DNA of 64,000 nucleotides, from assembly GCF_001921215.1 (NCBI RefSeq), contig NZ_MSIF01000017.1:62001-126000 (forward strand), in the 5' to 3' direction. Below are positions 1-64,000 of this stretch, one piece after another. Source of the stretch: Actinophytocola xinjiangensis. Its GTDB lineage: Bacteria > Actinomycetota > Actinomycetes > Mycobacteriales > Pseudonocardiaceae. The position numbers were made by a program, and so were the translations under genes. The notes under the pieces were generated by a model, which was given only the letters and a program-made list of their open reading frames with translations, was not told the origin of the DNA and made no database searches. Positions within the stretch are counted from its first letter, which is position 1. Every line of letters starts with the position of its first letter.

Positions 1-1
1 G

Positions 2-49
2 GGCTACGGCCAGCCGCCCCAGCAGGGTGGCCCGCCGCCCCAGTGGTGA
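2..49 (+). CDS. 3' end of a Pro/Gly/Gln-rich protein (partial)
   Basis: Only the last 15 codons are inside the window (GYGQPPQQGGPPPQW, then TGA). The composition matches the low-complexity tails of actinobacterial RDD/DUF4190-type membrane proteins, but family assignment needs the upstream sequence. A strong terminator follows 15 bp after the stop, which supports a real gene end. Confidence 0.5.
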   Translation, partial: GYGQPPQQGGPPPQW

Positions 50-63
50 CCTGACGTTGGTGG

Positions 64-97
64 AAACGCCGGCGGCCCGTCCGGGCCGCCGGCGTTT
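64..97 (+). terminator. Intrinsic-type terminator hairpin
   Basis: Perfect 15-bp inverted repeat (AAACGCCGGCGGCCC, loop GTCC, then its complement). The downstream arm ends in TTTCTCGTT. It closes the gene ending at 49 and insulates metB. Confidence 0.75.
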
Positions 98-147
98 CTC
101 GTTCCATTCCCGAGGTTCCACATGGTGGGCACGTCAGGGCCTGGTAA

Positions 148-153
148 TAATGT
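148..153 (+). promoter_or_regulatory. -10 element of metB, leaderless
   Basis: TAATGT lies 6 nt before the ATG at 160 and no Shine-Dalgarno is present between them, so the mRNA probably begins at or next to the start codon. Confidence 0.45.
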
Positions 154-159
154 GTGTCC

Positions 160-1314
160 ATGGCAGACGACACGAGCCGTTGGGGCTTCGAGACTCGCGC
201 TATCCACGCCGGTCAGCGCCCGGATCCGCAGACCGGCTCGGTCATCGTGCCGATCTACGCGACCTCCACCTTCGCCCAGGACGGCGTCGGTGGCCTGCGT
301 TCGGGCTACGAGTACTCCCGCTCGGCCAACCCGACCCGCACCGCCCTGGAGGAGGCGCTGGCCTCGCTGGAGGGCGGCCGGCACGCCCTGGCCTTCTCCT
401 CGGGCATGGCCGCCGCGGACGTCGCGCTGCGGGCCATGACCCGCCCGGGTGACCACGTCATCCTCGGCGGCGACGCCTACGGCGGCACGTTCCGCCTGCT
501 GGACAAGGTCCTCGCGCACTGGGGCGTCGAGTACACCACCGTCGACCTGGCCGACGTGGACACCGCGCGGGCCGCCGTGCAGGCCAACACCAAGGTCATC
601 TGGTGCGAGACGCCGACCAACCCGCTGCTGGGCATCGCCGACATCGCCGCGCTCGCCCAGGTCGCCACGGTCGCCGGCGCGCGGCTGGTCGTGGACAACA
701 CCTTCGCCACCCCGTACCTGCAGTCGCCGCTTGGCCTTGGCGCGGACGTGGTGCTGCACTCCACCACCAAGTACCTCGGCGGCCACTCCGACGTCGTCGG
801 CGGCGCGCTGATCACCTCCGACCCGGACCTGCACGAGCAGTTCGGGTTCCTGCGCAACGCGGTCGGCTCGGTGCCCGGCCCGTTCGACGCCTACCTGACG
901 CTGCGCGGCGCGAAGACGCTGGGCCTGCGGATGGAGCGGCACAGCGACAACGCCGAGCGGATCGTCGAGGCGCTGCTGGGCCACCGCAAGGTCACCAAGG
1001 TCTACTACCCTGGCCTGGCCGACCACCCCGGTCACGAGGTGGCCGCCAAGCAGATGCGCCGCTTCGGCGGCATGGTGTCGTTCTCGGTGGCCGGCGGTGA
1101 GGCCGCCGCGCTGGAGGTCGCGGCCCGCACGCAGCTGTTCATCCTGGGCGAGTCGCTGGGCGGGGTCGAGTCGCTGATCGAGCACCCCGGGCGGATGACC
1201 CACGCCAGCACGACCGGCTCGCCGTTGCAGGTGCCCGACGACGTGCTGCGCCTGTCGGTGGGCATCGAGGACGCCACCGACCTGGTCGGCGACCTGCTCC
1301 AGGCACTGGGCTGA
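160..1314 (+). CDS. metB: Cystathionine gamma-synthase
   Basis: 384-aa PLP-dependent Cys/Met metabolism enzyme that joins O-succinyl- or O-acetylhomoserine to cysteine in transsulfuration to methionine. The whole fold is present: the N-terminal FETRAIHAGQ motif, YSRSANPTR in the first third, and the Schiff-base lysine at about residue 204 in HSTTKYLGGHSD. The ending GGVESLIEHPGRMTHAS...LRLSVGIED is typical of the MetB/MetC family. ATG 160 was preferred over GTG 154 because a -10 element fits leaderless initiation there. Cystathionine beta-lyase or MetZ cannot be excluded by motif alone. Position upstream of divergent greA/mca agrees with mycobacterial metB (Rv1079). A GGGCTGAGAA decamer is repeated three times across the stop (1308-1343). 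Confidence 0.9.
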   Translation: MADDTSRWGFETRAIHAGQRPDPQTGSVIVPIYATSTFAQDGVGGLRSGYEYSRSANPTRTALEEALASLEGGRHALAFSSGMAAADVALRAMTRPGDHVILGGDAYGGTFRLLDKVLAHWGVEYTTVDLADVDTARAAVQANTKVIWCETPTNPLLGIADIAALAQVATVAGARLVVDNTFATPYLQSPLGLGADVVLHSTTKYLGGHSDVVGGALITSDPDLHEQFGFLRNAVGSVPGPFDAYLTLRGAKTLGLRMERHSDNAERIVEALLGHRKVTKVYYPGLADHPGHEVAAKQMRRFGGMVSFSVAGGEAAALEVAARTQLFILGESLGGVESLIEHPGRMTHASTTGSPLQVPDDVLRLSVGIEDATDLVGDLLQALG

Positions 1315-1352
1315 GAAAACCGGGCTGAGAACCGGGCTGAGAACGACGAACG

Positions 1353-1625
1353 CTACGGGGCCGTGATCCGGTCGGTCATCTCGTTGACCGCCGGCTCGGC
1401 CGGCTCCGGCGTGTTCCTGTCGTAGTGGTGTTCGGTCGGCAGCTGGGCCGGGTCGACACAGCTGTCGACCAGTTCGACCTGCCCGTTGTCGTGCTGGACG
1501 TACCGGCCCGGATCGGCACAGCTCGCCTGGCCGACCGTGTACACGGCGACACCGGCGAGCGCCACGGCCGCCAACGACGCACCGGCAAGCGGGAGCACTC
1601 CCGCGACTCGAGACCCAACGGCCAT
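1353..1625 (-). CDS. Small membrane-anchored or secreted hypothetical protein
   Basis: 90 aa. An N-terminal hydrophobic helix (about residues 6-30) is followed by a short extracytoplasmic tail rich in acidic residues and proline, with two cysteines (QASCADPG and VDSCVDP) that could form a disulfide. ATG 1625 is preceded by a GGGG stretch at a usable distance. An upstream GTG seven codons earlier in frame is an alternative. The long reading frame upstream of this ATG has no protein-like features. No function recognised. Confidence 0.6.
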   Translation of the reverse strand: MAVGSRVAGVLPLAGASLAAVALAGVAVYTVGQASCADPGRYVQHDNGQVELVDSCVDPAQLPTEHHYDRNTPEPAEPAVNEMTDRITAP

Positions 1626-1761
1626 CGTTGCAACCCCATCCACGCTGCTTGCGACCGAGAATACCCGGCTTCGGGGATTTCCTGTCGCCAGCTGTCGATC
1701 CCGGCCCCGCCCGTCCGACGCGTCAGCGACTGACCGACCAGGACCGAACAGGGGAGCTGCC

Positions 1762-2655
1762 ATGAACAGGATCGCCAGGACCGCCGCCACCGCCGTCGCC
1801 ACCGTCGTCGCCGCGTCGATGCTCACGGTCGGGACCACCACCGCCTCCGCCGGCGTCGACGACACCCGGGGTCGCGGCCACTATGCCGAGGTCAACGGCC
1901 TGCGCTTGTACTACGAGGTGCATGGCAAGCGCACCAGCCGGCCGCCGGTCGTGCTCGTCCACGGCGCGTTCTCCGCCACCGGCACGTCGTGGGGCGAGCT
2001 GATCGGCCCGCTGTCGCGCGAACGCCAGGTGATCTCCGTGGAGATGCAGGGCCACGGCCACACCGCCGACATCGACCGCCCGCTGCGCGCCGAGCTGATG
2101 GCGCGGGACACCGTCGCGCTGATCGACCACCTGGGCATCGAGCAGGCCGACGTGTGGGGCTACAGCATGGGCGCGTCGGTCGCGCTGCACACGGCGCTGG
2201 CCGACCCGGAGAAGGTGCGCAAGCTGGTGTTGCAGTCCGTGGCGATCACCAGCGCCGGCTACCACCCCGGCCACGAGGACTCGATGGGCCAGATCGAGCC
2301 GGAGATGCTGTACGGCAGCCCGTTCCACCAGGAGTACCTGGAGCTGGCGCCGCACCCGGAGAACTTCGACGCGCTGGTGGGGAAGGTCAAGGACATGGTC
2401 GAGCACACCACCGACGTGCCGGTCTCGGCCCTCGAGGCGCTGGACCTGCCGGTGCTGACGGTCATGGGCGACTCGGACATCTTCCGCCCCGAGCACGGCG
2501 TGGAGATCTTCCGCGCCACCGGCGGCGGGGTGAACGGCGACGTCGTCGGCCTGCCGGAGTCCCAGCTGGCGATCCTGCCCGGCACCTCGCACATCGGCAC
2601 CTCGCAGCGGGTGGACCTGCTGCTGGCGATGGTGCCCGCGTTCCTGGACGCCTGA
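1762..2655 (+). CDS. Secreted alpha/beta-hydrolase
   Basis: 297 aa. It begins with a Sec signal peptide (NRIARTAATAVATVV..., probable cleavage after TTASA), so it acts outside the cell. The alpha/beta-hydrolase core shows HG in VLVHGAF (oxyanion hole), the nucleophile elbow GYSMG, a candidate acid Asp in MGDSDIFRP and the catalytic His in LPGTSHIG. Substrate cannot be told from sequence; esterase or lipase-like activity is the family expectation. AGGGGAG six nt upstream fixes the ATG. It converges with hpd across a strong shared terminator. Confidence 0.85.
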   Translation: MNRIARTAATAVATVVAASMLTVGTTTASAGVDDTRGRGHYAEVNGLRLYYEVHGKRTSRPPVVLVHGAFSATGTSWGELIGPLSRERQVISVEMQGHGHTADIDRPLRAELMARDTVALIDHLGIEQADVWGYSMGASVALHTALADPEKVRKLVLQSVAITSAGYHPGHEDSMGQIEPEMLYGSPFHQEYLELAPHPENFDALVGKVKDMVEHTTDVPVSALEALDLPVLTVMGDSDIFRPEHGVEIFRATGGGVNGDVVGLPESQLAILPGTSHIGTSQRVDLLLAMVPAFLDA

Positions 2656-2666
2656 GCCGCTGGTGC

Positions 2667-2705
2667 CCCGGAGCCCGACCCCGGATCGCGGGGTCGGGCT
2701 CCGGG
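2667..2705. terminator. Bidirectional terminator between convergent genes
   Basis: Perfect 16-bp inverted repeat (CCCGGAGCCCGACCCC and its complement, 7-nt loop) placed 12 bp after the hydrolase stop and 14 bp after the hpd stop. Confidence 0.7.
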
Positions 2706-2718
2706 TGGTCGCGGGGTC

Positions 2719-3990
<1,272 letters not shown>

Positions 3991-3991
3991 T

Positions 3992-4012
3992 CACTGGGCA
4001 GATCGTCCAGTG
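3992..4012. promoter_or_regulatory. Candidate Lrp operator between hpd and lrp
   Basis: Inverted repeat CACTGG-N9-CCAGTG in the 135-bp divergent intergenic region, the only sizeable dyad there. Assignment to the adjacent Lrp protein is inference from position. Confidence 0.45.
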
Positions 4013-4053
4013 TGGCGCGGTGATCGATGTACGAGGTGAGGCATTCTGTGTAG

Positions 4054-4548
4054 ATGACTGAACTGGATGCGCTGGATGCCCGGTTGCTGCTGCTGTTGTC
4101 CGACGAGCCGCGTCTTGGCGTGCTGGAGTGCTCGCGGCGGCTGGGGGTGGCCCGGGGGACCGTGCAGGCCAGGATGGACCGGCTGGAGCGGCGCGGGGTG
4201 CTCGGCGGCTTCCCGCCGGAGGTGGACCTGGCGGCGATCGGCTACGGCCTGACCGCGTTCGCGGTGCTGGAGATCGCCCAGGGGCGCCGGGTGGAGGTGG
4301 CGGCACGGCTGGCGGCGATCGACGAGGTCTGCGAGGTGCACGCCACGACGGGCGAGGGGGACCTGCTGGTGCGCATGGTGGCGCGGTCCAACGCCGACCT
4401 GCAGCGGGTCATCGACGAGGTGGTCGACGTCCGCTGGGTGCGGCGGACCTCGACGTCGATCGCGCTGTCGACACCCGTCCCGCCGAGGGTTCGGCCGCTG
4501 CTGGAACGGGTGGCGACAGACGCGGGAACAGACCCAATTCCCCGCTGA
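4054..4548 (+). CDS. Lrp/AsnC family transcriptional regulator
   Basis: 164 aa. An N-terminal winged helix-turn-helix (DALDARLLLLLSDEPRLGVL, then SRRLGVARGTVQARMDRLERRGV) is followed by the RAM effector-binding domain (VLEIAQGRR... and ATTGEGDLLVRMVARSNADLQ). The TGEGDLL segment matches the Lrp G-x-x-D motif that contacts amino-acid ligands. Divergent placement to hpd suggests it senses tyrosine, phenylalanine or a pathway acid and controls hpd and itself. GAGGTGAGG 12 nt upstream is a somewhat distant ribosome-binding site. Confidence 0.88.
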   Translation: MTELDALDARLLLLLSDEPRLGVLECSRRLGVARGTVQARMDRLERRGVLGGFPPEVDLAAIGYGLTAFAVLEIAQGRRVEVAARLAAIDEVCEVHATTGEGDLLVRMVARSNADLQRVIDEVVDVRWVRRTSTSIALSTPVPPRVRPLLERVATDAGTDPIPR

Positions 4549-4560
4549 ATTGGGCCTGTT
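4527..4560. terminator. Terminator at the lrp/greA convergence
   Basis: Inverted repeat AACAG-A-CCCAATTC / GAATTGGG-C-CTGTT with a 6-nt loop. It overlaps the lrp stop codon and lies 22 bp from the greA stop, so it can serve both strands. Confidence 0.6.
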
Positions 4561-4581
4561 TCGACGTGGGAAATCGTGAAT

Positions 4582-5070
4582 TTATCCGGTGTAGGGAACG
4601 GCCTTGACGAGCGTCACCTTCTGGGTGTTGCCGTTGGGCAGTTCGTAGGAGCGGGTCTCGCCCTCCTTGGCGCCGAGCAGCGCCTTGCCCAGCGGTGACT
4701 CCGGCGAGTAGACCTCCAGCTCACCCTCGGCGCCCTCTTCGCGGGTCGCCAGCAGGAAGTTCTCGGTGTCGGTGTCACCGTCGTACCGGATGGTGAGGAT
4801 CTTGCCCGGTTCGGCCAGCCCGTCGTTGGCCGGCGCCTCGCCGACCTTGGCATTGCGGAGCAGTTCCTGCAGGTGACGGATCCGCGCCTCGGCCTGGCCC
4901 TGCTCCTCACGTGCCGCGTGGTAACCCCCGTTCTCCTTGAGGTCACCCTCCTCGCGGCTGGCGTTGATCTTCGCGGCGATAACCGGGCGATTGTCAACGA
5001 GCTCGTCAAGCTCCTGCTTGAGCCGGTTGTAGGCCTCCTGGGTCAGCCAGGTCACCTGGGTGTCGCTCAC
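4582..5070 (-). CDS. greA: Transcription elongation factor GreA
   Basis: 162 aa. It rescues backtracked RNA polymerase by stimulating transcript cleavage. The N-terminal coiled coil carries the acidic tip motif in [20 protein letters not shown] (Asp and Glu at the tip). The C-terminal FKBP-like domain contains [20 protein letters not shown]. Of the two adjacent GTG codons, 5070 was chosen: GAGGAG stands 9 nt upstream, and the resulting [16 protein letters not shown] start matches mycobacterial GreA. GTG 5076 is the alternative. Gene order metB-greA-DUF4307-mca is conserved with mycobacteria. Confidence 0.95.
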
Positions 5071-5150
5071 GGTCACCAACTCCTCGCTAATACTTCCGGG
5101 TCCCGCGGATTCGGGTCGGTAGTTCCCGGGCGGCGGCGAACACCCGGAAC

Positions 5151-5179
5151 GGAAAAACACGGCCCCGCTTGGGGCCGTG
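5151..5179 (-). terminator. Rho-independent terminator upstream of greA
   Basis: On the minus strand, CACGGCCCC-AAGC-GGGGCCGTG is followed immediately by TTTTTCC: a 9-bp stem plus a T-run, the most canonical terminator in the window. It ends the DUF4307 message, or could attenuate read-through into greA. Confidence 0.8.
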
Positions 5180-5201
5180 CAGGTACGACAGGCTATCACG
5201 G

Positions 5202-5226
5202 ATAACGGAACAGCATTGTCCGTTAT
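5202..5226. promoter_or_regulatory. Inverted repeat in the greA upstream region
   Basis: ATAACGGA-N9-TCCGTTAT, AT-rich compared with its surroundings, between the DUF4307 stop and the terminator. It could be an operator or part of the greA promoter; no regulator is identified. Confidence 0.4.
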
Positions 5227-5255
5227 GTCCGATTCTGCCGTGTGGTGGTACTAGT

Positions 5256-5711
5256 TCACCCTGATGGCGGCAGGTCCGTGGACAGGTAGGTCGGAACCTG
5301 GTACGAGCAGCCGAACACGTCGGCCGTGACCGGCTCGGCGACACTGCGGATGTCGGTCGTGACCCGCGTCGACTCCCGCCCGGCGGGGACCAGGACCTCC
5401 TTGCGCCCGCCCTCGCTGCCGTCGAGCACCCGCACCCGCACGATGCACACCACGTCCCGCTCCGGGGAGTCCCGGGTGACCTCGAAGGTGAGCCGCATGC
5501 CGTTGTCGGGCAGGTTGTCGAAGGTGGTGGCCTGGGTCTCGATCGGCGCACTGCCCAGGTTGACGTAGCCCACCCAGGCGATCGCCGCGCCGAACAGCAG
5601 CGCCACCGCGCCGAGCAGCCAGTACGCGCGGCGCGAGGTCCGGCGCGGCCGGGTGCCGTAGCGCTGCGCGAGCTTGTCTGTCGGCTCGGTTGTTGGCGTC
5701 GGCGCGGTCAT
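5256..5711 (-). CDS. DUF4307 membrane protein
   Basis: 151 aa. A cytoplasmic N-terminus (RYGTRPRR) precedes one transmembrane helix (AYWLLGAVALLFGAAIAW) and an extracytoplasmic beta-rich domain ending near FGCSYQVPTYLST. This is the layout of DUF4307 (Rv1081c-like). The function of the family is unknown. Its place between greA and mca is conserved in actinobacteria. GGAGG lies 10 nt before ATG 5711. Mca is divergent. Confidence 0.8.
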   Translation of the reverse strand: MTAPTPTTEPTDKLAQRYGTRPRRTSRRAYWLLGAVALLFGAAIAWVGYVNLGSAPIETQATTFDNLPDNGMRLTFEVTRDSPERDVVCIVRVRVLDGSEGGRKEVLVPAGRESTRVTTDIRSVAEPVTADVFGCSYQVPTYLSTDLPPSG

Positions 5712-5853
5712 GTTCGCGAGCCTCCAGCCGGATTGTCGGTGCCGCCGGGAACAATGAACCCAAGCGGCTTGGTTCGTACAACCAGGGTCGAGTATCCGGC
5801 AGGCCCACTGCCGGGTACGGCTGGGGTGGAGCGTCTGGGAGGACGACGAGACG

Positions 5854-6735
5854 ATGGCGGAGAAGCTGAGGCTGATGGCGGTGCACGCGCACCCGGACGA
5901 CGAGTCCAGCAAGGGCGCGGCGACCATGGCCAAGTACGTCGCGGAGGGCCACGAGGTCATGGTGGTCACCTGCACCGGGGGCGAGCGGGGGGACATCCTC
6001 AACCCCGCCATGGACCGGCCCGAGGTGGCCGAGAACATGAACGAGTTCCGGCGCAAGGAGATGGCCAGGGCCGCGGAGATCCTCGGGGTCTCGCACCGCT
6101 GGCTGGGCTTCGTCGACTCCGGGTTGCCCGAGGGTGACCCCAAGCCACCGCTGCCCGACGGCTGCTTCGCGCTGGTCCCGCTGGAGGAGTCGGTGCCCCC
6201 GCTGGTCCGGGCGATGCGTGAGTTCAAGCCGCACGTCGTGATCACCTACGACGAGAACGGCGGCTACCCGCACCCCGACCACATCCGCACCCACGAGATC
6301 TCGGTGCCCGCGTTCGACGCCGCCGGCGACCCGGAGCTCTACCCGGAGGCCGGCGAGCCGTGGACCCCGCTGAAGCTGTACTACTCGCACGGCTTCTCCC
6401 GGGCCAGGATGCAGGCCATGCACGACGCGCTGATCTCCCGGGGCATGGAGTCCCCGTACACCGAATGGCTGGAGAAGTGGGACACCACCCGGGGTGACGT
6501 CGACGGCCGCGTGACCACCAGGATCCGGTGTGGGGAATACTTCGAGAAGAGGGACGCCGCGCTGCTCGCCCACGCGACGCAGATCGACCCCAACAGCCGG
6601 TGGTTCGCCGTGCCGCTGGAAGTCCAGCGCGACGTGTGGCCGTACGAGGAGTACGAGCTGGTGCGGTCCCTCGTGGACACGACACTGCCGGAGGATGACC
6701 TGTTCTCGGGCATCAGCGAGAAGGTAAATGCATGA
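5854..6735 (+). CDS. mca: Mycothiol S-conjugate amidase
   Basis: 293-aa zinc amidase of the LmbE/PIG-L family. It cleaves mycothiol S-conjugates of toxins and antibiotics so that the mercapturic acid can be exported. Zinc ligands are seen in HAHPDDES (His, Asp) and YPHPDH (His). The long C-terminal part ([18 protein letters not shown]...) separates Mca from the shorter MshB, which is also in this window at 44.3-45.1 kb. The stop overlaps the next start (ATGA), so the downstream membrane protein is translationally coupled. A CCGGCAG hairpin (5796-5814) lies in the upstream region. Confidence 0.95.
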
Positions 6736-7076
6736 CATTGCTGGGCATTGACCAGGTGGCCCTCGGGGTGGACGCCACGTCGACCACCACGGTGGCTCTG
6801 GTCGCCCAGCCGCCGTCGGCGCCGAACGAGGAGGATCCCGGCGGGCGCGGCGAGGACTTCGGCAAGTCCTCACCGATCGGCCTGCTGGTGATCCTGCTGT
6901 TCTTCGTGGCGGTGGCCTTCCTGGTGCGGTCGATGACCAAGCACCTCAAGCGCCTGCCCAAGTCCTTCGACCCGCCCGACGAGACGATCGACGAGTCGCT
7001 CGACGGCCAGACCCCCGCCGAGGACGGCGAGGAGAAGAAGTCGGAGAACGGCGACCCGGCTTCGCGGAAGGGCTGA
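6732..7076 (+). CDS. Small membrane protein coupled to mca
   Basis: 114 aa. An N-terminal segment is followed by a Pro/Glu/Gly-rich stretch, one transmembrane helix ([17 protein letters not shown]), a basic stop-transfer patch ([14 protein letters not shown]) and an acidic disordered tail. Start ATG overlaps the mca stop by four bases. It corresponds in position to Rv1083 of M. tuberculosis; function unknown. In relatives the next operon gene is the DUF255 thioredoxin-fold gene, here displaced by an insertion. Confidence 0.8.
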
Positions 7077-7078
7077 CA

Positions 7079-7159
7079 ATGCCCAACCGGTTGACCGAGG
7101 CGACAAGCCCGTACCTACCTGCGCGAAGCGCACTCGCGTCTGCGTCGCTCATCGGCTAA
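7079..7159 (+). pseudogene. 5' remnant of the interrupted DUF255 gene
   Basis: Two bases after the preceding stop there is an ATG opening a 26-codon frame beginning MPNRLTEATSPYL. This is the family N-terminus of the DUF255 gene that now starts at 8211 ([12 protein letters not shown]). A tandem TACC duplication (7112-7119) shifts the frame; removing one TACC restores SPYLRE, as in family members. Homology ends near 7128. The fragment keeps the original operon spacing, so it is most simply the old gene start left behind when the Abi cassette inserted. Confidence 0.7.
7106..7123 (+). repeat. Left junction repeat of the Abi insertion
   Basis: AGCCCGTACC(TACC)TGCG. Without the TACC duplication it differs by one base from the 14-bp copy at 8235-8248 (AGTCCGTACCTGCG). 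Both copies fall at the same codons (SPYL) of the DUF255 reading frame. Confidence 0.55.
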
Positions 7160-7162
7160 GCT

Positions 7163-7221
7163 GGAGGCAATCGACCCCCTCCCAAGCCTCTCCGCGATGC
7201 TCAAATGGGAGGGGCCTTTTT
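7163..7221 (+). ncRNA. Hairpin/pseudoknot RNA preceding the Abi gene (abiF-like)
   Basis: CCCCTCCCA (7176-7184) pairs perfectly with TGGGAGGGG (7206-7214) and is followed by CCTTTTT, so it looks like a short terminated RNA. GAGGC (7164-7168) can also pair with GCCTC (7186-7190) in the hairpin loop, giving an H-type pseudoknot. TAAGCT at 7157-7162 is a possible -10, although a start 6-8 nt after it would exclude the GAGGC strand. Structured RNAs next to Abi_2-family genes are a known class (abiF motif). Membership here is inference. Confidence 0.5.
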
Positions 7222-7237
7222 CGTTCAGGGGTGTGCG

Positions 7238-8140
7238 GTGAAGCCGAGCCTGTCCTGGGACGAGCAGGTCGCGCTCCTGGTCAGACGTGGCCTGACTGTC
7301 CATGACGAACTCTCGTGCGCACGCTTCCTCGCGGCGGCCAACTACTATCGGTTCTCCGGTTATGCCCGCTACTTCCAGAGGGCCCCCCACCTCGGCGACG
7401 ATGGCTTCCGTCCGGGAACCACGTTCGACGAGGTCCGTGCCGTCTACGACGCCGACCAGGCGCTGCGAACCGATCTCCTCCGACCACTTTCGCAGGTCGA
7501 ACTCATGCTCCGCTCGCACACCGCCCGCGTCATCGCGGACGAGCACGGCGCGTACGGCCGGTACCTCGAGGAGGACTTCTACACCGACGTCGGCGACCGG
7601 GAGCCGACCGTTGAGTCGTGCCTGCGTGACATCGAACGCAGCCGGGACCGCCACATCCTCCGCTACAGGGGCGCCGGCGGCGACCGCGCGGACTTCAGTG
7701 AGCTACCGGTGTGGTCGGCCGTCGAGGCGTGGTCGTTCGGGACCCTGTCGAAGGCCATCGAGCGTGGAGGGCGGGGGACCCTGGCCTCCGCTGTCGCGGC
7801 AAGCGTCGGCGTCGCGGGGAAGGGGTTCGAGTACCGGGTGAAGGCGATCGTCTACCTCCGCAACCGCTGCGCCCACCACAGTCGCCTCTGGCATCACTCG
7901 GTCGTCGACGCCGGGCCCACGCCCAACAATGTCCGGGGCAGAGCCAAGAGGCTCGCGGGTCAGTTCAAGCCTCGGTCCGTGCTCGACGTCATCGCCTCGC
8001 TCGACGACATCGCGTCGCGCACCGGCGTCGCCGATCCGCTCCTCCCACGGCTCGTGGCACAGCATGGCCGTGGCTCCGAGTTCTGGAAGGGTCTGTCCGA
8101 TCCGCAGAGCCCCCGTGACCACGTCAGTGACACGTCGTAG
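7238..8140 (+). CDS. Abi_2-family HEPN protein (AbiF/AbiD type)
   Basis: 300 aa. The N-terminus KPSLSWDEQVALLVRRGL and the NYYRFSGYARYF block are the hallmarks of the abortive-infection Abi_2 family. The HEPN ribonuclease motif R-x4-H is present at residues 208-213 (YLRNRCAHHSRLW), and the helix VELMLRSHTARVI supports the fold. Members act in phage defence or as RNase toxins. GTG 7238 was chosen because AGGGG lies six nt upstream and homologs begin at KP-L-S-x-x-x-Q; an in-frame start at 7205 would lie inside the hairpin. A terminated hairpin RNA sits directly upstream, and the module interrupts the mca operon. Cleavage activity is inference. Confidence 0.85.
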   Translation: MKPSLSWDEQVALLVRRGLTVHDELSCARFLAAANYYRFSGYARYFQRAPHLGDDGFRPGTTFDEVRAVYDADQALRTDLLRPLSQVELMLRSHTARVIADEHGAYGRYLEEDFYTDVGDREPTVESCLRDIERSRDRHILRYRGAGGDRADFSELPVWSAVEAWSFGTLSKAIERGGRGTLASAVAASVGVAGKGFEYRVKAIVYLRNRCAHHSRLWHHSVVDAGPTPNNVRGRAKRLAGQFKPRSVLDVIASLDDIASRTGVADPLLPRLVAQHGRGSEFWKGLSDPQSPRDHVSDTS

Positions 8141-8210
8141 CGATCTACTGAAGCCCTCGTGCGCGTTCGCCGCGTCCTGCGTGTCGCAGGTCTGAGGCAG
8201 GATGGAAATC

Positions 8211-10211
8211 ATGAACCGACTCGTCCGGTCCACCAGTCCGTACCTGCGTCAACACGCGGGTAATCCAGTGGATTGGCAGGAGTGGGGCACCGAGGCGTTC
8301 GCCGAGGCCCGTCGCCGCGACGTGCCGATCCTGCTGTCCATCGGCTACGCGGCCTGTCACTGGTGCCACGTCATGGCGCACGAGTCGTTCGAGGACGACG
8401 AGGTGGCGGCCGTGATGAACGAGCACTTCGTCAACATCAAGGTCGACCGCGAGGAACGCCCCGACGTCGACGCGGTCTACATGACCGCCACCCAGGCGAT
8501 GACCGGCCACGGCGGCTGGCCGATGACCTGTTTCCTGACCCCCGACGGCGCCCCGTTCCACTGCGGCACCTACTACCCGCCGGCACCCCGGCACGGCCAG
8601 CCCTCCTTCCGTCAGCTGCTGGAGGCGGTCGACGAGGCGTGGTCGGACCGGGGGGCGGAGGTCCGCGAGGCCGGCGAGCGCGTCGTCGCCCAACTGGCCA
8701 GGCAGACCGAGGCCCTGCCGCCCTCGCCGGTGGACCCGGCGGCCCTGGACGGCGCGGCCGCCGCGATGCTGCCCGAGTACGACCGCCGCCACGGCGGTTT
8801 CGGCACCGCGCCGAAGTTCCCGCCGACGATGGTGCTGGAGTTCCTGCTGCGCCACCACGAGCGCACCGGCTCGGTCGAGGCGCTGTCCATCGCGGAGGGC
8901 ACGGCCGCCGCCATGGCCGCCGGCGGCCTCAACGACCAGCTCGACGGCGGCTTCGCCCGCTACAGCGTCGACGCCGGCTGGGTGGTGCCGCACTTCGAGA
9001 AAATGCTCTACGACAACGCCCTGCTGCTGCGCTTCTACGCCCACCTGGCGGTCCGCACGCGCTCGGACCGCTACCGCGAGGTCGCCACCGCGACCGCGCG
9101 GTTCCTGCTGGGCCGCCTGCGCACCGCCGACGGCGGTTTCGCCGCGTCGCTGGACGCCGACACCGACGGCGTCGAGGGCCTCACCTACGCCTGGACCCCG
9201 GCGCAGCTGGTCGAGGTCCTCGGCGAGGACGACGGCGCCTGGGCGGCGGACCTGCTCGGGGTGACGGCCGCCGGCACGTTCGAGCACGGCACGTCGACCC
9301 TGCGCCTGCTGCGCGAACCCGAGGTCCCGGCCCGCTGGGAGCGGGTGCGGGTGGCCCTGCTGGCCGCCCGCGACACCCGCCCCCAGCCCGCGCGCGACGA
9401 CAAGGTCGTGACCGCGTGGAACGGCCTGACGATCGGAGCCCTTGCACACGCCGGCACGCTGCTCGACGAGCCGTCGTGGGTGGCCGCGGCGGTCGCGGCG
9501 GCCACGCTGGTCGTCGACCGGCACCTGGTCGAGGGCCGACTGCGCCGCGCGTCCCGCGACGGCGTGGTCGGTGACGCGGCCGGCGTGCTGGAGGACTACG
9601 GCTGCCTGGCCGACGGCCTGCTCGCGCTGCACCAGGCCACCGCCGACCCCCACTGGCTGGACGTGGCGACCGGACTGCTGGACACGGCCCTGGCCCACTT
9701 CACCGACCAGGACGCCGACGGCGCCTTCCACGACACCGCCGACGACGCCGACGCGCTGGTCTGGCGCCCGTCCGACCCGGCCGACAACGCCAGCCCGTCC
9801 GGGGCGTCGGCGCTGGCCGGGGCGTTGCTGACGGCCTCGGCCCTGGTCGGCCCGGACCGCGCGGGCGACTACCGGGCGCGCGCCGAGTCGGCGGTGGCCA
9901 GGGCCGGGCTGCTGGCCGAGCGTGCCCCCCGTTTCGCCGGGCATTGGCTGTCGGTGGCCGAGGCCCTGGCCGCCGGTCCGGTCCAGGTCGCCGTCGTCGG
10001 CGCCGAGGACGACCGCCGCCGGGCCCTGGCCGAGGCCGCGCGGCGCACGGCGCCCGGCGGGGCCGTGGTCCTGGTCGGCGGCCCGGACGAGGCGCCGTTG
10101 CTGGCCGACCGTCCGCTGGTCGACGGCCTGCCGGCGGCGTACGTGTGCCACGGGTACGTGTGTGACCGCCCGGTCACCGAGGTCGCGGACCTGCTCACCG
10201 CACTCGCCTGA
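8211..10211 (+). CDS. DUF255 thioredoxin-fold / YyaL-like protein
   Basis: 666 aa. The N-terminal thioredoxin-like domain holds the CxxC-type motif [14 protein letters not shown], followed by [14 protein letters not shown] and [11 protein letters not shown]. The larger C-terminal part is the six-hairpin glycosidase-like domain ([21 protein letters not shown]). The family resembles human SPATA20; its substrate is not established. ATG 8211 fits the family start and has AGGATGG upstream; ATG 8202 is an alternative. In mycobacteria it follows mca and a small membrane gene (Rv1082-Rv1084); here an Abi cassette separates them and the first dozen codons look replaced. A CCTGCG hairpin lies at 8176-8190. 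Confidence 0.85.
8235..8248 (+). repeat. Right junction repeat of the Abi insertion
   Basis: AGTCCGTACCTGCG, the partner of 7106-7123, located in codons 9-13 of the intact DUF255 gene. Confidence 0.55.
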
Positions 10212-10220
10212 CCCGGGCGT

Positions 10221-10303
10221 CCGATCCCTGCCCTGCCCTGTCCGGCCCAGGTGTCCGATCCGCTGCCCTGCCTTACCCGGGTGCCCGATCCGTTGCCCTG
10301 TCT
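10221..10303. repeat. Degenerate ~30-bp tandem repeat
   Basis: Three units, each opening with CCGATCC (10221, 10255, 10285) followed by TGCCCTG-rich sequence. It starts just after the DUF255 gene stop. No gene is present. Confidence 0.5.
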
Positions 10304-10684
10304 GACCGGCTGGCCGCAGCGTGTTCACTGCCGAGCCGGCCCCGACCCTGTGGCCCCGACCCTGTGGCCCGGCCCGACCGGCTGGCCGCAGTGTCCGTTC
10401 ACTCCTGAGGCTGCTCGGCGTCCTGTGGTTCCTGTTTGACCGGCTGGCCGCAGCGTCCGGTCACTCCCGAGACAGCTCGGCCCCCTGTGGACTCTGTCCG
10501 ACCCAGCTGGCCGCCCGGTCCGTTCACTGCCGAGCCGGCCCCGACCCTGCGGACCCTGCCTGACCGGCTGGCCGCTGCGTTCGTTCACTCCCGAGGCGGC
10601 CCCGACCCTGTGGGCCCTGCCCGACCAGCTGACCGCCGCGTCCATTCGCTCGTCAGGCCACCCCGCCCCCTGTGGACAAACCCC
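10304..10684. repeat. Six-unit ~62-bp tandem repeat array
   Basis: Units begin with GACCGGCTGGCCGC or a variant at 10304, 10376, 10438, 10500, 10562 and 10623, so the period is 72, then 62, 62, 62 and 61 bp. Conserved parts are the GGCTGGCCGC head, GTTCACTCCCGAG in the middle and CCTGTGG near the end. The first unit contains an extra internal repeat of CCCGACCCTGTGG. The last unit ends in TGTGGACAA, the core also found in the dispersed repeats at 28-32 kb. No coding potential. Confidence 0.75.
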
Positions 10685-10780
10685 GCGCGAGCCCCGGCCC
10701 TGTCGGTGTCTCTCACTACCCTTGAAACAGGGGTCCCCCTGGGGGAGTGCGGGAAGACACGGGCAGTGGTGTTTGCTTTC

Positions 10781-10862
10781 GCACCGGCACCGGCACCGGC
10801 ACCGGCACCGGCACCGATGAGGGCGAGGGCGCCGGCGAGGGCGAGGGCGAGGCGAGGGCCGG
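10781..10862. repeat. Adjacent hexanucleotide microsatellites
   Basis: About six CACCGG units are followed by interrupted GAGGGC units. Upstream, a TCCCCC-T-GGGGGA palindrome lies near 10733-10745. Together with the 62-bp array it fills a 770-bp gap that has no gene before 10982. Confidence 0.7.
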
Positions 10863-10944
10863 GGTGAGGTGGGGCGAGGGCCGACCCGTTCCACCCCCAG
10901 CGAACACCACGGCGGTAATGGCGGGTCTTCTGTAAGCTCTGTAT

Positions 10945-10955
10945 TGATGTAATCA
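10945..10955. promoter_or_regulatory. Dyad in the promoter region of the 10982 gene
   Basis: TGAT-GTA-ATCA, in a locally AT-rich stretch, flanked by direct repeats of TGTAAGC (10931-10937 and 10956-10962). Likely promoter/operator area; no regulator identified. Confidence 0.35.
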
Positions 10956-10981
10956 TGTAAGCCAGCCGTGCGGAGGCTGCC

Positions 10982-11614
10982 ATGTTCGACCAGTGCGGGG
11001 TGGAATTCCAGATGGGACCAAGAGGACACCGATGGGGCGGCGGACCGGGCCGAGGCTGGGGCGGTGGCCCCAAGGGCGGCCGGGGTGGCTGGCAGAAGGC
11101 CGATCTCCCGTCGGCTGACGACGCGTCGGCCTGGTTCGCCGGCCGGCTGCCGGAGGGCTGGTTCACCGAGCCCCCGATCGTGGTCGTCGACCGCGAGGAG
11201 ATCACCGTCGTGGGCCAGCTCCCGGCCCTGGAGGGCGACTTCGCCGACGACGCGGCCCGCGCGGCCGCCGAGTCCGGCCGCATCAGCCGCTACCGCGAGG
11301 AGACCCGCGACGAGCGGATCGAGATCGCCCGTCAGGCCGAGCACCGCTACGGCCGCAAGGTGGCGTGGGGCGCGCGGATCGGCGACACCGAGGAACTGTT
11401 CACGACGCTGTCGGTCCCGGTCATGACCCGTCTGCGCCAGGAGGAGCGGCTGATCCTGGACACCCTGGTCGACGCCGGGGTGGCCCGTTCCCGCTCCGAG
11501 GCGCTGGCCTGGGCGGTGCGCCTGGTCGGCGAGCACGCCGACGAGTGGCTGACCGAACTGCGCAACGCCATGACCAAGGTCGACGACCTGCGGGCCAAGG
11601 GCCCCGAACTCTGA
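10982..11614 (+). CDS. Hypothetical protein with Gly-rich N-terminus
   Basis: 210 aa. Residues about 10-37 are a low-complexity G/R/W/P tract (HRWGGGPGRGWGGG). The rest is a charged, helical, soluble domain (ITVVGQLPALEGDF..., RYREETRDERIEIARQAEHRYGRKVAWG, ELFTTLSVPVMTRLRQEERLILDTLVDAGVARSRSEALAWAVR). The C-terminal part resembles ribbon-helix-helix style segments (TRLRQEERLILDTLVDAGVA). GGAGG seven nt upstream supports ATG 10982; ATG 11012 is possible. I do not recognise the family. Confidence 0.75.
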   Translation: MFDQCGVEFQMGPRGHRWGGGPGRGWGGGPKGGRGGWQKADLPSADDASAWFAGRLPEGWFTEPPIVVVDREEITVVGQLPALEGDFADDAARAAAESGRISRYREETRDERIEIARQAEHRYGRKVAWGARIGDTEELFTTLSVPVMTRLRQEERLILDTLVDAGVARSRSEALAWAVRLVGEHADEWLTELRNAMTKVDDLRAKGPEL

Positions 11615-11623
11615 CCCCTGGTC

Positions 11624-12097
11624 TCACGCGCCGGCGGCCGCCTCCCCCGGGGGCGGTCGCCGCTGTTGGTACTGGCTGACGATGGCGTCCAGCGCGGCGC
11701 CGAACAGTTCGCGGCCCTCCGTCGGGAGCGGTTCGACGAGTTTGCTCAGCTGGTCGCCGATCTCCGCGTGAAAGGCCGTCGCGGCGGCCCGGCCGGCGTC
11801 GGTGAGTGTGACCTGGACCGCGCGTCGGTTGCCGGGGACCGGTGAGCGGCGCGCGAGGCCGCGGCGCTCGGCCCGGTCCATGAGCCCGGTGAGCGCGGCC
11901 CGCTCGACGTTGAACGCCTGGGCGAGTTCTGCCATGCCGCGAGGTCCGTCGAGCAGGACGCACAGGAGTCTGGCCTGGACGGCGGTGAGGTCGTGGCGGA
12001 CGGACGTGCGCGCGTAGATCTCCTGTACCAGCATCGTGAGCTGGACAAGCCCTGCGGCGATGTCCGCCTGGCCGCACTGGTGCTGTCGTTCGTCCAC
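11624..12097 (-). CDS. MarR-family transcriptional regulator
   Basis: 157 aa winged helix-turn-helix (LTAVQARLLCVLLDGPRGMAEL, then VERAALTGLMDRAERRGLARR and the wing PGNRRAVQVTLTDAGRA). GTG 12097 is preferred to ATG 12112: a -10 hexamer TACTGT ends 6 nt before it, so a leaderless message fits, whereas ATG 12112 falls inside that promoter and operator. It is divergent from two F420-type oxidoreductase genes and shares a 51-bp double palindrome with them. It probably represses both itself and the oxidoreductases until a small-molecule ligand binds. Confidence 0.85.
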   Translation of the reverse strand: MDERQHQCGQADIAAGLVQLTMLVQEIYARTSVRHDLTAVQARLLCVLLDGPRGMAELAQAFNVERAALTGLMDRAERRGLARRSPVPGNRRAVQVTLTDAGRAAATAFHAEIGDQLSKLVEPLPTEGRELFGAALDAIVSQYQQRRPPPGEAAAGA

Positions 12098-12102
12098 GTC
12101 GT

Positions 12103-12153
12103 AACAGTACATGGCGCGTACTGTTAACGACGTGTACTGTACGCGTCGTTAAC
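12103..12153. promoter_or_regulatory. Double palindrome MarR operator with divergent promoters
   Basis: Two overlapping dyads: AACAGTAC-N7-GTACTGTT (12103-12125) and GTTAACGACG-N11-CGTCGTTAAC (12123-12153). Each contains a TACTGT -10: 12109-12104 for marR on the minus strand and 12135-12140 for the plus-strand operon. Occupancy would block both promoters. Confidence 0.65.
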
Positions 12154-12168
12154 AACGAGGGGTGGGAG

Positions 12169-12600
12169 ATGTCGTTCACCGAGGAAGAGATCGGCTACCT
12201 CAAGTCCCAGCCACTGGCCCGCCTGGCCACCGTGGGGTCCGACGACCAGCCGGACGTGTCCCCGGTCGGCTTCGAGTTCGACGGAACGTACCTGTACGTG
12301 GGCGGGCTCGACGTCACCAGGACCAGGAAGTACCGCAACGTCGCGGCCGGGAAGACCAAGGTCGCCCTGGTTGTCGACGATCTGGCGTCGGTGAATCCGT
12401 GGACCCCGCGCTACCTGCGGATCTACGGGAACGCCGAGCTGGTCGAACGTCAGGGACAGTTCGGCGCCGGGGCCTACCTGCGCATCGAGCCCACCGTGTC
12501 GTGGAGCTTCAACCTGGCCGGCGACCCCTTCGGCCACGACCGGGAGATCACGGTCGGGCGCACCGTCCATCGAACGCCCTCAAGAGAGAGAGTCACATGA
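12169..12600 (+). CDS. PPOX-class F420-dependent oxidoreductase
   Basis: 143 aa split beta-barrel of the pyridoxamine-oxidase-like superfamily (F420/FMN binding). Diagnostic stretches are SQPLARLATVGSDDQPDVSPVGF at the start, RKYRNVAAGKTKVALVVDDL in the middle and the ending EITVGRTVHR. GAGG and GGGAG precede ATG 12169. It overlaps the next gene by four bases (ATGA) and is divergent from marR, so the pair is likely induced together. Substrate unknown. Confidence 0.8.
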   Translation: MSFTEEEIGYLKSQPLARLATVGSDDQPDVSPVGFEFDGTYLYVGGLDVTRTRKYRNVAAGKTKVALVVDDLASVNPWTPRYLRIYGNAELVERQGQFGAGAYLRIEPTVSWSFNLAGDPFGHDREITVGRTVHRTPSRERVT

Positions 12601-13061
12601 CCTTCAACGTCCCGTCCGGTACCCGCGGAGCCCGCCAACCCAAGGCGAGCGCCTTCCTGCGCCTGATGAACAACGCGGCCATGAAGCGGGTCCGCCGCAA
12701 GGGCGGTCGGGTCATGGGCATGAACGCCCTGGTCCTGCACACCGTCGGCGCCAGGAGCGGGGCCGAGCGCGCCACCCCGCTCGCGTGGTTCCCCGGCGAG
12801 GACGGCTCCCGGCTGATCGCCGCCTCCGCCGCCGGCGCGCAGGCCAACCCGGCCTGGTACCACAACCTCGCCGCCAACCCGGACAAGGTCCACATCGAGA
12901 TCGACGGCGGCAAGGTTCCCGTCGACGTCGAGCAGCTTCACGGCGCCGAGCGCGAAGCCGCCTGGAAGACGATCGTCACCGCGACGGCCAGGTTCGCGCA
13001 GTACCAGGAGAAGACCGACCGCGAGATCCCCGTCATCCGCCTGACTCCGCGCGCGGAGTGA
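12597..13061 (+). CDS. DDN-type deazaflavin (F420)-dependent nitroreductase family protein
   Basis: 154 aa. The motif series LVLHTVGARSGAERATPLAWF, then NPAWYHNLAANPDKVHIEI and the ending REIPVIRLTPR is that of the F420H2-dependent Ddn/Rv3547 family. This family reduces quinones and activates nitroimidazole drugs in mycobacteria. An N-terminal basic segment (MKRVRRKGGRVMG) precedes the barrel. The start overlaps the upstream stop (ATGA) and AGAGAGAG is the ribosome-binding site. Physiological substrate not determinable here. Confidence 0.85.
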   Translation: MTFNVPSGTRGARQPKASAFLRLMNNAAMKRVRRKGGRVMGMNALVLHTVGARSGAERATPLAWFPGEDGSRLIAASAAGAQANPAWYHNLAANPDKVHIEIDGGKVPVDVEQLHGAEREAAWKTIVTATARFAQYQEKTDREIPVIRLTPRAE

Positions 13062-13075
13062 AGGCCTGGGCCCGC

Positions 13076-13246
13076 TCAGGAGTCGCGGGACCTGGCCGAC
13101 CTGTCGAGAGCATCGAGGTCGATACCGAAGCGGGCGGCCGCGTCGCCAAGGCTGACGCGATCGCCGGTGTCGGTGGCCGTACGCCTGATCGCCATGGTGA
13201 GGAGAGCGGCGTCCTGGAGCCGCTCAAGCCTGTCGTTCTGGTTCAG
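13076..13246 (-). CDS. Small ORF coupled to DUF397, apparent CTG start
   Basis: 56 aa, mostly helical and charged (LERLQDAALLTMAIRRTA... VSLGDAAARFGIDLDALD). No ATG/GTG/TTG is near the natural beginning. CTG 13246 has GGGAG six nt upstream and overlaps the DUF397 stop as CTGA, the same geometry as ATGA coupling. An internal ATG (MAIRRTA) would give a shorter product. The tail resembles HTH-like helices but no family is recognised. Confidence 0.45.
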   Translation of the reverse strand: MNQNDRLERLQDAALLTMAIRRTATDTGDRVSLGDAAARFGIDLDALDRSARSRDS

Positions 13247-13473
13247 GATGAACTCCCGCGTCGGCCGAACCGGTCGGCCCTGACGGCGGTGAGGAACGGC
13301 TCCGGGTCGGCGAGGGCGATGCGGTGGTCGTTCGCCGCGCCGAACGCCGTCTTGGAGTCGCGCACCTCGGCCCACCCGGACCGCCGCGCGATCTCCACGC
13401 AACTCTGGTTCGGCTGGCTGACGGTGGCCTTGCGGAAGTCGGACTCGGTGAACGTCGGTCGGATGCTGCGCAT
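13243..13473 (-). CDS. DUF397 protein
   Basis: 76 aa. The DUF397 signature is nearly complete: FTESDFRKATVSQPNQSCVEIA, then VRDSKTAFG and the end LADPEPFLTAVRADRF. DUF397 proteins are small partners of neighbouring DUF5753 XRE regulators in actinomycetes (BldB/WhiJ-like systems; toxin-antitoxin-like behaviour is proposed). The usual partner lies just upstream at 13503-14040 but is truncated. ATG 13473 has GGGAG nine nt upstream. Confidence 0.8.
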   Translation of the reverse strand: MRSIRPTFTESDFRKATVSQPNQSCVEIARRSGWAEVRDSKTAFGAANDHRIALADPEPFLTAVRADRFGRRGSSS

Positions 13474-13502
13474 CGCGGCGGGCTCCCTCGGGGACTCGGG
13501 CA

Positions 13503-14040
13503 CTACTGGAAATCGCGGGCTACCTGACGCATGAACGCCCGGGACTCCTCGAAGCCCAGCGCCGCGGTGGACATGCGCGTCCACGCCTGCTCGCGCTTGG
13601 CCAGGGCCTTCTTGTCGTCGAGATAGCGTATCTCCGTGTCGTCCTCGGTGTAAGCCAGTTCGAGCGGCCCGGCGGCGCCGGGCGACGGGATCTGCAACAG
13701 GATGAACCGGGTGCCGATCGGCGATCGACGGCCTGGCGGCGCGTTGAACGGCATCACCTGGATCATGATGTTCGGCCGGTTGGACAGTTTGATCAGATAG
13801 TCGAGCTGTTCCCGCATCACGGCTTCGCCGCCCCAGACGCGACGTAGGCAGGACTCGGACAGCACGAAGTGCACGGTCGGCGGGTCCGTCTTGTCGTAGA
13901 TCTGTTGGCGCCCCAGGCGGGCCTTGATGCGGTCGTCCATGGTCACGCCGTCCTCGTCCGGCAGGTCGGCGTGCAGCGCCCGGACGTAGGACTCGCACTG
14001 CGCCAGCCCCGGGACCACCTCGACGTCGACGGCGAGCTGC
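13503..14040 (-). pseudogene. Truncated DUF5753 regulator lacking its HTH
   Basis: The C-terminal DUF5753 domain is well preserved (VPGLAQCESYVRALHADLP, QQIYDKTDPPTVHFVLSESCLRR, PNIMIQVMPFNA and the end FEESRAFMRQVARDF). The N-terminal XRE helix-turn-helix of about 70-80 residues, normally present, is missing. Upstream of VDVEVVPGL the frame runs antisense to another gene fragment on the plus strand. A protein could still start at an internal Met. Paired with DUF397 downstream. Confidence 0.6.
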
Positions 14041-14189
14041 GGTTCACCCTGGGCGGCTCCACCCAGGACTGGCAGTACATCGCGTTCGAACGCCCGGCGC
14101 TGGAACGGTTCGTCCGGCTCGCGCACGAGGTGCTGGCCCTGCGCGAGCCCGCCGACAGGAAAGCGGACCGCCCGACGGCCGTGGCCTGA
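14019..14189 (+). pseudogene. 3' fragment of an unrelated plus-strand gene
   Basis: Encodes LDVDGELRFTLGGSTQDWQY, then AFERPALERFVRLAHEVLALREP and a stop. The segment reads like the C-terminal half of a small actinobacterial hypothetical protein. It begins exactly where the DUF5753 reading frame on the other strand loses homology, so the two fragments probably mark a deletion or recombination joint. Confidence 0.4.
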
Positions 14190-14295
14190 CGCGTTCGCCG
14201 GCTCCTTACCGTGGGAGGAGCCAGCGCGCCCGGTGGGGCGACGCGTCGACCCTCGCTACCGTGGCGAGCCAGGTTGCCGGACAAGGGGAGAGCTG

Positions 14296-14847
14296 ATGGC
14301 GCCGGTCCTTGGCCTGGTCGGGTCGTCCGCCGGAGGCGTTGAGCAGATCCTGCCCCGGCTGATCGAGCCCCTGCTGGAGCGTGGCTGGCGCGTCGCCGTC
14401 ACCCTCACTCCCACCGCGGCGACCTGGCTGGACGCCAGCGGCGAGATCTCGAGGATCGAGCAGCGCACGGGGTATCCCGTGCGCTGGCAGCCGAGACTGC
14501 CCGGCGAGACCAGTCCGCACCCGCCGCTCGACTGCCACGCGGTCGTCCCCGCCACGGCCAACACGGTCGCCAAGCTCGCCCTCGGCATAGCGGACAACCA
14601 GGCGCTGACCCAGGTGTGCGAGGCGATCGGCCTCGGTGCGGCACCGGTCGTCGTCTTCCCCCGGGTCAACGCGGCGCACGTGCGCCACCCGTCGTGGGGC
14701 GGGCACGTCGCCGCCCTCCAGTTGGCCGGCGTCCACCTGGTGACCGGTGACGACGTCTGGTCGCTGCACGAGCCGCGTTCGGCCCCGGGCCGTGAGCTCC
14801 CCTGGGTCACGATCGTCGAGACGATCGTCGCCGCTGTTCGCGGCTAG
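14296..14847 (+). CDS. Flavoprotein (Dfp-like) family protein
   Basis: 183 aa. Rossmann-like flavoprotein fold: GLVGSSAGGVEQI near the N-terminus, DCHAVVPATANTVAKLALGIADN in the middle (the AP-x-T-AN-T loop of HFCD/Dfp flavoproteins) and PVVVFPRVNAAHVRHPSWGGHV near the C-terminus. Such proteins bind FMN and often decarboxylate cysteine-containing substrates; its substrate is unknown. AAGGGGAG five nt upstream fixes ATG 14296. It stands alone. Confidence 0.8.
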   Translation: MAPVLGLVGSSAGGVEQILPRLIEPLLERGWRVAVTLTPTAATWLDASGEISRIEQRTGYPVRWQPRLPGETSPHPPLDCHAVVPATANTVAKLALGIADNQALTQVCEAIGLGAAPVVVFPRVNAAHVRHPSWGGHVAALQLAGVHLVTGDDVWSLHEPRSAPGRELPWVTIVETIVAAVRG

Positions 14848-14896
14848 GCGTGCCGGCACCGACGATCGCCTCGCGGGGCGGTTCACCTGCCCGGTG

Positions 14897-15307
14897 TCAG
14901 TGCTTCGTGGCCAGGTGGATCAGTCCCGCCTCGGTGGGGCGGAAGCCGCAGGCGTCGAGGTAGAAGCGTCGCACCTCCGGCTCGAAGTCGACGTGCAGCC
15001 ACTCACAGCCCGCCGCACGTGCCCGCGCCGCCGCCAGGTGGACGACCGCCGTCGCGATACCGCGACGCTGGTACGAGCCCCGGGTCTTCGTGTCGATCAG
15101 GAAGGCGTGGTCCGCACCGTCCCACGCCACGTTCACAAAGCCGACCAGGACTCCTTCGCCGTCGCGGGCAGCCACCCAGCCGAGGCTGTGCCGCCTGACC
15201 CGGTTCCACCACCCGGGCACGGCGTCGCCGCCATGCGACCGGACGAGGTCAACCATCTCGTCGTCGGTGATGGGATCCCGCCAGGTGTAGGAGATCGCGT
15301 CGCTCAC
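14897..15307 (-). CDS. GNAT-family N-acetyltransferase
   Basis: 136 aa. The GNAT core is visible: VGFVNVAW, then the acetyl-CoA loop DTKTRGSYQRRGIATAVVHLA (Q/R-x-x-G-x-G/A pattern), then VDFEPEVRRFYLDACGFRPT. Full length for a single-domain GNAT. GTG 15307 is the start. The acceptor substrate is unknown. It lies tail-on to the hemolysin III gene on the same strand. Confidence 0.85.
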   Translation of the reverse strand: MSDAISYTWRDPITDDEMVDLVRSHGGDAVPGWWNRVRRHSLGWVAARDGEGVLVGFVNVAWDGADHAFLIDTKTRGSYQRRGIATAVVHLAAARARAAGCEWLHVDFEPEVRRFYLDACGFRPTEAGLIHLATKH

Positions 15308-15325
15308 CCTGCTACCCAGCCGAGG

Positions 15326-15997
15326 CTAGGCGTACATGACCAGCCAGATCGCGATGTAGTGGGAGATGGCGGCCAGGACCGTGGCGGCGTGGAAGAACTC
15401 GTGGTGGCCGAAGACGTGGGCCCAGTGGTCGGGCCAGCGGGTGGCGTAGAAGACGGCGCCCAGCGTGTAGAACAGGCCGCCGACCAGGATCAGGATGAAG
15501 GCGGCCATGCCGGCGTTGGCCAGCAGTTCCGGCAGGACGAACACGGCCACCCAGCCGAGCGCGATGTACACGGGCGTGCCAAGCCAGCGGGGGGCGTGCG
15601 GCCACAGCAGTTTGAGGCCCACGCCGAACGCGGCGCCGGACCAGACGATGGTCAGGACGATGTAGCCGGTGGGCTGGGGCATCGCCAGCAGGGAGAACGG
15701 GGTGTAGGTGCCGGCGATGAAGATGAAGATCATCGAGTGGTCGAGGCGTTTCATCCACGCCCGCACGCGCAGGCTCTCCCACCACCGCCGGTGGTAGAGG
15801 GCGCTCACCCCGAACAGGCCGAGGACCGTCGCCCCGTAGATGGACGTGGCGAGCGCCGCGGTGCCGGACACGGTCGCGGCGGCCAGGGAGATCAGGGCCG
15901 CGCCGGTGGCCACGGAGACCAGGAACGACCAGTAGTGGATCACCCCGCGCAGGCGCGGCTTGGCGGGCCGGGGCGGGGTCAGGGTCGCGGCTTGCAC
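15326..15997 (-). CDS. trhA: Hemolysin III / TrhA family membrane protein
   Basis: 223 aa with seven predicted membrane helices. Family residues are LRGVIHYWSF, SALYHRRWW (S-x-x-x-H), MKRLDHSMIFIFIAGTYTPF (H and D), and FGHHEFFHAATV (H-x-x-x-H): the metal-site residues of the PAQR/hemolysin III superfamily. Proposed to maintain membrane energetics; haemolytic action is not implied. GTG 15997 was chosen over GTG 16030 because a -10 TAACCT lies 7 nt upstream and homologs start close to PRPAKPRLRG. Equivalent to Rv1085c by position. Confidence 0.85.
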   Translation of the reverse strand: MQAATLTPPRPAKPRLRGVIHYWSFLVSVATGAALISLAAATVSGTAALATSIYGATVLGLFGVSALYHRRWWESLRVRAWMKRLDHSMIFIFIAGTYTPFSLLAMPQPTGYIVLTIVWSGAAFGVGLKLLWPHAPRWLGTPVYIALGWVAVFVLPELLANAGMAAFILILVGGLFYTLGAVFYATRWPDHWAHVFGHHEFFHAATVLAAISHYIAIWLVMYA

Positions 15998-16004
15998 AAC
16001 AGGG

Positions 16005-16010
16005 AGGTTA
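16005..16010 (-). promoter_or_regulatory. -10 element of trhA, leaderless
   Basis: TAACCT, 7 nt before GTG 15997 on the minus strand, with no ribosome-binding site between. Confidence 0.4.
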
Positions 16011-16043
16011 CGGGACCGTAGGTTGGCCACGGCGTGACGCAGC

Positions 16044-16460
16044 TCACGACCAGCCGACGACCTCGCGGTGCTCGACCGCCAGGCACCGGTCCATGACCAC
16101 GTCCAACCCGCCCTCGGCGGCGATCTCGGCCGCCTCGGTGTTGATCACGCCGAGTTGGAGCCACAGGGCGGCGGCGCCCAGCTCCACCGCCTCCCTGGCG
16201 ATCTCGGGGGTGTGCGACGGGCGGCGGAAGACGTCGACGACGTCCACCGGGCCGGGCAGCGCCGACAGGGACGGGTAGGCCGGCAGGCCCTGCCAGGTCG
16301 TCAGCGCCGGGTTCACCGGGAGGATCCGCAGGCCACTGCGGTGCAGGTAGGTCGCCACCCCGAAGCTCGGGCGGGCCGGATCGGCCGACAGACCCACGAC
16401 GGCCACGGTCCGTGCCTCGCGCACCACACGCTCGATGACGGTCAGCTCCTGCCAGCGCAT
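16044..16460 (-). CDS. CoA-binding domain protein (YccU-like)
   Basis: 138 aa Rossmann fold of the CoA_binding_2 family. TVAVVGLSADPARPSFGVATYL is the dinucleotide/CoA loop, ILPVNPAL and VDVVDVFRRPSHTPEIA are family blocks, and LWLQLGVINTEAAEIA completes the fold. Biological role unresolved. Divergent from uppS, with overlapping back-to-back promoters. Confidence 0.85.
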   Translation of the reverse strand: MRWQELTVIERVVREARTVAVVGLSADPARPSFGVATYLHRSGLRILPVNPALTTWQGLPAYPSLSALPGPVDVVDVFRRPSHTPEIAREAVELGAAALWLQLGVINTEAAEIAAEGGLDVVMDRCLAVEHREVVGWS

Positions 16461-16466
16461 GAGCCC

Positions 16467-16490
16467 AGTCTGCCCCGACTGGCGTACTCT
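16467..16490. promoter_or_regulatory. Divergent leaderless promoters of the CoA-binding gene and uppS
   Basis: Minus strand: CAGACT (16472-16467) 6 nt before ATG 16460. Plus strand: TACTCT (16485-16490) 8 nt before GTG 16499. Confidence 0.4.
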
Positions 16491-16498
16491 GCGGGGAC

Positions 16499-17290
16499 GT
16501 GAGTCCTCACTGGCGGAGTATCCGCAGGAAAGCCTCCCGCATCGTCTACGGCGTCTACGACCGCCGGCTGCTTCAGCAGGCCGCCGGGCGGCACCCCAAG
16601 CATGTCGGGGTCGTTCTCGACGGCAACCGGCGATGGGCGAGAGAGGCGGGGTTCACCGACGTCGCCGACGGGCACCGGGCCGGGGGGCGACGCATCGCCG
16701 AGCTGCTCAGCTGGTGTCGTGAGGCCGACGTGCAGTTGGTCACCCTCTGGCTGCTGTCCACCGACAACGTCACCCGCCCGCCGGAGGAGCTGGGGCCGCT
16801 GCTGGAGGTCATCGGCGGCGTGGTCGACGAGCTGGCCGCCGACGGCAACCCGTGGAAGCTGCGGATCATCGGCGCCCTCGACGTGCTGCCCCGCGAGACC
16901 GCCGATCGCCTGTCGGCCGCCGCGCAGCGCACCGCCGGGCGCACCGGCATGGAGGTCAACATCGCCGTCGGGTACGGCGGGCGGCGCGAGATCGCCGACG
17001 CGGTGCGCAAGCTGCTCCAGCAGCACGCCGAGAAGGGCCGCACGATCGAGGAGCTGGTCGAGGTCCTCGACGTCGACCACATCGCCGAGCACCTCTACAC
17101 CTCCGGGCAGCCCGACCCCGACCTGGTCATCCGAACATCCGGTGAACAGCGGCTGTCGGGTTTCCTGCTGTGGCAGTCGGCGCATTCGGAGTTCTGGTTC
17201 TGCGAGGCCTACTGGCCCGACTTCCGGCGCACCGACTTCCTGCGGGCGCTACGCGACTACGCCATCCGCCACCGTCGGTTCGGCTCCTGA
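16499..17290 (+). CDS. uppS: Isoprenyl (cis-prenyl) diphosphate synthase
   Basis: 263 aa cis-prenyltransferase. Conserved region I HVGVVLDGNRRWA contains the catalytic Asp; LWLLSTDNVTRPPEEL, GYGGRREIADAVR, DLVIRTSGEQRLSGFLLWQSAHSEFWFCEAYWPDF complete regions II-V. It makes short- or long-chain Z-prenyl diphosphates for cell-wall lipid carriers; by neighbourhood it matches Rv1086 (short-chain Z-farnesyl diphosphate synthase), but chain length cannot be read off here. GTG start is leaderless-like. Confidence 0.93.
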   Translation: MSPHWRSIRRKASRIVYGVYDRRLLQQAAGRHPKHVGVVLDGNRRWAREAGFTDVADGHRAGGRRIAELLSWCREADVQLVTLWLLSTDNVTRPPEELGPLLEVIGGVVDELAADGNPWKLRIIGALDVLPRETADRLSAAAQRTAGRTGMEVNIAVGYGGRREIADAVRKLLQQHAEKGRTIEELVEVLDVDHIAEHLYTSGQPDPDLVIRTSGEQRLSGFLLWQSAHSEFWFCEAYWPDFRRTDFLRALRDYAIRHRRFGS

Positions 17291-17372
17291 GGATCCTGAC
17301 CAACCGGTCGAAACCGGCTCGTCGCGCGCAAAATCACCCGCGTTGTCACCGCCACGGAGGGCCCGCCACGGG

Positions 17373-17574
17373 TAGCGTCCGAAGTGACGGGTCGTGCCCA
17401 CGCGACTCGTCCCGGGAGGCCCAGGTCGTGATGGTGACGATCACGGGGGCCGGCACCCGGCCCTCGTGGGCGACGCGGACGGCGTCCGGGAGGACGCCGC
17501 ACTGATCGCCCAGCCTGGGAGGTGCCTGGCCCTACGAGCAGCGGACGTGGTGCCGCGTTCGCGTTGGAGTCGCC
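17373..17574 (+). other. Structured 5' leader of phoH2
   Basis: The 284-bp gap has no gene. Three strong stems lie in line: CGTGAT/ATCACG (17427-17445); a 12-bp CACGGGGGCCGG/CCGGCCCTCGTG with one G-U pair (17442-17468), which shares bases with the first so the two exclude each other; and CGGCGTCC-GGGA-GGACGCCG (17480-17499) with a GNRA-type loop. TAGCGT at 17373-17378 is a possible -10. No known riboswitch consensus was recognised. Confidence 0.5.
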
Positions 17575-18912
17575 GTGACTGCTTCGCGTCCCTCTTCCAG
17601 CTCGGGTGATCTGCGCCGTACCTACGTCCTCGACACGTCCGTACTGCTGTCCGACCCGTGGGCGGTGACCAGGTTCGCCGAGCACGCCGTCGTGCTACCG
17701 CTGGTGGTGATCGGCGAGCTGGAGGGCAAGCGGCACCACCCCGAGCTCGGCTGGTTCGCCAGAGAGGCTCTCCGCCTGCTCGACGACCTGCGAGAACGCA
17801 ACGGTCGGCTCGACCGGCCGATCGCGATCGGACAGGCCGGCGGCACGCTGCACGTGGAGCTCAACCACTCCGACCAGAACGTCCTGCCCGCGGGGTTTCG
17901 CACCGACTCCAACGACGCGCGGATCCTGGCCTGCGCGCTGAACATGGCCGCGCACACCCCCGGCGTCACGCTGATCACCAAGGACATCCCGCTGCGGGTG
18001 AAGGCGGCGGCCGTCGGCCTGGACGCCGACGAGTACCGCGCCCAGGAGGTCACCCCGTCGGGGTGGACCGGGATGGCCGACCTGGAGGTGCCGGCCGAGG
18101 CGCTGGACGCCCTCTACCGCGACGGCGAGCTGGACCTGACGGGCTACGGCGTCGAGGCCGGTGACCTGCCGTGCAACACCGGGCTGCGGCTGATCGCCGC
18201 GTCGGCCAGCGCGCTGGGGCGCATCACCAGGGACAAGACGGTGGCGTTGGTGCGCGGCGACCGGGAGGCGTTCGGCCTGCACGGGCGCTCGGCCGAACAG
18301 CGGGTGGCGCTCGACCTGCTGCTCGACCAGGAGGTGGGCATCGTCTCGCTCGGCGGGCGGGCCGGCACCGGCAAGTCGGCGCTGGCGCTGTGCGCGGGGC
18401 TGGAGGCGGTGATGGAACGCAACCTGCACCGCAAGGTCGTGGTGTTCCGGCCGGTGTACGCGGTGGGCGGGCAGGAGATCGGCTACCTGCCCGGCTCGGA
18501 GTCGGAGAAGATGCAGCCGTGGGCGCAGGCGGTGTTCGACACGCTCGGCGCATTGGTCAGCAAGCCGGTGATCGAGGAGGTGCTGGGCAGGGGCATGCTG
18601 GAGGTGCTGCCGCTGACCCACATCCGGGGCCGGTCGCTGCACGACTCGTTCGTCATCGTCGACGAGGCGCAGTCGTTGGAGCGCAACGTGTTGCTCACGG
18701 TCCTGTCGCGACTGGGCACCGGGTCGCGGGTGGTGCTCACCCACGACGTCGCCCAGCGGGACAACCTGCGCGTCGGTCGGCACGACGGGATCGCGGCGGT
18801 GATCGAGAAGCTCAAGGGGCACCCGCTGTTCGCGCACATCACGCTGACCCGCTCGGAACGGTCACCGATCGCGGCGTTGGTGACCGAGATGCTCGAGGAG
18901 CACGTCACCTGA
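17575..18912 (+). CDS. phoH2: PhoH2: PIN RNase fused to PhoH ATPase
   Basis: 445 aa. The N-terminal PIN domain ([60 protein letters not shown]) carries the conserved acidic residues of PIN nucleases. The C-terminal PhoH helicase-like domain has Walker A GRAGTGKS (Lys about 267) and Walker B FVIVDEAQ (Asp about 363). In mycobacteria PhoH2 is an ATP-dependent RNA helicase/RNase. GGAG six nt upstream supports GTG 17575. A long structured leader precedes it. Confidence 0.93.
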
Positions 18913-18994
18913 GACCGGGGTAGGGGTAGCCCCCGGGCCAACTCGGGAGTTTCCCGGATGGTTCGGGGGCCGCCCGCACGAGAGTGTTGGTGTC

Positions 18995-19687
18995 GTGACC
19001 AACCTCGTGCTGACCAGGCCCCGCGTCGCGACCGACGCCGCGCCGCCCCGACCGACGACCGTCGCCGTCCGGCTCGGGCTGGCCGGCATCGTCTGCTCGC
19101 TGCTGTTCATGGTGAACCTGACCGTGACGGCGTGGCAGTCGATGAGCGTGCTGGACACGACCATGTCCGACTACGTCTTCGTGCCCGAGGTGGGGTGGAT
19201 GTTCGGCGCGGCGGTGCTGTGCATCAGCGTCGCCGGGCTGGGCGCGATGCTCGGCCTGGCCGCGATTCGCCTGCTGGGCAACGGGATGCTGCGTCTGGCG
19301 TTGGGGTTGGCGGTGGCCGGGGCGGTGCTGGCGGCGGTGTTCCCGACGGATCTGGGGGAGTCGCTGTCGGTGTCGGCGCAGATCCACCGGTACGCGGCGG
19401 GCGTGGTGTTCTTCTGCGTGCCGATCGCGGCGGTGCTGGTGGCCCGGCAGCTGCGCGACGTGAGGTACCTGGCGGGCTACCGCAGGGCGTTGTACGGCAG
19501 CGTCGTGCTCACCTCGGTGGTGCTGGCGCTGTTCATGACCAGCCACTTCGGGGTGATGCCGGAGGTGCTCCAGGAGCTGAACGGGTTGTTCCAGCGGGTG
19601 CTCTACGTGCTGGAGCTGGTCCTGCTGGCACAGTTGGTGCTGCTGCCGCTGCGGTTCCGGGCGCCGCGCTCAGTCCTCGTCGGGTAG
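18995..19687 (+). CDS. DUF998-like integral membrane protein
   Basis: 230 aa with about six hydrophobic helices. The first loop contains TMSDYVFVPEVGWMFG, and the third inter-helix region has AAVFPTDLGESLSVSAQIHRYAAG, both characteristic of DUF998 proteins of unknown function. The start is GTG 18995 with a weak GAGAG upstream. Its last 18 bp overlap the 3' end of the convergent ATPase gene. Confidence 0.75.
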   Translation: MTNLVLTRPRVATDAAPPRPTTVAVRLGLAGIVCSLLFMVNLTVTAWQSMSVLDTTMSDYVFVPEVGWMFGAAVLCISVAGLGAMLGLAAIRLLGNGMLRLALGLAVAGAVLAAVFPTDLGESLSVSAQIHRYAAGVVFFCVPIAAVLVARQLRDVRYLAGYRRALYGSVVLTSVVLALFMTSHFGVMPEVLQELNGLFQRVLYVLELVLLAQLVLLPLRFRAPRSVLVG

Positions 19688-21244
19688 GTCCCAGATGCCC
19701 GCGTTGCCCTGGTAGGCGTTTCCGCTGCTGATGTCGCCCACGACGAGACCGGACTGGAGCGGGGTGTACCCGTACCCGGTGGTCACCGTGTCCGCGACGG
19801 TGAGGGCCGGGCGGAAGCACGGGTGGATGTGGAACTCGGTCTCGTGCGGCTGGATCGGCAGGGCAGCGTTGGTGATGTAGGTGATGTCCCCGCCGCGCCG
19901 CACCCCGAGGAACCCGACGCGGAACAGCACGTCGAGCAGGCCGGTGGGGTTCAACATGGCGCTGTAGCGGGGGAACTGGGCGTGCAGCGACTCGCCGAAC
20001 TCGTCGAGGTGGCGGGCGGTGGTCGCCGGGGTGACGACGGTGGCGCCGTTCTGGAACATGGCGAGCACACGTTCCAGGAACGGCAGCGTCGAGCCGTACT
20101 CCCTGGCCAGGTCGTTGGTCTTCCACCGGGAGAACTCGACGGCCGCGTTGACGACGTCCTGGTCGGTGATGCGGTCGTGGCCGGCCCACCGGGCCTGGTC
20201 GCGGCACTGGTTGAGGAACTGGATGGTGTCGCGGGGGCGGGCGAGCATCCGGGAGAACAGGTAGTCGACGACCGGTTCGCCGTCCACGGACGGCGGGAAC
20301 ACCGTGCCCCACAGGAACTCCCGGGTCACGTGCTGGCCCAGCGAGGCGGCGGCCCTGGTGACGGCGAGGTCGACGAGCTGCTCGCGGGACCAGTCGAGGC
20401 GGATCTCGTCGCTGCGGAACTTGTCGGCCTCGCTGTAGGACAGCGAGTCGTAGATGTCCGAGCGCAGGAACACCACGCAGCGCGCCGCCCGGTGATAGGT
20501 GGTGGCGACGTGCTTGGCGGCCACCAGCAGGCCGGTGATCAGCGCCTTGCTGTCCGGCTCGGTCGACCAGATGTGTTCGAGCTTGTCGACCAGCAGCAGC
20601 ACCGGCCGGTGCGTGCCGGCGCAGTCGAGGTGGGCCAGCGCCGCGCCGACACCGCGTTCGATGATCGCCAGTTGGGCCGAGGCGCGGATGCCCTCGGAGG
20701 CGGCGTTGAGGTCGGCGGTCAGCGACAGGCCGAACGCCTCCAGCCGCAGGCTGCCGCGCAGGCCGGTGGCGGCGGTGGCGATCCGGCTGGGCAGCCGCGC
20801 GTCGGCGAGTTCGCCGTTGGCGCGCAGGAACTGGCGCACCCGCCTGACCGACTTCGGTTCACGGTGGCCGTGCGACCGCCGGGTGTGGTGGTCGACGAGG
20901 TGGCGGGCGATGTGGATGGCGAACACGTACCGCCAGATCAGCGACTTGGCGGCGGCACCGGTCAGGTCGGCCAGTTCGAACCCGCGCAGCGGCGCGCTGG
21001 CCGTGTCGTCCGGGGTGATCAGCAGGTGCTCGCCCTGCGACACCTCCGGCATCGCCAGCCGCATACAGATCGCGCTCTTGCCGGAGCCCTTGCGGCCCAC
21101 GATGAGGCTCTTGCGGCCCCACAGCGCCTCCTCGTAGGCGCTGGTGGTGACGAAACCGGTGCGCAGCAGCCCGTCGACCGCGTCGTTCTCCGCGTCGTCG
21201 CGGCCGAAGTAGAGCCCGCTCACCAGATCGAGCCGGTCACTCAT
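19670..21244 (-). CDS. P-loop ATPase, Sll1717 family
   Basis: 524 aa. SGLYFGRDDAENDAVDGLLRTGFV opens the protein. Walker A GRKGSGKS is at residues 50-57, and VLLLVDKLEHIW is the Walker B-like strand. The layout (small leader, P-loop with FVTTSAYEEALWGRKSLIVG, ORC/STAND-like ATPase, helical C-terminus) matches the Sll1717 group, whose role is unknown although relatives occur in defence and signalling contexts. ATG 21244 has GGGGG upstream. Much longer in-frame extensions at the 5' side are antisense to guaB1 and were excluded. Confidence 0.75.
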   Translation of the reverse strand: MSDRLDLVSGLYFGRDDAENDAVDGLLRTGFVTTSAYEEALWGRKSLIVGRKGSGKSAICMRLAMPEVSQGEHLLITPDDTASAPLRGFELADLTGAAAKSLIWRYVFAIHIARHLVDHHTRRSHGHREPKSVRRVRQFLRANGELADARLPSRIATAATGLRGSLRLEAFGLSLTADLNAASEGIRASAQLAIIERGVGAALAHLDCAGTHRPVLLLVDKLEHIWSTEPDSKALITGLLVAAKHVATTYHRAARCVVFLRSDIYDSLSYSEADKFRSDEIRLDWSREQLVDLAVTRAAASLGQHVTREFLWGTVFPPSVDGEPVVDYLFSRMLARPRDTIQFLNQCRDQARWAGHDRITDQDVVNAAVEFSRWKTNDLAREYGSTLPFLERVLAMFQNGATVVTPATTARHLDEFGESLHAQFPRYSAMLNPTGLLDVLFRVGFLGVRRGGDITYITNAALPIQPHETEFHIHPCFRPALTVADTVTTGYGYTPLQSGLVVGDISSGNAYQGNAGIWDLPDED

Positions 21245-21288
21245 GGGCACACCCCCAGGTAGCCACCCCGGATTGTCCCACAGAAGCG

Positions 21289-24272
<2,984 letters not shown>

Positions 24273-24316
24273 GCCCCCATGATGCCCCGCGACACCGACA
24301 CTCGCGTTCCCGCAGG

Positions 24317-24664
24317 TCAGGTCAGCCAGCGACGGTCATCGGGGCCGGGTAGCCGGCCGGCGGCCACGGTTTCGTGCAGGGCGTTCGCCAGCCGGGGAAG
24401 GGCGGCGCGGGTCTTCGGCCACCGGCGGGCAGCGACGAACAGGATGCCGGCGTGGCGGGTGTAGCGGGCCAGCAGCGCGAAGTCCCGCACGTTCTCGGTC
24501 ACCAGGCACCGCCCGGCGGCCCGCGCCGCATCAAGGACGGTGGCGTCGTCCCGGCCGACCAACTCGACCATCGCCAGCACGGCGGTGACGTCGTGTCCCT
24601 TGTCACGCAGGGTGTCGGCCAGGGTGTGCGGGAACATCTCGTCCAGCAGGAGTGAAGCAGTCAC
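24317..24664 (-). CDS. DUF5615-type PIN-like toxin
   Basis: 115 aa. SLLLDEMFPHTLADTLRDKGHDV, then ATVLDAARAAGRCLVTENVRDFALLAR, contains the scattered acidic residues (D, E and the D in ENVRDF) of the Mut7-C/DUF5615 PIN-like fold, probably an RNase. GTG 24664 overlaps the upstream stop as GTGA, so toxin synthesis follows antitoxin translation. The pair forms a typical type II toxin-antitoxin operon; activity is inferred from fold and context. Confidence 0.75.
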   Translation of the reverse strand: MTASLLLDEMFPHTLADTLRDKGHDVTAVLAMVELVGRDDATVLDAARAAGRCLVTENVRDFALLARYTRHAGILFVAARRWPKTRAALPRLANALHETVAAGRLPGPDDRRWLT

Positions 24665-25110
24665 CGAACCCGGGTCCCTCGCAGCAGATCCTGCTCGGCC
24701 AGCCACTGCTGTTCGGTGTGCGCCGCCAGCTCGCGGTTCGCGGTGATCCACTCGTCGATCTCGGTGGAGTACGCGGCGTAGTAGCGCACCGCGACACGAA
24801 TCTGGGTGCGTGCCAAGCCGCTCATCTCCGCGGTCTCGGCAAGGAGGGCGTCCTCGTCGAGTTCTGGTGCTGACTCTCGGACGGTCAGCAGGGTGTCGAT
24901 GACCTGCCACACGTCCGGTCCGCCGACCAGCCCGGCCCGCCTGCCTGCTGGGCCCGGCCGGAACATGATGCCCGGATGTTCCTCGGCGCGGAGAGCCTCA
25001 TCGACGAAGACGCTGGTCATCGATGACATGGACGTTCCGGGGTGATCCCGGACGTAGCGGTCAAGACGGCGCAGCAGGTCATCATCGAACCGTATGGACC
25101 TAGGGGTCAT
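24661..25110 (-). CDS. RHH antitoxin with DUF433-like C-terminus
   Basis: 149 aa. The N-terminus PRSIRFDDDLLRRLDRYVRDHPG is a ribbon-helix-helix DNA-binding strand and helix; SSMTSVFVDEALR is its second helix. The later VWQVIDTLLTVRESAPELDEDALLAETAEMSG resembles the DUF433 helix-turn-helix that usually accompanies DUF5615 toxins. It should neutralise the toxin and repress the operon. ATG 25110 is leaderless-like and sits next to a perfect palindrome overlapping the -10. Confidence 0.7.
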   Translation of the reverse strand: MTPRSIRFDDDLLRRLDRYVRDHPGTSMSSMTSVFVDEALRAEEHPGIMFRPGPAGRRAGLVGGPDVWQVIDTLLTVRESAPELDEDALLAETAEMSGLARTQIRVAVRYYAAYSTEIDEWITANRELAAHTEQQWLAEQDLLRGTRVR

Positions 25111-25114
25111 GAGT

Positions 25115-25125
25115 TGTACTGTACA
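25115..25125. promoter_or_regulatory. TA-operon operator and leaderless promoter
   Basis: Perfect 11-bp palindrome TGTAC-T-GTACA. On the minus strand TACAGT (25123-25118) inside it is a -10 element 7 nt before ATG 25110, so a bound antitoxin would shut its own promoter. Confidence 0.6.
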
Positions 25126-25167
25126 CCTCAGTAGTTGTGTGTCGTGGATGTAGTCACTTGTAGTTCG

Positions 25168-25198
25168 TTGACCTTGCCCAAGGGGGAGGCGCCACGGT
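25168..25198 (+). promoter_or_regulatory. Candidate MerR-type promoter with 19-bp spacer
   Basis: TTGACC (25168-25173), a 19-bp spacer containing the dyad CCTTG-CC-CAAGG, then CACGGT (25193-25198, a weak -10). Overlong spacers with a central dyad are the mark of MerR control; autoregulation by the downstream gene is inferred. Confidence 0.35.
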
Positions 25199-25225
25199 GG
25201 AGTCGTTCAGGGACGAGGAGGTCGG

Positions 25226-26293
25226 ATGCTCACCATCGGGGCGTTCGCCCGGGCGTCGCGGCTGTCGGCGAAGGCGTTGCGGCTCTACGACGAGTTGGGG
25301 TTGCTGCGGCCGGCGCGGGTCGACCCGGTCAGCGGGTACCGGTTCTACGAGCCGGCGCAGCTGGAGCGGGCCCGGCTGGTCGCGTGGCTGCGTCAGCTCG
25401 GGATGCCGCTGGCCCGCATCCGCACGGTCTGTGACCTGCCGGGGCCGGCGGCGGCGCGGGCCGTCGCCGAGTACTGGCGCGGTGTCGAGGCCGACACCGA
25501 GGCCCGGCGTGACCTCGCCGGCTTCCTCGTCCGCCAGCTGTCCGGGAGGGACGACATCATGCCAACCCAGCCACCGACCCAGCCACTGACCATCTCCTAC
25601 GCCGCGCGCACCGACCGTGGGCTGGTCCGCGCCGCCAACCAGGACCGCGCGTTCGCCGGCGACCGGCTGCTCGCGGTCGCCGACGGGTACGGGCAGCGGG
25701 GCGAGGCCGCCAGCGCGGTCGCGATCGACGCCCTGCGACGGATCGACTCGGCCGTGCCGGCCGGGGACCTGCTCAACGTCATGGCCGAGGCCGGCCGGCA
25801 GGCGCGCACGGCCGTCGCCGAGCGGGTGGCGGGCGAGGACGGGGGGACGACGCTGACCGCGCTGCTGTGGTCGGGGTCGAAACTCGGTCTCGTGCACATC
25901 GGCGACTCCCGCGCCTACCTGCTGCGCGACGGGGAACTGTTCCAGATCACCCACGACCACACGGTCGTCCAGTCCCTGCTGGACGAGGGAAAACTGACCG
26001 CCGACGAGGTCGCCACCCACCCGCAACGTTCGATCCTGCTCCGCGCGCTGACCCGCGACGGCGAACCCGAGCCGGACGTGCGCCTGCACGAGGTCCGCGC
26101 CGGCGACCGCTACCTGCTGTGCTCCGACGGCCTGCACACCGTGCTCGACGAGGACGCCCTGCTCACCACGCTCGCCGGGGTCGCCGCACCGCACGAGGCC
26201 GTGGAGCGGCTGGTCGAGCGGGCCAACGAGGCCGGCGGGCCGGACAACATCAGCTGTGTGGTCGCCGACATCACCGCCCGCCCGGCCGGGTGA
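25226..26293 (+). CDS. MerR regulator fused to a PP2C-type phosphatase
   Basis: 355 aa. Residues 1-70 are a MerR winged helix (MLTIGAFARASRLSAKALRLY, YRFYEPAQLERARLVAWLRQLGMPL). From about residue 122 there is a PP2C/SpoIIE-like Ser/Thr phosphatase: TDRGLVRAANQD, AVADGYGQRGEAAS, GGTTLTALL, HIGDSRAYLLRDGEL, LLCSDGL, and GGPDNISCVVADI with the metal-binding Asp residues. The fusion suggests a DNA-binding phosphatase whose output is coupled to promoter control. GAGGAGG before ATG 25226. Its last 23 bp overlap the convergent MocR gene. Confidence 0.85.
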   Translation: MLTIGAFARASRLSAKALRLYDELGLLRPARVDPVSGYRFYEPAQLERARLVAWLRQLGMPLARIRTVCDLPGPAAARAVAEYWRGVEADTEARRDLAGFLVRQLSGRDDIMPTQPPTQPLTISYAARTDRGLVRAANQDRAFAGDRLLAVADGYGQRGEAASAVAIDALRRIDSAVPAGDLLNVMAEAGRQARTAVAERVAGEDGGTTLTALLWSGSKLGLVHIGDSRAYLLRDGELFQITHDHTVVQSLLDEGKLTADEVATHPQRSILLRALTRDGEPEPDVRLHEVRAGDRYLLCSDGLHTVLDEDALLTTLAGVAAPHEAVERLVERANEAGGPDNISCVVADITARPAG

Positions 26294-27647
26294 TCCGCGC
26301 GATCTCGGCGACGGCGGCGCGCAGCCGATCGGGGGTGGTGGCCGCGTAGCCCAGCACCAGGCCCGGGTAGGGCGGGTGCGTGGCGTAGGTCGACAGCGCG
26401 GGCGCGTTGACGCCCCGGCCGGCCAGCAGGGCACTGGTCGCGGCGTCGTCGGTGCCGGCCGGCAGCCGCAGCACGACGTGCAGCCCGGCGGCCACGCCGA
26501 CCGGTTCCCAGTCGGGGAGCCGGTCGGCGATCGCGCCGAGCAGCGCGTCGCGGCGGGTGCGGTAGAGGGCGCGGGTGCGACGCAGGTGGCGGTCGTAGCC
26601 GCCGGAGCGCAGCAGGGTGGCGAACGCGGCCTGCGGGAGCGGGGAGCAGCCAAGGTCGGTGACTTCCTTGCGCCGCACCGTCGTCGCCCGCAGTGCGGGT
26701 GGGAGCACCAGCCAGCCCAGGCGCAGCGCCGGGGCCAGGGTCTTGCTGACGCTGCCGAGGTAGGCGACCCGTGACGGCTCCATCGCCTGGACCGCGCGCA
26801 GGGCCGGGCGGTCGTAGCGGTGCTCGGCGTCGTAGTCGTCCTCGATGATCAGGCCGTCGTGGTCGCGGGCCCACGCCAGCAACGCGTGCCGGCGCGCCGG
26901 ACGCAGCGCCACCCCGAGCGGGAACTGGTGCGCGGCGGTCACCACGACAGCACGGCACCCGTTGCGGCGCAACGCGTCCACGTCGATCCCGTGCTCGTCG
27001 ACAGTGGTCGGGACGGGGGTGGAACCGTTGGCGCGCAACATCTCCACCTGCCCGGGATGCCCCGGCTCCTCGACCGCGATCCGCCCGCCGACGACCGAGG
27101 CCAGCAGCGAGAGCCCTTCGGCGGCGCCGTGGGTGATCACCACGTCCCCGGCGGTGGCGGTGACCGCGCGGACCCGGCCGAGGTAGCCGGCCAGCTCCGC
27201 GCGCAGCTCCGGCCACCCGGACGGGTCCGGGTAGCCCAGGGCCTCGTCCGGCAGGTCGGCCAGCGCCGAGCGGGTGGCGGCGGCCCACTCGGCCCGGGGA
27301 AACGCGCCCAGCGCCGGCAGTCCGGGTCGCAGGTCGAACCGCCACTGCCGTGCCGGCCGCGCCGGCTCGGCCGGTGGCGTGGCGCGCCCGATCCCCTCGG
27401 CGACCCTGGTCCCCGACCCGTGCCGGCTGGTCAGGTAGCCCTCGGCGACGAGCTGGCCGTACGCCGAGGTCACCGTGCCGCGCGAGACCCCGAGCTGGGC
27501 GGCGAGGTCACGGCTGGAGGGCAGCCGCAGGCCGGCCGCGAGCTGCCCGTCGCGGATCGCCCCGCGTAGCGCGGACTCGACCGCGCGACCGCGCGCCCCG
27601 ACGGCCGGGAGCAGCAACTCCCGCAAAGTGGTCCAGTTCTCCGTCAT
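26271..27647 (-). CDS. MocR/PdxR-type GntR-aminotransferase regulator
   Basis: 458 aa. N-terminal GntR winged helix (VESALRGAIRDGQLAAGLRL, PSSRDLAAQLGVSRGTVTSAY) joined by a linker to a fold-type I aminotransferase domain (ALGYPDPSGWPELRAELAGYLGR, VEEPGHPG, IIEDDYDAEHRYD, with the PLP lysine in YLGSVSKTLAPALRLG). MocR proteins use the aminotransferase part as effector sensor. Divergent from an EamA transporter gene, a frequent MocR target. ATG 27647 is leaderless-like (TAAGCT 8 nt upstream). Confidence 0.9.
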   Translation of the reverse strand: MTENWTTLRELLLPAVGARGRAVESALRGAIRDGQLAAGLRLPSSRDLAAQLGVSRGTVTSAYGQLVAEGYLTSRHGSGTRVAEGIGRATPPAEPARPARQWRFDLRPGLPALGAFPRAEWAAATRSALADLPDEALGYPDPSGWPELRAELAGYLGRVRAVTATAGDVVITHGAAEGLSLLASVVGGRIAVEEPGHPGQVEMLRANGSTPVPTTVDEHGIDVDALRRNGCRAVVVTAAHQFPLGVALRPARRHALLAWARDHDGLIIEDDYDAEHRYDRPALRAVQAMEPSRVAYLGSVSKTLAPALRLGWLVLPPALRATTVRRKEVTDLGCSPLPQAAFATLLRSGGYDRHLRRTRALYRTRRDALLGAIADRLPDWEPVGVAAGLHVVLRLPAGTDDAATSALLAGRGVNAPALSTYATHPPYPGLVLGYAATTPDRLRAAVAEIARITRPGGR

Positions 27648-27674
27648 CGAAGTGGAGCTTACCTCTGGACCACT
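27627..27674. promoter_or_regulatory. Candidate MocR operator
   Basis: AGTGGTCCAG (27627-27636) and its exact complement CTGGACCACT (27665-27674), 28 bp apart, flank the MocR -10 (TAAGCT, 27661-27656) and start codon. Confidence 0.45.
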
Positions 27675-27693
27675 GAGCGGTGAGCATGACGAC

Positions 27694-28632
27694 ATGCGCA
27701 CAGTCCACCCCCCGACCGCCGCCGCCCTGGCCGCCCTCGCCGCGATCTTCGTCGGCGCGTCCGTCCCGGTCACCGGTCTGCTCGACGGCTATCCCGTGCT
27801 CTCCGCCCAGGCGGCCCGCTACGCCATCGGCGCCGCACTGCTGTTCGTGTGGTTACGCGGCCGGGTCCCCCTGCCCACCCGCCGCGACCTCGGCGGCCTG
27901 GCCGTGATGGTCGGCGCCGGCATGCTGGGCTTCAACGCGGCGATCCTGCTGGCCCAGCGCTACGCCACGCCCGGTTTCGTCGCCGCCATGCTCGGCGCGT
28001 CCCCCCTGGTACTGGCGGTCGCCGCGCCGCTGCTGCGCGGCCGACGCCCCTCCCGCCCCGCCCTGACCGGCGGTGGCCTGGTCGCCGTCGGCGTGGTGAC
28101 CCTCTCCGGCGGCGGCTCGTGGCACGGCCCCGGGCTGGTCCTGAGCATCGTCGTCGTCCTCTGCGAGGTGGCGTTCACCCTGGGCGGAGTGGGGGTGGTC
28201 GCCAGGCTGGGGGCCGTCGGCGCGTCGTTCTGGTCCTGCGTCGGCGCCGCCGCCGGCGGAGCGGTGCTTTCGACCGTGCTGTCCGGCACTGCCGCCTGGC
28301 CGGCCCCGACCACCACCGAGACGGTCGCCGTACTGGTCCTGGGATCGGTGGTGACCGCGCTCGCGTTCGGCTGCTGGTACACCGGCGTCGCGGTCCTCGG
28401 CGCCGACCGGGTCGGGGTCCTGATCGGCCTGATGCCGGTCGCCGGCCTGGCCGCGTCGGTCCTGCTCGACCGCCAGGACCTGACACCGGTGTCGGTCATC
28501 GGCGTCCTCATCGTCACCGCCGGCTGCGTCCTCGGCCTACGCGGCGAACGCACCCCACCGCCCCACCACTCGCGGCCGACGTTGTCCACAGCCACCGCTG
28601 GACAGCTGTGCAGCGCCACTCATGTCGATTAG
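27694..28632 (+). CDS. EamA/DMT-family transporter
   Basis: 312 aa. Ten hydrophobic helices in two repeated five-helix halves, as in drug/metabolite exporters: ALAALAAIFVGASVPVTGLL, FNAAILLAQRYATPGFVAAMLGASPLVL, and in the second half SVVTALAFGCWYTGVAVLGADRVGVLIGLMPVAGLAASVLL. Substrate unknown; MocR control hints at a vitamin, amino acid or drug. The last ~22 residues (PHHSRPTLSTATAGQLC...) are encoded by a dispersed intergenic repeat, so the native C-terminus has been replaced. Confidence 0.85.
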   Translation: MRTVHPPTAAALAALAAIFVGASVPVTGLLDGYPVLSAQAARYAIGAALLFVWLRGRVPLPTRRDLGGLAVMVGAGMLGFNAAILLAQRYATPGFVAAMLGASPLVLAVAAPLLRGRRPSRPALTGGGLVAVGVVTLSGGGSWHGPGLVLSIVVVLCEVAFTLGGVGVVARLGAVGASFWSCVGAAAGGAVLSTVLSGTAAWPAPTTTETVAVLVLGSVVTALAFGCWYTGVAVLGADRVGVLIGLMPVAGLAASVLLDRQDLTPVSVIGVLIVTAGCVLGLRGERTPPPHHSRPTLSTATAGQLCSATHVD

Positions 28633-28667
28633 CCTGGAATTCGGGGGGCCCCCGCGAGCCCAGGGTG
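28566..28667 (+). repeat. Dispersed TTGTCCACA repeat, copy 1
   Basis: About 102 bp: CCACTCGCGGCCGA, then TTGTCCACA (28582-28590), GCTGGACAGCTGTGCAGCGCC, TAGCCTGGAAT and a GGGGGGCCCCC palindrome. It lies in direct orientation with copy 2, 172 bp away, and covers the EamA stop codon. Confidence 0.75.
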
Positions 28668-28737
28668 TGAGTGGCCTGGTTGGAGTGTGTTCCCGGCCTC
28701 TGGCCACCCGGACCCGCTCGGAGTGCGTATCGCGCGA

Positions 28738-28839
28738 CCATTCGCGGCAGAGGTTGTCCACAGCCGCCGCTGGACGTCTGTGCAGCGCCGCTCTTGTCGA
28801 ATAGTCTGGAAATCGGGGGGCCCCCGGCGGGCCGGGGTG
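28738..28839 (+). repeat. Dispersed TTGTCCACA repeat, copy 2
   Basis: Same order of blocks as copy 1 with scattered substitutions; TTGTCCACA at 28754-28762, GGGGGGCCCCC near 28815-28825. It ends 16 bp from the fumC stop. The rest of the 222-bp gap holds no gene. Confidence 0.75.
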
Positions 28840-28854
28840 TTCAGGGAATGCGGG

Positions 28855-30249
28855 TCAGTCGCCCTTGGCCATGGTCAGGACGTTGAGGGCGGCGTCCAGT
28901 TGGGCTTCGGTCAGGGTGCCGGAGGCGACGTGGCCGCGTTCGAGGACGACCTCGCGGATGGTCCGTCGCTGGGCGAGGGACTGTTTGGCGATGGACGCGG
29001 CCTCCTCGTAGCCGAGGTAGCGGTTGAGCGGCGTCACGATCGACGGTGACGACTCCGCGTACTCCCGCATTCTGTCCACATTGGCCTCAACGTCGGCGAA
29101 AACCTTGTCCGCCAACAGTCTGGACACCGCCGACAGCAGGCGCGCGGACTCCAGCACGTTGCGGGCGATCACCGGGAGCATCACGTTGAGCTGGAAGTTG
29201 CCCTGGCTGCCGGCGAACGCCACCGCCGCGTCGTTGCCGATCACCTGCGCCACGGCCATCATCGTCGCCTCGGGGATGACCGGGTTGACCTTGCCGGGCA
29301 TGATCGAACTGCCGGGTTGCAGGTCGGGCAGCGCCAGTTCACCCAGACCGGTGCGCGGGCCGGAACCCAGCCAGCGGACGTCGTTGGCGATCTTGTACAG
29401 CGACACGGCAACCGTACGCAGCTGGCCGGACGCCTCGACCACGCCGTCCTGCGTGGCCTGGGCCTCGAAGTGGTCGCGGGCCTCGGTCAGCGGCAGCCCG
29501 GTCAGCTCGGCCAGTTCGGCCGCCACGGCCGCGCCGAAACCGGGCGGCGCGTTCAGGCCGCTGCCGACGGCCGTGCCGCCGATGGGGAGCTCGCCCAGGC
29601 GCGGCAGGGTGTCGCGCAGCCGCTCGATCCCGTACCGGACCTGGGCGGCCCACGCGCCGGCCTCCTGGCCCAGCGTCACCGGCACGGCGTCCATCAGGTG
29701 CGTGCGCCCCGACTTGACGACCCGCGACCACTCCCCGGCGCGGCGTTCGATCGTCGACGCCAGGTGGTCCAGCGCCGGCACGACCTCGCGCAGCACCGCC
29801 TCGGTGGCGGCGATGTGGATCGTCGTGGGGAAGGTGTCGTTGGAGGACTGGGAGGCGTTGACGTGGTCGTTGGGGTGCACGTCCCGCCCCAGCGCCCGGC
29901 TCGCCAGCGTGGCGATCACCTCGTTGGCGTTCATGTTCGACGACGTGCCCGAGCCGGTCTGGAACACGTCGATCGGGAACTGGTCATCGTGCTGACCGTC
30001 GGCGACCTGCTGGGCGGCGGCGGCGATGGCGTCGGCCAGGCCGGCGTCCAGCACGTCCAGGCGGGCGTTGACGGTCGCGGCCGCCGCCTTGAGCAGGCCG
30101 AGCGCGCGGATCTGGCTGCGTTCCAGGCCACGGCCGGAGATCGGGAAGTTCTCCACCGCCCGCTGGGTCTGTGCCCGCCAGAGCGCGTCGGCCGGGACCC
30201 GGACCTCGCCCATCGTGTCGTGCTCGATCCTGAACTGATTGTCGGTCAC
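28855..30249 (-). CDS. fumC: Class II fumarate hydratase
   Basis: 464 aa TCA-cycle enzyme interconverting fumarate and malate. Signatures: [18 protein letters not shown] near residue 100, [32 protein letters not shown], the flexible catalytic loop [15 protein letters not shown], and [13 protein letters not shown] near the end. Full length and no iron-sulfur features, so class II. GTG 30249 has CAGACT 6 nt upstream (leaderless). Equivalent to Rv1098c and followed downstream by glpX as in mycobacteria, with an FNR gene and repeats inserted between. Confidence 0.96.
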
Positions 30250-30255
30250 GTATCC

Positions 30256-30261
30256 AGTCTG
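30256..30261 (-). promoter_or_regulatory. -10 element of fumC, leaderless
   Basis: CAGACT, 6 nt before GTG 30249; the same hexamer serves the CoA-binding gene at 16460. Confidence 0.35.
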
Positions 30262-30334
30262 GCCTGCCGTGGCGGGCCGCGCCCGGGTAGCTTGTGGTGG
30301 TGCTGACCACTGTCCGCCCGTGAGGTAGGTGCGC

Positions 30335-31318
30335 ATGAGTTCGCCGATCGAGGTCGACCTGCTGATCGTCGGCGCGGGTCCGACCGGGTTGTTCGCCGCC
30401 TACTACGCGGGGTTCCGGGAGTTGAAGACCGCGGTGGTCGACTCGCTGCCCGAGGCGGGTGGGCAGGTCACCGCCATGTATCCGGAGAAGCAGATCTTCG
30501 ACATCGCCGGGTTCCCGTCCATCCTGGGCCGCGACCTGATCGCCGCGCTCGTGGAGCAGGCCGACCAGTTCAAGCCGACCTACCTGCTGGGCCGACCAGC
30601 CCGCAGACTGTCCGAAGTGGACGGTAAGTACGAGGTCGAGGTCGGCGACACCGTGGTGCGCACCGGCGCGGTGCTGATCACCGCCGGCATGGGCGAGTTC
30701 ACCCCGCGCCCCCTGCCGGCCGGCGGCGAGTGGCTCGGCCGGGGCGTCGTGCACTTCGTGCCCGAACTGGAGGCGCTGCGCGACCAGGACGTGGTCATCG
30801 TCGGCGGCGGCGACTCGGCGTTCGACTGGGCGCTGTCACTGCACCCGGTCGCCAGCAGCGTCACGCTGGTCCACCGCCGCAACAAGTTCCGGGCCTTCGC
30901 CGCCACCGTGCGGCAGGTCACCGAACTCGGCGTGCCGATCATCACCGACGCGCAGGTCGTGGCCCTGCGCGGCGACGCCGCCGGCACCCTCGCCGAGGTC
31001 GAACTCGACGTCAAGGGCGAAGCCGAGCCGGTGGTACTGCCGGCGCGCACGGTCGTCGCCGCCCTCGGTTTCACCGCCGACCTCGGACCGATCGAGGCAT
31101 GGGAACTGGAGATCGTGCGCCGCGCCGTCGCCGTCGACACCACGATGCGCACCGCCCGCGACCGCATCTACGCCGCCGGCGACATCGCCGCCTACCCGGG
31201 CAAGGTCAAACTCATCGCCACCGGCTTCGGCGAGGCCGCCACCGCCGTGAACAACATCGCCGTCGCCCTCGACCCCGACGCCCACCTGTTCCCCGGCCAC
31301 TCCAGCGACGTCAGCTGA
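30335..31318 (+). CDS. Ferredoxin/flavodoxin-NADP+ reductase, thioredoxin-reductase-like
   Basis: 327 aa FAD- and NADPH-binding protein. The FAD Rossmann motif [14 protein letters not shown] is at the N-terminus; the NADPH motif [14 protein letters not shown] and HRRNKFRAF follow; the C-terminal FAD block is [23 protein letters not shown]. It lacks the redox CxxC of thioredoxin reductase and matches YumC-type FNRs. A 7Fe ferredoxin gene lies in this window (43.4 kb), a plausible partner but not adjacent. GAGGTAGG five nt before ATG 30335. Divergent from fumC. Confidence 0.88.
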
Positions 31319-31325
31319 CCCCTCG

Positions 31326-31347
31326 GGCGGCGTCCGCACACGCCGCC
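31326..31347 (+). terminator. Hairpin after the FNR gene
   Basis: GGCGGCGT-CCGCAC-ACGCCGCC, 8 bp after the stop; no T-run. Confidence 0.45.
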
Positions 31348-31448
31348 ACACACGCGAGCGACTTCCCGCCCACGTACCGGATCAGCGAGCGGAGCCGAGA
31401 CACCGCCGCCCGCGCCCCCGGGCGCCGCCCGTGCTTGCCCCCTTGAGG

Positions 31449-31539
31449 CGCCGGGGCCCCCCGATTTCCAGCCTAGCTGGAGAAAGTGACGGTTCGGGGA
31501 GGGCAGGAGCTGCCTGTGGACAACCTCGGCCGCGAGTGG
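31449..31539 (-). repeat. Dispersed TTGTCCACA repeat, copy 3
   Basis: Inverted relative to copies 1-2: GGGGCCCCCCGATTTCCAG on the left, TGTGGACAA (31515-31523) and CTCGGCCGCGAGTGG on the right. The central ~40 bp differ from copies 1-2. Confidence 0.7.
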
Positions 31540-31557
31540 GGCCGGGTCAGTGCGGGC

Positions 31558-31623
31558 GGCGCGGTGCTGGTGCGGGACTTGGCGCGGGCCGGCGCGGTGC
31601 TGGTGCCGGACTTGGCGCGGGCG
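31558..31623 (+). repeat. 33-bp tandem repeat
   Basis: Two nearly identical 33-bp units starting GGCGCGGTGCTGGTG and ending CTTGGCGCGGGC, followed by decayed partial copies to about 31669. It lies between dispersed repeat copies 3 and 4. No gene. Confidence 0.65.
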
Positions 31624-31685
31624 GCGCGGTACCGGACTTGGCGGGCGGCGCTGGACTTGGCGCGGGCAAGCGATCAGCGCCTGGC

Positions 31686-31776
31686 CCGCGGGGCCCCCGC
31701 TTTCCACGTTAGTCGGTGGTGTGGGCGGTTCCCAGCCGTTGGGGGGTGGCTGTGGACAACTTCGGCCGTGGGTGGA
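31686..31776 (-). repeat. Dispersed TTGTCCACA repeat, copy 4
   Basis: Same orientation as copy 3: CGGGGCCCCCGCTTTCCACG on the left, TGTGGACAA (31751-31759) and TTCGGCCGTGGGTGG on the right. The most diverged copy. Confidence 0.65.
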
Positions 31777-31855
31777 GCCGCCGTGGGTGGAGCCGCCGTG
31801 AGTGGGGCTGCCGTGAGTGGGGCTGCCGTGAGTGGAGCTGCCGTGAGTGGAGCTA
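31766..31855 (+). repeat. Six-unit 15-bp tandem repeat
   Basis: Six exact-length 15-bp units (CCGTGAGTGGAGCTG and variants; purine changes come in pairs of units). The last unit's CTA is the stop codon of the L,D-transpeptidase gene on the minus strand. Confidence 0.8.
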
Positions 31856-32446
31856 CGGGACGACCTGGATGACGTCGCCGACGGACAGGGCCTCGTAGTA
31901 CGTGCGGGCGGCGCTGTTGGACAGGTGGATGCAGCCGTGGGACAGGTCGCTGAGGCTGCCTTCGTGGAAGGCGATGCCGCCGTTGAAGAACACCGAGTAG
32001 GGCATGGGGGCGTTGTTGAACTCGCTGCTGAGGTGGTCGATGTCCTTCCAGCCAACGTGGAACGTGCCGGGTGGGGTCAGGTAGCCGGGGCGGCCGTGGG
32101 TGATCGGCACCGGGCCGTAGGTGACCTTCCCGCCGGCCAGCAGCCATGACTTGTTCGCCGACAGGTCGATGCACGCGTCGACGCCGCCGCCGCAGGGGAC
32201 GCCGGCGGGGGGTGGCGGGGGCGGCGGGGTGGTCTTGGTGATGGTCACCTCGGCCTCGGCGACGCGGGGGATGGGGGGCAGGGCGGTGACCGGGGCGGTG
32301 GCCTCGGTGGTGGTCGCGGGCCGTGGGGGCACGGACGGGAGCGACTCCGTGGACGGCGGGGGTGCGGCGGTGTTCGCGGCCGCGCAGGCCGGTAACAGGG
32401 TGATGGCCGCACCCACCAGGCTCAGGATCGTCACGCGTACCCGCAT
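31853..32446 (-). CDS. L,D-transpeptidase (YkuD), probable lipoprotein
   Basis: 197 aa. The N-terminal hydrophobic segment ends LLPACAAAN, a plausible lipobox Cys. A Pro/Thr-rich linker (TTPPPPPPPAG) precedes the YkuD catalytic domain with PPGTFHVGWKD, the conserved His in IAFHEG and the active-site motif SHGCIHLSN. Such enzymes form 3-3 peptidoglycan crosslinks or attach wall proteins outside the membrane. AAGGAG six nt before ATG 32446. Its stop lies in a 15-bp repeat tract, so the end of the gene may vary. Confidence 0.88.
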   Translation of the reverse strand: MRVRVTILSLVGAAITLLPACAAANTAAPPPSTESLPSVPPRPATTTEATAPVTALPPIPRVAEAEVTITKTTPPPPPPPAGVPCGGGVDACIDLSANKSWLLAGGKVTYGPVPITHGRPGYLTPPGTFHVGWKDIDHLSSEFNNAPMPYSVFFNGGIAFHEGSLSDLSHGCIHLSNSAARTYYEALSVGDVIQVVP

Positions 32447-32470
32447 CGTGGCTCCTTCCGGCTCCGTACC

Positions 32471-32484
32471 GGAAGACGTCTTCC
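32471..32484. promoter_or_regulatory. 14-bp perfect palindrome upstream of the L,D-transpeptidase
   Basis: GGAAGACGTCTTCC, 25 bp before ATG 32446. Could be an operator or an RNA hairpin in the leader. Confidence 0.4.
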
Positions 32485-32536
32485 CGGCGCCGGTGGTTGC
32501 TCATTCACCGGACGCCGTATGCGAACCGTTACCGAA

Positions 32537-33592
32537 TCAGGGGAGTGGGGGCAGCGGCTCCCCGCCGGTCCGGTCGAAGTCGACGTCGGAGTACTCGCGC
32601 AGCTTGGTCAGCCGGTGGAAGCCGTCGATCATCCGCACGGTGCCGGACTTGGAGCGCATGACGATCGACTGTGTCGTGCAGCCGCCGCTGCGGTAGCGCA
32701 CGCCGCGCAGCAGGTCGCCGTCGGTGATGCCGGTGGCGCAGAAGAACGCGTTGTCGCCGCTGACCAGGTCCTCGGTGCGCAGCACCCGCCCGAGGTCGTG
32801 GCCGGCGCCGACGGCCTTCTCCCGCTCCTCGTCGTCCTTGGGCCACAGCCGGCCCTGGAGTTCACCGCCCATGCACTTGAGCGCGCACGCCGCGATGATG
32901 CCCTCCGGGGTGCCACCGATGCCGTAGAGCATGTCGACGCCGGTGTCGGGGCGGGCGGCGGAGATCGCGCCGGCGACGTCGCCGTCGCTGATGAAGTGGA
33001 TGCGGGCGCCGGCGTCGCGCACCGCGCGGACGTGCTCGGCGTGCCGTTCGCGGTCGAGGATGCACACCGTGACGTCGGAGACGTCGGTGTGTTTGGCGGC
33101 CGCGACCCGGCGGATGTTCTCGGCGATCGGCGCGGTGATGTCGATGACGTCGGCCGCCTCCGGGCCGACGGCCAGCTTCTCCATGTAGAACACCGCGGAC
33201 GGGTCGAACATCGCGCCGCGTTCGGTGGCGGCGATGACGGCGATCGCGTTGGGCATGCCCTTGGCCATCAGGGTGGTGCCGTCGATCGGGTCGACCGCGA
33301 CGTCGCACTCGGCGCCGTCGCCGTCGCCGACGTGTTCGCCGTTGTAGAGCATCGGCGCGTGGTCCTTCTCACCCTCGCCGATGACCACCACGCCACGCAT
33401 CGTGACCGTGCCGATGAGCTTGCGCATCGCGTCGACCGCGGCGCCGTCGCCGCCGTTCTTGTCGCCCCGGCCGACCCAGCGGCCGGCGGCCATGGCCGCC
33501 GCCTCGGTCACCCTGACCAGTTCGAGGGCGAGGTTGCGGTCCGGTATCTCGCGTCGGCTCCTGGTCGTTGGCTGGTCGGTGGACGAGGTCAT
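32537..33592 (-). CDS. glpX: Class II fructose-1,6-bisphosphatase
   Basis: 351 aa gluconeogenic enzyme. Signatures are [19 protein letters not shown] (metal site), [33 protein letters not shown] (Li-sensitive phosphatase motif D-P-x-D-G-T), [21 protein letters not shown] and [17 protein letters not shown] 33592 has GGGAGG upstream; a longer frame is unsupported. Divergent from the DUF4245 gene, as Rv1099c/Rv1100. Confidence 0.95.
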
Positions 33593-33683
33593 GCCGCCTC
33601 CCGGTGTCGCCGTGCGTGGTGATCTGTCGATCCTCCCAGAATCCGGGACCGGGGTACGAGTGAGCATGGTCTCGGTGACCTGC

Positions 33684-33689
33684 GAGGAT
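33684..33689 (+). promoter_or_regulatory. -10-like element of the DUF4245 gene
   Basis: GAGGAT, 6 nt before GTG 33696; weak consensus but same geometry as other leaderless genes here. Confidence 0.3.
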
Positions 33690-33695
33690 GGCCGC

Positions 33696-34292
33696 GTGGT
33701 GGAGACCGAACCTGGCGGGCACCGGCCACCGGGCCGTGCCGGCCTGCGGATGCGCGACATGATCGGGGCGGTCGTCGTGCTGTTGGCGATCGTCGCGGTG
33801 ATGGTGACCCTCACCCGGGGCTGCTCGTTCGACCCCGGCGGGCCGAACGTCTCGCCGGACACGGCGCCGTCGGTGGACGCGTCGGCCAAGCTGCGTGACG
33901 CCGCCCGCTCGGCGCCGTTCACGGTGCGTCAACCCGAGCTGGCGGCCGACTGGCGGGCCAACTCCTCGTCCACCTCGGCGGTGGGGGCCGGCGCGGCGGC
34001 CAGCGTCGTGGTCCGGGTCGGCTGGGTGACGCCCAGCGGGCGCTACCTGCAGCTGAGCCAGTCCGGCGGGGACGCCCAGGACGTGCGGGAGACCGAGACC
34101 GGGGAGTCGGACCGCTCGACCGGCACGGTCGAGGTCGACGGGGTCAGCTGGGACGCCTACGACTCGCGGCGCGACGAGCAGGCGTGGCTGACCACGATCG
34201 ACGGGGTGGTCCTGCTGGTCACCGGGTCGGGGACCGAGGCCGAGTTCCGGGTGCTGGCCCAGGCCGCGCAGACCGCGCCGCCGCTCACCTAG
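33696..34292 (+). CDS. DUF4245 membrane-anchored protein
   Basis: 198 aa. A short cytoplasmic N-terminus is followed by one membrane helix ([19 protein letters not shown]) and an exported domain: [71 protein letters not shown]. This is the DUF4245 pattern (Rv1100-like), function unknown. GTG 33696 is preferred; GTG 33699 and ATG 33666 are in frame. Its final 8 bp overlap the convergent glycosylase gene. Confidence 0.78.
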
Positions 34293-34848
34293 CGCGCCAG
34301 CAGTCCCGGACGTGGTCGTCGACCATGCCGGTGGCCTGCATGAGGGCGTAGGCGGTGGTCGGGCCGACGAACGCGAACCCGCGCCGTTTCAGCTCCTTGG
34401 CCATGGCCCTGGACTCGGGGGTGATCGCCGGGACGTCGGCCAGGGTCGCCGGGCGGACCCGGCCGGTCGGGTCGGGCGCGAAGGACCAGAGCAGCTCGTC
34501 GAGCGGGCGGTCGAGCTCGGCGATCGCGCGGGCGTTGGTGACCGCGGCGTTGATCTTGGCGAGGTTGCGCACGATCGACGCGTCGGCCATCAGCCGGGCC
34601 ACGTCGTCCTCGCCGAACGCGGCGACCGTGGCCGGGTCGAACGCGGCGAAGGCGCGGCGGAAGTCGGCGCGTTTGCGCAGGATCGTCAGCCAGGACAGGC
34701 CCGACTGGAACGCCTCGAGCGTCAGCCGCTCGTAGAGTTCGCGTTCGCCGTGCAGCGGGACGCCCCACTCCTGGTCGTGGTAGTCGAGGTAGATGTCGGC
34801 GGAGGTGGCCCAGCCGCAGCGGCGCCGGCCGTCGGGACCTTCGGTCAC
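34285..34848 (-). CDS. tag: DNA-3-methyladenine glycosylase I
   Basis: 187 aa base-excision repair enzyme removing 3-methyladenine. RRCGWATSADIYLDYHDQEWGVPLHGERELYERLTLEAFQ-type N-terminus, with the zinc Cys in RRCGWA and the base-contact Glu in LEAFQSGLSW; TILRKRADFRRAFAAFDP follows; FVGPTTAYALMQATGMVDDHVRDCWR holds the C-terminal zinc ligands. GTG 34848 overlaps the upstream DivIVA-domain stop (GTGA). Matches TagA (Rv1210). Confidence 0.93.
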   Translation of the reverse strand: MTEGPDGRRRCGWATSADIYLDYHDQEWGVPLHGERELYERLTLEAFQSGLSWLTILRKRADFRRAFAAFDPATVAAFGEDDVARLMADASIVRNLAKINAAVTNARAIAELDRPLDELLWSFAPDPTGRVRPATLADVPAITPESRAMAKELKRRGFAFVGPTTAYALMQATGMVDDHVRDCWRAR

Positions 34849-35153
34849 CGGATCTCGGCCTCGGCCAGCCGCGAGCGCAGGTCGGTGACCTCGGCGCGCA
34901 GGTCGGCCAGTTCGGTGCCGACGCGGCGCAGCACCCAGTCCACCTCGGACATCTTGTAGCCGCGCAGGACCAGCTGGAACCGCACGTCGCGCACGTCGTC
35001 GGCGGTGATGCCCTCGGCGGGCAGGCGGGTCGGGGACGCGCCGGGCGGGAGCGCCGGCAGCTCCTCGCCCCGGCCGAACACGACCGAGGCCAGCAGGAAC
35101 ACCACGGCCGCGACGAGGACCATGACGACCAGGTAGATCAGTGCGGTGGTCAC
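34845..35153 (-). CDS. DivIVA-domain membrane protein
   Basis: 102 aa. One N-terminal membrane helix (ALIYLVVMVLVAAVVFLLASVVFG), then the DivIVA-like repeat TADDVRDVRFQLVLRGYKMSEVDWVLRRVGTEL and a short coiled coil (LADLRAEVTDLRSRLAEAE). Similar proteins (Rv1209) lie between gpgS and tagA in Corynebacteriales; probably a polar or septal scaffold. No function is proven. Confidence 0.8.
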   Translation of the reverse strand: MTTALIYLVVMVLVAAVVFLLASVVFGRGEELPALPPGASPTRLPAEGITADDVRDVRFQLVLRGYKMSEVDWVLRRVGTELADLRAEVTDLRSRLAEAEIR

Positions 35154-35190
35154 GGCAGGGATCGTCCCACACGTGCGGCGCGGGGTGTGC

Positions 35191-36120
35191 TCACCGCGGC
35201 CGGGGAAGTGAGGGGCTGGGTCGCAGCTGGCGCATCGGTGGGCGGTCGGCGGTGGGTACGGCGGCGGTGTCGGGCAGCCACTCGTCGGCGACCTGGACGA
35301 ACTGGGTCAGCGCCCCGGGCGCGGCGGGCAGGCCGCAGCGGGCCAGCGCGGTGCTCAGGATCTGGCGGGCCATCACGCCCAGCGCGGCCAGCGGCTGGTT
35401 GCGGTGGCGGCGCACCCCCAGGTTGACCTGGGCGAGGCCCGGCAGCCCGACGCGTTCGTGGGCGTCGAGCAGCAGGCCGATCTCCACGCCGTAGCCCGAC
35501 GCGAAGGGCACGGCCTCCAGCAGCCGCCGGGTGCCGGCGTACTCGCCGGCCAGCGGCTGGATGACCCCGGCGAGTTCGGGGCGCAGCACCGAGAGCAGCG
35601 GGCGGGCCATCAGCTCGGTCACCCGACCACCCCCGGAGTCCTCAGTGGACAGTGGGCGGCGGTAGAAGCCCTTCACCAGCTGGATGTCCGGTTCCAGCAG
35701 CAGCGGGCCGAGCAGGGTCGGGACGAACATCGGGTCCGGGTCGACCAGGTCCGAGTCGACGAACACCAGCAGGTCGCCGGAAGTCGCGGCCAGCGAACGC
35801 CAGAGCACCTCTCCCTTGCCCGGCAACGGTTCCAGGTCACTGAGGACATCGGTGCGGTGGACCACCCGGGCGCCGGCGGCCAGCGCCACCTCGACCGTCG
35901 CGTCGGTCGAACCGGAGTCGACCACCACCAGCTCGTCGACCAGCGTGGGAACCAGCGGGGCGATCGAGGCGATCACGCCGGCCACCGTCGCCTGCTCGTT
36001 GAGCGCCGGCAACACCACACTGACCGTGCGGGAACCCTTGGCGGCCACCAGCTCCGCCACCGTCCACCCGGCACTCTGCCAGGTCCGGGACGCGAACCAG
36101 GCGCGCGCTGCGGCGTCCAT
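35191..36120 (-). CDS. gpgS: Glucosyl-3-phosphoglycerate synthase
   Basis: 309 aa GT81 retaining glycosyltransferase making glucosyl-3-phosphoglycerate for glucosylglycerate and methylglucose lipopolysaccharide. VSVVLPALNEQATVAGVIASI opens the GT-A fold; VVDSGSTDATVEVA follows; the DxD-type metal motif is in LVFVDSDLVDPDP; GGRVTELMARPLL and QPLAGEYAGTRRLL are acceptor-site blocks. ATG 36120 shares one base with the folP2 stop (TGATG), so the genes are coupled. Confidence 0.92.
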   Translation of the reverse strand: MDAAARAWFASRTWQSAGWTVAELVAAKGSRTVSVVLPALNEQATVAGVIASIAPLVPTLVDELVVVDSGSTDATVEVALAAGARVVHRTDVLSDLEPLPGKGEVLWRSLAATSGDLLVFVDSDLVDPDPMFVPTLLGPLLLEPDIQLVKGFYRRPLSTEDSGGGRVTELMARPLLSVLRPELAGVIQPLAGEYAGTRRLLEAVPFASGYGVEIGLLLDAHERVGLPGLAQVNLGVRRHRNQPLAALGVMARQILSTALARCGLPAAPGALTQFVQVADEWLPDTAAVPTADRPPMRQLRPSPSLPRPR

Positions 36121-36989
36121 CACGCCAGCGCCCGCAGACACAGCGCCGGCGGTCGGGTGCCGGCGATCGCGGCCACCATGTCGACCGCCTTCCTGGTCCG
36201 GCCGACCTCGTGCGCGCGGAACACCCGCGCGCCCTGCAACGCCGCCACCGACGTCGCCGCGAGCGTGCCGTCCACCCGGTCGGCCAGGCCAACGCCCAGC
36301 GTCTCGCCGACGAAGTCCTTGTTGGACAAGGCCATCAGCACCGGCCAGCCGGTGTCCACCAGCTCGTCGAGGCGGCGCAGCAGCTCCAGGCCGTGCCAGG
36401 TGTTCTTGCCGAAGTCGTGCGTCGGGTCGATCAGCACCCCGTCGGCCGGCACCCCCAGCGCCACCATCCGCTGGGCCCTGGTGACCAGCTCGTCGGCGAC
36501 CTCGGCCACCACGTCCAGGTAGCGCACCCGGTGCGGGTCGGTCCTGGGCTCCGCGCCGCCGGTGTGGGAGCAGACGATGCCGGCGCCGAACTCGGCGGCC
36601 ACCTCCGCCAGCCGGGGATCCGCGCCCGCCCAGGTGTCGTTGATCAGGTCGGCGCCGGCCGCGCAGGCCGCCCGGCCGACCTGGTGGCGCCAGGTGTCGA
36701 CGCTGATGACCAGGTCCGGGTGACGTTCCCGGACCCGCTCCACGATCGGCACCACCCGGCGCAGCTCCTCCTCGACGTCCACCCGCTCACCGTGGGCGCC
36801 GGCCCGCACGCCGCCGATGTCGACGATGTCCGCGCCCTCGGCCACCAGCCGGTCGACCGCGCCGCACGCCGCCCACTCGTCGAAGGTCGCGCCCCGGTCG
36901 TAGAAGGAGTCCCTGGTGCGGTTGACGATGCCCATCACCAGGGCACGGCCGCTGGCCACCGTCCGGTCGCCGAAACGAAGTTTTCCCAC
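36120..36989 (-). CDS. folP2: FolP2-type dihydropteroate synthase homolog
   Basis: 289 aa TIM barrel of the DHPS family. The first signature reads MGIVNRTRDSFYDRG where functional DHPS has N-V-T-P-D-S-F, and the phosphate loop reads PTHDFGKNTWHGLELL instead of the usual D-P-G-x-G-F-G-K. This matches the FolP2 paralogs next to gpgS, which in mycobacteria lack detectable DHPS activity and may serve another role. GTG 36989; no clear ribosome-binding site. Confidence 0.88.
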   Translation of the reverse strand: MGKLRFGDRTVASGRALVMGIVNRTRDSFYDRGATFDEWAACGAVDRLVAEGADIVDIGGVRAGAHGERVDVEEELRRVVPIVERVRERHPDLVISVDTWRHQVGRAACAAGADLINDTWAGADPRLAEVAAEFGAGIVCSHTGGAEPRTDPHRVRYLDVVAEVADELVTRAQRMVALGVPADGVLIDPTHDFGKNTWHGLELLRRLDELVDTGWPVLMALSNKDFVGETLGVGLADRVDGTLAATSVAALQGARVFRAHEVGRTRKAVDMVAAIAGTRPPALCLRALA

Positions 36990-37041
36990 GAAACCGATGG
37001 TGCCATGGCGTCAGCCGGAAACCGGCCGGTGATACACCGAG

Positions 37042-37056
37042 GTCACAATTGGTGAC
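37042..37056. promoter_or_regulatory. Dyad upstream of folP2-gpgS
   Basis: GTCAC-AATTG-GTGAC in the 84-bp gap between folP2 and the LOG gene; the only notable structure there. Confidence 0.3.
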
Positions 37057-37073
37057 ACGAGGGAAACGAATCG

Positions 37074-37853
37074 TCAGTGGACCTCGACCCAGGCCTGGTA
37101 GGCCTCCTCGACCACGCGGATCGCGTCGTCGACGTCGTCGGTCAGGTGCAGCAGTGCCACGTCCTTCTCGCCGATCTTGCCCTCGGCGTACACCGTGTCC
37201 CGCACCCACTCGTACAGGCCGCCCCAATAGGACCGTCCGAACAGGACGACCGGGAACTTGGTGACCTTCTTGGTCTGCACCAGGGTCAGCGCCTCGAACA
37301 GCTCGTCCAGGGTTCCGTAGCCACCCGGCAGGCAGATGAACGCCTGCGAGTACTTGACGAACATCGTCTTGCGGGCGAAGAAGTAGCGGAAGTTGACCCC
37401 GAGGTCGACCCACGGGTTGAGGCCCTGCTCGAACGGCAGCTCGATGCCCAGCCCGATGGACAGCCCACCGGCCTCCGAGCAGCCCTTGTTCACCGCCTCC
37501 ATCACGCCCGGGCCGCCGCCGGTGATCGCCGCGTAGCCGGCCTTGGCCAGCGCCCCGCCGATCCGCGCCCCCAGCTCGTACTCCGGGTGGTCGCGGCCGG
37601 TGCGCGCCGAGCCGAACACGGTCACCGCGCGCGGCACCTCGGCCAGCGCGCCGAAACCCTCGACGAACTCGGCCTGGATGCGCAGCACCCGCCACGGGTC
37701 GGTGTGCACCCAGTCGGCGGGGCCACGGGAGTCGAGCAGCCGCTGGTCGGTGGTCGTGGCCTCGTCGCGGCGCGACCGGCGCAGCACGACCGGGCCCCGC
37801 TGCTTCTCCCTCGGATGCTCCTCGTCGGTCGGGCCGAACTGCTGGATCGTCAC
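37074..37853 (-). CDS. LOG-family (TIGR00730) phosphoribohydrolase
   Basis: 259 aa. The LOG motifs GGGPGVMEAVNKG and LPGGYGTLDELFEALTLVQ are intact. LOG proteins release cytokinin bases from N6-modified AMP; mycobacterial Rv1205 has this activity. A ~60-residue N-terminal extension (EKQRGPVVLRRSRRDEATTTDQRLL) is usual in actinobacteria. GTG 37853 is leaderless-like (TAGACT 7 nt upstream). Confidence 0.9.
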   Translation of the reverse strand: MTIQQFGPTDEEHPREKQRGPVVLRRSRRDEATTTDQRLLDSRGPADWVHTDPWRVLRIQAEFVEGFGALAEVPRAVTVFGSARTGRDHPEYELGARIGGALAKAGYAAITGGGPGVMEAVNKGCSEAGGLSIGLGIELPFEQGLNPWVDLGVNFRYFFARKTMFVKYSQAFICLPGGYGTLDELFEALTLVQTKKVTKFPVVLFGRSYWGGLYEWVRDTVYAEGKIGEKDVALLHLTDDVDDAIRVVEEAYQAWVEVH

Positions 37854-37860
37854 CCGCGCG

Positions 37861-37866
37861 AGTCTA
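37861..37866 (-). promoter_or_regulatory. -10 element of the LOG gene, leaderless
   Basis: TAGACT on the minus strand, 7 nt before GTG 37853. Confidence 0.45.
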
Positions 37867-37922
37867 GGCGCCGGCCGGTAGGCCGGAACGTCCGCCGGGG
37901 AAAAACCCGGTGACCGGCGCGC

Positions 37923-38984
37923 TCAGGTCAGGAAACGCGCCAGGACCTCGGCGCAGCGGTGGATCTGGGCGATCGGCACGTGCTCCTCGCGGGTGTGGGC
38001 CAGGGTCGGGTCGCCCGGTCCGAAGTTGACCGCCGGCAGGCCCAGGGCGGCGAAGCGCGCCACGTCGGTCCAGCCCAGCTTGCCGACCGGCTCGCCCCCG
38101 GCGGCGGCGACCAGTTCGGCGGCGGCCGGCGCGGTCAGCCCCGGCAGCGCCCCGGCCGCGTGGTCGGTGACGGTCAGCGCGTACCCGTCGAACACCTCCC
38201 GCAGGTGGGTTTCGGCGGCGGCGACCGTGCGGTCGGGGGCGAACCGGAAGTTCACCGTGAGCACGGCCTCGTCGGGGACGACGTTGCCGCTGACCCCGCC
38301 GCCGACCCGCACCGCCTGCAGGCCCTCCCGGTAGCGGCAGCCGTCGATGTCGACCTCCCGCGCCCGGTAGCCCGTCAGGGTGCGCAGGGCCGGTTCGAGG
38401 GCGTGGATGGCGTTGACGCCCAGCCACGCGCGGGCGGTGTGGGCGCGGGTGCCGGCGGTGCGCAGCTCCACCCGCATGGTGCCCTGGCAGCCGGCCTCGA
38501 CGACCGCGTTGGACGGCTCGCACACGATCGCCAGGTCACCGGAAAGCCAGTCCGGCAGGTCCCGTTCGACGCGGCGCAGGCCGTTGTGCACGGCCTCGAT
38601 CTCCTCGCAGTCGTAGAACACGAACGTCAGGTCGTGGCGGGGCTCGGTGAGGGTCGCGGCGATGTGCAGCATCACCGCGTCGCCGCCCTTCATGTCGACG
38701 GTGCCCAGGCCGTGCAGCTCGTCGCCGACCCGGCGCACCGGCAGGTTCTCGTTGACCGGCACGGTGTCCAGGTGCCCGGCCAGCACCACCCGCGACGGCC
38801 GGCCCAGCGCCGTGCGGGCCAACACCGTGTTGCCCGATCGGGTGACCTCCAGGTGCGGCAGGGCCCGCAACGCCACCTCCACGGCCGCCGCCAGCTCGCC
38901 CTCCTCGCGCGAGACGCTGGGGATGTCGACCAGCGTCGCGGTCAGGTCGGCGGGGTCGGCGGTGAGGTTCAGCTGCGCGATCAC
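37923..38984 (-). CDS. dapE: Succinyl-diaminopimelate desuccinylase
   Basis: 353 aa di-zinc M20 peptidase-family enzyme producing LL-DAP for lysine and peptidoglycan. Metal ligands appear in [11 protein letters not shown] (His), [11 protein letters not shown] (Asp) and the acid pair in [25 protein letters not shown] contains the last His ligand. GTG 38984 is preferred (TACGTT -10 six nt upstream) over the in-frame start at 39023. dapD lies 1.4 kb away on the other strand with a sigma/anti-sigma pair between them. Confidence 0.93.
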
Positions 38985-38990
38985 GAAACG

Positions 38991-38996
38991 AACGTA
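38991..38996 (-). promoter_or_regulatory. -10 element of dapE, leaderless
   Basis: TACGTT on the minus strand, 6 nt before GTG 38984. Confidence 0.4.
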
Positions 38997-39060
38997 CTCG
39001 CCGTGCAACCCGGGGGCCGGCACCCCGCGTGACTAGTCGTGGAAAACCACGGGAGGCTCC

Positions 39061-39552
39061 ATGAAGGATCGTGACAGGGCGTTCGCCGACTACTTCGCGA
39101 GCCGGTCGGGTGCCATGCGCTCCACGGCCTACCTCCTCTGCGGTGACTGGCATCGGGCGGAGGACCTGGTCCAAACGGCTTTCGTGAAGCTGTACCGGGC
39201 GTGGAACCGGATCGGCGGGCACCACACGCTCGACGCCTACACCCGGCGGATCCTGGTGCGCACCTTCCTGGACGAGACCCGGCGCGGCTTCTTCCACCGC
39301 GAACGGCCCACCGCCGAGCACCCCGACCGGCCGGAGGCGGTGACCCACACCGTCGAGGACCGGCTGGTGGTGCTGCGCGCACTGGTCGACGTCGCGCCCC
39401 GGCAGCGGGCGGCGCTGGTGCTGCGCTTCTGGGAGGACATGTCCGTCGAGGACACGGCCAGGGCACTGGACTGCTCGGTCGGCACGGTCAAGAGCCAGAC
39501 CGCACGGGGCCTGGACACCCTGCGCCACCTCATTCCGGCCAACACCTACTGA
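39061..39552 (+). CDS. SigE-family ECF sigma factor
   Basis: 163 aa. Region 2 is FADYFASRSGAMRSTAYLLCGDWHRAEDLVQTAFVKLYRAW, with the core-binding and -10-reading helices. Region 4 is LVVLRALVDVAPRQRAALVLRFWEDMSVEDTARALDCSVGTVKSQTARGLDTLR, the -35-binding HTH. This layout is the actinobacterial SigE-like ECF group (group III type). GGGAGG precedes ATG 39061, inside a CGTGG-AAAA-CCACG dyad (39038-39051). The next gene is a likely membrane anti-sigma partner. Confidence 0.88.
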   Translation: MKDRDRAFADYFASRSGAMRSTAYLLCGDWHRAEDLVQTAFVKLYRAWNRIGGHHTLDAYTRRILVRTFLDETRRGFFHRERPTAEHPDRPEAVTHTVEDRLVVLRALVDVAPRQRAALVLRFWEDMSVEDTARALDCSVGTVKSQTARGLDTLRHLIPANTY

Positions 39553-39571
39553 TCCGCGGGAGACAGAACAC

Positions 39572-40381
39572 ATGAACGAACACGAGTTCCGCAGCGCCCT
39601 GCGCACGAGCATGGCCGTCACCACCGAGCCGCCGCCGATGGGCGAGGCGGCGATGCTCGACGCCGCCCACGTCGACCGCCGGCGCCGTCGCACCACCTGG
39701 GCCGGCCTGGGCAGCGCCGCCGCCGTGGTCGCCATCGCCGCCGCCGTGGTCGCCTTCGCGCCACCAGGTGACGGCGGCGGTGAACCGGGCCTGGGGGTGG
39801 CGGCCCCCGGCAGCACCCGCACCCCCCTGGACACCAGGACCGTCACCACCGAGACCAACGTGGCCTGGCCCAATGGCCAGTTCGACAACCTCGACGTCTC
39901 CGGCGAGGAGTACAACCGGGCCGGCGACCTGCTCGACCTGCTGGTGGCGCAGGTGCCCGACAGCGTCGAGGTGCCCGACGACCTGCGCGGGCGCGGGGAC
40001 CTCGACGGGGTGACGCTCAAGCGGTTCGTGGCGCAGAACGACGGCATCTGGGCCTACTACGGGCAGGCACCGCTGGTCAGGGGGGAGGGCGTCGGCAGCC
40101 TGGACATCAGGGTGGCCCCCCACTACCCGGGCCTGGAGGACAACGCCGGCTGCGGGGACTCCCCGAACTGCACGGAGCTGCGGGTCGGCGGGAAGCTGGT
40201 CGAGTTGCGCGACTACGGGACCGGCGGGATGTCGGTCGACCACCACGGCGAGGCCGCCTACGTGTCCCTGTCGCAGTCGACGACCTTCGAGTTCGCCGGC
40301 TACCCGGCGCTCGACCAACTGCCGTTCACCGTCGACGAGCTGGCCGCACTGGTCACCGACCCACGCTTCCAACTGGACTAA
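39572..40381 (+). CDS. Membrane protein, probable anti-sigma partner
   Basis: 269 aa. A cytoplasmic N-terminus of about 40 residues ([21 protein letters not shown], then [12 protein letters not shown]) precedes one membrane helix ([19 protein letters not shown]) and a ~200-residue exported domain without recognised family, with one cysteine pair ([11 protein letters not shown]). Adjacent placement after a SigE-type sigma suggests it restrains the sigma factor and senses a wall or envelope signal. No zinc anti-sigma motif was found, so this is inference. Confidence 0.65.
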
Positions 40382-40384
40382 CCT
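40379..40384 (+). promoter_or_regulatory. -10 element of dapD built on a stop codon
   Basis: TAACCT; TAA is the stop of the preceding gene. GTG 40392 follows after 7 nt. Confidence 0.45.
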
Positions 40385-40391
40385 CACGGGT

Positions 40392-41375
40392 GTGAGCAGC
40401 GTGGACGACACCGTGGACGAGAACACCGGAGCACAGGGCGTTGGCCTCGCCACCGTCGCCGACGACGGGACGGTGCTGGACGTCTGGTACCCGCACCCCA
40501 AGCTGGACGACGGCCGGATCCCCGGCACCAACCGGCTCTCCGAACAGGAGGCGGTCGACGAGCTCGGCCAGGGGGTGTCCGCGCTGCTCGGCCCGGACGG
40601 CGACCGCGAGGTCGAGGTGGTCGCGGTGCGCTGCGGCATCATCTCGCTGACCGAGCCGCCCGCCGACGCCTACGACGCCTACCTGCGGCTGCACCTGCTG
40701 TCCTCGCGGCTCGTGCCGCCGCATGGGCTGAACCTGGACGGGCTGTTCGGGGTGCTGGCCAACGTCGTGTGGACCAACTACGGGCCGTGCCGGGTGGAGG
40801 GCTTCGCCGCCACCCGGCTGCGGCTGCGGGCCCGGGGCGCGGTGACCGTGTACGGGGTCGACAAGTTCCCCCGGATGGTCGACTACGTGCTGCCCGCCGG
40901 GGTGCGGATCGCCGACGCCGACCGGGTCCGGCTGGGCGCGCACCTGGCGACCGGCACGACCGTCATGCACGAGGGCTTCGTCAACTTCAACGCCGGCACG
41001 CTCGGCGCGTCCATGGTCGAGGGCCGGATCTCGGCCGGCGTGGTCGTCGGCGACGGCTCCGACGTCGGCGGCGGCGCGTCGATCATGGGCACGCTGTCCG
41101 GCGGCGGCACGGAGACCATCGAGATCGGCGAGCGCTGCCTGGTCGGCGCGAACGCCGGGGTCGGGATCTCGCTGGGCGACGACTGCGTCGTCGAGGCCGG
41201 CCTGTACGTCACCGCCGGCACGAAGGTGTCGCTGGACGGGCGGCTGGTCAAGGCGCGGGAGCTGTCGGGCCGCCCGGGCCTGCTGTTCCGCCGCAACTCC
41301 ACCACCGGCGCCGTGGAGGCGGTCGTGCGCGCCGGGCGCGGCGTCGAACTCAACGCCGCCCTGCACGCCAACTGA
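40392..41375 (+). CDS. dapD: Tetrahydrodipicolinate N-succinyltransferase
   Basis: 327 aa actinobacterial-type DapD, succinylating tetrahydrodipicolinate in the DAP/lysine route. The C-terminal left-handed beta helix shows hexapeptide-like repeats from about 170 ([25 protein letters not shown]), and the catalytic-site blocks [25 protein letters not shown] and [16 protein letters not shown] start is leaderless-like. Matches Rv1201c. Confidence 0.94.
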
Positions 41376-41412
41376 GCAACCTGGACGTGATCTCAGACAC
41401 GTGTCGCTCGCC

Positions 41413-41418
41413 TAGCAT
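41413..41418 (+). promoter_or_regulatory. -10 element of the CHAD gene, leaderless
   Basis: TAGCAT, 7 nt before GTG 41426. The apparent ATG at 41417 lies inside the -10 and cannot be the start if this promoter is used. Confidence 0.45.
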
Positions 41419-41425
41419 GGGTGTG

Positions 41426-42346
41426 GTGAGCACGTCAGGTGAGCTGGGTCTGCCCGAGCCGCCGCCGGCCGCGACACCCGACGCCCCGCCGGCGGCCCAC
41501 GTCCGGGTGCGGATCGACCGCCAGGTACGGGCGCTGGTCGAGCACGAGGCCGTCGCCCGGCTCGGCGAGGACCCCGAAGGGGTGCACCAGATGCGGGTCG
41601 CGGTGCGCCGGCTGCGGGCCGCGCTCAAGGCCGTGGTGCCCGACGCCGGCCTGACCGCCACCCAGGACGAGCTGCGCTGGCTGGGCGGGGTCCTCGGCCG
41701 CATCCGCGACCTCGACGTGCTGCTCGGGCACCTGCGCGCCCAGGCCGCCGACCTGCCGGTCGCGGAACGGGCCGCCGCCGAACGCCTGGTCGGCGCGCTG
41801 GTCGCCGACCACCGGCGGGCCCGCCGCCGCATGCTCGACACGTTCCGCACGGTCCGCTACCGGTCGCTGCTGCGGGCGCTGGCCGCGCTCACCCACGCCG
41901 AGCTGCCGACGGTCATGCCGGCCGGGGACGGCGGCGCGCTGCTGGAGGTCATCGCCCGCCCGCACCGCAAGCTCCGCCAGGACGCCCTGGCCCTGGGCGA
42001 GGACCCGCCCGACGACGACCTGCACGCGCTGCGCATCCGGGGCAAGCGGTTGCGCTACGCCGCCGAGCTGGCCGCGCCCGCCGGCGGCCGCCCGGTGCGC
42101 CGGCTGATCACCGCCACCAAAACCTTCCAGGAGGTTCTCGGCGACCACCAGGACGCCGTGCTCGCCGAGGACGAGCTGCGCCGCCTGGTCGCCGAACTGG
42201 CGGAACTGGCCGACGTGGACCACGAGGCGGTCTTCGTCGCCGGGCGCCTGGTGGAACGCGAACGTGCCCGCCGCGCCGCCTGCCGCGCCCGCTGGCGCGA
42301 GACCTTCGACGAGGTCGACGTGCTGGCCTCCGCGCTGCTGGCCTAG
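41426..42346 (+). CDS. CHAD domain protein
   Basis: 306 aa, all-helical with many conserved histidines and arginines: VHQMRVAVRRLRAALKAV, LGRIRDLDVLLGHLR, DDDLHALRIRGKRLRYAAEL, FQEVLGDHQDAVLAEDEL. CHAD domains bind inorganic polyphosphate. Here the CYTH phosphatase domain often fused to CHAD is absent. Convergent with dapC; the two stop codons share CTAG. Confidence 0.88.
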   Translation: MSTSGELGLPEPPPAATPDAPPAAHVRVRIDRQVRALVEHEAVARLGEDPEGVHQMRVAVRRLRAALKAVVPDAGLTATQDELRWLGGVLGRIRDLDVLLGHLRAQAADLPVAERAAAERLVGALVADHRRARRRMLDTFRTVRYRSLLRALAALTHAELPTVMPAGDGGALLEVIARPHRKLRQDALALGEDPPDDDLHALRIRGKRLRYAAELAAPAGGRPVRRLITATKTFQEVLGDHQDAVLAEDELRRLVAELAELADVDHEAVFVAGRLVERERARRAACRARWRETFDEVDVLASALLA

Positions 42347-43431
42347 CCAGCCAGCCGGCCGGGAACCATGGCGACCTGGGCGTCGGTGGCGGTCAGCGCG
42401 ACCCGCACGTGGCGGTCACCGGTCGGGCCGTAGATGGTGCCCGGCGCGACCAGCACACCCCGGCGGGCCAGCCGGTCGACCGTGTCCCACGCCGGCTCGT
42501 CGCGGGTGGCCCACAGGTACAGGCCGGCCTCGGAGTGGTCGATGCGGAACCCGGCGGCGCGCAGCGCCCCCGACAGCACCTCCCGGCGCGCGGCGAACCG
42601 GCCGCGCTGCGCGGCGACGTGCTCGTCGTCGGACAGCGCGGCGGTCATCGCCGACTGCACCGGAAGCGGGACGATCATGCCGGCGTGCTTGCGGGCCGCC
42701 AGCAGCCGCTCCACCAGGGCCGGGTCGCCGGTGACGAACCCCGCCCGGTAGCCGGCCAGGCTGGAGGACTTGGACAGCGAGTGCACCGCCAGCAGCCCGT
42801 CGAACCGCCCGCCGCACACGTCCGGGTGCAGGATCGAGCGCGGCGGCTCACCGGAGTACCCCAACGTCAGGTAACACTCGTCGGAGGCCACCACCGCGCC
42901 GCGCTCCCGCGCCCAGTCCACCACCTTGCGCAGGTGCTCGACCGGCAACACCGTGCCCGTCGGGTTCGACGGCGAGTTCACCCACACCAGCGCCGGCCGC
43001 AGCGGGCCGGCCGCCAGCAGCCCGTCGGTGCGCAGCACCGACGCCCCGGCCAGCCTCACCCCGACCTCGTAGGTCGGGTAGGCCAGCGCCGGGATGACGA
43101 CCGTGTCGCCCGGCCCGGCGCCCAGCAGCGTCGGCAGCCACGCCACCAGCTCCTTGGAGCCGATGGTCGGCAGCACGTCGGTCGGCGACACCGTCACGCC
43201 GTGGCGGCGCGCCAGCGCCCCGGCCGCCGCCGCGCGCAGCGCCGGGGTGCCGTGGGTCGTCGGGTAGCCGGGCTCGGCCGCCGCCGCCAGCAGGCCCTGC
43301 TGGACCACGGCGGGCACCGGGTCGACCGGCGTGCCCACCGACAGGTCGACCAGGCCGTCCGGGTGCGCGGCGGCCAGCGACTTCGCCGAGGCCAGCGAGT
43401 CCCAGGGGAAGGTCGGGAGCTCGCGGCTCAC
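42343..43431 (-). CDS. dapC: Succinyldiaminopimelate transaminase
   Basis: 362 aa fold-type I PLP aminotransferase. [12 protein letters not shown] opens it; [20 protein letters not shown] and [16 protein letters not shown] follow; the PLP lysine is in [19 protein letters not shown]; the end is [16 protein letters not shown]. The actinobacterial DapC group matches by length and by its place next to fdxC. GTG 43431 overlaps the ferredoxin stop (GTGA). With dapD and dapE in the same window it completes much of the succinylase route. Confidence 0.9.
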
Positions 43432-43754
43432 TCGTCGTGCTGAACCGGCGGCAGATCCTTGATCCACTGCGGGTCGGCCGCGACCTTGCCCACCTTGGCC
43501 GCGCCGCCCGGCGAGCCGAGCTCATCGAAGAAGTCGACGTTGGCCTTGGTGTAGTCCTTCCACTGATCGGGGACGTCGTCCTCGTAGTAGATGGCCTCGA
43601 CCGGGCAGACGGGCTCACAGGCACCGCAGTCCACGCACTCGTCGGGGTGGATGTAGAGCATCCGGTCCCCTTCGTAGATGCAGTCGACCGGGCACTCTTC
43701 GATGCACGCTTTGTCGAGCAAATCGATGCAGGGCTCGGCGATCACATAGGTCAC
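43428..43754 (-). CDS. fdxA: 7Fe ferredoxin
   Basis: 108 aa. The first cluster set is [27 protein letters not shown] and the second is [21 protein letters not shown]: one 3Fe-4S and one 4Fe-4S cluster in the Azotobacter-type fold, with the actinobacterial C-terminal extension ([21 protein letters not shown]). It transfers electrons to cytochrome P450s and other oxidoreductases. AGGAG seven nt before GTG 43754. Confidence 0.93.
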
Positions 43755-43843
43755 TGCGTTCTCCTGCTTCTTCCTTCTGCGGTTGTGCCTGCCAGCGGAG
43801 GTTACTGGCTGGAACTAGTATCCCCCTCGGTTCCCGAGCACTG

Positions 43844-44251
43844 TCAGCGTGGTGCCGTGATCGAGTTCGCGAGCACCCTGCCCAGCACGATCGCCGAGGG
43901 CAGCGCCCCACACGCGAACAGCACCAGCGAGCGCACGTCCGCCGTCAGCAGCACGTCCCCACCGGGTCCGAACATGCCCACGACGGCGATCGTCAGGATC
44001 CACGCTGCCAGCGGGGCCAGCGCGACCGCCAGCCGGTCGGACAGGCTCCCAGCCACTGAGACCAGCCACGGCGTGGTCACCGCCGCCAGCAGCGCCATCA
44101 GCGGCAGCGGGAAGCCACCCAGGTTGGGCAGCAGGTACCCGTCGAACGACAGCGGCAGGAACATCAGCTGCACCACCCCGAGCACGACCGCGTCCAGGCA
44201 CAGCACCGCCAGCACCAGCCAGTCCCTCGGCGTCAGCACCCGGGAGGCCAT
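43844..44251 (-). CDS. Four-helix membrane protein downstream of mshB
   Basis: 135 aa with four hydrophobic segments (WLVLAVLCLDAVVLGVV, LPLMALLAAVTTPWLVSVAG, LAPLAAWILTIAVVGMFG, SLVLFACGALPSAIVL). Start ATG shares a base with the mshB stop (TGATG), so it is coupled. Corresponds to Rv1171 in order; unknown function, possibly linked to mycothiol synthesis. Confidence 0.75.
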   Translation of the reverse strand: MASRVLTPRDWLVLAVLCLDAVVLGVVQLMFLPLSFDGYLLPNLGGFPLPLMALLAAVTTPWLVSVAGSLSDRLAVALAPLAAWILTIAVVGMFGPGGDVLLTADVRSLVLFACGALPSAIVLGRVLANSITAPR

Positions 44252-45096
44252 CACAGCCCGCCGAACAGGTCCGTGTCCGCGCCGGTCGGGTCGCCGTCGG
44301 CGAGCACGTAGCACTCCGCGGCCGGGATGGGCTGGGCGCGGCCGTCGGACAGCGCGTAGCAGCGCGCCCCCTGCGCCGACTCCCACACGCTGACCTGCGT
44401 CGAGTGCGCGCGCAGCGCCGCCAGCTTGGCCGGGACGACCTCGGTGACCCCCACCCGGGTGGTGATCAGCGCGTCGTCCACGACCGCCAGGTCCTCGATC
44501 GGCGGCAGGGTGAACGGCAGGTCGTCGACCCCGGCCAGCGCGGCCAGGCCCTCCTCGGTGGCCCGCCGCGAGGTCACCGCGTGGAACACCCGGTCGACCC
44601 CGCCGGTCGCCGCACAGGCGGCCGTGGTGATCGTGTGCGCGCGCACGTGGTCGGGGTGGCCGTAGCCGCCGTCGGGGCCGTAGGTGACCACGACCTGCGG
44701 GCGGACCTCGGCCAGCACGGCGGCCAGCGCGGCGACCTGCTCACCGGGGTCGCCGCCGGCGAACGCGCGCGGGTGGGCGTTGGCCGCCACCCCGGCCATG
44801 CCGGAGTCGCGCCAGCGGCCAGGCCCGCCCAGCCAGCGGTGGTCGGACACGCCCAGCGCGGCGCAGGCCGAACGCAGCTCACCGACCCGGTAGCCGCCGA
44901 GCTGGTCGGCCTGGTCGACGGCCAGACCGCGCAGCGCCTCGGGGATGATCTCGCCCTCCTCGCCCAACGTGCAGGTCACCAGCGTGACCTGCACGCCGGC
45001 GGCGGCGTAGCGGGCGATGGTCCCCCCGGTCCACAGGCTCTCGTCGTCCGGGTGGGCGTGGACGAGCAGCAGTCTCGGAGCGGCCGACAGTGTCAT
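44251..45096 (-). CDS. mshB: MshB deacetylase of mycothiol biosynthesis
   Basis: 281 aa zinc LmbE/PIG-L enzyme that deacetylates GlcNAc-Ins to GlcN-Ins. [16 protein letters not shown] (His, Asp), YGHPDHVRAHTIT (His) and YGPDGGYG show the zinc site. Shorter than Mca and with DPGEQVAALAAVLAEVRPQVVV in place of the Mca insert. It supplies the thiol that Mca consumes in detoxification. Confidence 0.93.
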   Translation of the reverse strand: MTLSAAPRLLLVHAHPDDESLWTGGTIARYAAAGVQVTLVTCTLGEEGEIIPEALRGLAVDQADQLGGYRVGELRSACAALGVSDHRWLGGPGRWRDSGMAGVAANAHPRAFAGGDPGEQVAALAAVLAEVRPQVVVTYGPDGGYGHPDHVRAHTITTAACAATGGVDRVFHAVTSRRATEEGLAALAGVDDLPFTLPPIEDLAVVDDALITTRVGVTEVVPAKLAALRAHSTQVSVWESAQGARCYALSDGRAQPIPAAECYVLADGDPTGADTDLFGGL

Positions 45097-45126
45097 GAGT
45101 AGAAGGTCCAGTCCCTACGGAGTCGG

Positions 45127-46187
45127 TCAGGCGCGCACCACTTCACGCGGTGCCGCATAGTGACACGACGCCTGGTGGGTCGGGACACCGGCCACGTCGA
45201 TCAGCGGCGGCGGCTCCTCCACACAGCGCAGCGCGTCGCTCTCCGAGAGCTGCTCGAACTTCCAGCAGCGGGTCCGGAACCGGCAGCCCGACGGCGGGTT
45301 GGCCGGGTTCGGCACGTCGCCGCGCAACACGATCCGCTGACGCTGGCGCTCCACCTTCGGGTCCGGGATCGGCACCGCCGAGATCAGCGCCTGGGTGTAG
45401 GGGTGGTGCGGGTTGTCGAACAGCTCGTCGCGGTCGGCGATCTCCACCACGTTGCCCAGGTACATCACCGCGACCCGGTCGGCGATGTGGCGCACCACCG
45501 ACAGGTCGTGGGCGATGAACAGGTAGGTCAGGCCCAGCTCGTCCTGCAGGTCCTCCAGCAGGTTGATGATCTGCGCCTGGATCGACACGTCCAGCGCCGA
45601 GACCGGCTCGTCGAGCACGATGAACTTGGGTTCATCGCGATCGCCCTGGCGATGCCGATGCGCTGGCGCTGCCCGCCGGAGAACTCGTGCGGGTAGCGGT
45701 CGGCGTACTCGTCGGCCAGGCCGACCGTGTCCAGCAGGTCCGGGATCGTGCGCGAGGTCACCTCGGCGCCGAGCAGCTCGTACTTCTCGGTCAGCGCCTG
45801 GCGGATCTTCATCCGGGGGTTGAGCGAGGCGTACGGGTCCTGGAACACGATCTGCATGTCCCGGCGTGCCTTGCGCAGCTCCTTGGGGCCCAGCGACAGC
45901 ACGTCCACCCCGTCCAGGCGCACCGAGCCGCTGGTGGGCTCGATCAGCCGCAGGATGGCCCGCGCGGTGGTCGACTTGCCGCAGCCGGACTCGCCGACCA
46001 GCGCCACCGTCTGGCCCCGGTTCACGTTCACCGAGACCCCGTTGACGGCCTGGACGAACCCGGTCGGCCGGCGCCCGACCAGCCCTCCCCGGATCGGGAA
46101 GTGCTTGACCAGGTCGGTCACCTCGAGCACCGGCGCCTGCGCCACCGCCGCCCCGCCACCAGCATTCCGCGAACTGGGGGAACTCAT
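45127..46187 (-). pseudogene. oppF: Oligopeptide ABC transporter ATPase OppF, frameshifted
   Basis: The N-terminal part ([32 protein letters not shown], ..., [19 protein letters not shown]) reads in one frame and the rest ([25 protein letters not shown] to the end) in another. The break is at AACCCAAG near 45628: one base is missing from the codons for N-P-K before Walker B. With one base added the gene is 353 aa and complete. It is either a real lesion, a sequencing or assembly error, or a programmed frameshift. ATG 46187 overlaps the oppD stop (ATGA). Confidence 0.8.
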
Positions 46188-47257
46188 TGCGCAAGCCTTT
46201 CCTCGAACGCGATCTGGACCTGGTCGCTGTGGATGCACGCGGCCCGGTGGAGGCCACCCCCGTCGGTCTCCGGGAGCACCACGGTGTCCAGCGGCGGCAG
46301 CGCCTCCGAGCAGGCCTCGGTGGCGAAGCGGCAGCGCGGGTGGAACGGGCAGCCCGGCGGCACGTTCGACAGGCTCGGCGGCATGCCGGTGATCGGCAGC
46401 AGCCGCTCCTGGCGGCTCCGGTCCATCCTGGCCAGGCTGGAGAGCAGGCCGTAGGTGTAGGCGTGCTGCGGGCGGTAGAACACGTCGTCGCAACTGCCGG
46501 ACTCGACGATCCGCCCCGCGTACATGACGTTGATCCGGTCGGCGTGGCTGGCGACCAGCCCGAGGTCGTGGGTGATCAGCACGATCGCGGTGTTGCGCTC
46601 CTCCTGGAGCTTCTCCAGCAGCAGCATGATCTGCGCCTGGATGGTCACGTCCAGCGCGGTCGTCGGCTCGTCGGCCAGCAGCACCTTCGGGTCGTTGGCC
46701 AGCGCCATCGCGATCATCGCGCGCTGGCGCATACCGCCGGAGAACTCGTGCGGGTACTGGTTGATCCGCACGCCCGGGTTCGGGATGCCGACCTCGCCGA
46801 GCAGGTCAAGGACCTTGCGCCGGGCGACCGTCTTGCTCACGTGCTGGTGGTTGGTGACCATCTCGGCGATCTGGTCACCGACCTTGAACACCGGGTTCAG
46901 CGCGGTCAGCGGGTCCTGGAAGATCATCGCGATCTCGCTGCCGCGCAGCTTGCGCTGCTGCTTCTCCGGCAGCGCCAGGATCGACCGGCCGCGCAGCCGG
47001 ATGTCGCCGGACGGGAAGACCGCCGGGGGGCTGGGCACCAGGCCGAGGATGCTCATCGCCGACACCGACTTGCCAGAGCCCGACTCGCCGACGATGGCCA
47101 GCGTCTCGCCCTCGTCGACGTACCAGCTGACGCCGTCGACCGCCTTGACCAGGCCACCGTCGGTCGTGAAGTGCACCCGCAGGTCGTCGACCTCGAGCAG
47201 CGGCGCCGCCGGACCGTCCCCGAGGTCGAAGTCGGTTGTGCTTTCGTTGCGCGCCAT
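46184..47257 (-). CDS. oppD: Oligopeptide ABC transporter ATPase OppD
   Basis: 357 aa. Walker A GESGSGKS, signature [18 protein letters not shown], Walker [14 protein letters not shown], and the OppD/DppD C-terminal signature [17 protein letters not shown], which binds an iron-sulfur cluster in some homologs. It powers peptide import with OppF. Overlaps oppF by four bases and follows oppC closely. Confidence 0.93.
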
Positions 47258-47270
47258 GCGCGGTGACTCC

Positions 47271-48248
47271 TTACCGAAGTTTCGGGTCGATCGAATCGCG
47301 CAGGCCGTCGGCGACGAACGCGAACGCCAGCGTGGTGATCACGATCGCGAGGCTGGGGAACATCCACATGTGCGCTTCGCCCTCGACGTTGAGCGACGGA
47401 ACGGCCTTGGCGATCATCGTCCCCCATTCGGGGATGTCGGCCGGCACGCCGATCCCGAGGAACGCCAGCGAGGCCATCGCCACGATCGCCACACCGATGT
47501 GGCTGAACGAGTAGATCAGCGTCGGGCCGATGGCGTTGGGCAGGATGTGCCTGGTCACGATCCGGGTGTCGGACGCGCCGATGGACCTGGCCGCCTCGAC
47601 GTACTCCGACTCGCGCAGCGACAGCGTCGAGCCGCGCATCAGCCGCGCGGCCGTCGGCCAGCTCAGGATCACCAGCGCGATGATCACCTGGGGGATGCCG
47701 TTGCCGAAGATCTGCACGACCAGGATGGCACCGATCAGGGCCGGGAAGGCCAGCACGATGTCGGTGATCCGCATGATGATCGAGTCGGTCGCCTTGCCGC
47801 GGAACCCGGCGATCGCGCCGAGCGCCAGCCCGACCACCAGCGACAGGATCATCACGCTCCAGCCGACGATCATCGCCAGCCGGGTGCCGTAGACGATCCC
47901 GGAGAACATGTCGCGGCCCAGGATGTCGGTGCCGAACCAGTGCCGGGCCGACGGTGGGTTCCGCGAGTTGATCGGGTTCTGTTCCATGGGGTCGAACGGC
48001 GTGATCCACGGCTGCAGGATCGCCAGCACCATCAGGAAGATGACCAGCGCGAGGCCGACGACGGCGAGCTTGTTGCGCTTGTACCGGCGCCAGATCTCCT
48101 TGAACTGGCCGGTCGAGCCGTTCTTCCTGCGGCCGTTTTTCGGCCCGGTCTCGGTGCTGTCCGGGTCCGGCGCCTCGAACCGCGTCATCAGTGCCTCGGC
48201 CGGGACGTGGGTGTCCGGCTCGCGCCCGCTCTGGGGTGGTGTCGTCAC
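47271..48248 (-). CDS. oppC: Oligopeptide ABC transporter permease OppC
   Basis: 325 aa. A cytoplasmic N-terminal tail, a first helix near LAVVGLALVIFLMVLAIL, HWFGTDILGRDMFSGIVYGTR (family block) and the EAA loop EYVEAARSIGASDTRIVTRHILPNA that contacts the ATPases. GAGGAG before GTG 48248 fixes the start; upstream residues overlap oppB and were excluded. Confidence 0.92.
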   Translation of the reverse strand: MTTPPQSGREPDTHVPAEALMTRFEAPDPDSTETGPKNGRRKNGSTGQFKEIWRRYKRNKLAVVGLALVIFLMVLAILQPWITPFDPMEQNPINSRNPPSARHWFGTDILGRDMFSGIVYGTRLAMIVGWSVMILSLVVGLALGAIAGFRGKATDSIIMRITDIVLAFPALIGAILVVQIFGNGIPQVIIALVILSWPTAARLMRGSTLSLRESEYVEAARSIGASDTRIVTRHILPNAIGPTLIYSFSHIGVAIVAMASLAFLGIGVPADIPEWGTMIAKAVPSLNVEGEAHMWMFPSLAIVITTLAFAFVADGLRDSIDPKLR

Positions 48249-48258
48249 GGGATGCTCC

Positions 48259-49191
48259 TCAGTGCAGCCTGATCCGCGGGTCAAGGTACGCGTAGAGAAT
48301 GTCGACCAGCGTCGAGAGCAGCACGAACACGACCACCGCGAAGACCACGATCGGCACGATGACGGGGTTGTTGTGCTGGCTGATCGCCCGGACCAGCAGG
48401 TAGCCCAGGCCCTGGTACTCGAAGATCCGTTCGGTGATCAGCGCCCCGCCCAGCAGCACGCCGAGGCTGACGCCGGTGTAGGTGACCACCGGGATGATCG
48501 AGTTGCGGAAGGCGTGCTTGCCGATGACCTTGCGCTCGGAGATGCCCTTGGCGCGGGCGGTGCGGATGAAGTCGGCCCGCAGGACCTCCAGCATCGACCC
48601 GCGCATCAGACGGGCGATGAACGCCGCGTCCAGGATCGCCAGGGTCAACGCCGGCAGGATGATCTCCTGCCACCACGGTGTCTCGACGGTGAAGCTGCGC
48701 GGTACGGCCGGGAAGATCCACTCGCCGGACAGCCACGCGCGAAGTCCGATGCCGATCACGAAGACCGGGATGCCGATGCCGAGGGTGGTGATGATCGTGA
48801 TGAACACGTCGCGGAAGGTGTACGGGGCGACCGCGGCGATGATGCCGGCGGTCAGACCGATGATCACCTCGATGATGATCGCGAACAGGGCCAGCCGCGC
48901 GGTCGCCGGGACCGCCGTCGCGAGCATGTCGGCCACGTCGCGGCGCTGTTCGAAGTCGATGCCGAAGTCGAACGTGAACATGTTCTGCAGGTAAGTCAGG
49001 TACTGCATGAAGAACGGCTGATCCATGCCGAACTTCGCGCGCAGCGCCTCCTGGATCTCCGGTGGGACCGTCTTCTCGCCGCTGGAGGCGAACGGATCAC
49101 CCAGGGTGAACAGCCCGAGGTAGATCAGGAAGGTGGCCGCGATGATGACCAGGACGGCGTGGGCGAGCCTGCGGGTGATGAACTTCGCCAC
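48259..49191 (-). CDS. oppB: Oligopeptide ABC transporter permease OppB
   Basis: 310 aa, six helices. First helix in LAHAVLVIIAATFLIYLGL, then the large outer loop with KFGMDQPFFMQYLTYLQNMF; the EAA loop is ADFIRTARAKGISERKVIGKHAFRNS. Only 10 bp separate it from oppC. Confidence 0.92.
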   Translation of the reverse strand: MAKFITRRLAHAVLVIIAATFLIYLGLFTLGDPFASSGEKTVPPEIQEALRAKFGMDQPFFMQYLTYLQNMFTFDFGIDFEQRRDVADMLATAVPATARLALFAIIIEVIIGLTAGIIAAVAPYTFRDVFITIITTLGIGIPVFVIGIGLRAWLSGEWIFPAVPRSFTVETPWWQEIILPALTLAILDAAFIARLMRGSMLEVLRADFIRTARAKGISERKVIGKHAFRNSIIPVVTYTGVSLGVLLGGALITERIFEYQGLGYLLVRAISQHNNPVIVPIVVFAVVVFVLLSTLVDILYAYLDPRIRLH

Positions 49192-49216
49192 GGCCGCTTC
49201 GACCTCTCTCGTAGGT

Positions 49217-49253
49217 GTGGTCGGCGGCCTCGTCGTGCGAGGCCGCCGACCAC
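49217..49253 (-). terminator. Strong intercistronic stem-loop between oppA and oppB
   Basis: Perfect 16-bp stem (GTGGTCGGCGGCCTCG and its complement) with a 5-nt loop and no T-run. Likely partial terminator or 3' stabiliser that lets oppA be expressed above the membrane genes. Confidence 0.65.
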
Positions 49254-49268
49254 CGGTTTACGCGTTGA

Positions 49269-50993
49269 CTACTTCTGGAAGATGACGTCGAGCGGCGGGT
49301 TCTCGTGGAAGTCCATGAACCCGGCGTTGCCCCACTTCGAGCTGTCGTACGCGCGGAACTGCTGGCGCTCGAACATCGGGATGTTGGCGAGGTCGTCACC
49401 GATCGCGATCTTCTCGGCCTTCTTGTACAGCTCGTTGCGCTCCGCCTCGTCCTTGGACGCGGCGGCCTCCTCGATCAGCTTGTCGAACTCGGGGTTCGAG
49501 TACCGGCCGCGGTTGTCGCCGGTGGCCGGCGCGTTCGGGTCGGAGGTGCCGATCGCCGAGGTGGCGAACAGCGGCTGGAGGAAGTTGCCCGGGGTGCCGT
49601 AGTCGCCACCCCACGACAGGCGGTAGATGCCGGTCGAGGTGGGCTGCTTCTGGTTCTCCAGCATGTCGCTGAACTCGACGCCCGAGTAGTTGACCTTCAG
49701 GCCGAGGTTCTTCTCCAGCTGCTGCTTGACCGCGGCGGTCCACTCCTCGTGGCCACCACCGGTGTTGAACTGGAAGTTGATCTCGGTACCCGGCTTCAGG
49801 CCGGCCTTCTCGGCCAGCTTCTTGGCCTCTTCGGGGTTGTACTCACAGGCGTCGCAGACACCAGGCTGGTAGGCGTCCTTGTAACCGCCGGGAACCCAGG
49901 AGGTGGCCGGCGCACGCGAGGAGTCGAACACGCCCTCGCTGATCGTGGCGCGGTCGATGGCCATCGAGACGGCCTTGCGGGCGTCCGCGCTGTCCATCGG
50001 CGCCTTGGTCACCGCGACCTGCAGGTAGTCGATACCGAAGGTCTTCTTCGAGATCCAGCCGTCCTGCGGCTCGTACTTGTCGCGGGTCGTCTTCAGCTGG
50101 TTCGGTGGGACGCGGGCCCAGTCGAACTGGCCGTTGTTCAGACCGTCGAGCTCCTTCTGCTGCGCGGTCTCGTCACCGACGAGGATGGTCAGCTCCACGG
50201 CGTCCAGGTACGCCTTGTCGCCGGTGGTGTAGTCCTCGTAGCGCTTGAGCTTGATGCCGGCGTCGTGCTGCCACGGGCCGTCCATCATGAAGGGGCCGTT
50301 GCCGATCGGCAGGTCGTTGTAGGCCTGGTTGTCCGCCGCGCCGGCCACGGTGGGAACCGGGCTCATCGCGGTGTGCGCCGTGCGCATGTAGAACTCGCAG
50401 CTCGGCTGGGACAGCTTGACCTTGAGGACCTTCGGGTCGCTGGCGTCCACGCCGGACAGCGTGGTGGCCGAGCCGCCCTGGATGGCGTCGTAGCCCTCGA
50501 TCTGGTCGAAGTGGTACGCCACGTCGGACGCGGCGGCCTTGGCGGTGGTCCGCTCCCAGCCGCGCTTGAACGACGCCGAGGTGACCTCTTCACCGTTGTG
50601 GAACTTGTTCCCGGTCTTCAGGTTGAAGGTCCACTCGGAGCAGTCGTCGTTGGTCTCCCAGTTCTCCGCCGCCGCCGGCTCGGTCGTGCCGTCGGGGTTG
50701 GTGTGGGCGAGACCCGTGAACAGGGACTCGGTGACCAGCATGCCCTCGGACTCCTGGGCGTTGTACGGGTCGATGGCGGTCGGCTCGACGATCCCCAACC
50801 GGAACGTGCCGCCCGGCTTGCCTTCGGTGATCTCGGTGTTCTCGACCTCCGGGTAGCCGAAGGCCGTGGGCTTGTCGTCGCCGTCGCCGGAGTTGTCGGT
50901 TCCGGTATTGCTCTGCTGAGAGCACGCGGTCAGCACCAGACTGGACACCGCCAGCCCAGCTGCCGCGCGCAGCAGAACGGATTTCGTTCTCAA
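49269..50993 (-). CDS. oppA: Oligopeptide-binding lipoprotein OppA
   Basis: 574 aa extracellular binding protein of the peptide/nickel family 5. Signal peptide with lipobox SSLVLTACSQQ. Then GGTFRLGIVEPTAIDPYNAQESEG and CSEWTFNLKTGNKFHNGEEVTS (family blocks), with the C-terminal end at FMDFHENPPLDVIF. The start is TTG 50993: GGAGGA stands 5 nt upstream and no ATG/GTG is closer. It captures peptides for the downstream permease operon. Confidence 0.9.
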   Translation of the reverse strand: MRTKSVLLRAAAGLAVSSLVLTACSQQSNTGTDNSGDGDDKPTAFGYPEVENTEITEGKPGGTFRLGIVEPTAIDPYNAQESEGMLVTESLFTGLAHTNPDGTTEPAAAENWETNDDCSEWTFNLKTGNKFHNGEEVTSASFKRGWERTTAKAAASDVAYHFDQIEGYDAIQGGSATTLSGVDASDPKVLKVKLSQPSCEFYMRTAHTAMSPVPTVAGAADNQAYNDLPIGNGPFMMDGPWQHDAGIKLKRYEDYTTGDKAYLDAVELTILVGDETAQQKELDGLNNGQFDWARVPPNQLKTTRDKYEPQDGWISKKTFGIDYLQVAVTKAPMDSADARKAVSMAIDRATISEGVFDSSRAPATSWVPGGYKDAYQPGVCDACEYNPEEAKKLAEKAGLKPGTEINFQFNTGGGHEEWTAAVKQQLEKNLGLKVNYSGVEFSDMLENQKQPTSTGIYRLSWGGDYGTPGNFLQPLFATSAIGTSDPNAPATGDNRGRYSNPEFDKLIEEAAASKDEAERNELYKKAEKIAIGDDLANIPMFERQQFRAYDSSKWGNAGFMDFHENPPLDVIFQK

Positions 50994-51437
50994 GTCGATC
51001 CTCCATGGGCGAGCATGCCCCGATCCGGGGGTGTGCTCCCTGTGTTGTCGTGACACATCGTGCACGGAGCCAGCCGCCACCGCGCGGTGGGGGCCGACGC
51101 GCCGCACCGATGTGCCGCATGATCGGCTCGCGCCGAGGCACACGTCGTTCCTGGGTGCACGTCGTCCGAACCCCTGTGTCAGTTGATCTTGTGACGCGTC
51201 CAGCCTGGAACGTCGACACGCCGTTGCAGGACGGTAGGAACTTCGGAAGTCGCCGTCACGGTTACCCGAGGGATCGTGACCAAAGGGTGACACGCTGGTG
51301 GCCGCACGCGACCTAACGGTTACCGCAAGGCATTTATTTGCAGGTTGAGCCCTACTTTTGGCGGGTTGCACGCTCAGTGCGTAGGCCGTCCGGATGACGT
51401 GACGATGTCCGGTCGGTGACCGGCCCGCCGCACCCGG
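50994..51437. other. Gene-free region upstream of oppA
   Basis: 444 bp without convincing coding sequence. It contains two ACGGTTACC direct repeats (51258-51266, 51316-51324) and an AT-rich patch at 51325-51360. It should hold the oppA promoter, but no single hexamer pair is convincing. Confidence 0.5.
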
Positions 51438-53117
51438 TCAACCGGCCGCGCGCTGCCAGGACGCCGCGCCGGCAAACGGACCAACGAGCGGGGGGCCGAC
51501 CGCGACACCCGATACCTCCGGGCGGACGGCCAGCGTCTCGGACTCCTGGTAGAGCGGCAGCGCGACCGCCGTGTCCCACAGCAGAGGCTCGATCGCCGCC
51601 AACGCGTCGGTTACGGAGAGTGCTCCCGTGAGCGCAGCGTCCATCGTCGGCTGGACCCCGGGATCACACAGCCCGAACACGTTCGCCGGGCTCGGCCCCT
51701 GCCCGTCCTGCGCCGGCGCGCAACCGAAGTTCGAGGCCAGCACCGTCGCCTGGTCGCCGTTCACCGGCCGGGAGATCACCGCCAGGTCCACCGTGTCCCC
51801 GTCCACCGGCTCCTCACCGTCGGTCTGGGCACCGGAGAGCTGGGCGTAGAGCTCGTCGGCCGGCGGGGTGACCACCCGCGCCGCGATGCCCACCGCCGCC
51901 AGCTGGCGGGCCACCTCCCGGGCGACCAGCTGGGCGGTCTCCCGCTCGGCCGGCGCACCGACCACCAGATCCAGCGGCTGGCCCTCACGCGTCCAGCCGG
52001 TCGCGGTGCGGGTGTAGCCGGAGCGGCCGAGCAGCGTCACCACGTCGGCCGGGCTGTGGCGGCGGCTCGCCGGCTGGGTCGCGCGGTAGCCGGGCAGCGC
52101 CGGCGCCAGCACCTGGGCATCGGAACGCAGCTCCACGCCCGGCCCGCCGGCCGTGCCGACCGTGACCAGCTGGTCGCGGTCCAGGGCGGCGATGACCGCC
52201 GCGCGCACCGTGCGTTCGGTCAGCTGCGGGCGGTCCGGGCGCACCGCCAACGTCAGCACACTGGGCCTGGCCGCCGTCTGGACCGGCACCGGCGGGGCGA
52301 TCCGGGCGATCTCGCCGGCGCTGACCGCGTCCAGCCTGGCCAGCGCCAGCTGGTCGTGACCGGCCTCCAGCGCGTCGACGATGCCGGAGTTGTCGGCGCG
52401 GCGCAGCACGATCCGGTCCAGCTTCGGCGGCTCCTCCCAGTACCGGTCGTTGCGCTCCAGCACCACCTCGCCCCGGTCGGTGTCCAGCGCCTTGACCGCG
52501 TACGGGCCGGCGGTGGCCGGGAAGTTGGTCTGCAACGCGCCGTCCCAGCCGCCAGGGGCGTCCTTGAGCAGGTGCGCCGGCAGCAGGCTGGTGAACAGCG
52601 ACCGCCAGCCAGGGTAGGGGTCGGTGAACACGACCTCCACCACCTTGCCGGCGTCGCGCGCGGTGATGTCGCTGATCAGCCGGTAGCCGGCGGCGTCGAT
52701 CGCCCCCGTCGAGTCGATGATCTCCTGCCACAGGTAGACGAAGTCCTCGGCGGCGATCGGCGCGGTGTCCGACCAGGACGCGTCCGAGCGGATCCGGTAG
52801 GTCACCGTGTACGGGTCGTAGTCGGTCACGCTGGCCGAGGACATCAGCGTGTCGTCCAGCCGGGGCGTGCCGTCGGCGCCGGGCCGGAACACCGAGGGCA
52901 GCACCAGGTTGGCCAGCGCCGTGGTCACCACCGACTGGTCGCTGAGGTGGTGCGGGTTGTACCCGCCGGCGACGCTGCTGACCCCCACGACCAGCTCACC
53001 GGTGTCGACCTTCTCCGGCACCGGGCTGGTCACCGGCGTGTCGACCAGCCGGGGAGCCGGGGTGCACGCGGCCAGGGTGAGCACGACCAGCAGCGCGGGA
53101 AACCATGGTGCACGCAC
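51438..53117 (-). CDS. lpqW: LpqW-like family-5 solute-binding lipoprotein
   Basis: 559 aa. The signal peptide ends in the lipobox VVLTLAACTPAP. The body has SBP family-5 blocks (GYNPHHLSDQSVVTTALANLVLPSVF, DPYTVTYRIRSDASWSDTAPIAAEDFVYLWQEI). It sits directly downstream of typA as mycobacterial lpqW does (Rv1165-Rv1166), where LpqW steers lipoarabinomannan/PIM synthesis rather than importing peptide. GTG 53117 has GGAGG upstream. The lipid role is transferred from mycobacteria. Confidence 0.82.
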   Translation of the reverse strand: MRAPWFPALLVVLTLAACTPAPRLVDTPVTSPVPEKVDTGELVVGVSSVAGGYNPHHLSDQSVVTTALANLVLPSVFRPGADGTPRLDDTLMSSASVTDYDPYTVTYRIRSDASWSDTAPIAAEDFVYLWQEIIDSTGAIDAAGYRLISDITARDAGKVVEVVFTDPYPGWRSLFTSLLPAHLLKDAPGGWDGALQTNFPATAGPYAVKALDTDRGEVVLERNDRYWEEPPKLDRIVLRRADNSGIVDALEAGHDQLALARLDAVSAGEIARIAPPVPVQTAARPSVLTLAVRPDRPQLTERTVRAAVIAALDRDQLVTVGTAGGPGVELRSDAQVLAPALPGYRATQPASRRHSPADVVTLLGRSGYTRTATGWTREGQPLDLVVGAPAERETAQLVAREVARQLAAVGIAARVVTPPADELYAQLSGAQTDGEEPVDGDTVDLAVISRPVNGDQATVLASNFGCAPAQDGQGPSPANVFGLCDPGVQPTMDAALTGALSVTDALAAIEPLLWDTAVALPLYQESETLAVRPEVSGVAVGPPLVGPFAGAASWQRAAG

Positions 53118-53218
53118 CCCCCGGCCTCCTCCCCAAGTCCCACCGGTGTGCCCCGACCCTTTCAGACCCCAACGGCGCACCCGCGTTGAGGTGACGCGCA
53201 CGGGGCGGGCGCGGTTCC

Positions 53219-55123
<1,905 letters not shown>

Positions 55124-55210
55124 GCACGTGCTCCTGATTCGTGGCTTGGCGTCGTTGGTTGCGCGCGCAGATGGCGGTCGCGGCGCGTCCCAGGATAACT
55201 GTCGCCACTG

Positions 55211-55240
55211 GTGACCCGGGACCGTACGGGGTTCTAGACT
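55211..55240 (+). promoter_or_regulatory. trpS promoter
   Basis: GTGACC (-35, 55211-55216), an 18-bp spacer and TAGACT (-10, 55235-55240). The leader-peptide GTG at 55247 begins 7 nt downstream, so the transcript likely starts at that codon. Confidence 0.55.
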
Positions 55241-55246
55241 GTCGGG

Positions 55247-55297
55247 GTGTGTGACGTCACGAACCGTGAGTGGTGGGCCGCTGACCGGCGGCCGTGA
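55247..55297 (+). CDS. Trp leader peptide of the trpS attenuator
   Basis: 16 residues, MCDVTNREWWAADRRP, then TGA. Two adjacent TGG codons (55271-55276) sit at the 5' edge of the first RNA stem, exactly where a stalled ribosome must stand to switch folding. It is too short for ordinary gene finding. Leaderless GTG start. Confidence 0.75.
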   Translation: MCDVTNREWWAADRRP

Positions 55298-55338
55298 CGC
55301 GCACGCGTGCGAGACAACAGGCCGCCCACGGGCGGCCT
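55276..55338 (+). promoter_or_regulatory. Tryptophan attenuator (1:2, 2:3, 3:4 stems)
   Basis: Strand 1 GGCCGC (55276-55281) pairs with strand 2 GCGGCC (55288-55293). Strand 2 GGCGGCC (55287-55293) also pairs perfectly with strand 3 GGCCGCC (55320-55326). Strand 3 pairs with strand 4 GGCGGCC (55331-55337), the terminator, followed by TTCGTCGT. A ribosome stalled at the Trp codons frees strand 2 to form 2:3 and prevent termination, so trpS rises when charged tRNA-Trp is low. Confidence 0.75.
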
Positions 55339-55390
55339 TCGTCGTGTCGGGGGCTGGTCGTGGGCGGTGACGACCCGAAGGAGCCCTGAC

Positions 55391-56371
55391 ATGCCCCGCC
55401 TCTCCGCGATCACCCCGTCCGGCCCCGCCCACCTGGGCAACTACCTCGGCGCCGTGCGGCGCTGGGCCCGCGAGGGCCGCCCCGGCGACCTCTACTTCGT
55501 CAGCGACCTGCACGCGATGACCACCTTCTACGACCCGCAGCGACTACGGTCACGCACCCGCGACCTGCTGGCGCTGCTGGTGGCCTCCGGGATCGACCCG
55601 GACCGGGTGTTCGTCCAGTCGGACCTGTTGGCCCAGCTCGGCCCGCTGACCTGGTTGCTGGAGTGCACCTGCTCGTTCGGCGAGGCGGCCAGGATGACGC
55701 AGTTCAAGGAGAAGAGCGCCGCGCGGGAACTGGCGGAGACGCCGGTCCGGGTCGGCCTGTTCACCTACCCGGTGCTGATGGCCGCCGACATCCTGCTGCA
55801 GGGCACGGCCGAGGTCCCGGTCGGCGACGACCAGGCCCAGCACGTGGAGTTGGCGCGGGCACTGGCGCGGCGGTTCAACGGGACGTTCGGCGAGGCGTTC
55901 GTGGTGCCGGTGGCGGTGACCCCGCCGGCCGCCGCGCGGGTCAGGGACCTGGCCGACCCGAGCCGCAAGATGGACAAGTCCGCCCGCGACGCGGCCGGCG
56001 TGCTGTACGTGATGGACGCTCCGGACCTGTTGCGCCGCAAGGTGAAGCGCGCGGTGACCGACAGCCTGGACCGGTTGGAGTACCGGCCGGACGAGCAGCC
56101 GGGCCTGGCGAACCTGCTGGAGATCCTGGCCGCCTGCACCGGCAAACCGGTCCGCGAGGCCGCCGACGGATTCAGCTCCTACGGCGAGCTGAAGGACACC
56201 GTGGCCGAGGTGGTGATCGAGGAGCTGCGCCCGGTGCGGGAACGGATCAGCGCCCTGCTGGCCGACCAGCCCGAGCTGGACCGGGTGCGGCGCCGGGGCG
56301 CGGAGCTGGCGACCGCGCGCGGCGCCGAACGGCTGGAGGTGGCGCTGCGGCTGGCGGGACTGGGTCGCTAG
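55391..56371 (+). CDS. trpS: Tryptophanyl-tRNA synthetase
   Basis: 326 aa class I synthetase. The HIGH-type motif is TPSGPAHLGNYLGA, and the KMSKS-type motif reads SRKMDKSARDAAG. YPVLMAADILLQGTAEVPVGDDQAQHVELAR is the usual middle block. AAGGAG seven nt before ATG 55391. Ribosome-mediated attenuation is established for the auxiliary, indolmycin-resistant TrpRS1 of Streptomyces coelicolor, so this may be the auxiliary rather than the housekeeping copy; a second trpS elsewhere in the genome would settle this. Confidence 0.93.
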   Translation: MPRLSAITPSGPAHLGNYLGAVRRWAREGRPGDLYFVSDLHAMTTFYDPQRLRSRTRDLLALLVASGIDPDRVFVQSDLLAQLGPLTWLLECTCSFGEAARMTQFKEKSAARELAETPVRVGLFTYPVLMAADILLQGTAEVPVGDDQAQHVELARALARRFNGTFGEAFVVPVAVTPPAAARVRDLADPSRKMDKSARDAAGVLYVMDAPDLLRRKVKRAVTDSLDRLEYRPDEQPGLANLLEILAACTGKPVREAADGFSSYGELKDTVAEVVIEELRPVRERISALLADQPELDRVRRRGAELATARGAERLEVALRLAGLGR

Positions 56372-57069
56372 CCCAGCGGCCGTCCCAGCAGCCGGCCCAG
56401 TGCCGGCAGCAGGACACGGTCGGCCGGTAGCCAGCTGACCTGGCCGAACTGGTCCGGGGTGAGCCAGCGCAGCGCCTGGTGGTCGTGCGGGTGCGGTTGC
56501 GGCGCGGAGGTGGCGAGGGCGGCCCGGTGCACGCGCAGCACCCGGTCGCCCGGCAGCGCCACGTCCGGCCCGACCGTCTCGCCGACCACGACCGGGACGC
56601 CCAGTTCCTCGACGCACTCGCGGACCAGGGCGTCCCGGTCGGACTCGCCGTCCTCGACCCGGCCGCCGGGCAGTTCCCACTTCCCGGCGGCCGAGGGCGG
56701 ATACGCCCGCTGCTGGGCCAGCACCGCCCCGTCCCGCACGATCGCCGCGCCGACGATCACCTCACCGCCGGCCTTGGCCGCGGCCCGCGCGGCCATGGTG
56801 TCCACGATCCCGCGCAGCGGCACCGGCGCGGACGTCTCGGCGGTGACCAGCACACCGTCCGGTGTGGTCGCCAGCCCGATCGTCAGCCGCGCCCCGCCGA
56901 CCAGCGCCAGCCATGCCAGATCCACGTCCTCGACCAGGAAACGGTGGTGTGCCAAGGAGATCTCGTCGCCCGGGGCCAGCACGCCGGTGCCGCCGAACGG
57001 TTCGCGTTCGGTCAGCGTCGCCGACACCGCGCGCAGCGGCGCGTCCAGCAGCGCCTTATGTCGCGTCAT
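56368..57069 (-). CDS. NUDIX hydrolase with an N-terminal domain
   Basis: 233 aa. The Nudix box GGRVEDGESDRDALVRECVEELG is complete (G-x5-E-x7-R-E-x2-E-E-x-G). About 100 residues precede it (LAHHRFLVEDVDLAWLALVGGARLTIG...), a small beta-rich domain of unknown role. Probably a MutT-like nucleotide sanitiser ((d)NTP pyrophosphatase). ATG 57069 overlaps the sensor kinase stop (ATGA); the 3' end overlaps trpS at CTAG. Confidence 0.88.
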   Translation of the reverse strand: MTRHKALLDAPLRAVSATLTEREPFGGTGVLAPGDEISLAHHRFLVEDVDLAWLALVGGARLTIGLATTPDGVLVTAETSAPVPLRGIVDTMAARAAAKAGGEVIVGAAIVRDGAVLAQQRAYPPSAAGKWELPGGRVEDGESDRDALVRECVEELGVPVVVGETVGPDVALPGDRVLRVHRAALATSAPQPHPHDHQALRWLTPDQFGQVSWLPADRVLLPALGRLLGRPLG

Positions 57070-58430
57070 CCGCTGTCACCGCCGGTGTCCAGGGCGCGCC
57101 ACCGCACCTGGAACCGCGCCCCGCCCTCCGGCGACTCGACCACCCGCACCGAGCCACCGCGCCGGCGGACCACCTCGGCGACCAGCGCCAGCCCCAGCCC
57201 CGACCCGCCGGAGACCCGGGCGCGGTCGTCCTGCACCCGGTAGAACCGGTCGAACACCTTCTGCCGGTGCTCGGCGGCCACCCCGTGACCGTCGTCGTCG
57301 ACCACCAGCCACACCGAACGCGGGCGCGGCAGCACCGAGACCGTCACCAGCGCGCGGCCGTGCCGCACGGCGTTGCGCAGCAGGTTGTCCAGCACCAGGT
57401 CGACCTCGGCCGGCGCGGCCAGCACCCAGCACGGCGCGGGCGGCGTGCTCGCGTTGACCACCAGCCCGGTGTCGCCCAGGCGGGTCACCGCGTCCCGCGC
57501 CGCCTGGCACACGTCGACCGGTTGCGCCGCCGGGATCTCCCCGGCGTCCGAGCGGGCCAACGTCAACAGGCCCTCGACCAGCGTGGACAGGCGCTCGGAC
57601 TCGTGCACGACGTCGGTGAGCACCTCCTGGGCGAAGTCCGGGTCCGGGTTGGCGACCGCCACCTCGGCCTGCACCCGGATCGAGGCCACCGGCGAGCGCA
57701 GCTCGTGGGCGGCGTCGCCGGTGAACCGGCGCAGCCGGTCCGACGCCTCGTCGCGGCGGGCCAGCAGGCCGTTGAGCGCGGCCGCCAGCGAGCGCAGCTC
57801 GTCGTGCGCGCTGGGCAGCGGCAGCCGGTGACCGGCCGGCAGCCGGGACGCGGCGCTGCGCATCCGCTCCACCGGCCGCAGCGAGGACAGCACGGCGAAC
57901 CAGGTCGCCGTGCCGGTCGCCGCCGAACCGATCAGCGCCGCCACCAGCAGCCAGTCCAACGCCCGCTCCTGGGCGACGAAGTACCCGGTCAGCGAGGTGC
58001 CGACGACCACGAGCCGCTGCACCCCGCCGGGGCCGGTGACCACCGTGCCCACCCAGCGCAGCGGCGGTTCGGCCGAGCGCCGCAGCACCGGCGTGCCGGC
58101 CTTGAGCGTGCGGATCTCCTCGGCCTCCAGCGGCGGCGCCGGCAGCCCGTCGACCGGCGCGCCCGAGGTGTCGAGCACCCTGGCCCGCACGCCCAGTGCG
58201 TCGTCGGCGGGAGTTCGGCCTTCGCGGACGTCGGTCACGGCGGCGTCCAGGATGGCGTTGAGCTGCTCGTCGGCCGAGCTGACCAGCAGCGGGCCGATCA
58301 GCCGGCTGGTCTGCACGGCCAGCACCAGCAGGACCACCAGCGTCGCCGCGGTGGCGACCATGGTGATCCGGAACCGGAGCGTCCGGCGCAGCCACAGCAG
58401 CCCCACGAGCCGCCCGACGCCACCTTTCAA
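57066..58430 (-). CDS. Two-component sensor histidine kinase
   Basis: 454 aa. Two membrane helices (ITMVATAATLVVLLVLAVQ and LDWLLVAALIGSAATGTATWFA) bracket an extracytoplasmic sensor of about 140 residues; HAMP (VLSSLRPVERMRSAASRLPAG) follows, then the H box GDAAHELRSPVASI and the ATPase N, G1 and G2 boxes (LDNLLRNAVRHG, VDDDGHGV, GGSGLGLAL). TTG 58430 overlaps the response-regulator stop (TTGA), consistent with coupling; GTG 58406 is an alternative. Confidence 0.9.
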   Translation of the reverse strand: MKGGVGRLVGLLWLRRTLRFRITMVATAATLVVLLVLAVQTSRLIGPLLVSSADEQLNAILDAAVTDVREGRTPADDALGVRARVLDTSGAPVDGLPAPPLEAEEIRTLKAGTPVLRRSAEPPLRWVGTVVTGPGGVQRLVVVGTSLTGYFVAQERALDWLLVAALIGSAATGTATWFAVLSSLRPVERMRSAASRLPAGHRLPLPSAHDELRSLAAALNGLLARRDEASDRLRRFTGDAAHELRSPVASIRVQAEVAVANPDPDFAQEVLTDVVHESERLSTLVEGLLTLARSDAGEIPAAQPVDVCQAARDAVTRLGDTGLVVNASTPPAPCWVLAAPAEVDLVLDNLLRNAVRHGRALVTVSVLPRPRSVWLVVDDDGHGVAAEHRQKVFDRFYRVQDDRARVSGGSGLGLALVAEVVRRRGGSVRVVESPEGGARFQVRWRALDTGGDSG

Positions 58431-59143
58431 CGGCCGCGACCGGGTTCGAGCACCGCGTCCAGTTCCTTGCTGGAGGCGACGTAGCCGTGTCCGCGCACGG
58501 TACGCACGATCCCACCCGCGCCGGCCGCGTCCAACTTGCGCCGCAGGTAGCCGACGTACACCTCGACCGCGTTGCGGGTCGCCGCCTGCTCGTCGCCCCA
58601 CACCGTGCGCAGCAGCTCGTCCTTGGTGACGACCGCGCCGGCCCGGCTGGCCAGCACCTCCAGCACCGCGAACTCCCGTGGCGAGAGCGCCACCACCGCA
58701 CCGCCCCAGCGCACCTCGCGCATCGCCCGGTCGACCAGCAGGTCACCGACCTTGAGCCGCCGCTCGGCCCCGTCACCGGCGCCGCGCCGCAGCACCGCGC
58801 GCACCTGCGCGACCAGCACGACGAACGAGAACGGCTTGACCAGGTACCCGTCGGCGCCCAGGTCCAGCCCGTCGGCCTGGTCGATCTCGCCGTCCTTGGC
58901 CGACACCAGCAGCACCGGGGTGCCGACGCCCTCGGCGCGCAGCTGCTGGAGGACGCGGTAGCCGGACAGGCCGGGCAGCATGATGTCGAGCAGGATCACG
59001 TCGAACGCGCCGGTCCGCGCGATGTCCAGGGCGCTGGGCCCGTCGGCGGCGACCACCACCTCCATGCCCTCGGCACCGAGCCCGCGCTGTAGTGCCCTGC
59101 GTACCCCGAGTTCGTCGTCCACCACCAGCACACGCGGTTTCAT
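58427..59143 (-). CDS. OmpR-family response regulator
   Basis: 238 aa. Receiver domain with the acidic pocket VLVVDDE, phosphoacceptor Asp in VILLDIMLPG, conserved Lys in LVKPFSF; C-terminal winged helix (LSPREFAVLEVLASRAGAVVTKDELL, then VEVYVGYLRRKLD and VRGHGYV). Co-transcribed with the kinase. It faces a LolA-like gene across an intergenic region rich in TCTCAGC direct repeats, its likely binding sites. Confidence 0.93.
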   Translation of the reverse strand: MKPRVLVVDDELGVRRALQRGLGAEGMEVVVAADGPSALDIARTGAFDVILLDIMLPGLSGYRVLQQLRAEGVGTPVLLVSAKDGEIDQADGLDLGADGYLVKPFSFVVLVAQVRAVLRRGAGDGAERRLKVGDLLVDRAMREVRWGGAVVALSPREFAVLEVLASRAGAVVTKDELLRTVWGDEQAATRNAVEVYVGYLRRKLDAAGAGGIVRTVRGHGYVASSKELDAVLEPGRGR

Positions 59144-59185
59144 GCGCCCCAGCATGCCGCGTCCGGGCGGCGACGTCGCGGTCCG

Positions 59186-59243
59186 TCTCAGCACTCTCTC
59201 AGCAAATCCGTCAGCGGGCCGTCACTCTCAGCGTCATCTCAGC
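59186..59243. promoter_or_regulatory. Response-regulator direct repeats
   Basis: TCTCAGC at 59186, 59197, 59226 and 59237: two pairs, each with an 11-bp period (one helical turn), 40 bp apart. OmpR-type regulators bind such tandem half-sites. They lie between divergent promoters. Confidence 0.6.
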
Positions 59244-59299
59244 GTCGGTGGTGCACTCTCGGTGTCACGGGAACACAGACCTGACACGAGGGGTACGAC

Positions 59300-60397
59300 A
59301 TGGAAACCAAGAAGACCGTGCTGGCGGTCGCGGCGGCCGGGACCGTCGCGGGCGTCGCCGGGCTGGTGCTGCTGGCTTCGCCGGCAGGCGCGGGGGAGGC
59401 TCCGCCCGCGCTGCCGGAGATCGGACCGGAGGCGCTGGTCGAGTCCGTACTGTCCACCACCGAGCTGCCGGCGCTGTCCGGAGCGGTCTCCCTGGAGAAC
59501 AACCTCGGTCTGCCGGTCCCCGGCCTGTCCGAGATGGGCCAGGACGGTGCCGTGCGCGTGTTCACCGACGGCAACGGCAAGCACCGCCTGCAGCTGCCCT
59601 CCGACGGCGGCGAGACCACGGTCATCGACGACGGCAAGACGGTCTGGGTGTGGGACTCGGTCGACCGCACCGTCCAGAAGACCGCCCACGGCGCCGAGGG
59701 CAAGGGGAAGGCGGAAACCCCGCTGGAGAGCCGCTTCGCCGACCCGGCCACCGCCGCCCGCGAGCTGGTCGACACCATGCGCGCGGACAGCACGGTGGCC
59801 GTGGACGGCACGGCCAGGGTCGCCGGCCGCCCGGTCTACCAGCTGGTTCTCGCCCCGCAGCCGGACGAGCGCACGCTGCTGCGCGAGATCCGGGTGTCGG
59901 TCGACTCGGAGACCAGGGTGCCGCTGCAGATCGAGGTCCTGGCCAACGGCCAGGCCGACCCGGCGGTGAAGGTCGGCTTCACCGAGTTCACCGCGGGCCC
60001 GCAGGACGCGTCGCTGTTCCAGTTCACCCCGCCGGCCGGCGCCGAGGTGACCGAGCAGACCCCGGACAAGGAGTTCCGGGGCGAGTCGGCGGAGGACCTG
60101 TTCGCCGGTCTGGACATCGAGCCCTACGGCGAGGGCTGGGACACGGTGCTCACCGGCACCGTCCCGGCCGACCTGCTGACCTCGCAGCTGCCCACCGGGC
60201 CGCGCGGCGAGGCCGGTCCCGGCGGCAACCCGCTGGACCTGCTGGGCACCATCGGCAAGGAGGTCAGCGGTGATTTCGGCACCGGCTACGTCATCAAGGC
60301 GAAGGTCGGCACCGCGCTGATCACCGAGGACGGCAAGGTCGCCCTGGGCTTCGTGCCGGAAGAGGTGGTCACCGAGGCCGTCAACCAGATGAAGTGA
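59300..60397 (+). CDS. Exported LolA-like protein
   Basis: 365 aa. Signal peptide TVLAVAAAGTVAGVAGLVLLA with cleavage near SPAGA, then the LolA/DUF2092-type fold: LPALSGAVSLENNLG, VRVFTDGNGKHRLQLPSDGGETTVIDDGKTVWVWDS, VAGRPVYQLVLAPQ, RVPLQIEVLANGQADPAVKVGFTEF. Lipid or lipoprotein binding outside the membrane is the fold expectation. It is probably the main target of the adjacent two-component system. Confidence 0.82.
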   Translation: METKKTVLAVAAAGTVAGVAGLVLLASPAGAGEAPPALPEIGPEALVESVLSTTELPALSGAVSLENNLGLPVPGLSEMGQDGAVRVFTDGNGKHRLQLPSDGGETTVIDDGKTVWVWDSVDRTVQKTAHGAEGKGKAETPLESRFADPATAARELVDTMRADSTVAVDGTARVAGRPVYQLVLAPQPDERTLLREIRVSVDSETRVPLQIEVLANGQADPAVKVGFTEFTAGPQDASLFQFTPPAGAEVTEQTPDKEFRGESAEDLFAGLDIEPYGEGWDTVLTGTVPADLLTSQLPTGPRGEAGPGGNPLDLLGTIGKEVSGDFGTGYVIKAKVGTALITEDGKVALGFVPEEVVTEAVNQMK

Positions 60398-60506
60398 CGA
60401 TCGACCCGCCGGCCCTGTCCCCGAAGCCCGGGGTCGGGGCCGGCGGGCTGTCCGGGGTGAGGAGGCGGGCGGTGACCCACGACGTTCGCGCTGATGAGCA
60501 GGTCAA

Positions 60507-60512
60507 TAGTGT
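60507..60512 (+). promoter_or_regulatory. -10 element of the ABC operon, leaderless
   Basis: TAGTGT, 7 nt before ATG 60520. Confidence 0.45.
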
Positions 60513-60519
60513 GGCGGGC

Positions 60520-61515
60520 ATGACGATGGCCCAGGCCCCCGCCGGGCTCGCCGCCCGGACCCGTGACCTGCGCAAGGTCTACGGCAGGACGGTCGCTGTC
60601 AACCATGTCGACCTCGACGTGCCGGTGGGGTCGGTGCTGGGCATGCTCGGCCCCAACGGCTCGGGCAAGACCACCACGATCCGCATGCTGTTGGGCCTGG
60701 TGACCCCGACCGCCGGCACGGTGGAGCTGCTGGGCCACCCACTGCCCGACGGCGCGGCGGCGGCGTTGCCCGACGTCGGGGCCCTGGTCGAGAGCCCCGG
60801 TTTCCACCCGTTCCTGTCCGGCCGGGAGAACCTGCTGCGCTGCGCGGCCGCCGAGCCGCGCCTGGCGACCGGCGCGATGGCCGGGGCGGTCGACGTGGCG
60901 CTGGAGCGGGTCGGCCTGGCCGCGGCGGCCGGCCGCCGCTACCGGGGTTACTCCCTGGGCATGAAGCAGCGTCTCGGTCTGGCGGCGGCGTTGTTGCTGC
61001 CCCGGCGCCTGGTGGTCCTGGACGAGCCGACCAACGGCCTGGACCCGGCGGGCACCCGCGAGGTCCGGGCGGTGATCGCCGACCTGCACGACGCTGGCAC
61101 CACGGTTCTGGTGTCCTCCCACCTGCTGGCCGAGGTCGAGGCGACCTGCACCCACGTGGCGGTGCTGCACCGGGGTTCGGTCGTGGCCCAGGGCGGCCTG
61201 CGCGAACTCCTCGAGGCCGGCAGCACGGGCCTGCTGGTCACCACCCCCGACGTGACGGTCGCCGTGAACGCCCTGCGCGACAACCGCATCCCGGCCAGGG
61301 CCACCCCCGAGGGCGTGTACGCCGACCTGACCGCCACGACGGCCCCCGAGGTGGTGGCGAACCTGGTCCGCGCGGAGGTCGCGGTGCACGAGGTCCGCCG
61401 CCAACGCACCGGCCTGGAGGACCTGTTCGCCCGCCTGACGGAGAACGACACCGTCCACCACCGCCTGTCCGATGACGGGCCGGCCGACGTCCTGGACGAG
61501 GAGTTCCCGCGATGA
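60520..61515 (+). CDS. ABC exporter ATP-binding protein
   Basis: 331 aa. Walker A GPNGSGKTTT, signature YSLGMKQRLGLAAALL, Walker B LVVLDEPTNGLDP, H-loop SSHLL, and a ~110-residue C-terminal domain typical of DrrA/CcmA-type subunits. Partnered with the next gene (ATGA overlap). Substrate unknown; antibiotic or lipid export is possible. ATG 60520 fits the leaderless promoter. Confidence 0.9.
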   Translation: MTMAQAPAGLAARTRDLRKVYGRTVAVNHVDLDVPVGSVLGMLGPNGSGKTTTIRMLLGLVTPTAGTVELLGHPLPDGAAAALPDVGALVESPGFHPFLSGRENLLRCAAAEPRLATGAMAGAVDVALERVGLAAAAGRRYRGYSLGMKQRLGLAAALLLPRRLVVLDEPTNGLDPAGTREVRAVIADLHDAGTTVLVSSHLLAEVEATCTHVAVLHRGSVVAQGGLRELLEAGSTGLLVTTPDVTVAVNALRDNRIPARATPEGVYADLTATTAPEVVANLVRAEVAVHEVRRQRTGLEDLFARLTENDTVHHRLSDDGPADVLDEEFPR

Positions 61516-62354
61516 CCACCGCTCCCGTCCGTGCCCCGCTGCCCCGGCTGCTGCGTTCGGAGCTGCGCTTCATGCTGCGCCGCCCCCGTACGCTCATCGC
61601 CCTGCTGGCCCTGGCGATCATGCCGGTGATCGCCGGTGTGAGCATCGCCATCGCCGCCGACTCGATGGGCGGCGGCCGCAACGCCGCGATCGAGGGCATC
61701 GCCTCCATGGTCGAGGGCAACGGCATGATGCTGCCGGTCCTGGTGTTGCTGCTGGCGGTGACGATGCTGTTGCCGCTGATCGGCTCCATGTGGGCCGCCG
61801 ACGCCATCGCGGGCGAGGCGGCCACCGGCGGTCTGCGCAACCTGCTCCTGGCCCCTGTGTCGCGGGTGAGGCTGCTGGCCGTCAAGGCCTTCGGCGTGGC
61901 AACGCTCTCGCTGCTGGCCGTGGTGGTGATGGCCGTGGTCAGCGTCCTGGCCGGCGTGGTCTTCCTGGGTGGCGCCGAGATGGTGACGGTGTCCGGAACA
62001 ACCCTCCCGTTCACCGAGGCCCTGGGCCGCGTCGCCCTGCTGGTCGTCGCGGTGACGGTCCAGGTCTGGGCCGTGGCCGCCGTCGCCCTGGCCATCTCCA
62101 CCTGCACCGACCACCCTCTGGTGGTGCTGGCGGCAGCCACCGGCGGCATCATCATCTTCACCGTCCTGGGCGAGATCCCCTCCCTGGACTGGCTGCACCC
62201 CCTGCTGCTCACCGAGAGCTGGGAGGCCGTCGCCGACGTCGCGCGCGACCCACTCCCCATGAACGGCCTGACCGAAGGCTTCCTGAGAGCGGCCTGCTAC
62301 CTCGTCATCGGCTACTCCCTGGCCCTGGCCCGGATAGTCACCCGCGACGGCTGA
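61512..62354 (+). CDS. ABC-2 type permease
   Basis: 280 aa with six helices (LIALLALAIMPVIAGVSIAI, MLPVLVLLLAVTMLLPLIGSMWAADAIAGEAATGGL, LLAVVVMAVVSVLAGVVFL, ALLVVAVTVQVWAVAAVALAIS, VVLAAATGGIIIFTVLGE). The IAGEAATGGLRNLLLAPVSR loop is the ABC-2 coupling motif. Forms the exporter with the preceding ATPase. Confidence 0.85.
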   Translation: MTTAPVRAPLPRLLRSELRFMLRRPRTLIALLALAIMPVIAGVSIAIAADSMGGGRNAAIEGIASMVEGNGMMLPVLVLLLAVTMLLPLIGSMWAADAIAGEAATGGLRNLLLAPVSRVRLLAVKAFGVATLSLLAVVVMAVVSVLAGVVFLGGAEMVTVSGTTLPFTEALGRVALLVVAVTVQVWAVAAVALAISTCTDHPLVVLAAATGGIIIFTVLGEIPSLDWLHPLLLTESWEAVADVARDPLPMNGLTEGFLRAACYLVIGYSLALARIVTRDG

Positions 62355-62356
62355 AC

Positions 62357-62399
62357 CTCCCCGACCGTCGGCCACGGCCCGTTGGTCACGGCCGGGGAG
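62357..62399. terminator. Hairpin at the convergent ABC operons
   Basis: CTCCCCG/CGGGGAG arms with a 29-nt loop; it spans the stop of the minus-strand ABC gene. A moderate terminator candidate. Confidence 0.4.
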
Positions 62400-63414
62400 A
62401 CGGTTGGTCGGCGCGGCCTGGCGGCAGGACGGCGACCCCGTCGGCCACCAACGTCAGACACACCTCGTCCCCGACCTCGGCCACATCCCCCACCCCCGCC
62501 ACGGCATCGACCACCATCTCCGCCACCCGAACCCGGACCCGAACGTGGTCCCGCCCCCGGACCCGCCACACCACGGTCCCACCGACCCCCTCCCGCGCCA
62601 CCCGCAACGCCCCGGCCCGCAGCCCCAACCGAACGTCCCCGTCCCGCTCCCACTCCACGGTCACCGACCCCAACGCACACCGCGCCACCCCACCCGACAC
62701 CGTCGCGTCCACGAACTCCCCGCAGCCGAGGAACCGCGCGGTCCGCTCGTCGACCGGCCGCTGCCACACCGCGTCGGGCGTGCCCACCTGCCGGATCCGC
62801 CCTTCCCGCATGACCGCCACCCGGTCCGCCAGGGTGAACGCCTCGTCGTGGTCGTGGGTCACGACCAGCGCCGTCGCCCCGGTCGCGCGCAGCACCCGCG
62901 CCAGGTCCACCGCCAGCTGTTCGCGCAGCGCCCGGTCCAGCGCCGAGAGCGGCTCGTCGAGCAGCAACAACCGTGGGCTCGGCGCCAGCGCCCGCGCCAA
63001 CGCCACCCGCTGCTGTTCACCGCCGGACAGTTCGGTGACCCGCCGGGCTCCGTAGCCGTCGAGCCCGACGAGGGAGAGCATCTCGGCGACCCGCTCGGGC
63101 GAGCGTTCCCGCCGCATCCGCAGCCCGAACTCCACGTTGCCGGCCACGTCCCGGTGCGGGAACAGCTGCCCGTCCTGGAACACGAGCCCGAAGCCGCGCC
63201 GGTGCACGGGCACGCCCGCCAGGTCCTGGCCGTCCCAGCTCACCTGCCCGGTCGCCGGTTCCAGTCCGGCGACCGCCCGCAGCAGCGTCGACTTCCCGCA
63301 CCCGGACGGGCCGAGCAGCGCCAGCACCTCACCGTCGGCCACCGTCAGGTCGGCGTCGGACACGGCGGCCAGGTCGCCGTAGGACACACCAAGACCGGAC
63401 ACGGTCAGCGCCAT
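62386..63414 (-). CDS. ABC transporter ATP-binding protein (iron/thiamine type)
   Basis: 342 aa. Walker A GPSGCGKST, signature ELSGGEQQRVALARALA, Walker B LLLLDEPLSALDR, H-loop VTHDHDEAF, then a C-terminal TOBE-like region (VGTPDAVWQRPVDERTARFLG). It belongs to the PotA/FbpC-like importer group. Overlaps the permease by one base (TGATG). Iron or thiamine import fits the permease; the binding protein lies outside the window. Confidence 0.88.
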   Translation of the reverse strand: MALTVSGLGVSYGDLAAVSDADLTVADGEVLALLGPSGCGKSTLLRAVAGLEPATGQVSWDGQDLAGVPVHRRGFGLVFQDGQLFPHRDVAGNVEFGLRMRRERSPERVAEMLSLVGLDGYGARRVTELSGGEQQRVALARALAPSPRLLLLDEPLSALDRALREQLAVDLARVLRATGATALVVTHDHDEAFTLADRVAVMREGRIRQVGTPDAVWQRPVDERTARFLGCGEFVDATVSGGVARCALGSVTVEWERDGDVRLGLRAGALRVAREGVGGTVVWRVRGRDHVRVRVRVAEMVVDAVAGVGDVAEVGDEVCLTLVADGVAVLPPGRADQPSPRP

Positions 63415-64000
63415 CAGAACTCCCCGACCCGGGTTCGCCCGGCCGACTCGACCAGCGCCACGGCCGCGACCGTCACCACGATCAGCAGCGTGCACGCCGC
63501 GTACGCCATCTGGTTGTTCAGTTCCCCCGGCCGCGAGATCAGCCGGGCGATCGCCACCGGCAGGGTCGCGGTGTCGGGCCTGGCCAGGAAGCTCGTCGCA
63601 CCGAACTCGCCCAGCGCCACCACGAAGCCGAAACCGGCGGCGGTCAGCAGCGAACGGCCGGCCATCGGCACGTCGACCTCGCGCCACACCGCGGCCGGCG
63701 ACGCGCCCAGGGACGCGGCCGCCTGGCGCAGCCGCTGGTCGATCGAGCGCAGCACCGGCAGCACCATGCGGATCACCAGCGGGGTCACCACCAGCGCCTG
63801 GGCCAGCGGGACCAGCGCCGGCGAGGTGCGCAGGTCACCGGGCAGCATGTCGAGGGTCACCAGGTAGCCGAAGCCGACGGTCACCGCCGACACCCCCAGC
63901 GGCAGCATCAGCGCGGTGTCCATGGTCTCCACGACACCGCGGCGTACCCGGCCGCGCGACAGCGACACCAGCACGACACTGGCCGTCACGCCCAGCAGCA
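63414..64000 (-). CDS. ABC importer permease, 5' part outside the window
   Basis: The C-terminal ~195 residues are present, with several helices (MLPLGVSAVTVGFGYLV, ALVPLAQALVVTPLVIRMVLPV, AYAACTLLIVVTVAAVALVE) and the EAA loop ASLGASPAAVWREVDVPMAGRSL. It resembles the second half of two-module ThiP/FbpB permeases. Coupled to the ATPase; the 5' end runs past the right edge. Confidence 0.85.
   Translation of the reverse strand, partial: LLGVTASVVLVSLSRGRVRRGVVETMDTALMLPLGVSAVTVGFGYLVTLDMLPGDLRTSPALVPLAQALVVTPLVIRMVLPVLRSIDQRLRQAAASLGASPAAVWREVDVPMAGRSLLTAAGFGFVVALGEFGATSFLARPDTATLPVAIARLISRPGELNNQMAYAACTLLIVVTVAAVALVESAGRTRVGEF

Follow-up and report, generated by a model that had tools for sequence, protein, structure and literature searches.

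An AbiF toxin gene with its abiF RNA in Actinophytocola xinjiangensis, and toxin-less abiF RNAs in phages as candidate counter-defence

Introduction

A hairpin RNA followed by a HEPN gene stands between housekeeping genes of Actinophytocola xinjiangensis, within a 64,000-nucleotide stretch of DNA (the window). The pair raises the question of whether it is an undescribed RNA-antitoxin system, as the original prediction held, or one of a known kind, and of what the same RNA is doing in phages where it occurs without the gene. The analysis considers in turn the two parts of the module, their characterised relatives, their distribution and acquisition, and the phage copies.

The toxin gene

The gene at 7238-8140 (+ strand) has a GTG start and encodes a protein of 300 residues, which Pfam, PADLOC, a profile and a structure model predict to be an AbiF-type HEPN toxin. 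As had been proposed, this is an Abi_2 protein (PF07751, E 7e-33, over the cut-off) with an intact HEPN R-x4-H motif, RNRCAH at residues 208-213 (R208-x4-H213). The protein also matches AbiD in PADLOC (E 1e-41) and the PHROG 'abortive infection resistance protein', and it has no match in NCBIfam. GTG 7238 was taken as the start because the closest relatives start at that position; an in-frame ATG at 7205 falls within the hairpin.

When 51 homologues were combined into a profile, it found a single PDB sequence, PbAbiF (8vz6), with 295 of its 296 positions covered (E 4.5e-83). The same entry, 'PbAbiF dimer bound to ncRNA', is the sole PDB match of the AlphaFold2 model (pLDDT 94.1) at E<=0.001, with a TM score of 0.69. 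In the profile alignment R208 and H213 fall in the columns of PbAbiF R210 and H215 and of AbiFCd R202 and H207, residues on which the activity of those two proteins depends (PMC12373285).

The hairpin RNA

Upstream of the gene, on the same strand, lies a predicted antitoxin/attenuator RNA (7169-7221, with a presumed 5' end), recognised by its Rfam abiF match, fold and conservation. Its stem pairs 7176-7183 with 7207-7214, an inner helix pairs 7185-7187 with 7199-7201, and a T-run read from the sequence (7217-7221, +) begins two nucleotides past the stem. The hairpin and its T-run indeed stand, as described at the outset, between an in-frame stop (TAA, 7157-7159, read from the sequence) and the start at 7238. 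The covariance search suggested at that stage returns abiF (RF03085) at 7178-7213 (+) with 42.8 bits, above the gathering score of 37 (cmscan; E 1.7e-4 over 64 kb, 3.6e-6 when the local stretch alone is scanned). At gathering thresholds abiF is the sole Rfam family found in the window, and no second abiF match was found in the genome of 9.5 Mb.

Folding energy was rejected as proof of the hairpin. The segment 7169-7221 folds at -21.6 kcal/mol (z -2.73), which 2 of 200 shuffles equal; with 66 nt and looser ends z is -0.65 and 50 of 200 shuffles equal it, so that energy alone is unremarkable and the support for the hairpin is the family match together with conservation. A chance hairpin is not the explanation, since of the 14 closest homologues among the matches listed 13 have this RNA ahead of the gene. 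Simple promoter and terminator scans of the region gave no match (the terminator scan being limited to loops of 3-8 nt), and the promoter scan found no -35 consensus upstream. A -10 element, TAAGCT (7157-7162, +), is predicted from the alignment of 14 rows described below, in which its T, A and last T are invariant, and has no scanner match. Because the T-run begins two nucleotides past the stem, the hairpin of this lineage could be antitoxin and attenuator in one.

Relationship to characterised systems

On sequence grounds the module is a further member of the known AbiF-abiF RNA kind: an Abi_2/AbiF protein with R-x4-H has RF03085 just upstream on the same strand, the two are co-directional, and the pairing of RNA and HEPN toxin gene is conserved. 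Classical type III toxin-antitoxin systems (ToxIN) have tandem antitoxin repeats before the toxin, whereas here there is one abiF match and the fold is HEPN. Nor does the module show the features of CRISPR-Cas13, in which a single protein has two HEPN domains and the guide RNA has a variable segment; here there is one R-x4-H and an RNA that is nearly invariant over 14 loci. The module is very probably a horizontally acquired AbiF module of a type III-like toxin-antitoxin kind.

The idea of an RNA antitoxin with a HEPN partner was therefore right in kind but not new, AbiF and abiF RNA having been characterised in Clostridioides difficile and Prevotellaceae, and the claim of an undescribed system is not supported, given the Rfam match above the gathering score and the published AbiF and its abiF RNA (PMC12373285). 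As the available parts of these accounts have it, AbiFCd is neutralised in cis and in trans by an abiF-motif RNA, RCd22, and its toxicity requires R202 and H207, aligned with PbAbiF R210 and H215 (PMC12373285). Neutralisation of the toxic protein by direct RNA binding is described for both AbiFCd and PbAbiF (PMC12373285, PMC12737573), and PbAbiF with its RNA, AbiFr, is credited there to Zilberzwige-Tal 2025 (Cell). The same two sources support the suggested link to Cas13, whose proposed ancestor is AbiF (PMC12373285, PMC12737573).

AbiFCd/RCd22, of the C. difficile prophage phi027, shares with the window module the Abi_2 HEPN toxin, the upstream abiF-motif RNA, R-x4-H and the order of parts, but its RNA has two abiF motifs and a separate terminator, where the window module has one hairpin with its own T-run. 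The former sits in a prophage lysis module, the latter on an actinobacterial chromosome (PMC12373285, as far as its available text goes). PbAbiF-AbiFr (8vz6) is alike in fold, at the TM score given above, and in catalytic columns, and one RNA per monomer is expected in both; PbAbiF and the window protein are 22% identical in the structural alignment.

The toxin and RNA of the module presumably work as in AbiFCd and PbAbiF. By analogy with these relatives, a single promoter would yield mostly an RNA of ~50 nt ending at its own T-run, and read-through past the T-run would yield the toxin mRNA. The RNA would bind each half of an AbiF dimer and silence the R-x4-H RNase site. A phage that disturbs host transcription or RNA would cause the short RNA to drop first, and the freed AbiF would cut cellular single-stranded RNA, with the result that growth stops.

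An actinobacterial lineage

Homologous loci were collected with a profile of five sequences against genome contigs, the best 80 of a longer list being kept. Fourteen of these (L076-L089) match at 57-76% identity, and the other 66 at 39% or less. The 14 hosts are Curtobacterium, Gordonia (2), Mycobacterium, Dermabacter, Brevibacterium, Frigoribacterium, Microbacterium (2), an actinobacterial MAG, Acidipropionibacterium, Rothia, Glutamicibacter and Paenarthrobacter, that is, 11 named genera. The RNA is present in 13 of the 14, the exception (L088) being truncated; L089 has a broken abi gene and keeps the RNA. Further modules with RNA and gene occur in two genomes (G228, G453) and on a viral contig (L167), and no match to the lineage RNA was found on plasmids. 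No published account of this lineage was found in a search that lay mostly outside subscription journals.

The RNA was aligned in 14 rows, the window and 13 lineage loci. Invariant or nearly so are the T, A and last T of TAnnnT, AATCG, most of the stem and loop, and GGGGCC; the flanks cannot be aligned, whereas the RNA itself is near-invariant. The stem barely varies, and the one compensatory change, C-G to U-A in L089, is matched by 28 of 500 shuffles. At least four T follow the stem in 11 of 14 rows.

Outside the lineage, model R1 gives 18 matches in 79 loci, most of them ~100 nt or less upstream of an abi gene. T-runs also follow abiF-like stems in other phyla (L095, L136, L146, L153), and attenuation by the same hairpin is thus not peculiar to the actinobacterial lineage. 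Among the Actinobacteria genomes sampled, abiF RNA was found with Rfam in 5 of 396 (2 of the 5 over the cut-off) and RNA of the lineage pattern in 3 of 394. Two of the five RNA-bearing genomes (G310, G367) have no Abi_2 match, the RNA in G310 lying 163 nt from a contig end, so bacteria may also carry orphan abiF RNAs. The abiF-like RNA of G367 stands in a locus (L040) without a tRNA.

Insertion into the start of a DUF255 gene

Within 7079-8245 the 1.1-kb module interrupts a DUF255 gene at its beginning, so that 38 nt of the gene start lie ahead of the module and a second start lies behind it. The remnant of the native 5' end (7079-7116, +), cut off by the module, matches DUF255 starts from the same family at 87% (L010) and 89% (L029) over 38 nt. 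The DUF255 (Thioredox_DsbH) gene itself (8202-10211, +; PF03190, E 1.5e-76) has a non-native start at 8202 or 8211 and aligns with genes of the same genus from 8232 onward; it is a neighbour of the module and does not belong to it. In two relatives of the same genus (L009, L011) a small membrane gene, at 6732-7076 in the window, stands ~130 nt or less from DUF255 with no module between.

Against five same-genus starts the remnant matches at a mean of 30.4 of 38 nt, compared with 24.4 for the present start; with 22 other genomes there is little difference between them (25.8 and 25.4). Two matches to the DUF255-start pattern occur in 3 of 297 family genomes, namely the window genome (1.1 kb apart), G584 (4.2 Mb apart) and G612. 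An 8-bp direct repeat, CCGTACCT, has its left copy at 7109-7116 (+) and its right copy at 8238-8245; being so short it means little alone, and its support is the surrounding gene-start homology. The flanking-repeat score of the window, 12, is reached by 15 of 100 shuffles, and the claim of a duplication rests for this reason on the homology of the gene starts.

The GC content is 0.672 in the module against 0.718 in the window, and third-position GC is 0.857 in the abi gene and 0.949 and 0.952 in its neighbours. A search of 60 genomes from the same genus, family and order found no close donor, the best other match having 36% identity.

In the flanking-repeat test of 15 loci, L076 and L061 beat all 100 shuffles and L084 was borderline (1 of 100); the other 11 gave no signal, nor did L167 and L170. 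In L076 (3860-5000) and L061 (reverse strand) the module follows a YchF gene and is bracketed by imperfect repeats of ~32 and ~97 nt respectively, and in L089 a ychF-like end fragment (3820-3860) lies ahead of it. An empty site for L061 was set aside as not clean, the downstream flank mapping elsewhere in relatives. No recombinase was seen inside the short L076, L061 and L089 stretches.

Toxin-less abiF RNAs in phages

The exact lineage hairpin occurs on three IMG/VR contigs, one with the gene (L167) and two without (L166, L168). When the 53-nt RNA was compared by blastn with 50,697 phage records, 71 matched, from phages of Mycobacterium (68), Arthrobacter (2) and Vibrio (1). The toxin, compared by tblastn with the same records, matched 65, of which 7 are 'Bacteriophage sp.'; by organism tally, phages of Mycobacterium, Arthrobacter, Vibrio and Synechococcus are absent from these 65. 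At 21 named phage loci the Abi_2 HMM found no match within ~1-1.5 kb on each side. An antitoxin-like RNA is thus present at these 21 loci without a toxin gene in the flanks, and 1 of 81 IMG/VR loci has Abi_2.

The Rfam model was applied to 20 loci, L166 and those of 19 named phages. Seventeen score above gathering and two (L187, L188) fall below it, while L172, which has no abiF match at the Rfam limit used, gives 67.5 bits with model R1. The phage LittleE (L175) has 42 identical nt in common with a Gordonia module (L077), and L166 has 49 in common with a Mycobacterium module (L078).

According to the available text of PMC9964418, Rfam lists abiF for three phage genomes, and the cyanophage S-CREM1 has it too (51.6 bits). 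The S-CREM1 'abiF sRNA' resembles the copies described here, being a phage abiF RNA that ends 4 nt before tRNA-Gly; it is printed there as an sRNA, protein antitoxins are treated apart, and that text draws no link to AbiF. No published reading of orphan phage abiF RNAs as counter-defence was found, subscription journals lying mostly outside the search.

Scale and covariation in viral contigs

The core AAGCCTCTCN{2,8}GATGCTCAAA, which holds the A-U form of the inner helix, occurs in at least 120 IMG/VR stretches, of which 80 loci were kept and joined by L168 to give 81, each on a contig part of at most ~14.6 kb. Abi_2 (HMM, E 1e-5) is found in 1 of the 81, the full module L167. A closing stem of at least 5 pairs is formed in 55; the other 26 have no contiguous stem of that length, and some may be chance or coding matches. 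At least 600 nt of downstream sequence is available in 48 of the 55, one with Abi_2.

In a model-fitted alignment of 86 rows, 97.3% of cells pair and both sides change in 11 of 11 pairs, values that none of 500 shuffles reaches; slid controls pair at 28-56%. In the 11 named actinophages with L166 and L167, 100% of cells pair and both sides change in 7 cells (0 of 500 shuffles), the pairs so changed numbering 3, which 50 of 500 shuffles reach. The inner helix behaves as a two-by-two test of pairing in IMG/VR, with A-U at least 120, U-A at least 120, U-U 0 and A-A 1, the single A-A match showing no closing stem by eye.

The U-A form was analysed on 80 loci (L323-L402) of at least 120. None has an Abi_2 match, 62 have closed stems and 65 have a tRNA within 20 nt. 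These 80 fall in only 7 sequence clusters, and the U-A loci may therefore be largely one phage group; 51 of the 65 lie a few nucleotides before tRNA-Arg.

Association with tRNA arrays

A tRNA gene stands 15 nt or less away in 13 of the 21 named phage loci. The RNA ends 4-6 nt before it in Pomar16, Bromden, DyoEdafos, Aziz, Lolly9, Snenia, Estes, Kingsolomon, Chaser, Douge, S-SZBM1 and S-CREM1, and in Talia1610 the tRNA is 12 nt upstream of the RNA; in Redno2, Baka, Thibault, Minerva, DmpstrDiver, LittleE, VH-5 and S-SRM01 the tRNA is ~270 nt or more away, or unannotated in the stretch. Among the 81 A-U loci, 18 (10 of 50 clusters) have a tRNA within 20 nt, where 1,000 random placements give 1.9 on average and 6 at most, and the 55 stem-closed loci give 14 (7 of 32 clusters) against a random mean of 1.5 and maximum of 7. 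For the 62 closed-stem U-A loci the figure is 50, against a mean of 8.9 and a maximum of 19 in 500 placements.

Mycobacteriophage Pomar16 and the phages D29 and Tomathan are near-identical from tRNA-Trp to tRNA-Gln but for an insert of 42 columns, which is the hairpin. Thirteen records cover at least 80% of this array; in all of them but Pomar16 the match is broken into two segments and spans 463 nt versus 504.

Other RNAs may occupy such sites. In the tRNA-Gly/tRNA-Val slot where Aziz and Estes have abiF, Rey (L446, 294-355) has, by eye, a different hairpin-like sequence, and the slot is perhaps a site for exchangeable RNAs, maybe antitoxins of other systems. In LittleE and Thibault, matches resembling DUF3800-IV RNA (L175 2537-2618, L181 2882-2963; 42.9 bits against a gathering score of 60.7) stand close before tRNA-Tyr and are possibly another RNA of the tRNA region. 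In the window, ARAGORN reports a 97-nt tRNA-Pro(ggg) at 57224-57320 that is absent from Rfam at gathering and is possibly a false call.

A proposed counter-defence

The phage orphans are probably, by analogy, an RNA form of counter-defence, in which phages would use toxin-less abiF RNA to keep AbiF silent, with tRNA arrays as the site of expression and processing and with replacement tRNAs and antitoxin RNA forming composite counter-defence loci. There is direct precedent in pseudo-ToxI of phage phiTE, an RNA with which the phage imitates a type III antitoxin and defeats the toxin of ToxIN, which is the logic proposed here for the orphans. The phiTE case involves another toxin and RNA family and mutants with expanded repeats, whereas the orphans are single hairpins in natural phages, often within tRNA arrays (PMC3475682, available text). 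Possible hosts with the toxin are Mycobacterium sp. 1245111.1 (L078) and a Mycolicibacterium with the gene on a plasmid (L074, 31% identity to the window protein), and in one family of the same order Abi_2 is present in 37 of the 201 genomes searched.

The available literature proposes that phage tRNAs offset defences that cut tRNA (PMC10264068, PMC11555353), and Cas13a, a proposed descendant of AbiF, cleaves tRNA anticodons (PMC11042736, PMC12373285). An array that joins replacement tRNAs to an AbiF antitoxin is plausible on these grounds, and it would hint that AbiF targets tRNA or translation, a step that is conjecture.

Alternative explanations

Rather than silencing AbiF, the phage hairpins might serve to process or space tRNA arrays, or might be the decayed trace of an abi module since lost. 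This account is unlikely, though it has a good deal to draw on: the gap of 4-6 nt to the next tRNA is fixed in many phages, the 80 U-A loci are mostly the one group with tRNA-Arg, and 139 fetched loci, mostly Abi_2 loci, gave one loose U-A match (L112). However, the paired changes in stem and inner helix speak against decay, some copies lie away from tRNA genes (Omegavirus, VH-5, S-SRM01, L166), and L175 and L166 have 42 and 49 nt identical to bacterial modules.

It is improbable, too, that the bacterial module persists through selfish addiction or as a stabilising element and not for phage defence. It stands alone among housekeeping genes, and repeats flank two of its relatives, neither of which has a recombinase within; against this, the presence of the antitoxin RNA by itself in phages is understandable if AbiF acts in infection, and the two roles are compatible.

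That the hairpin is a terminator acting only as a cis attenuator of the abi gene, with no action on the protein, would fit the T-runs in 11 of 14 rows and the similar ones in other phyla. It is nonetheless very doubtful: the loop letters, unneeded for termination, are as conserved as the stem, the AbiFCd RNA acts in trans (PMC12373285, available text), and viral copies keep stem and loop, yet a T-run of at least four T is present in just 8 of 55 stem-closed loci, L167 included. Finally, the proposed descent of Cas13 from AbiF (PMC12373285, PMC12737573) invites the view that the RNA is a guide and the pair a proto-Cas13 finding its targets by base pairing, which is scarcely credible for an RNA that has no variable segment and is near-invariant in 14 loci.

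Implications

As an AbiF module of the toxin-antitoxin kind, the locus brings AbiF, the proposed ancestor of Cas13, to a lineage of 11 named actinobacterial genera. If the counter-defence reading of the phage RNAs is true, abiF RNA would be two-sided, an antitoxin beside AbiF in bacteria and, alone in phages, a widespread counter-defence. An antitoxin RNA within tRNA arrays would independently support the view that the arrays themselves serve counter-defence, and Pomar16, with the hairpin, and D29, without it, form a natural pair that makes this view directly testable.
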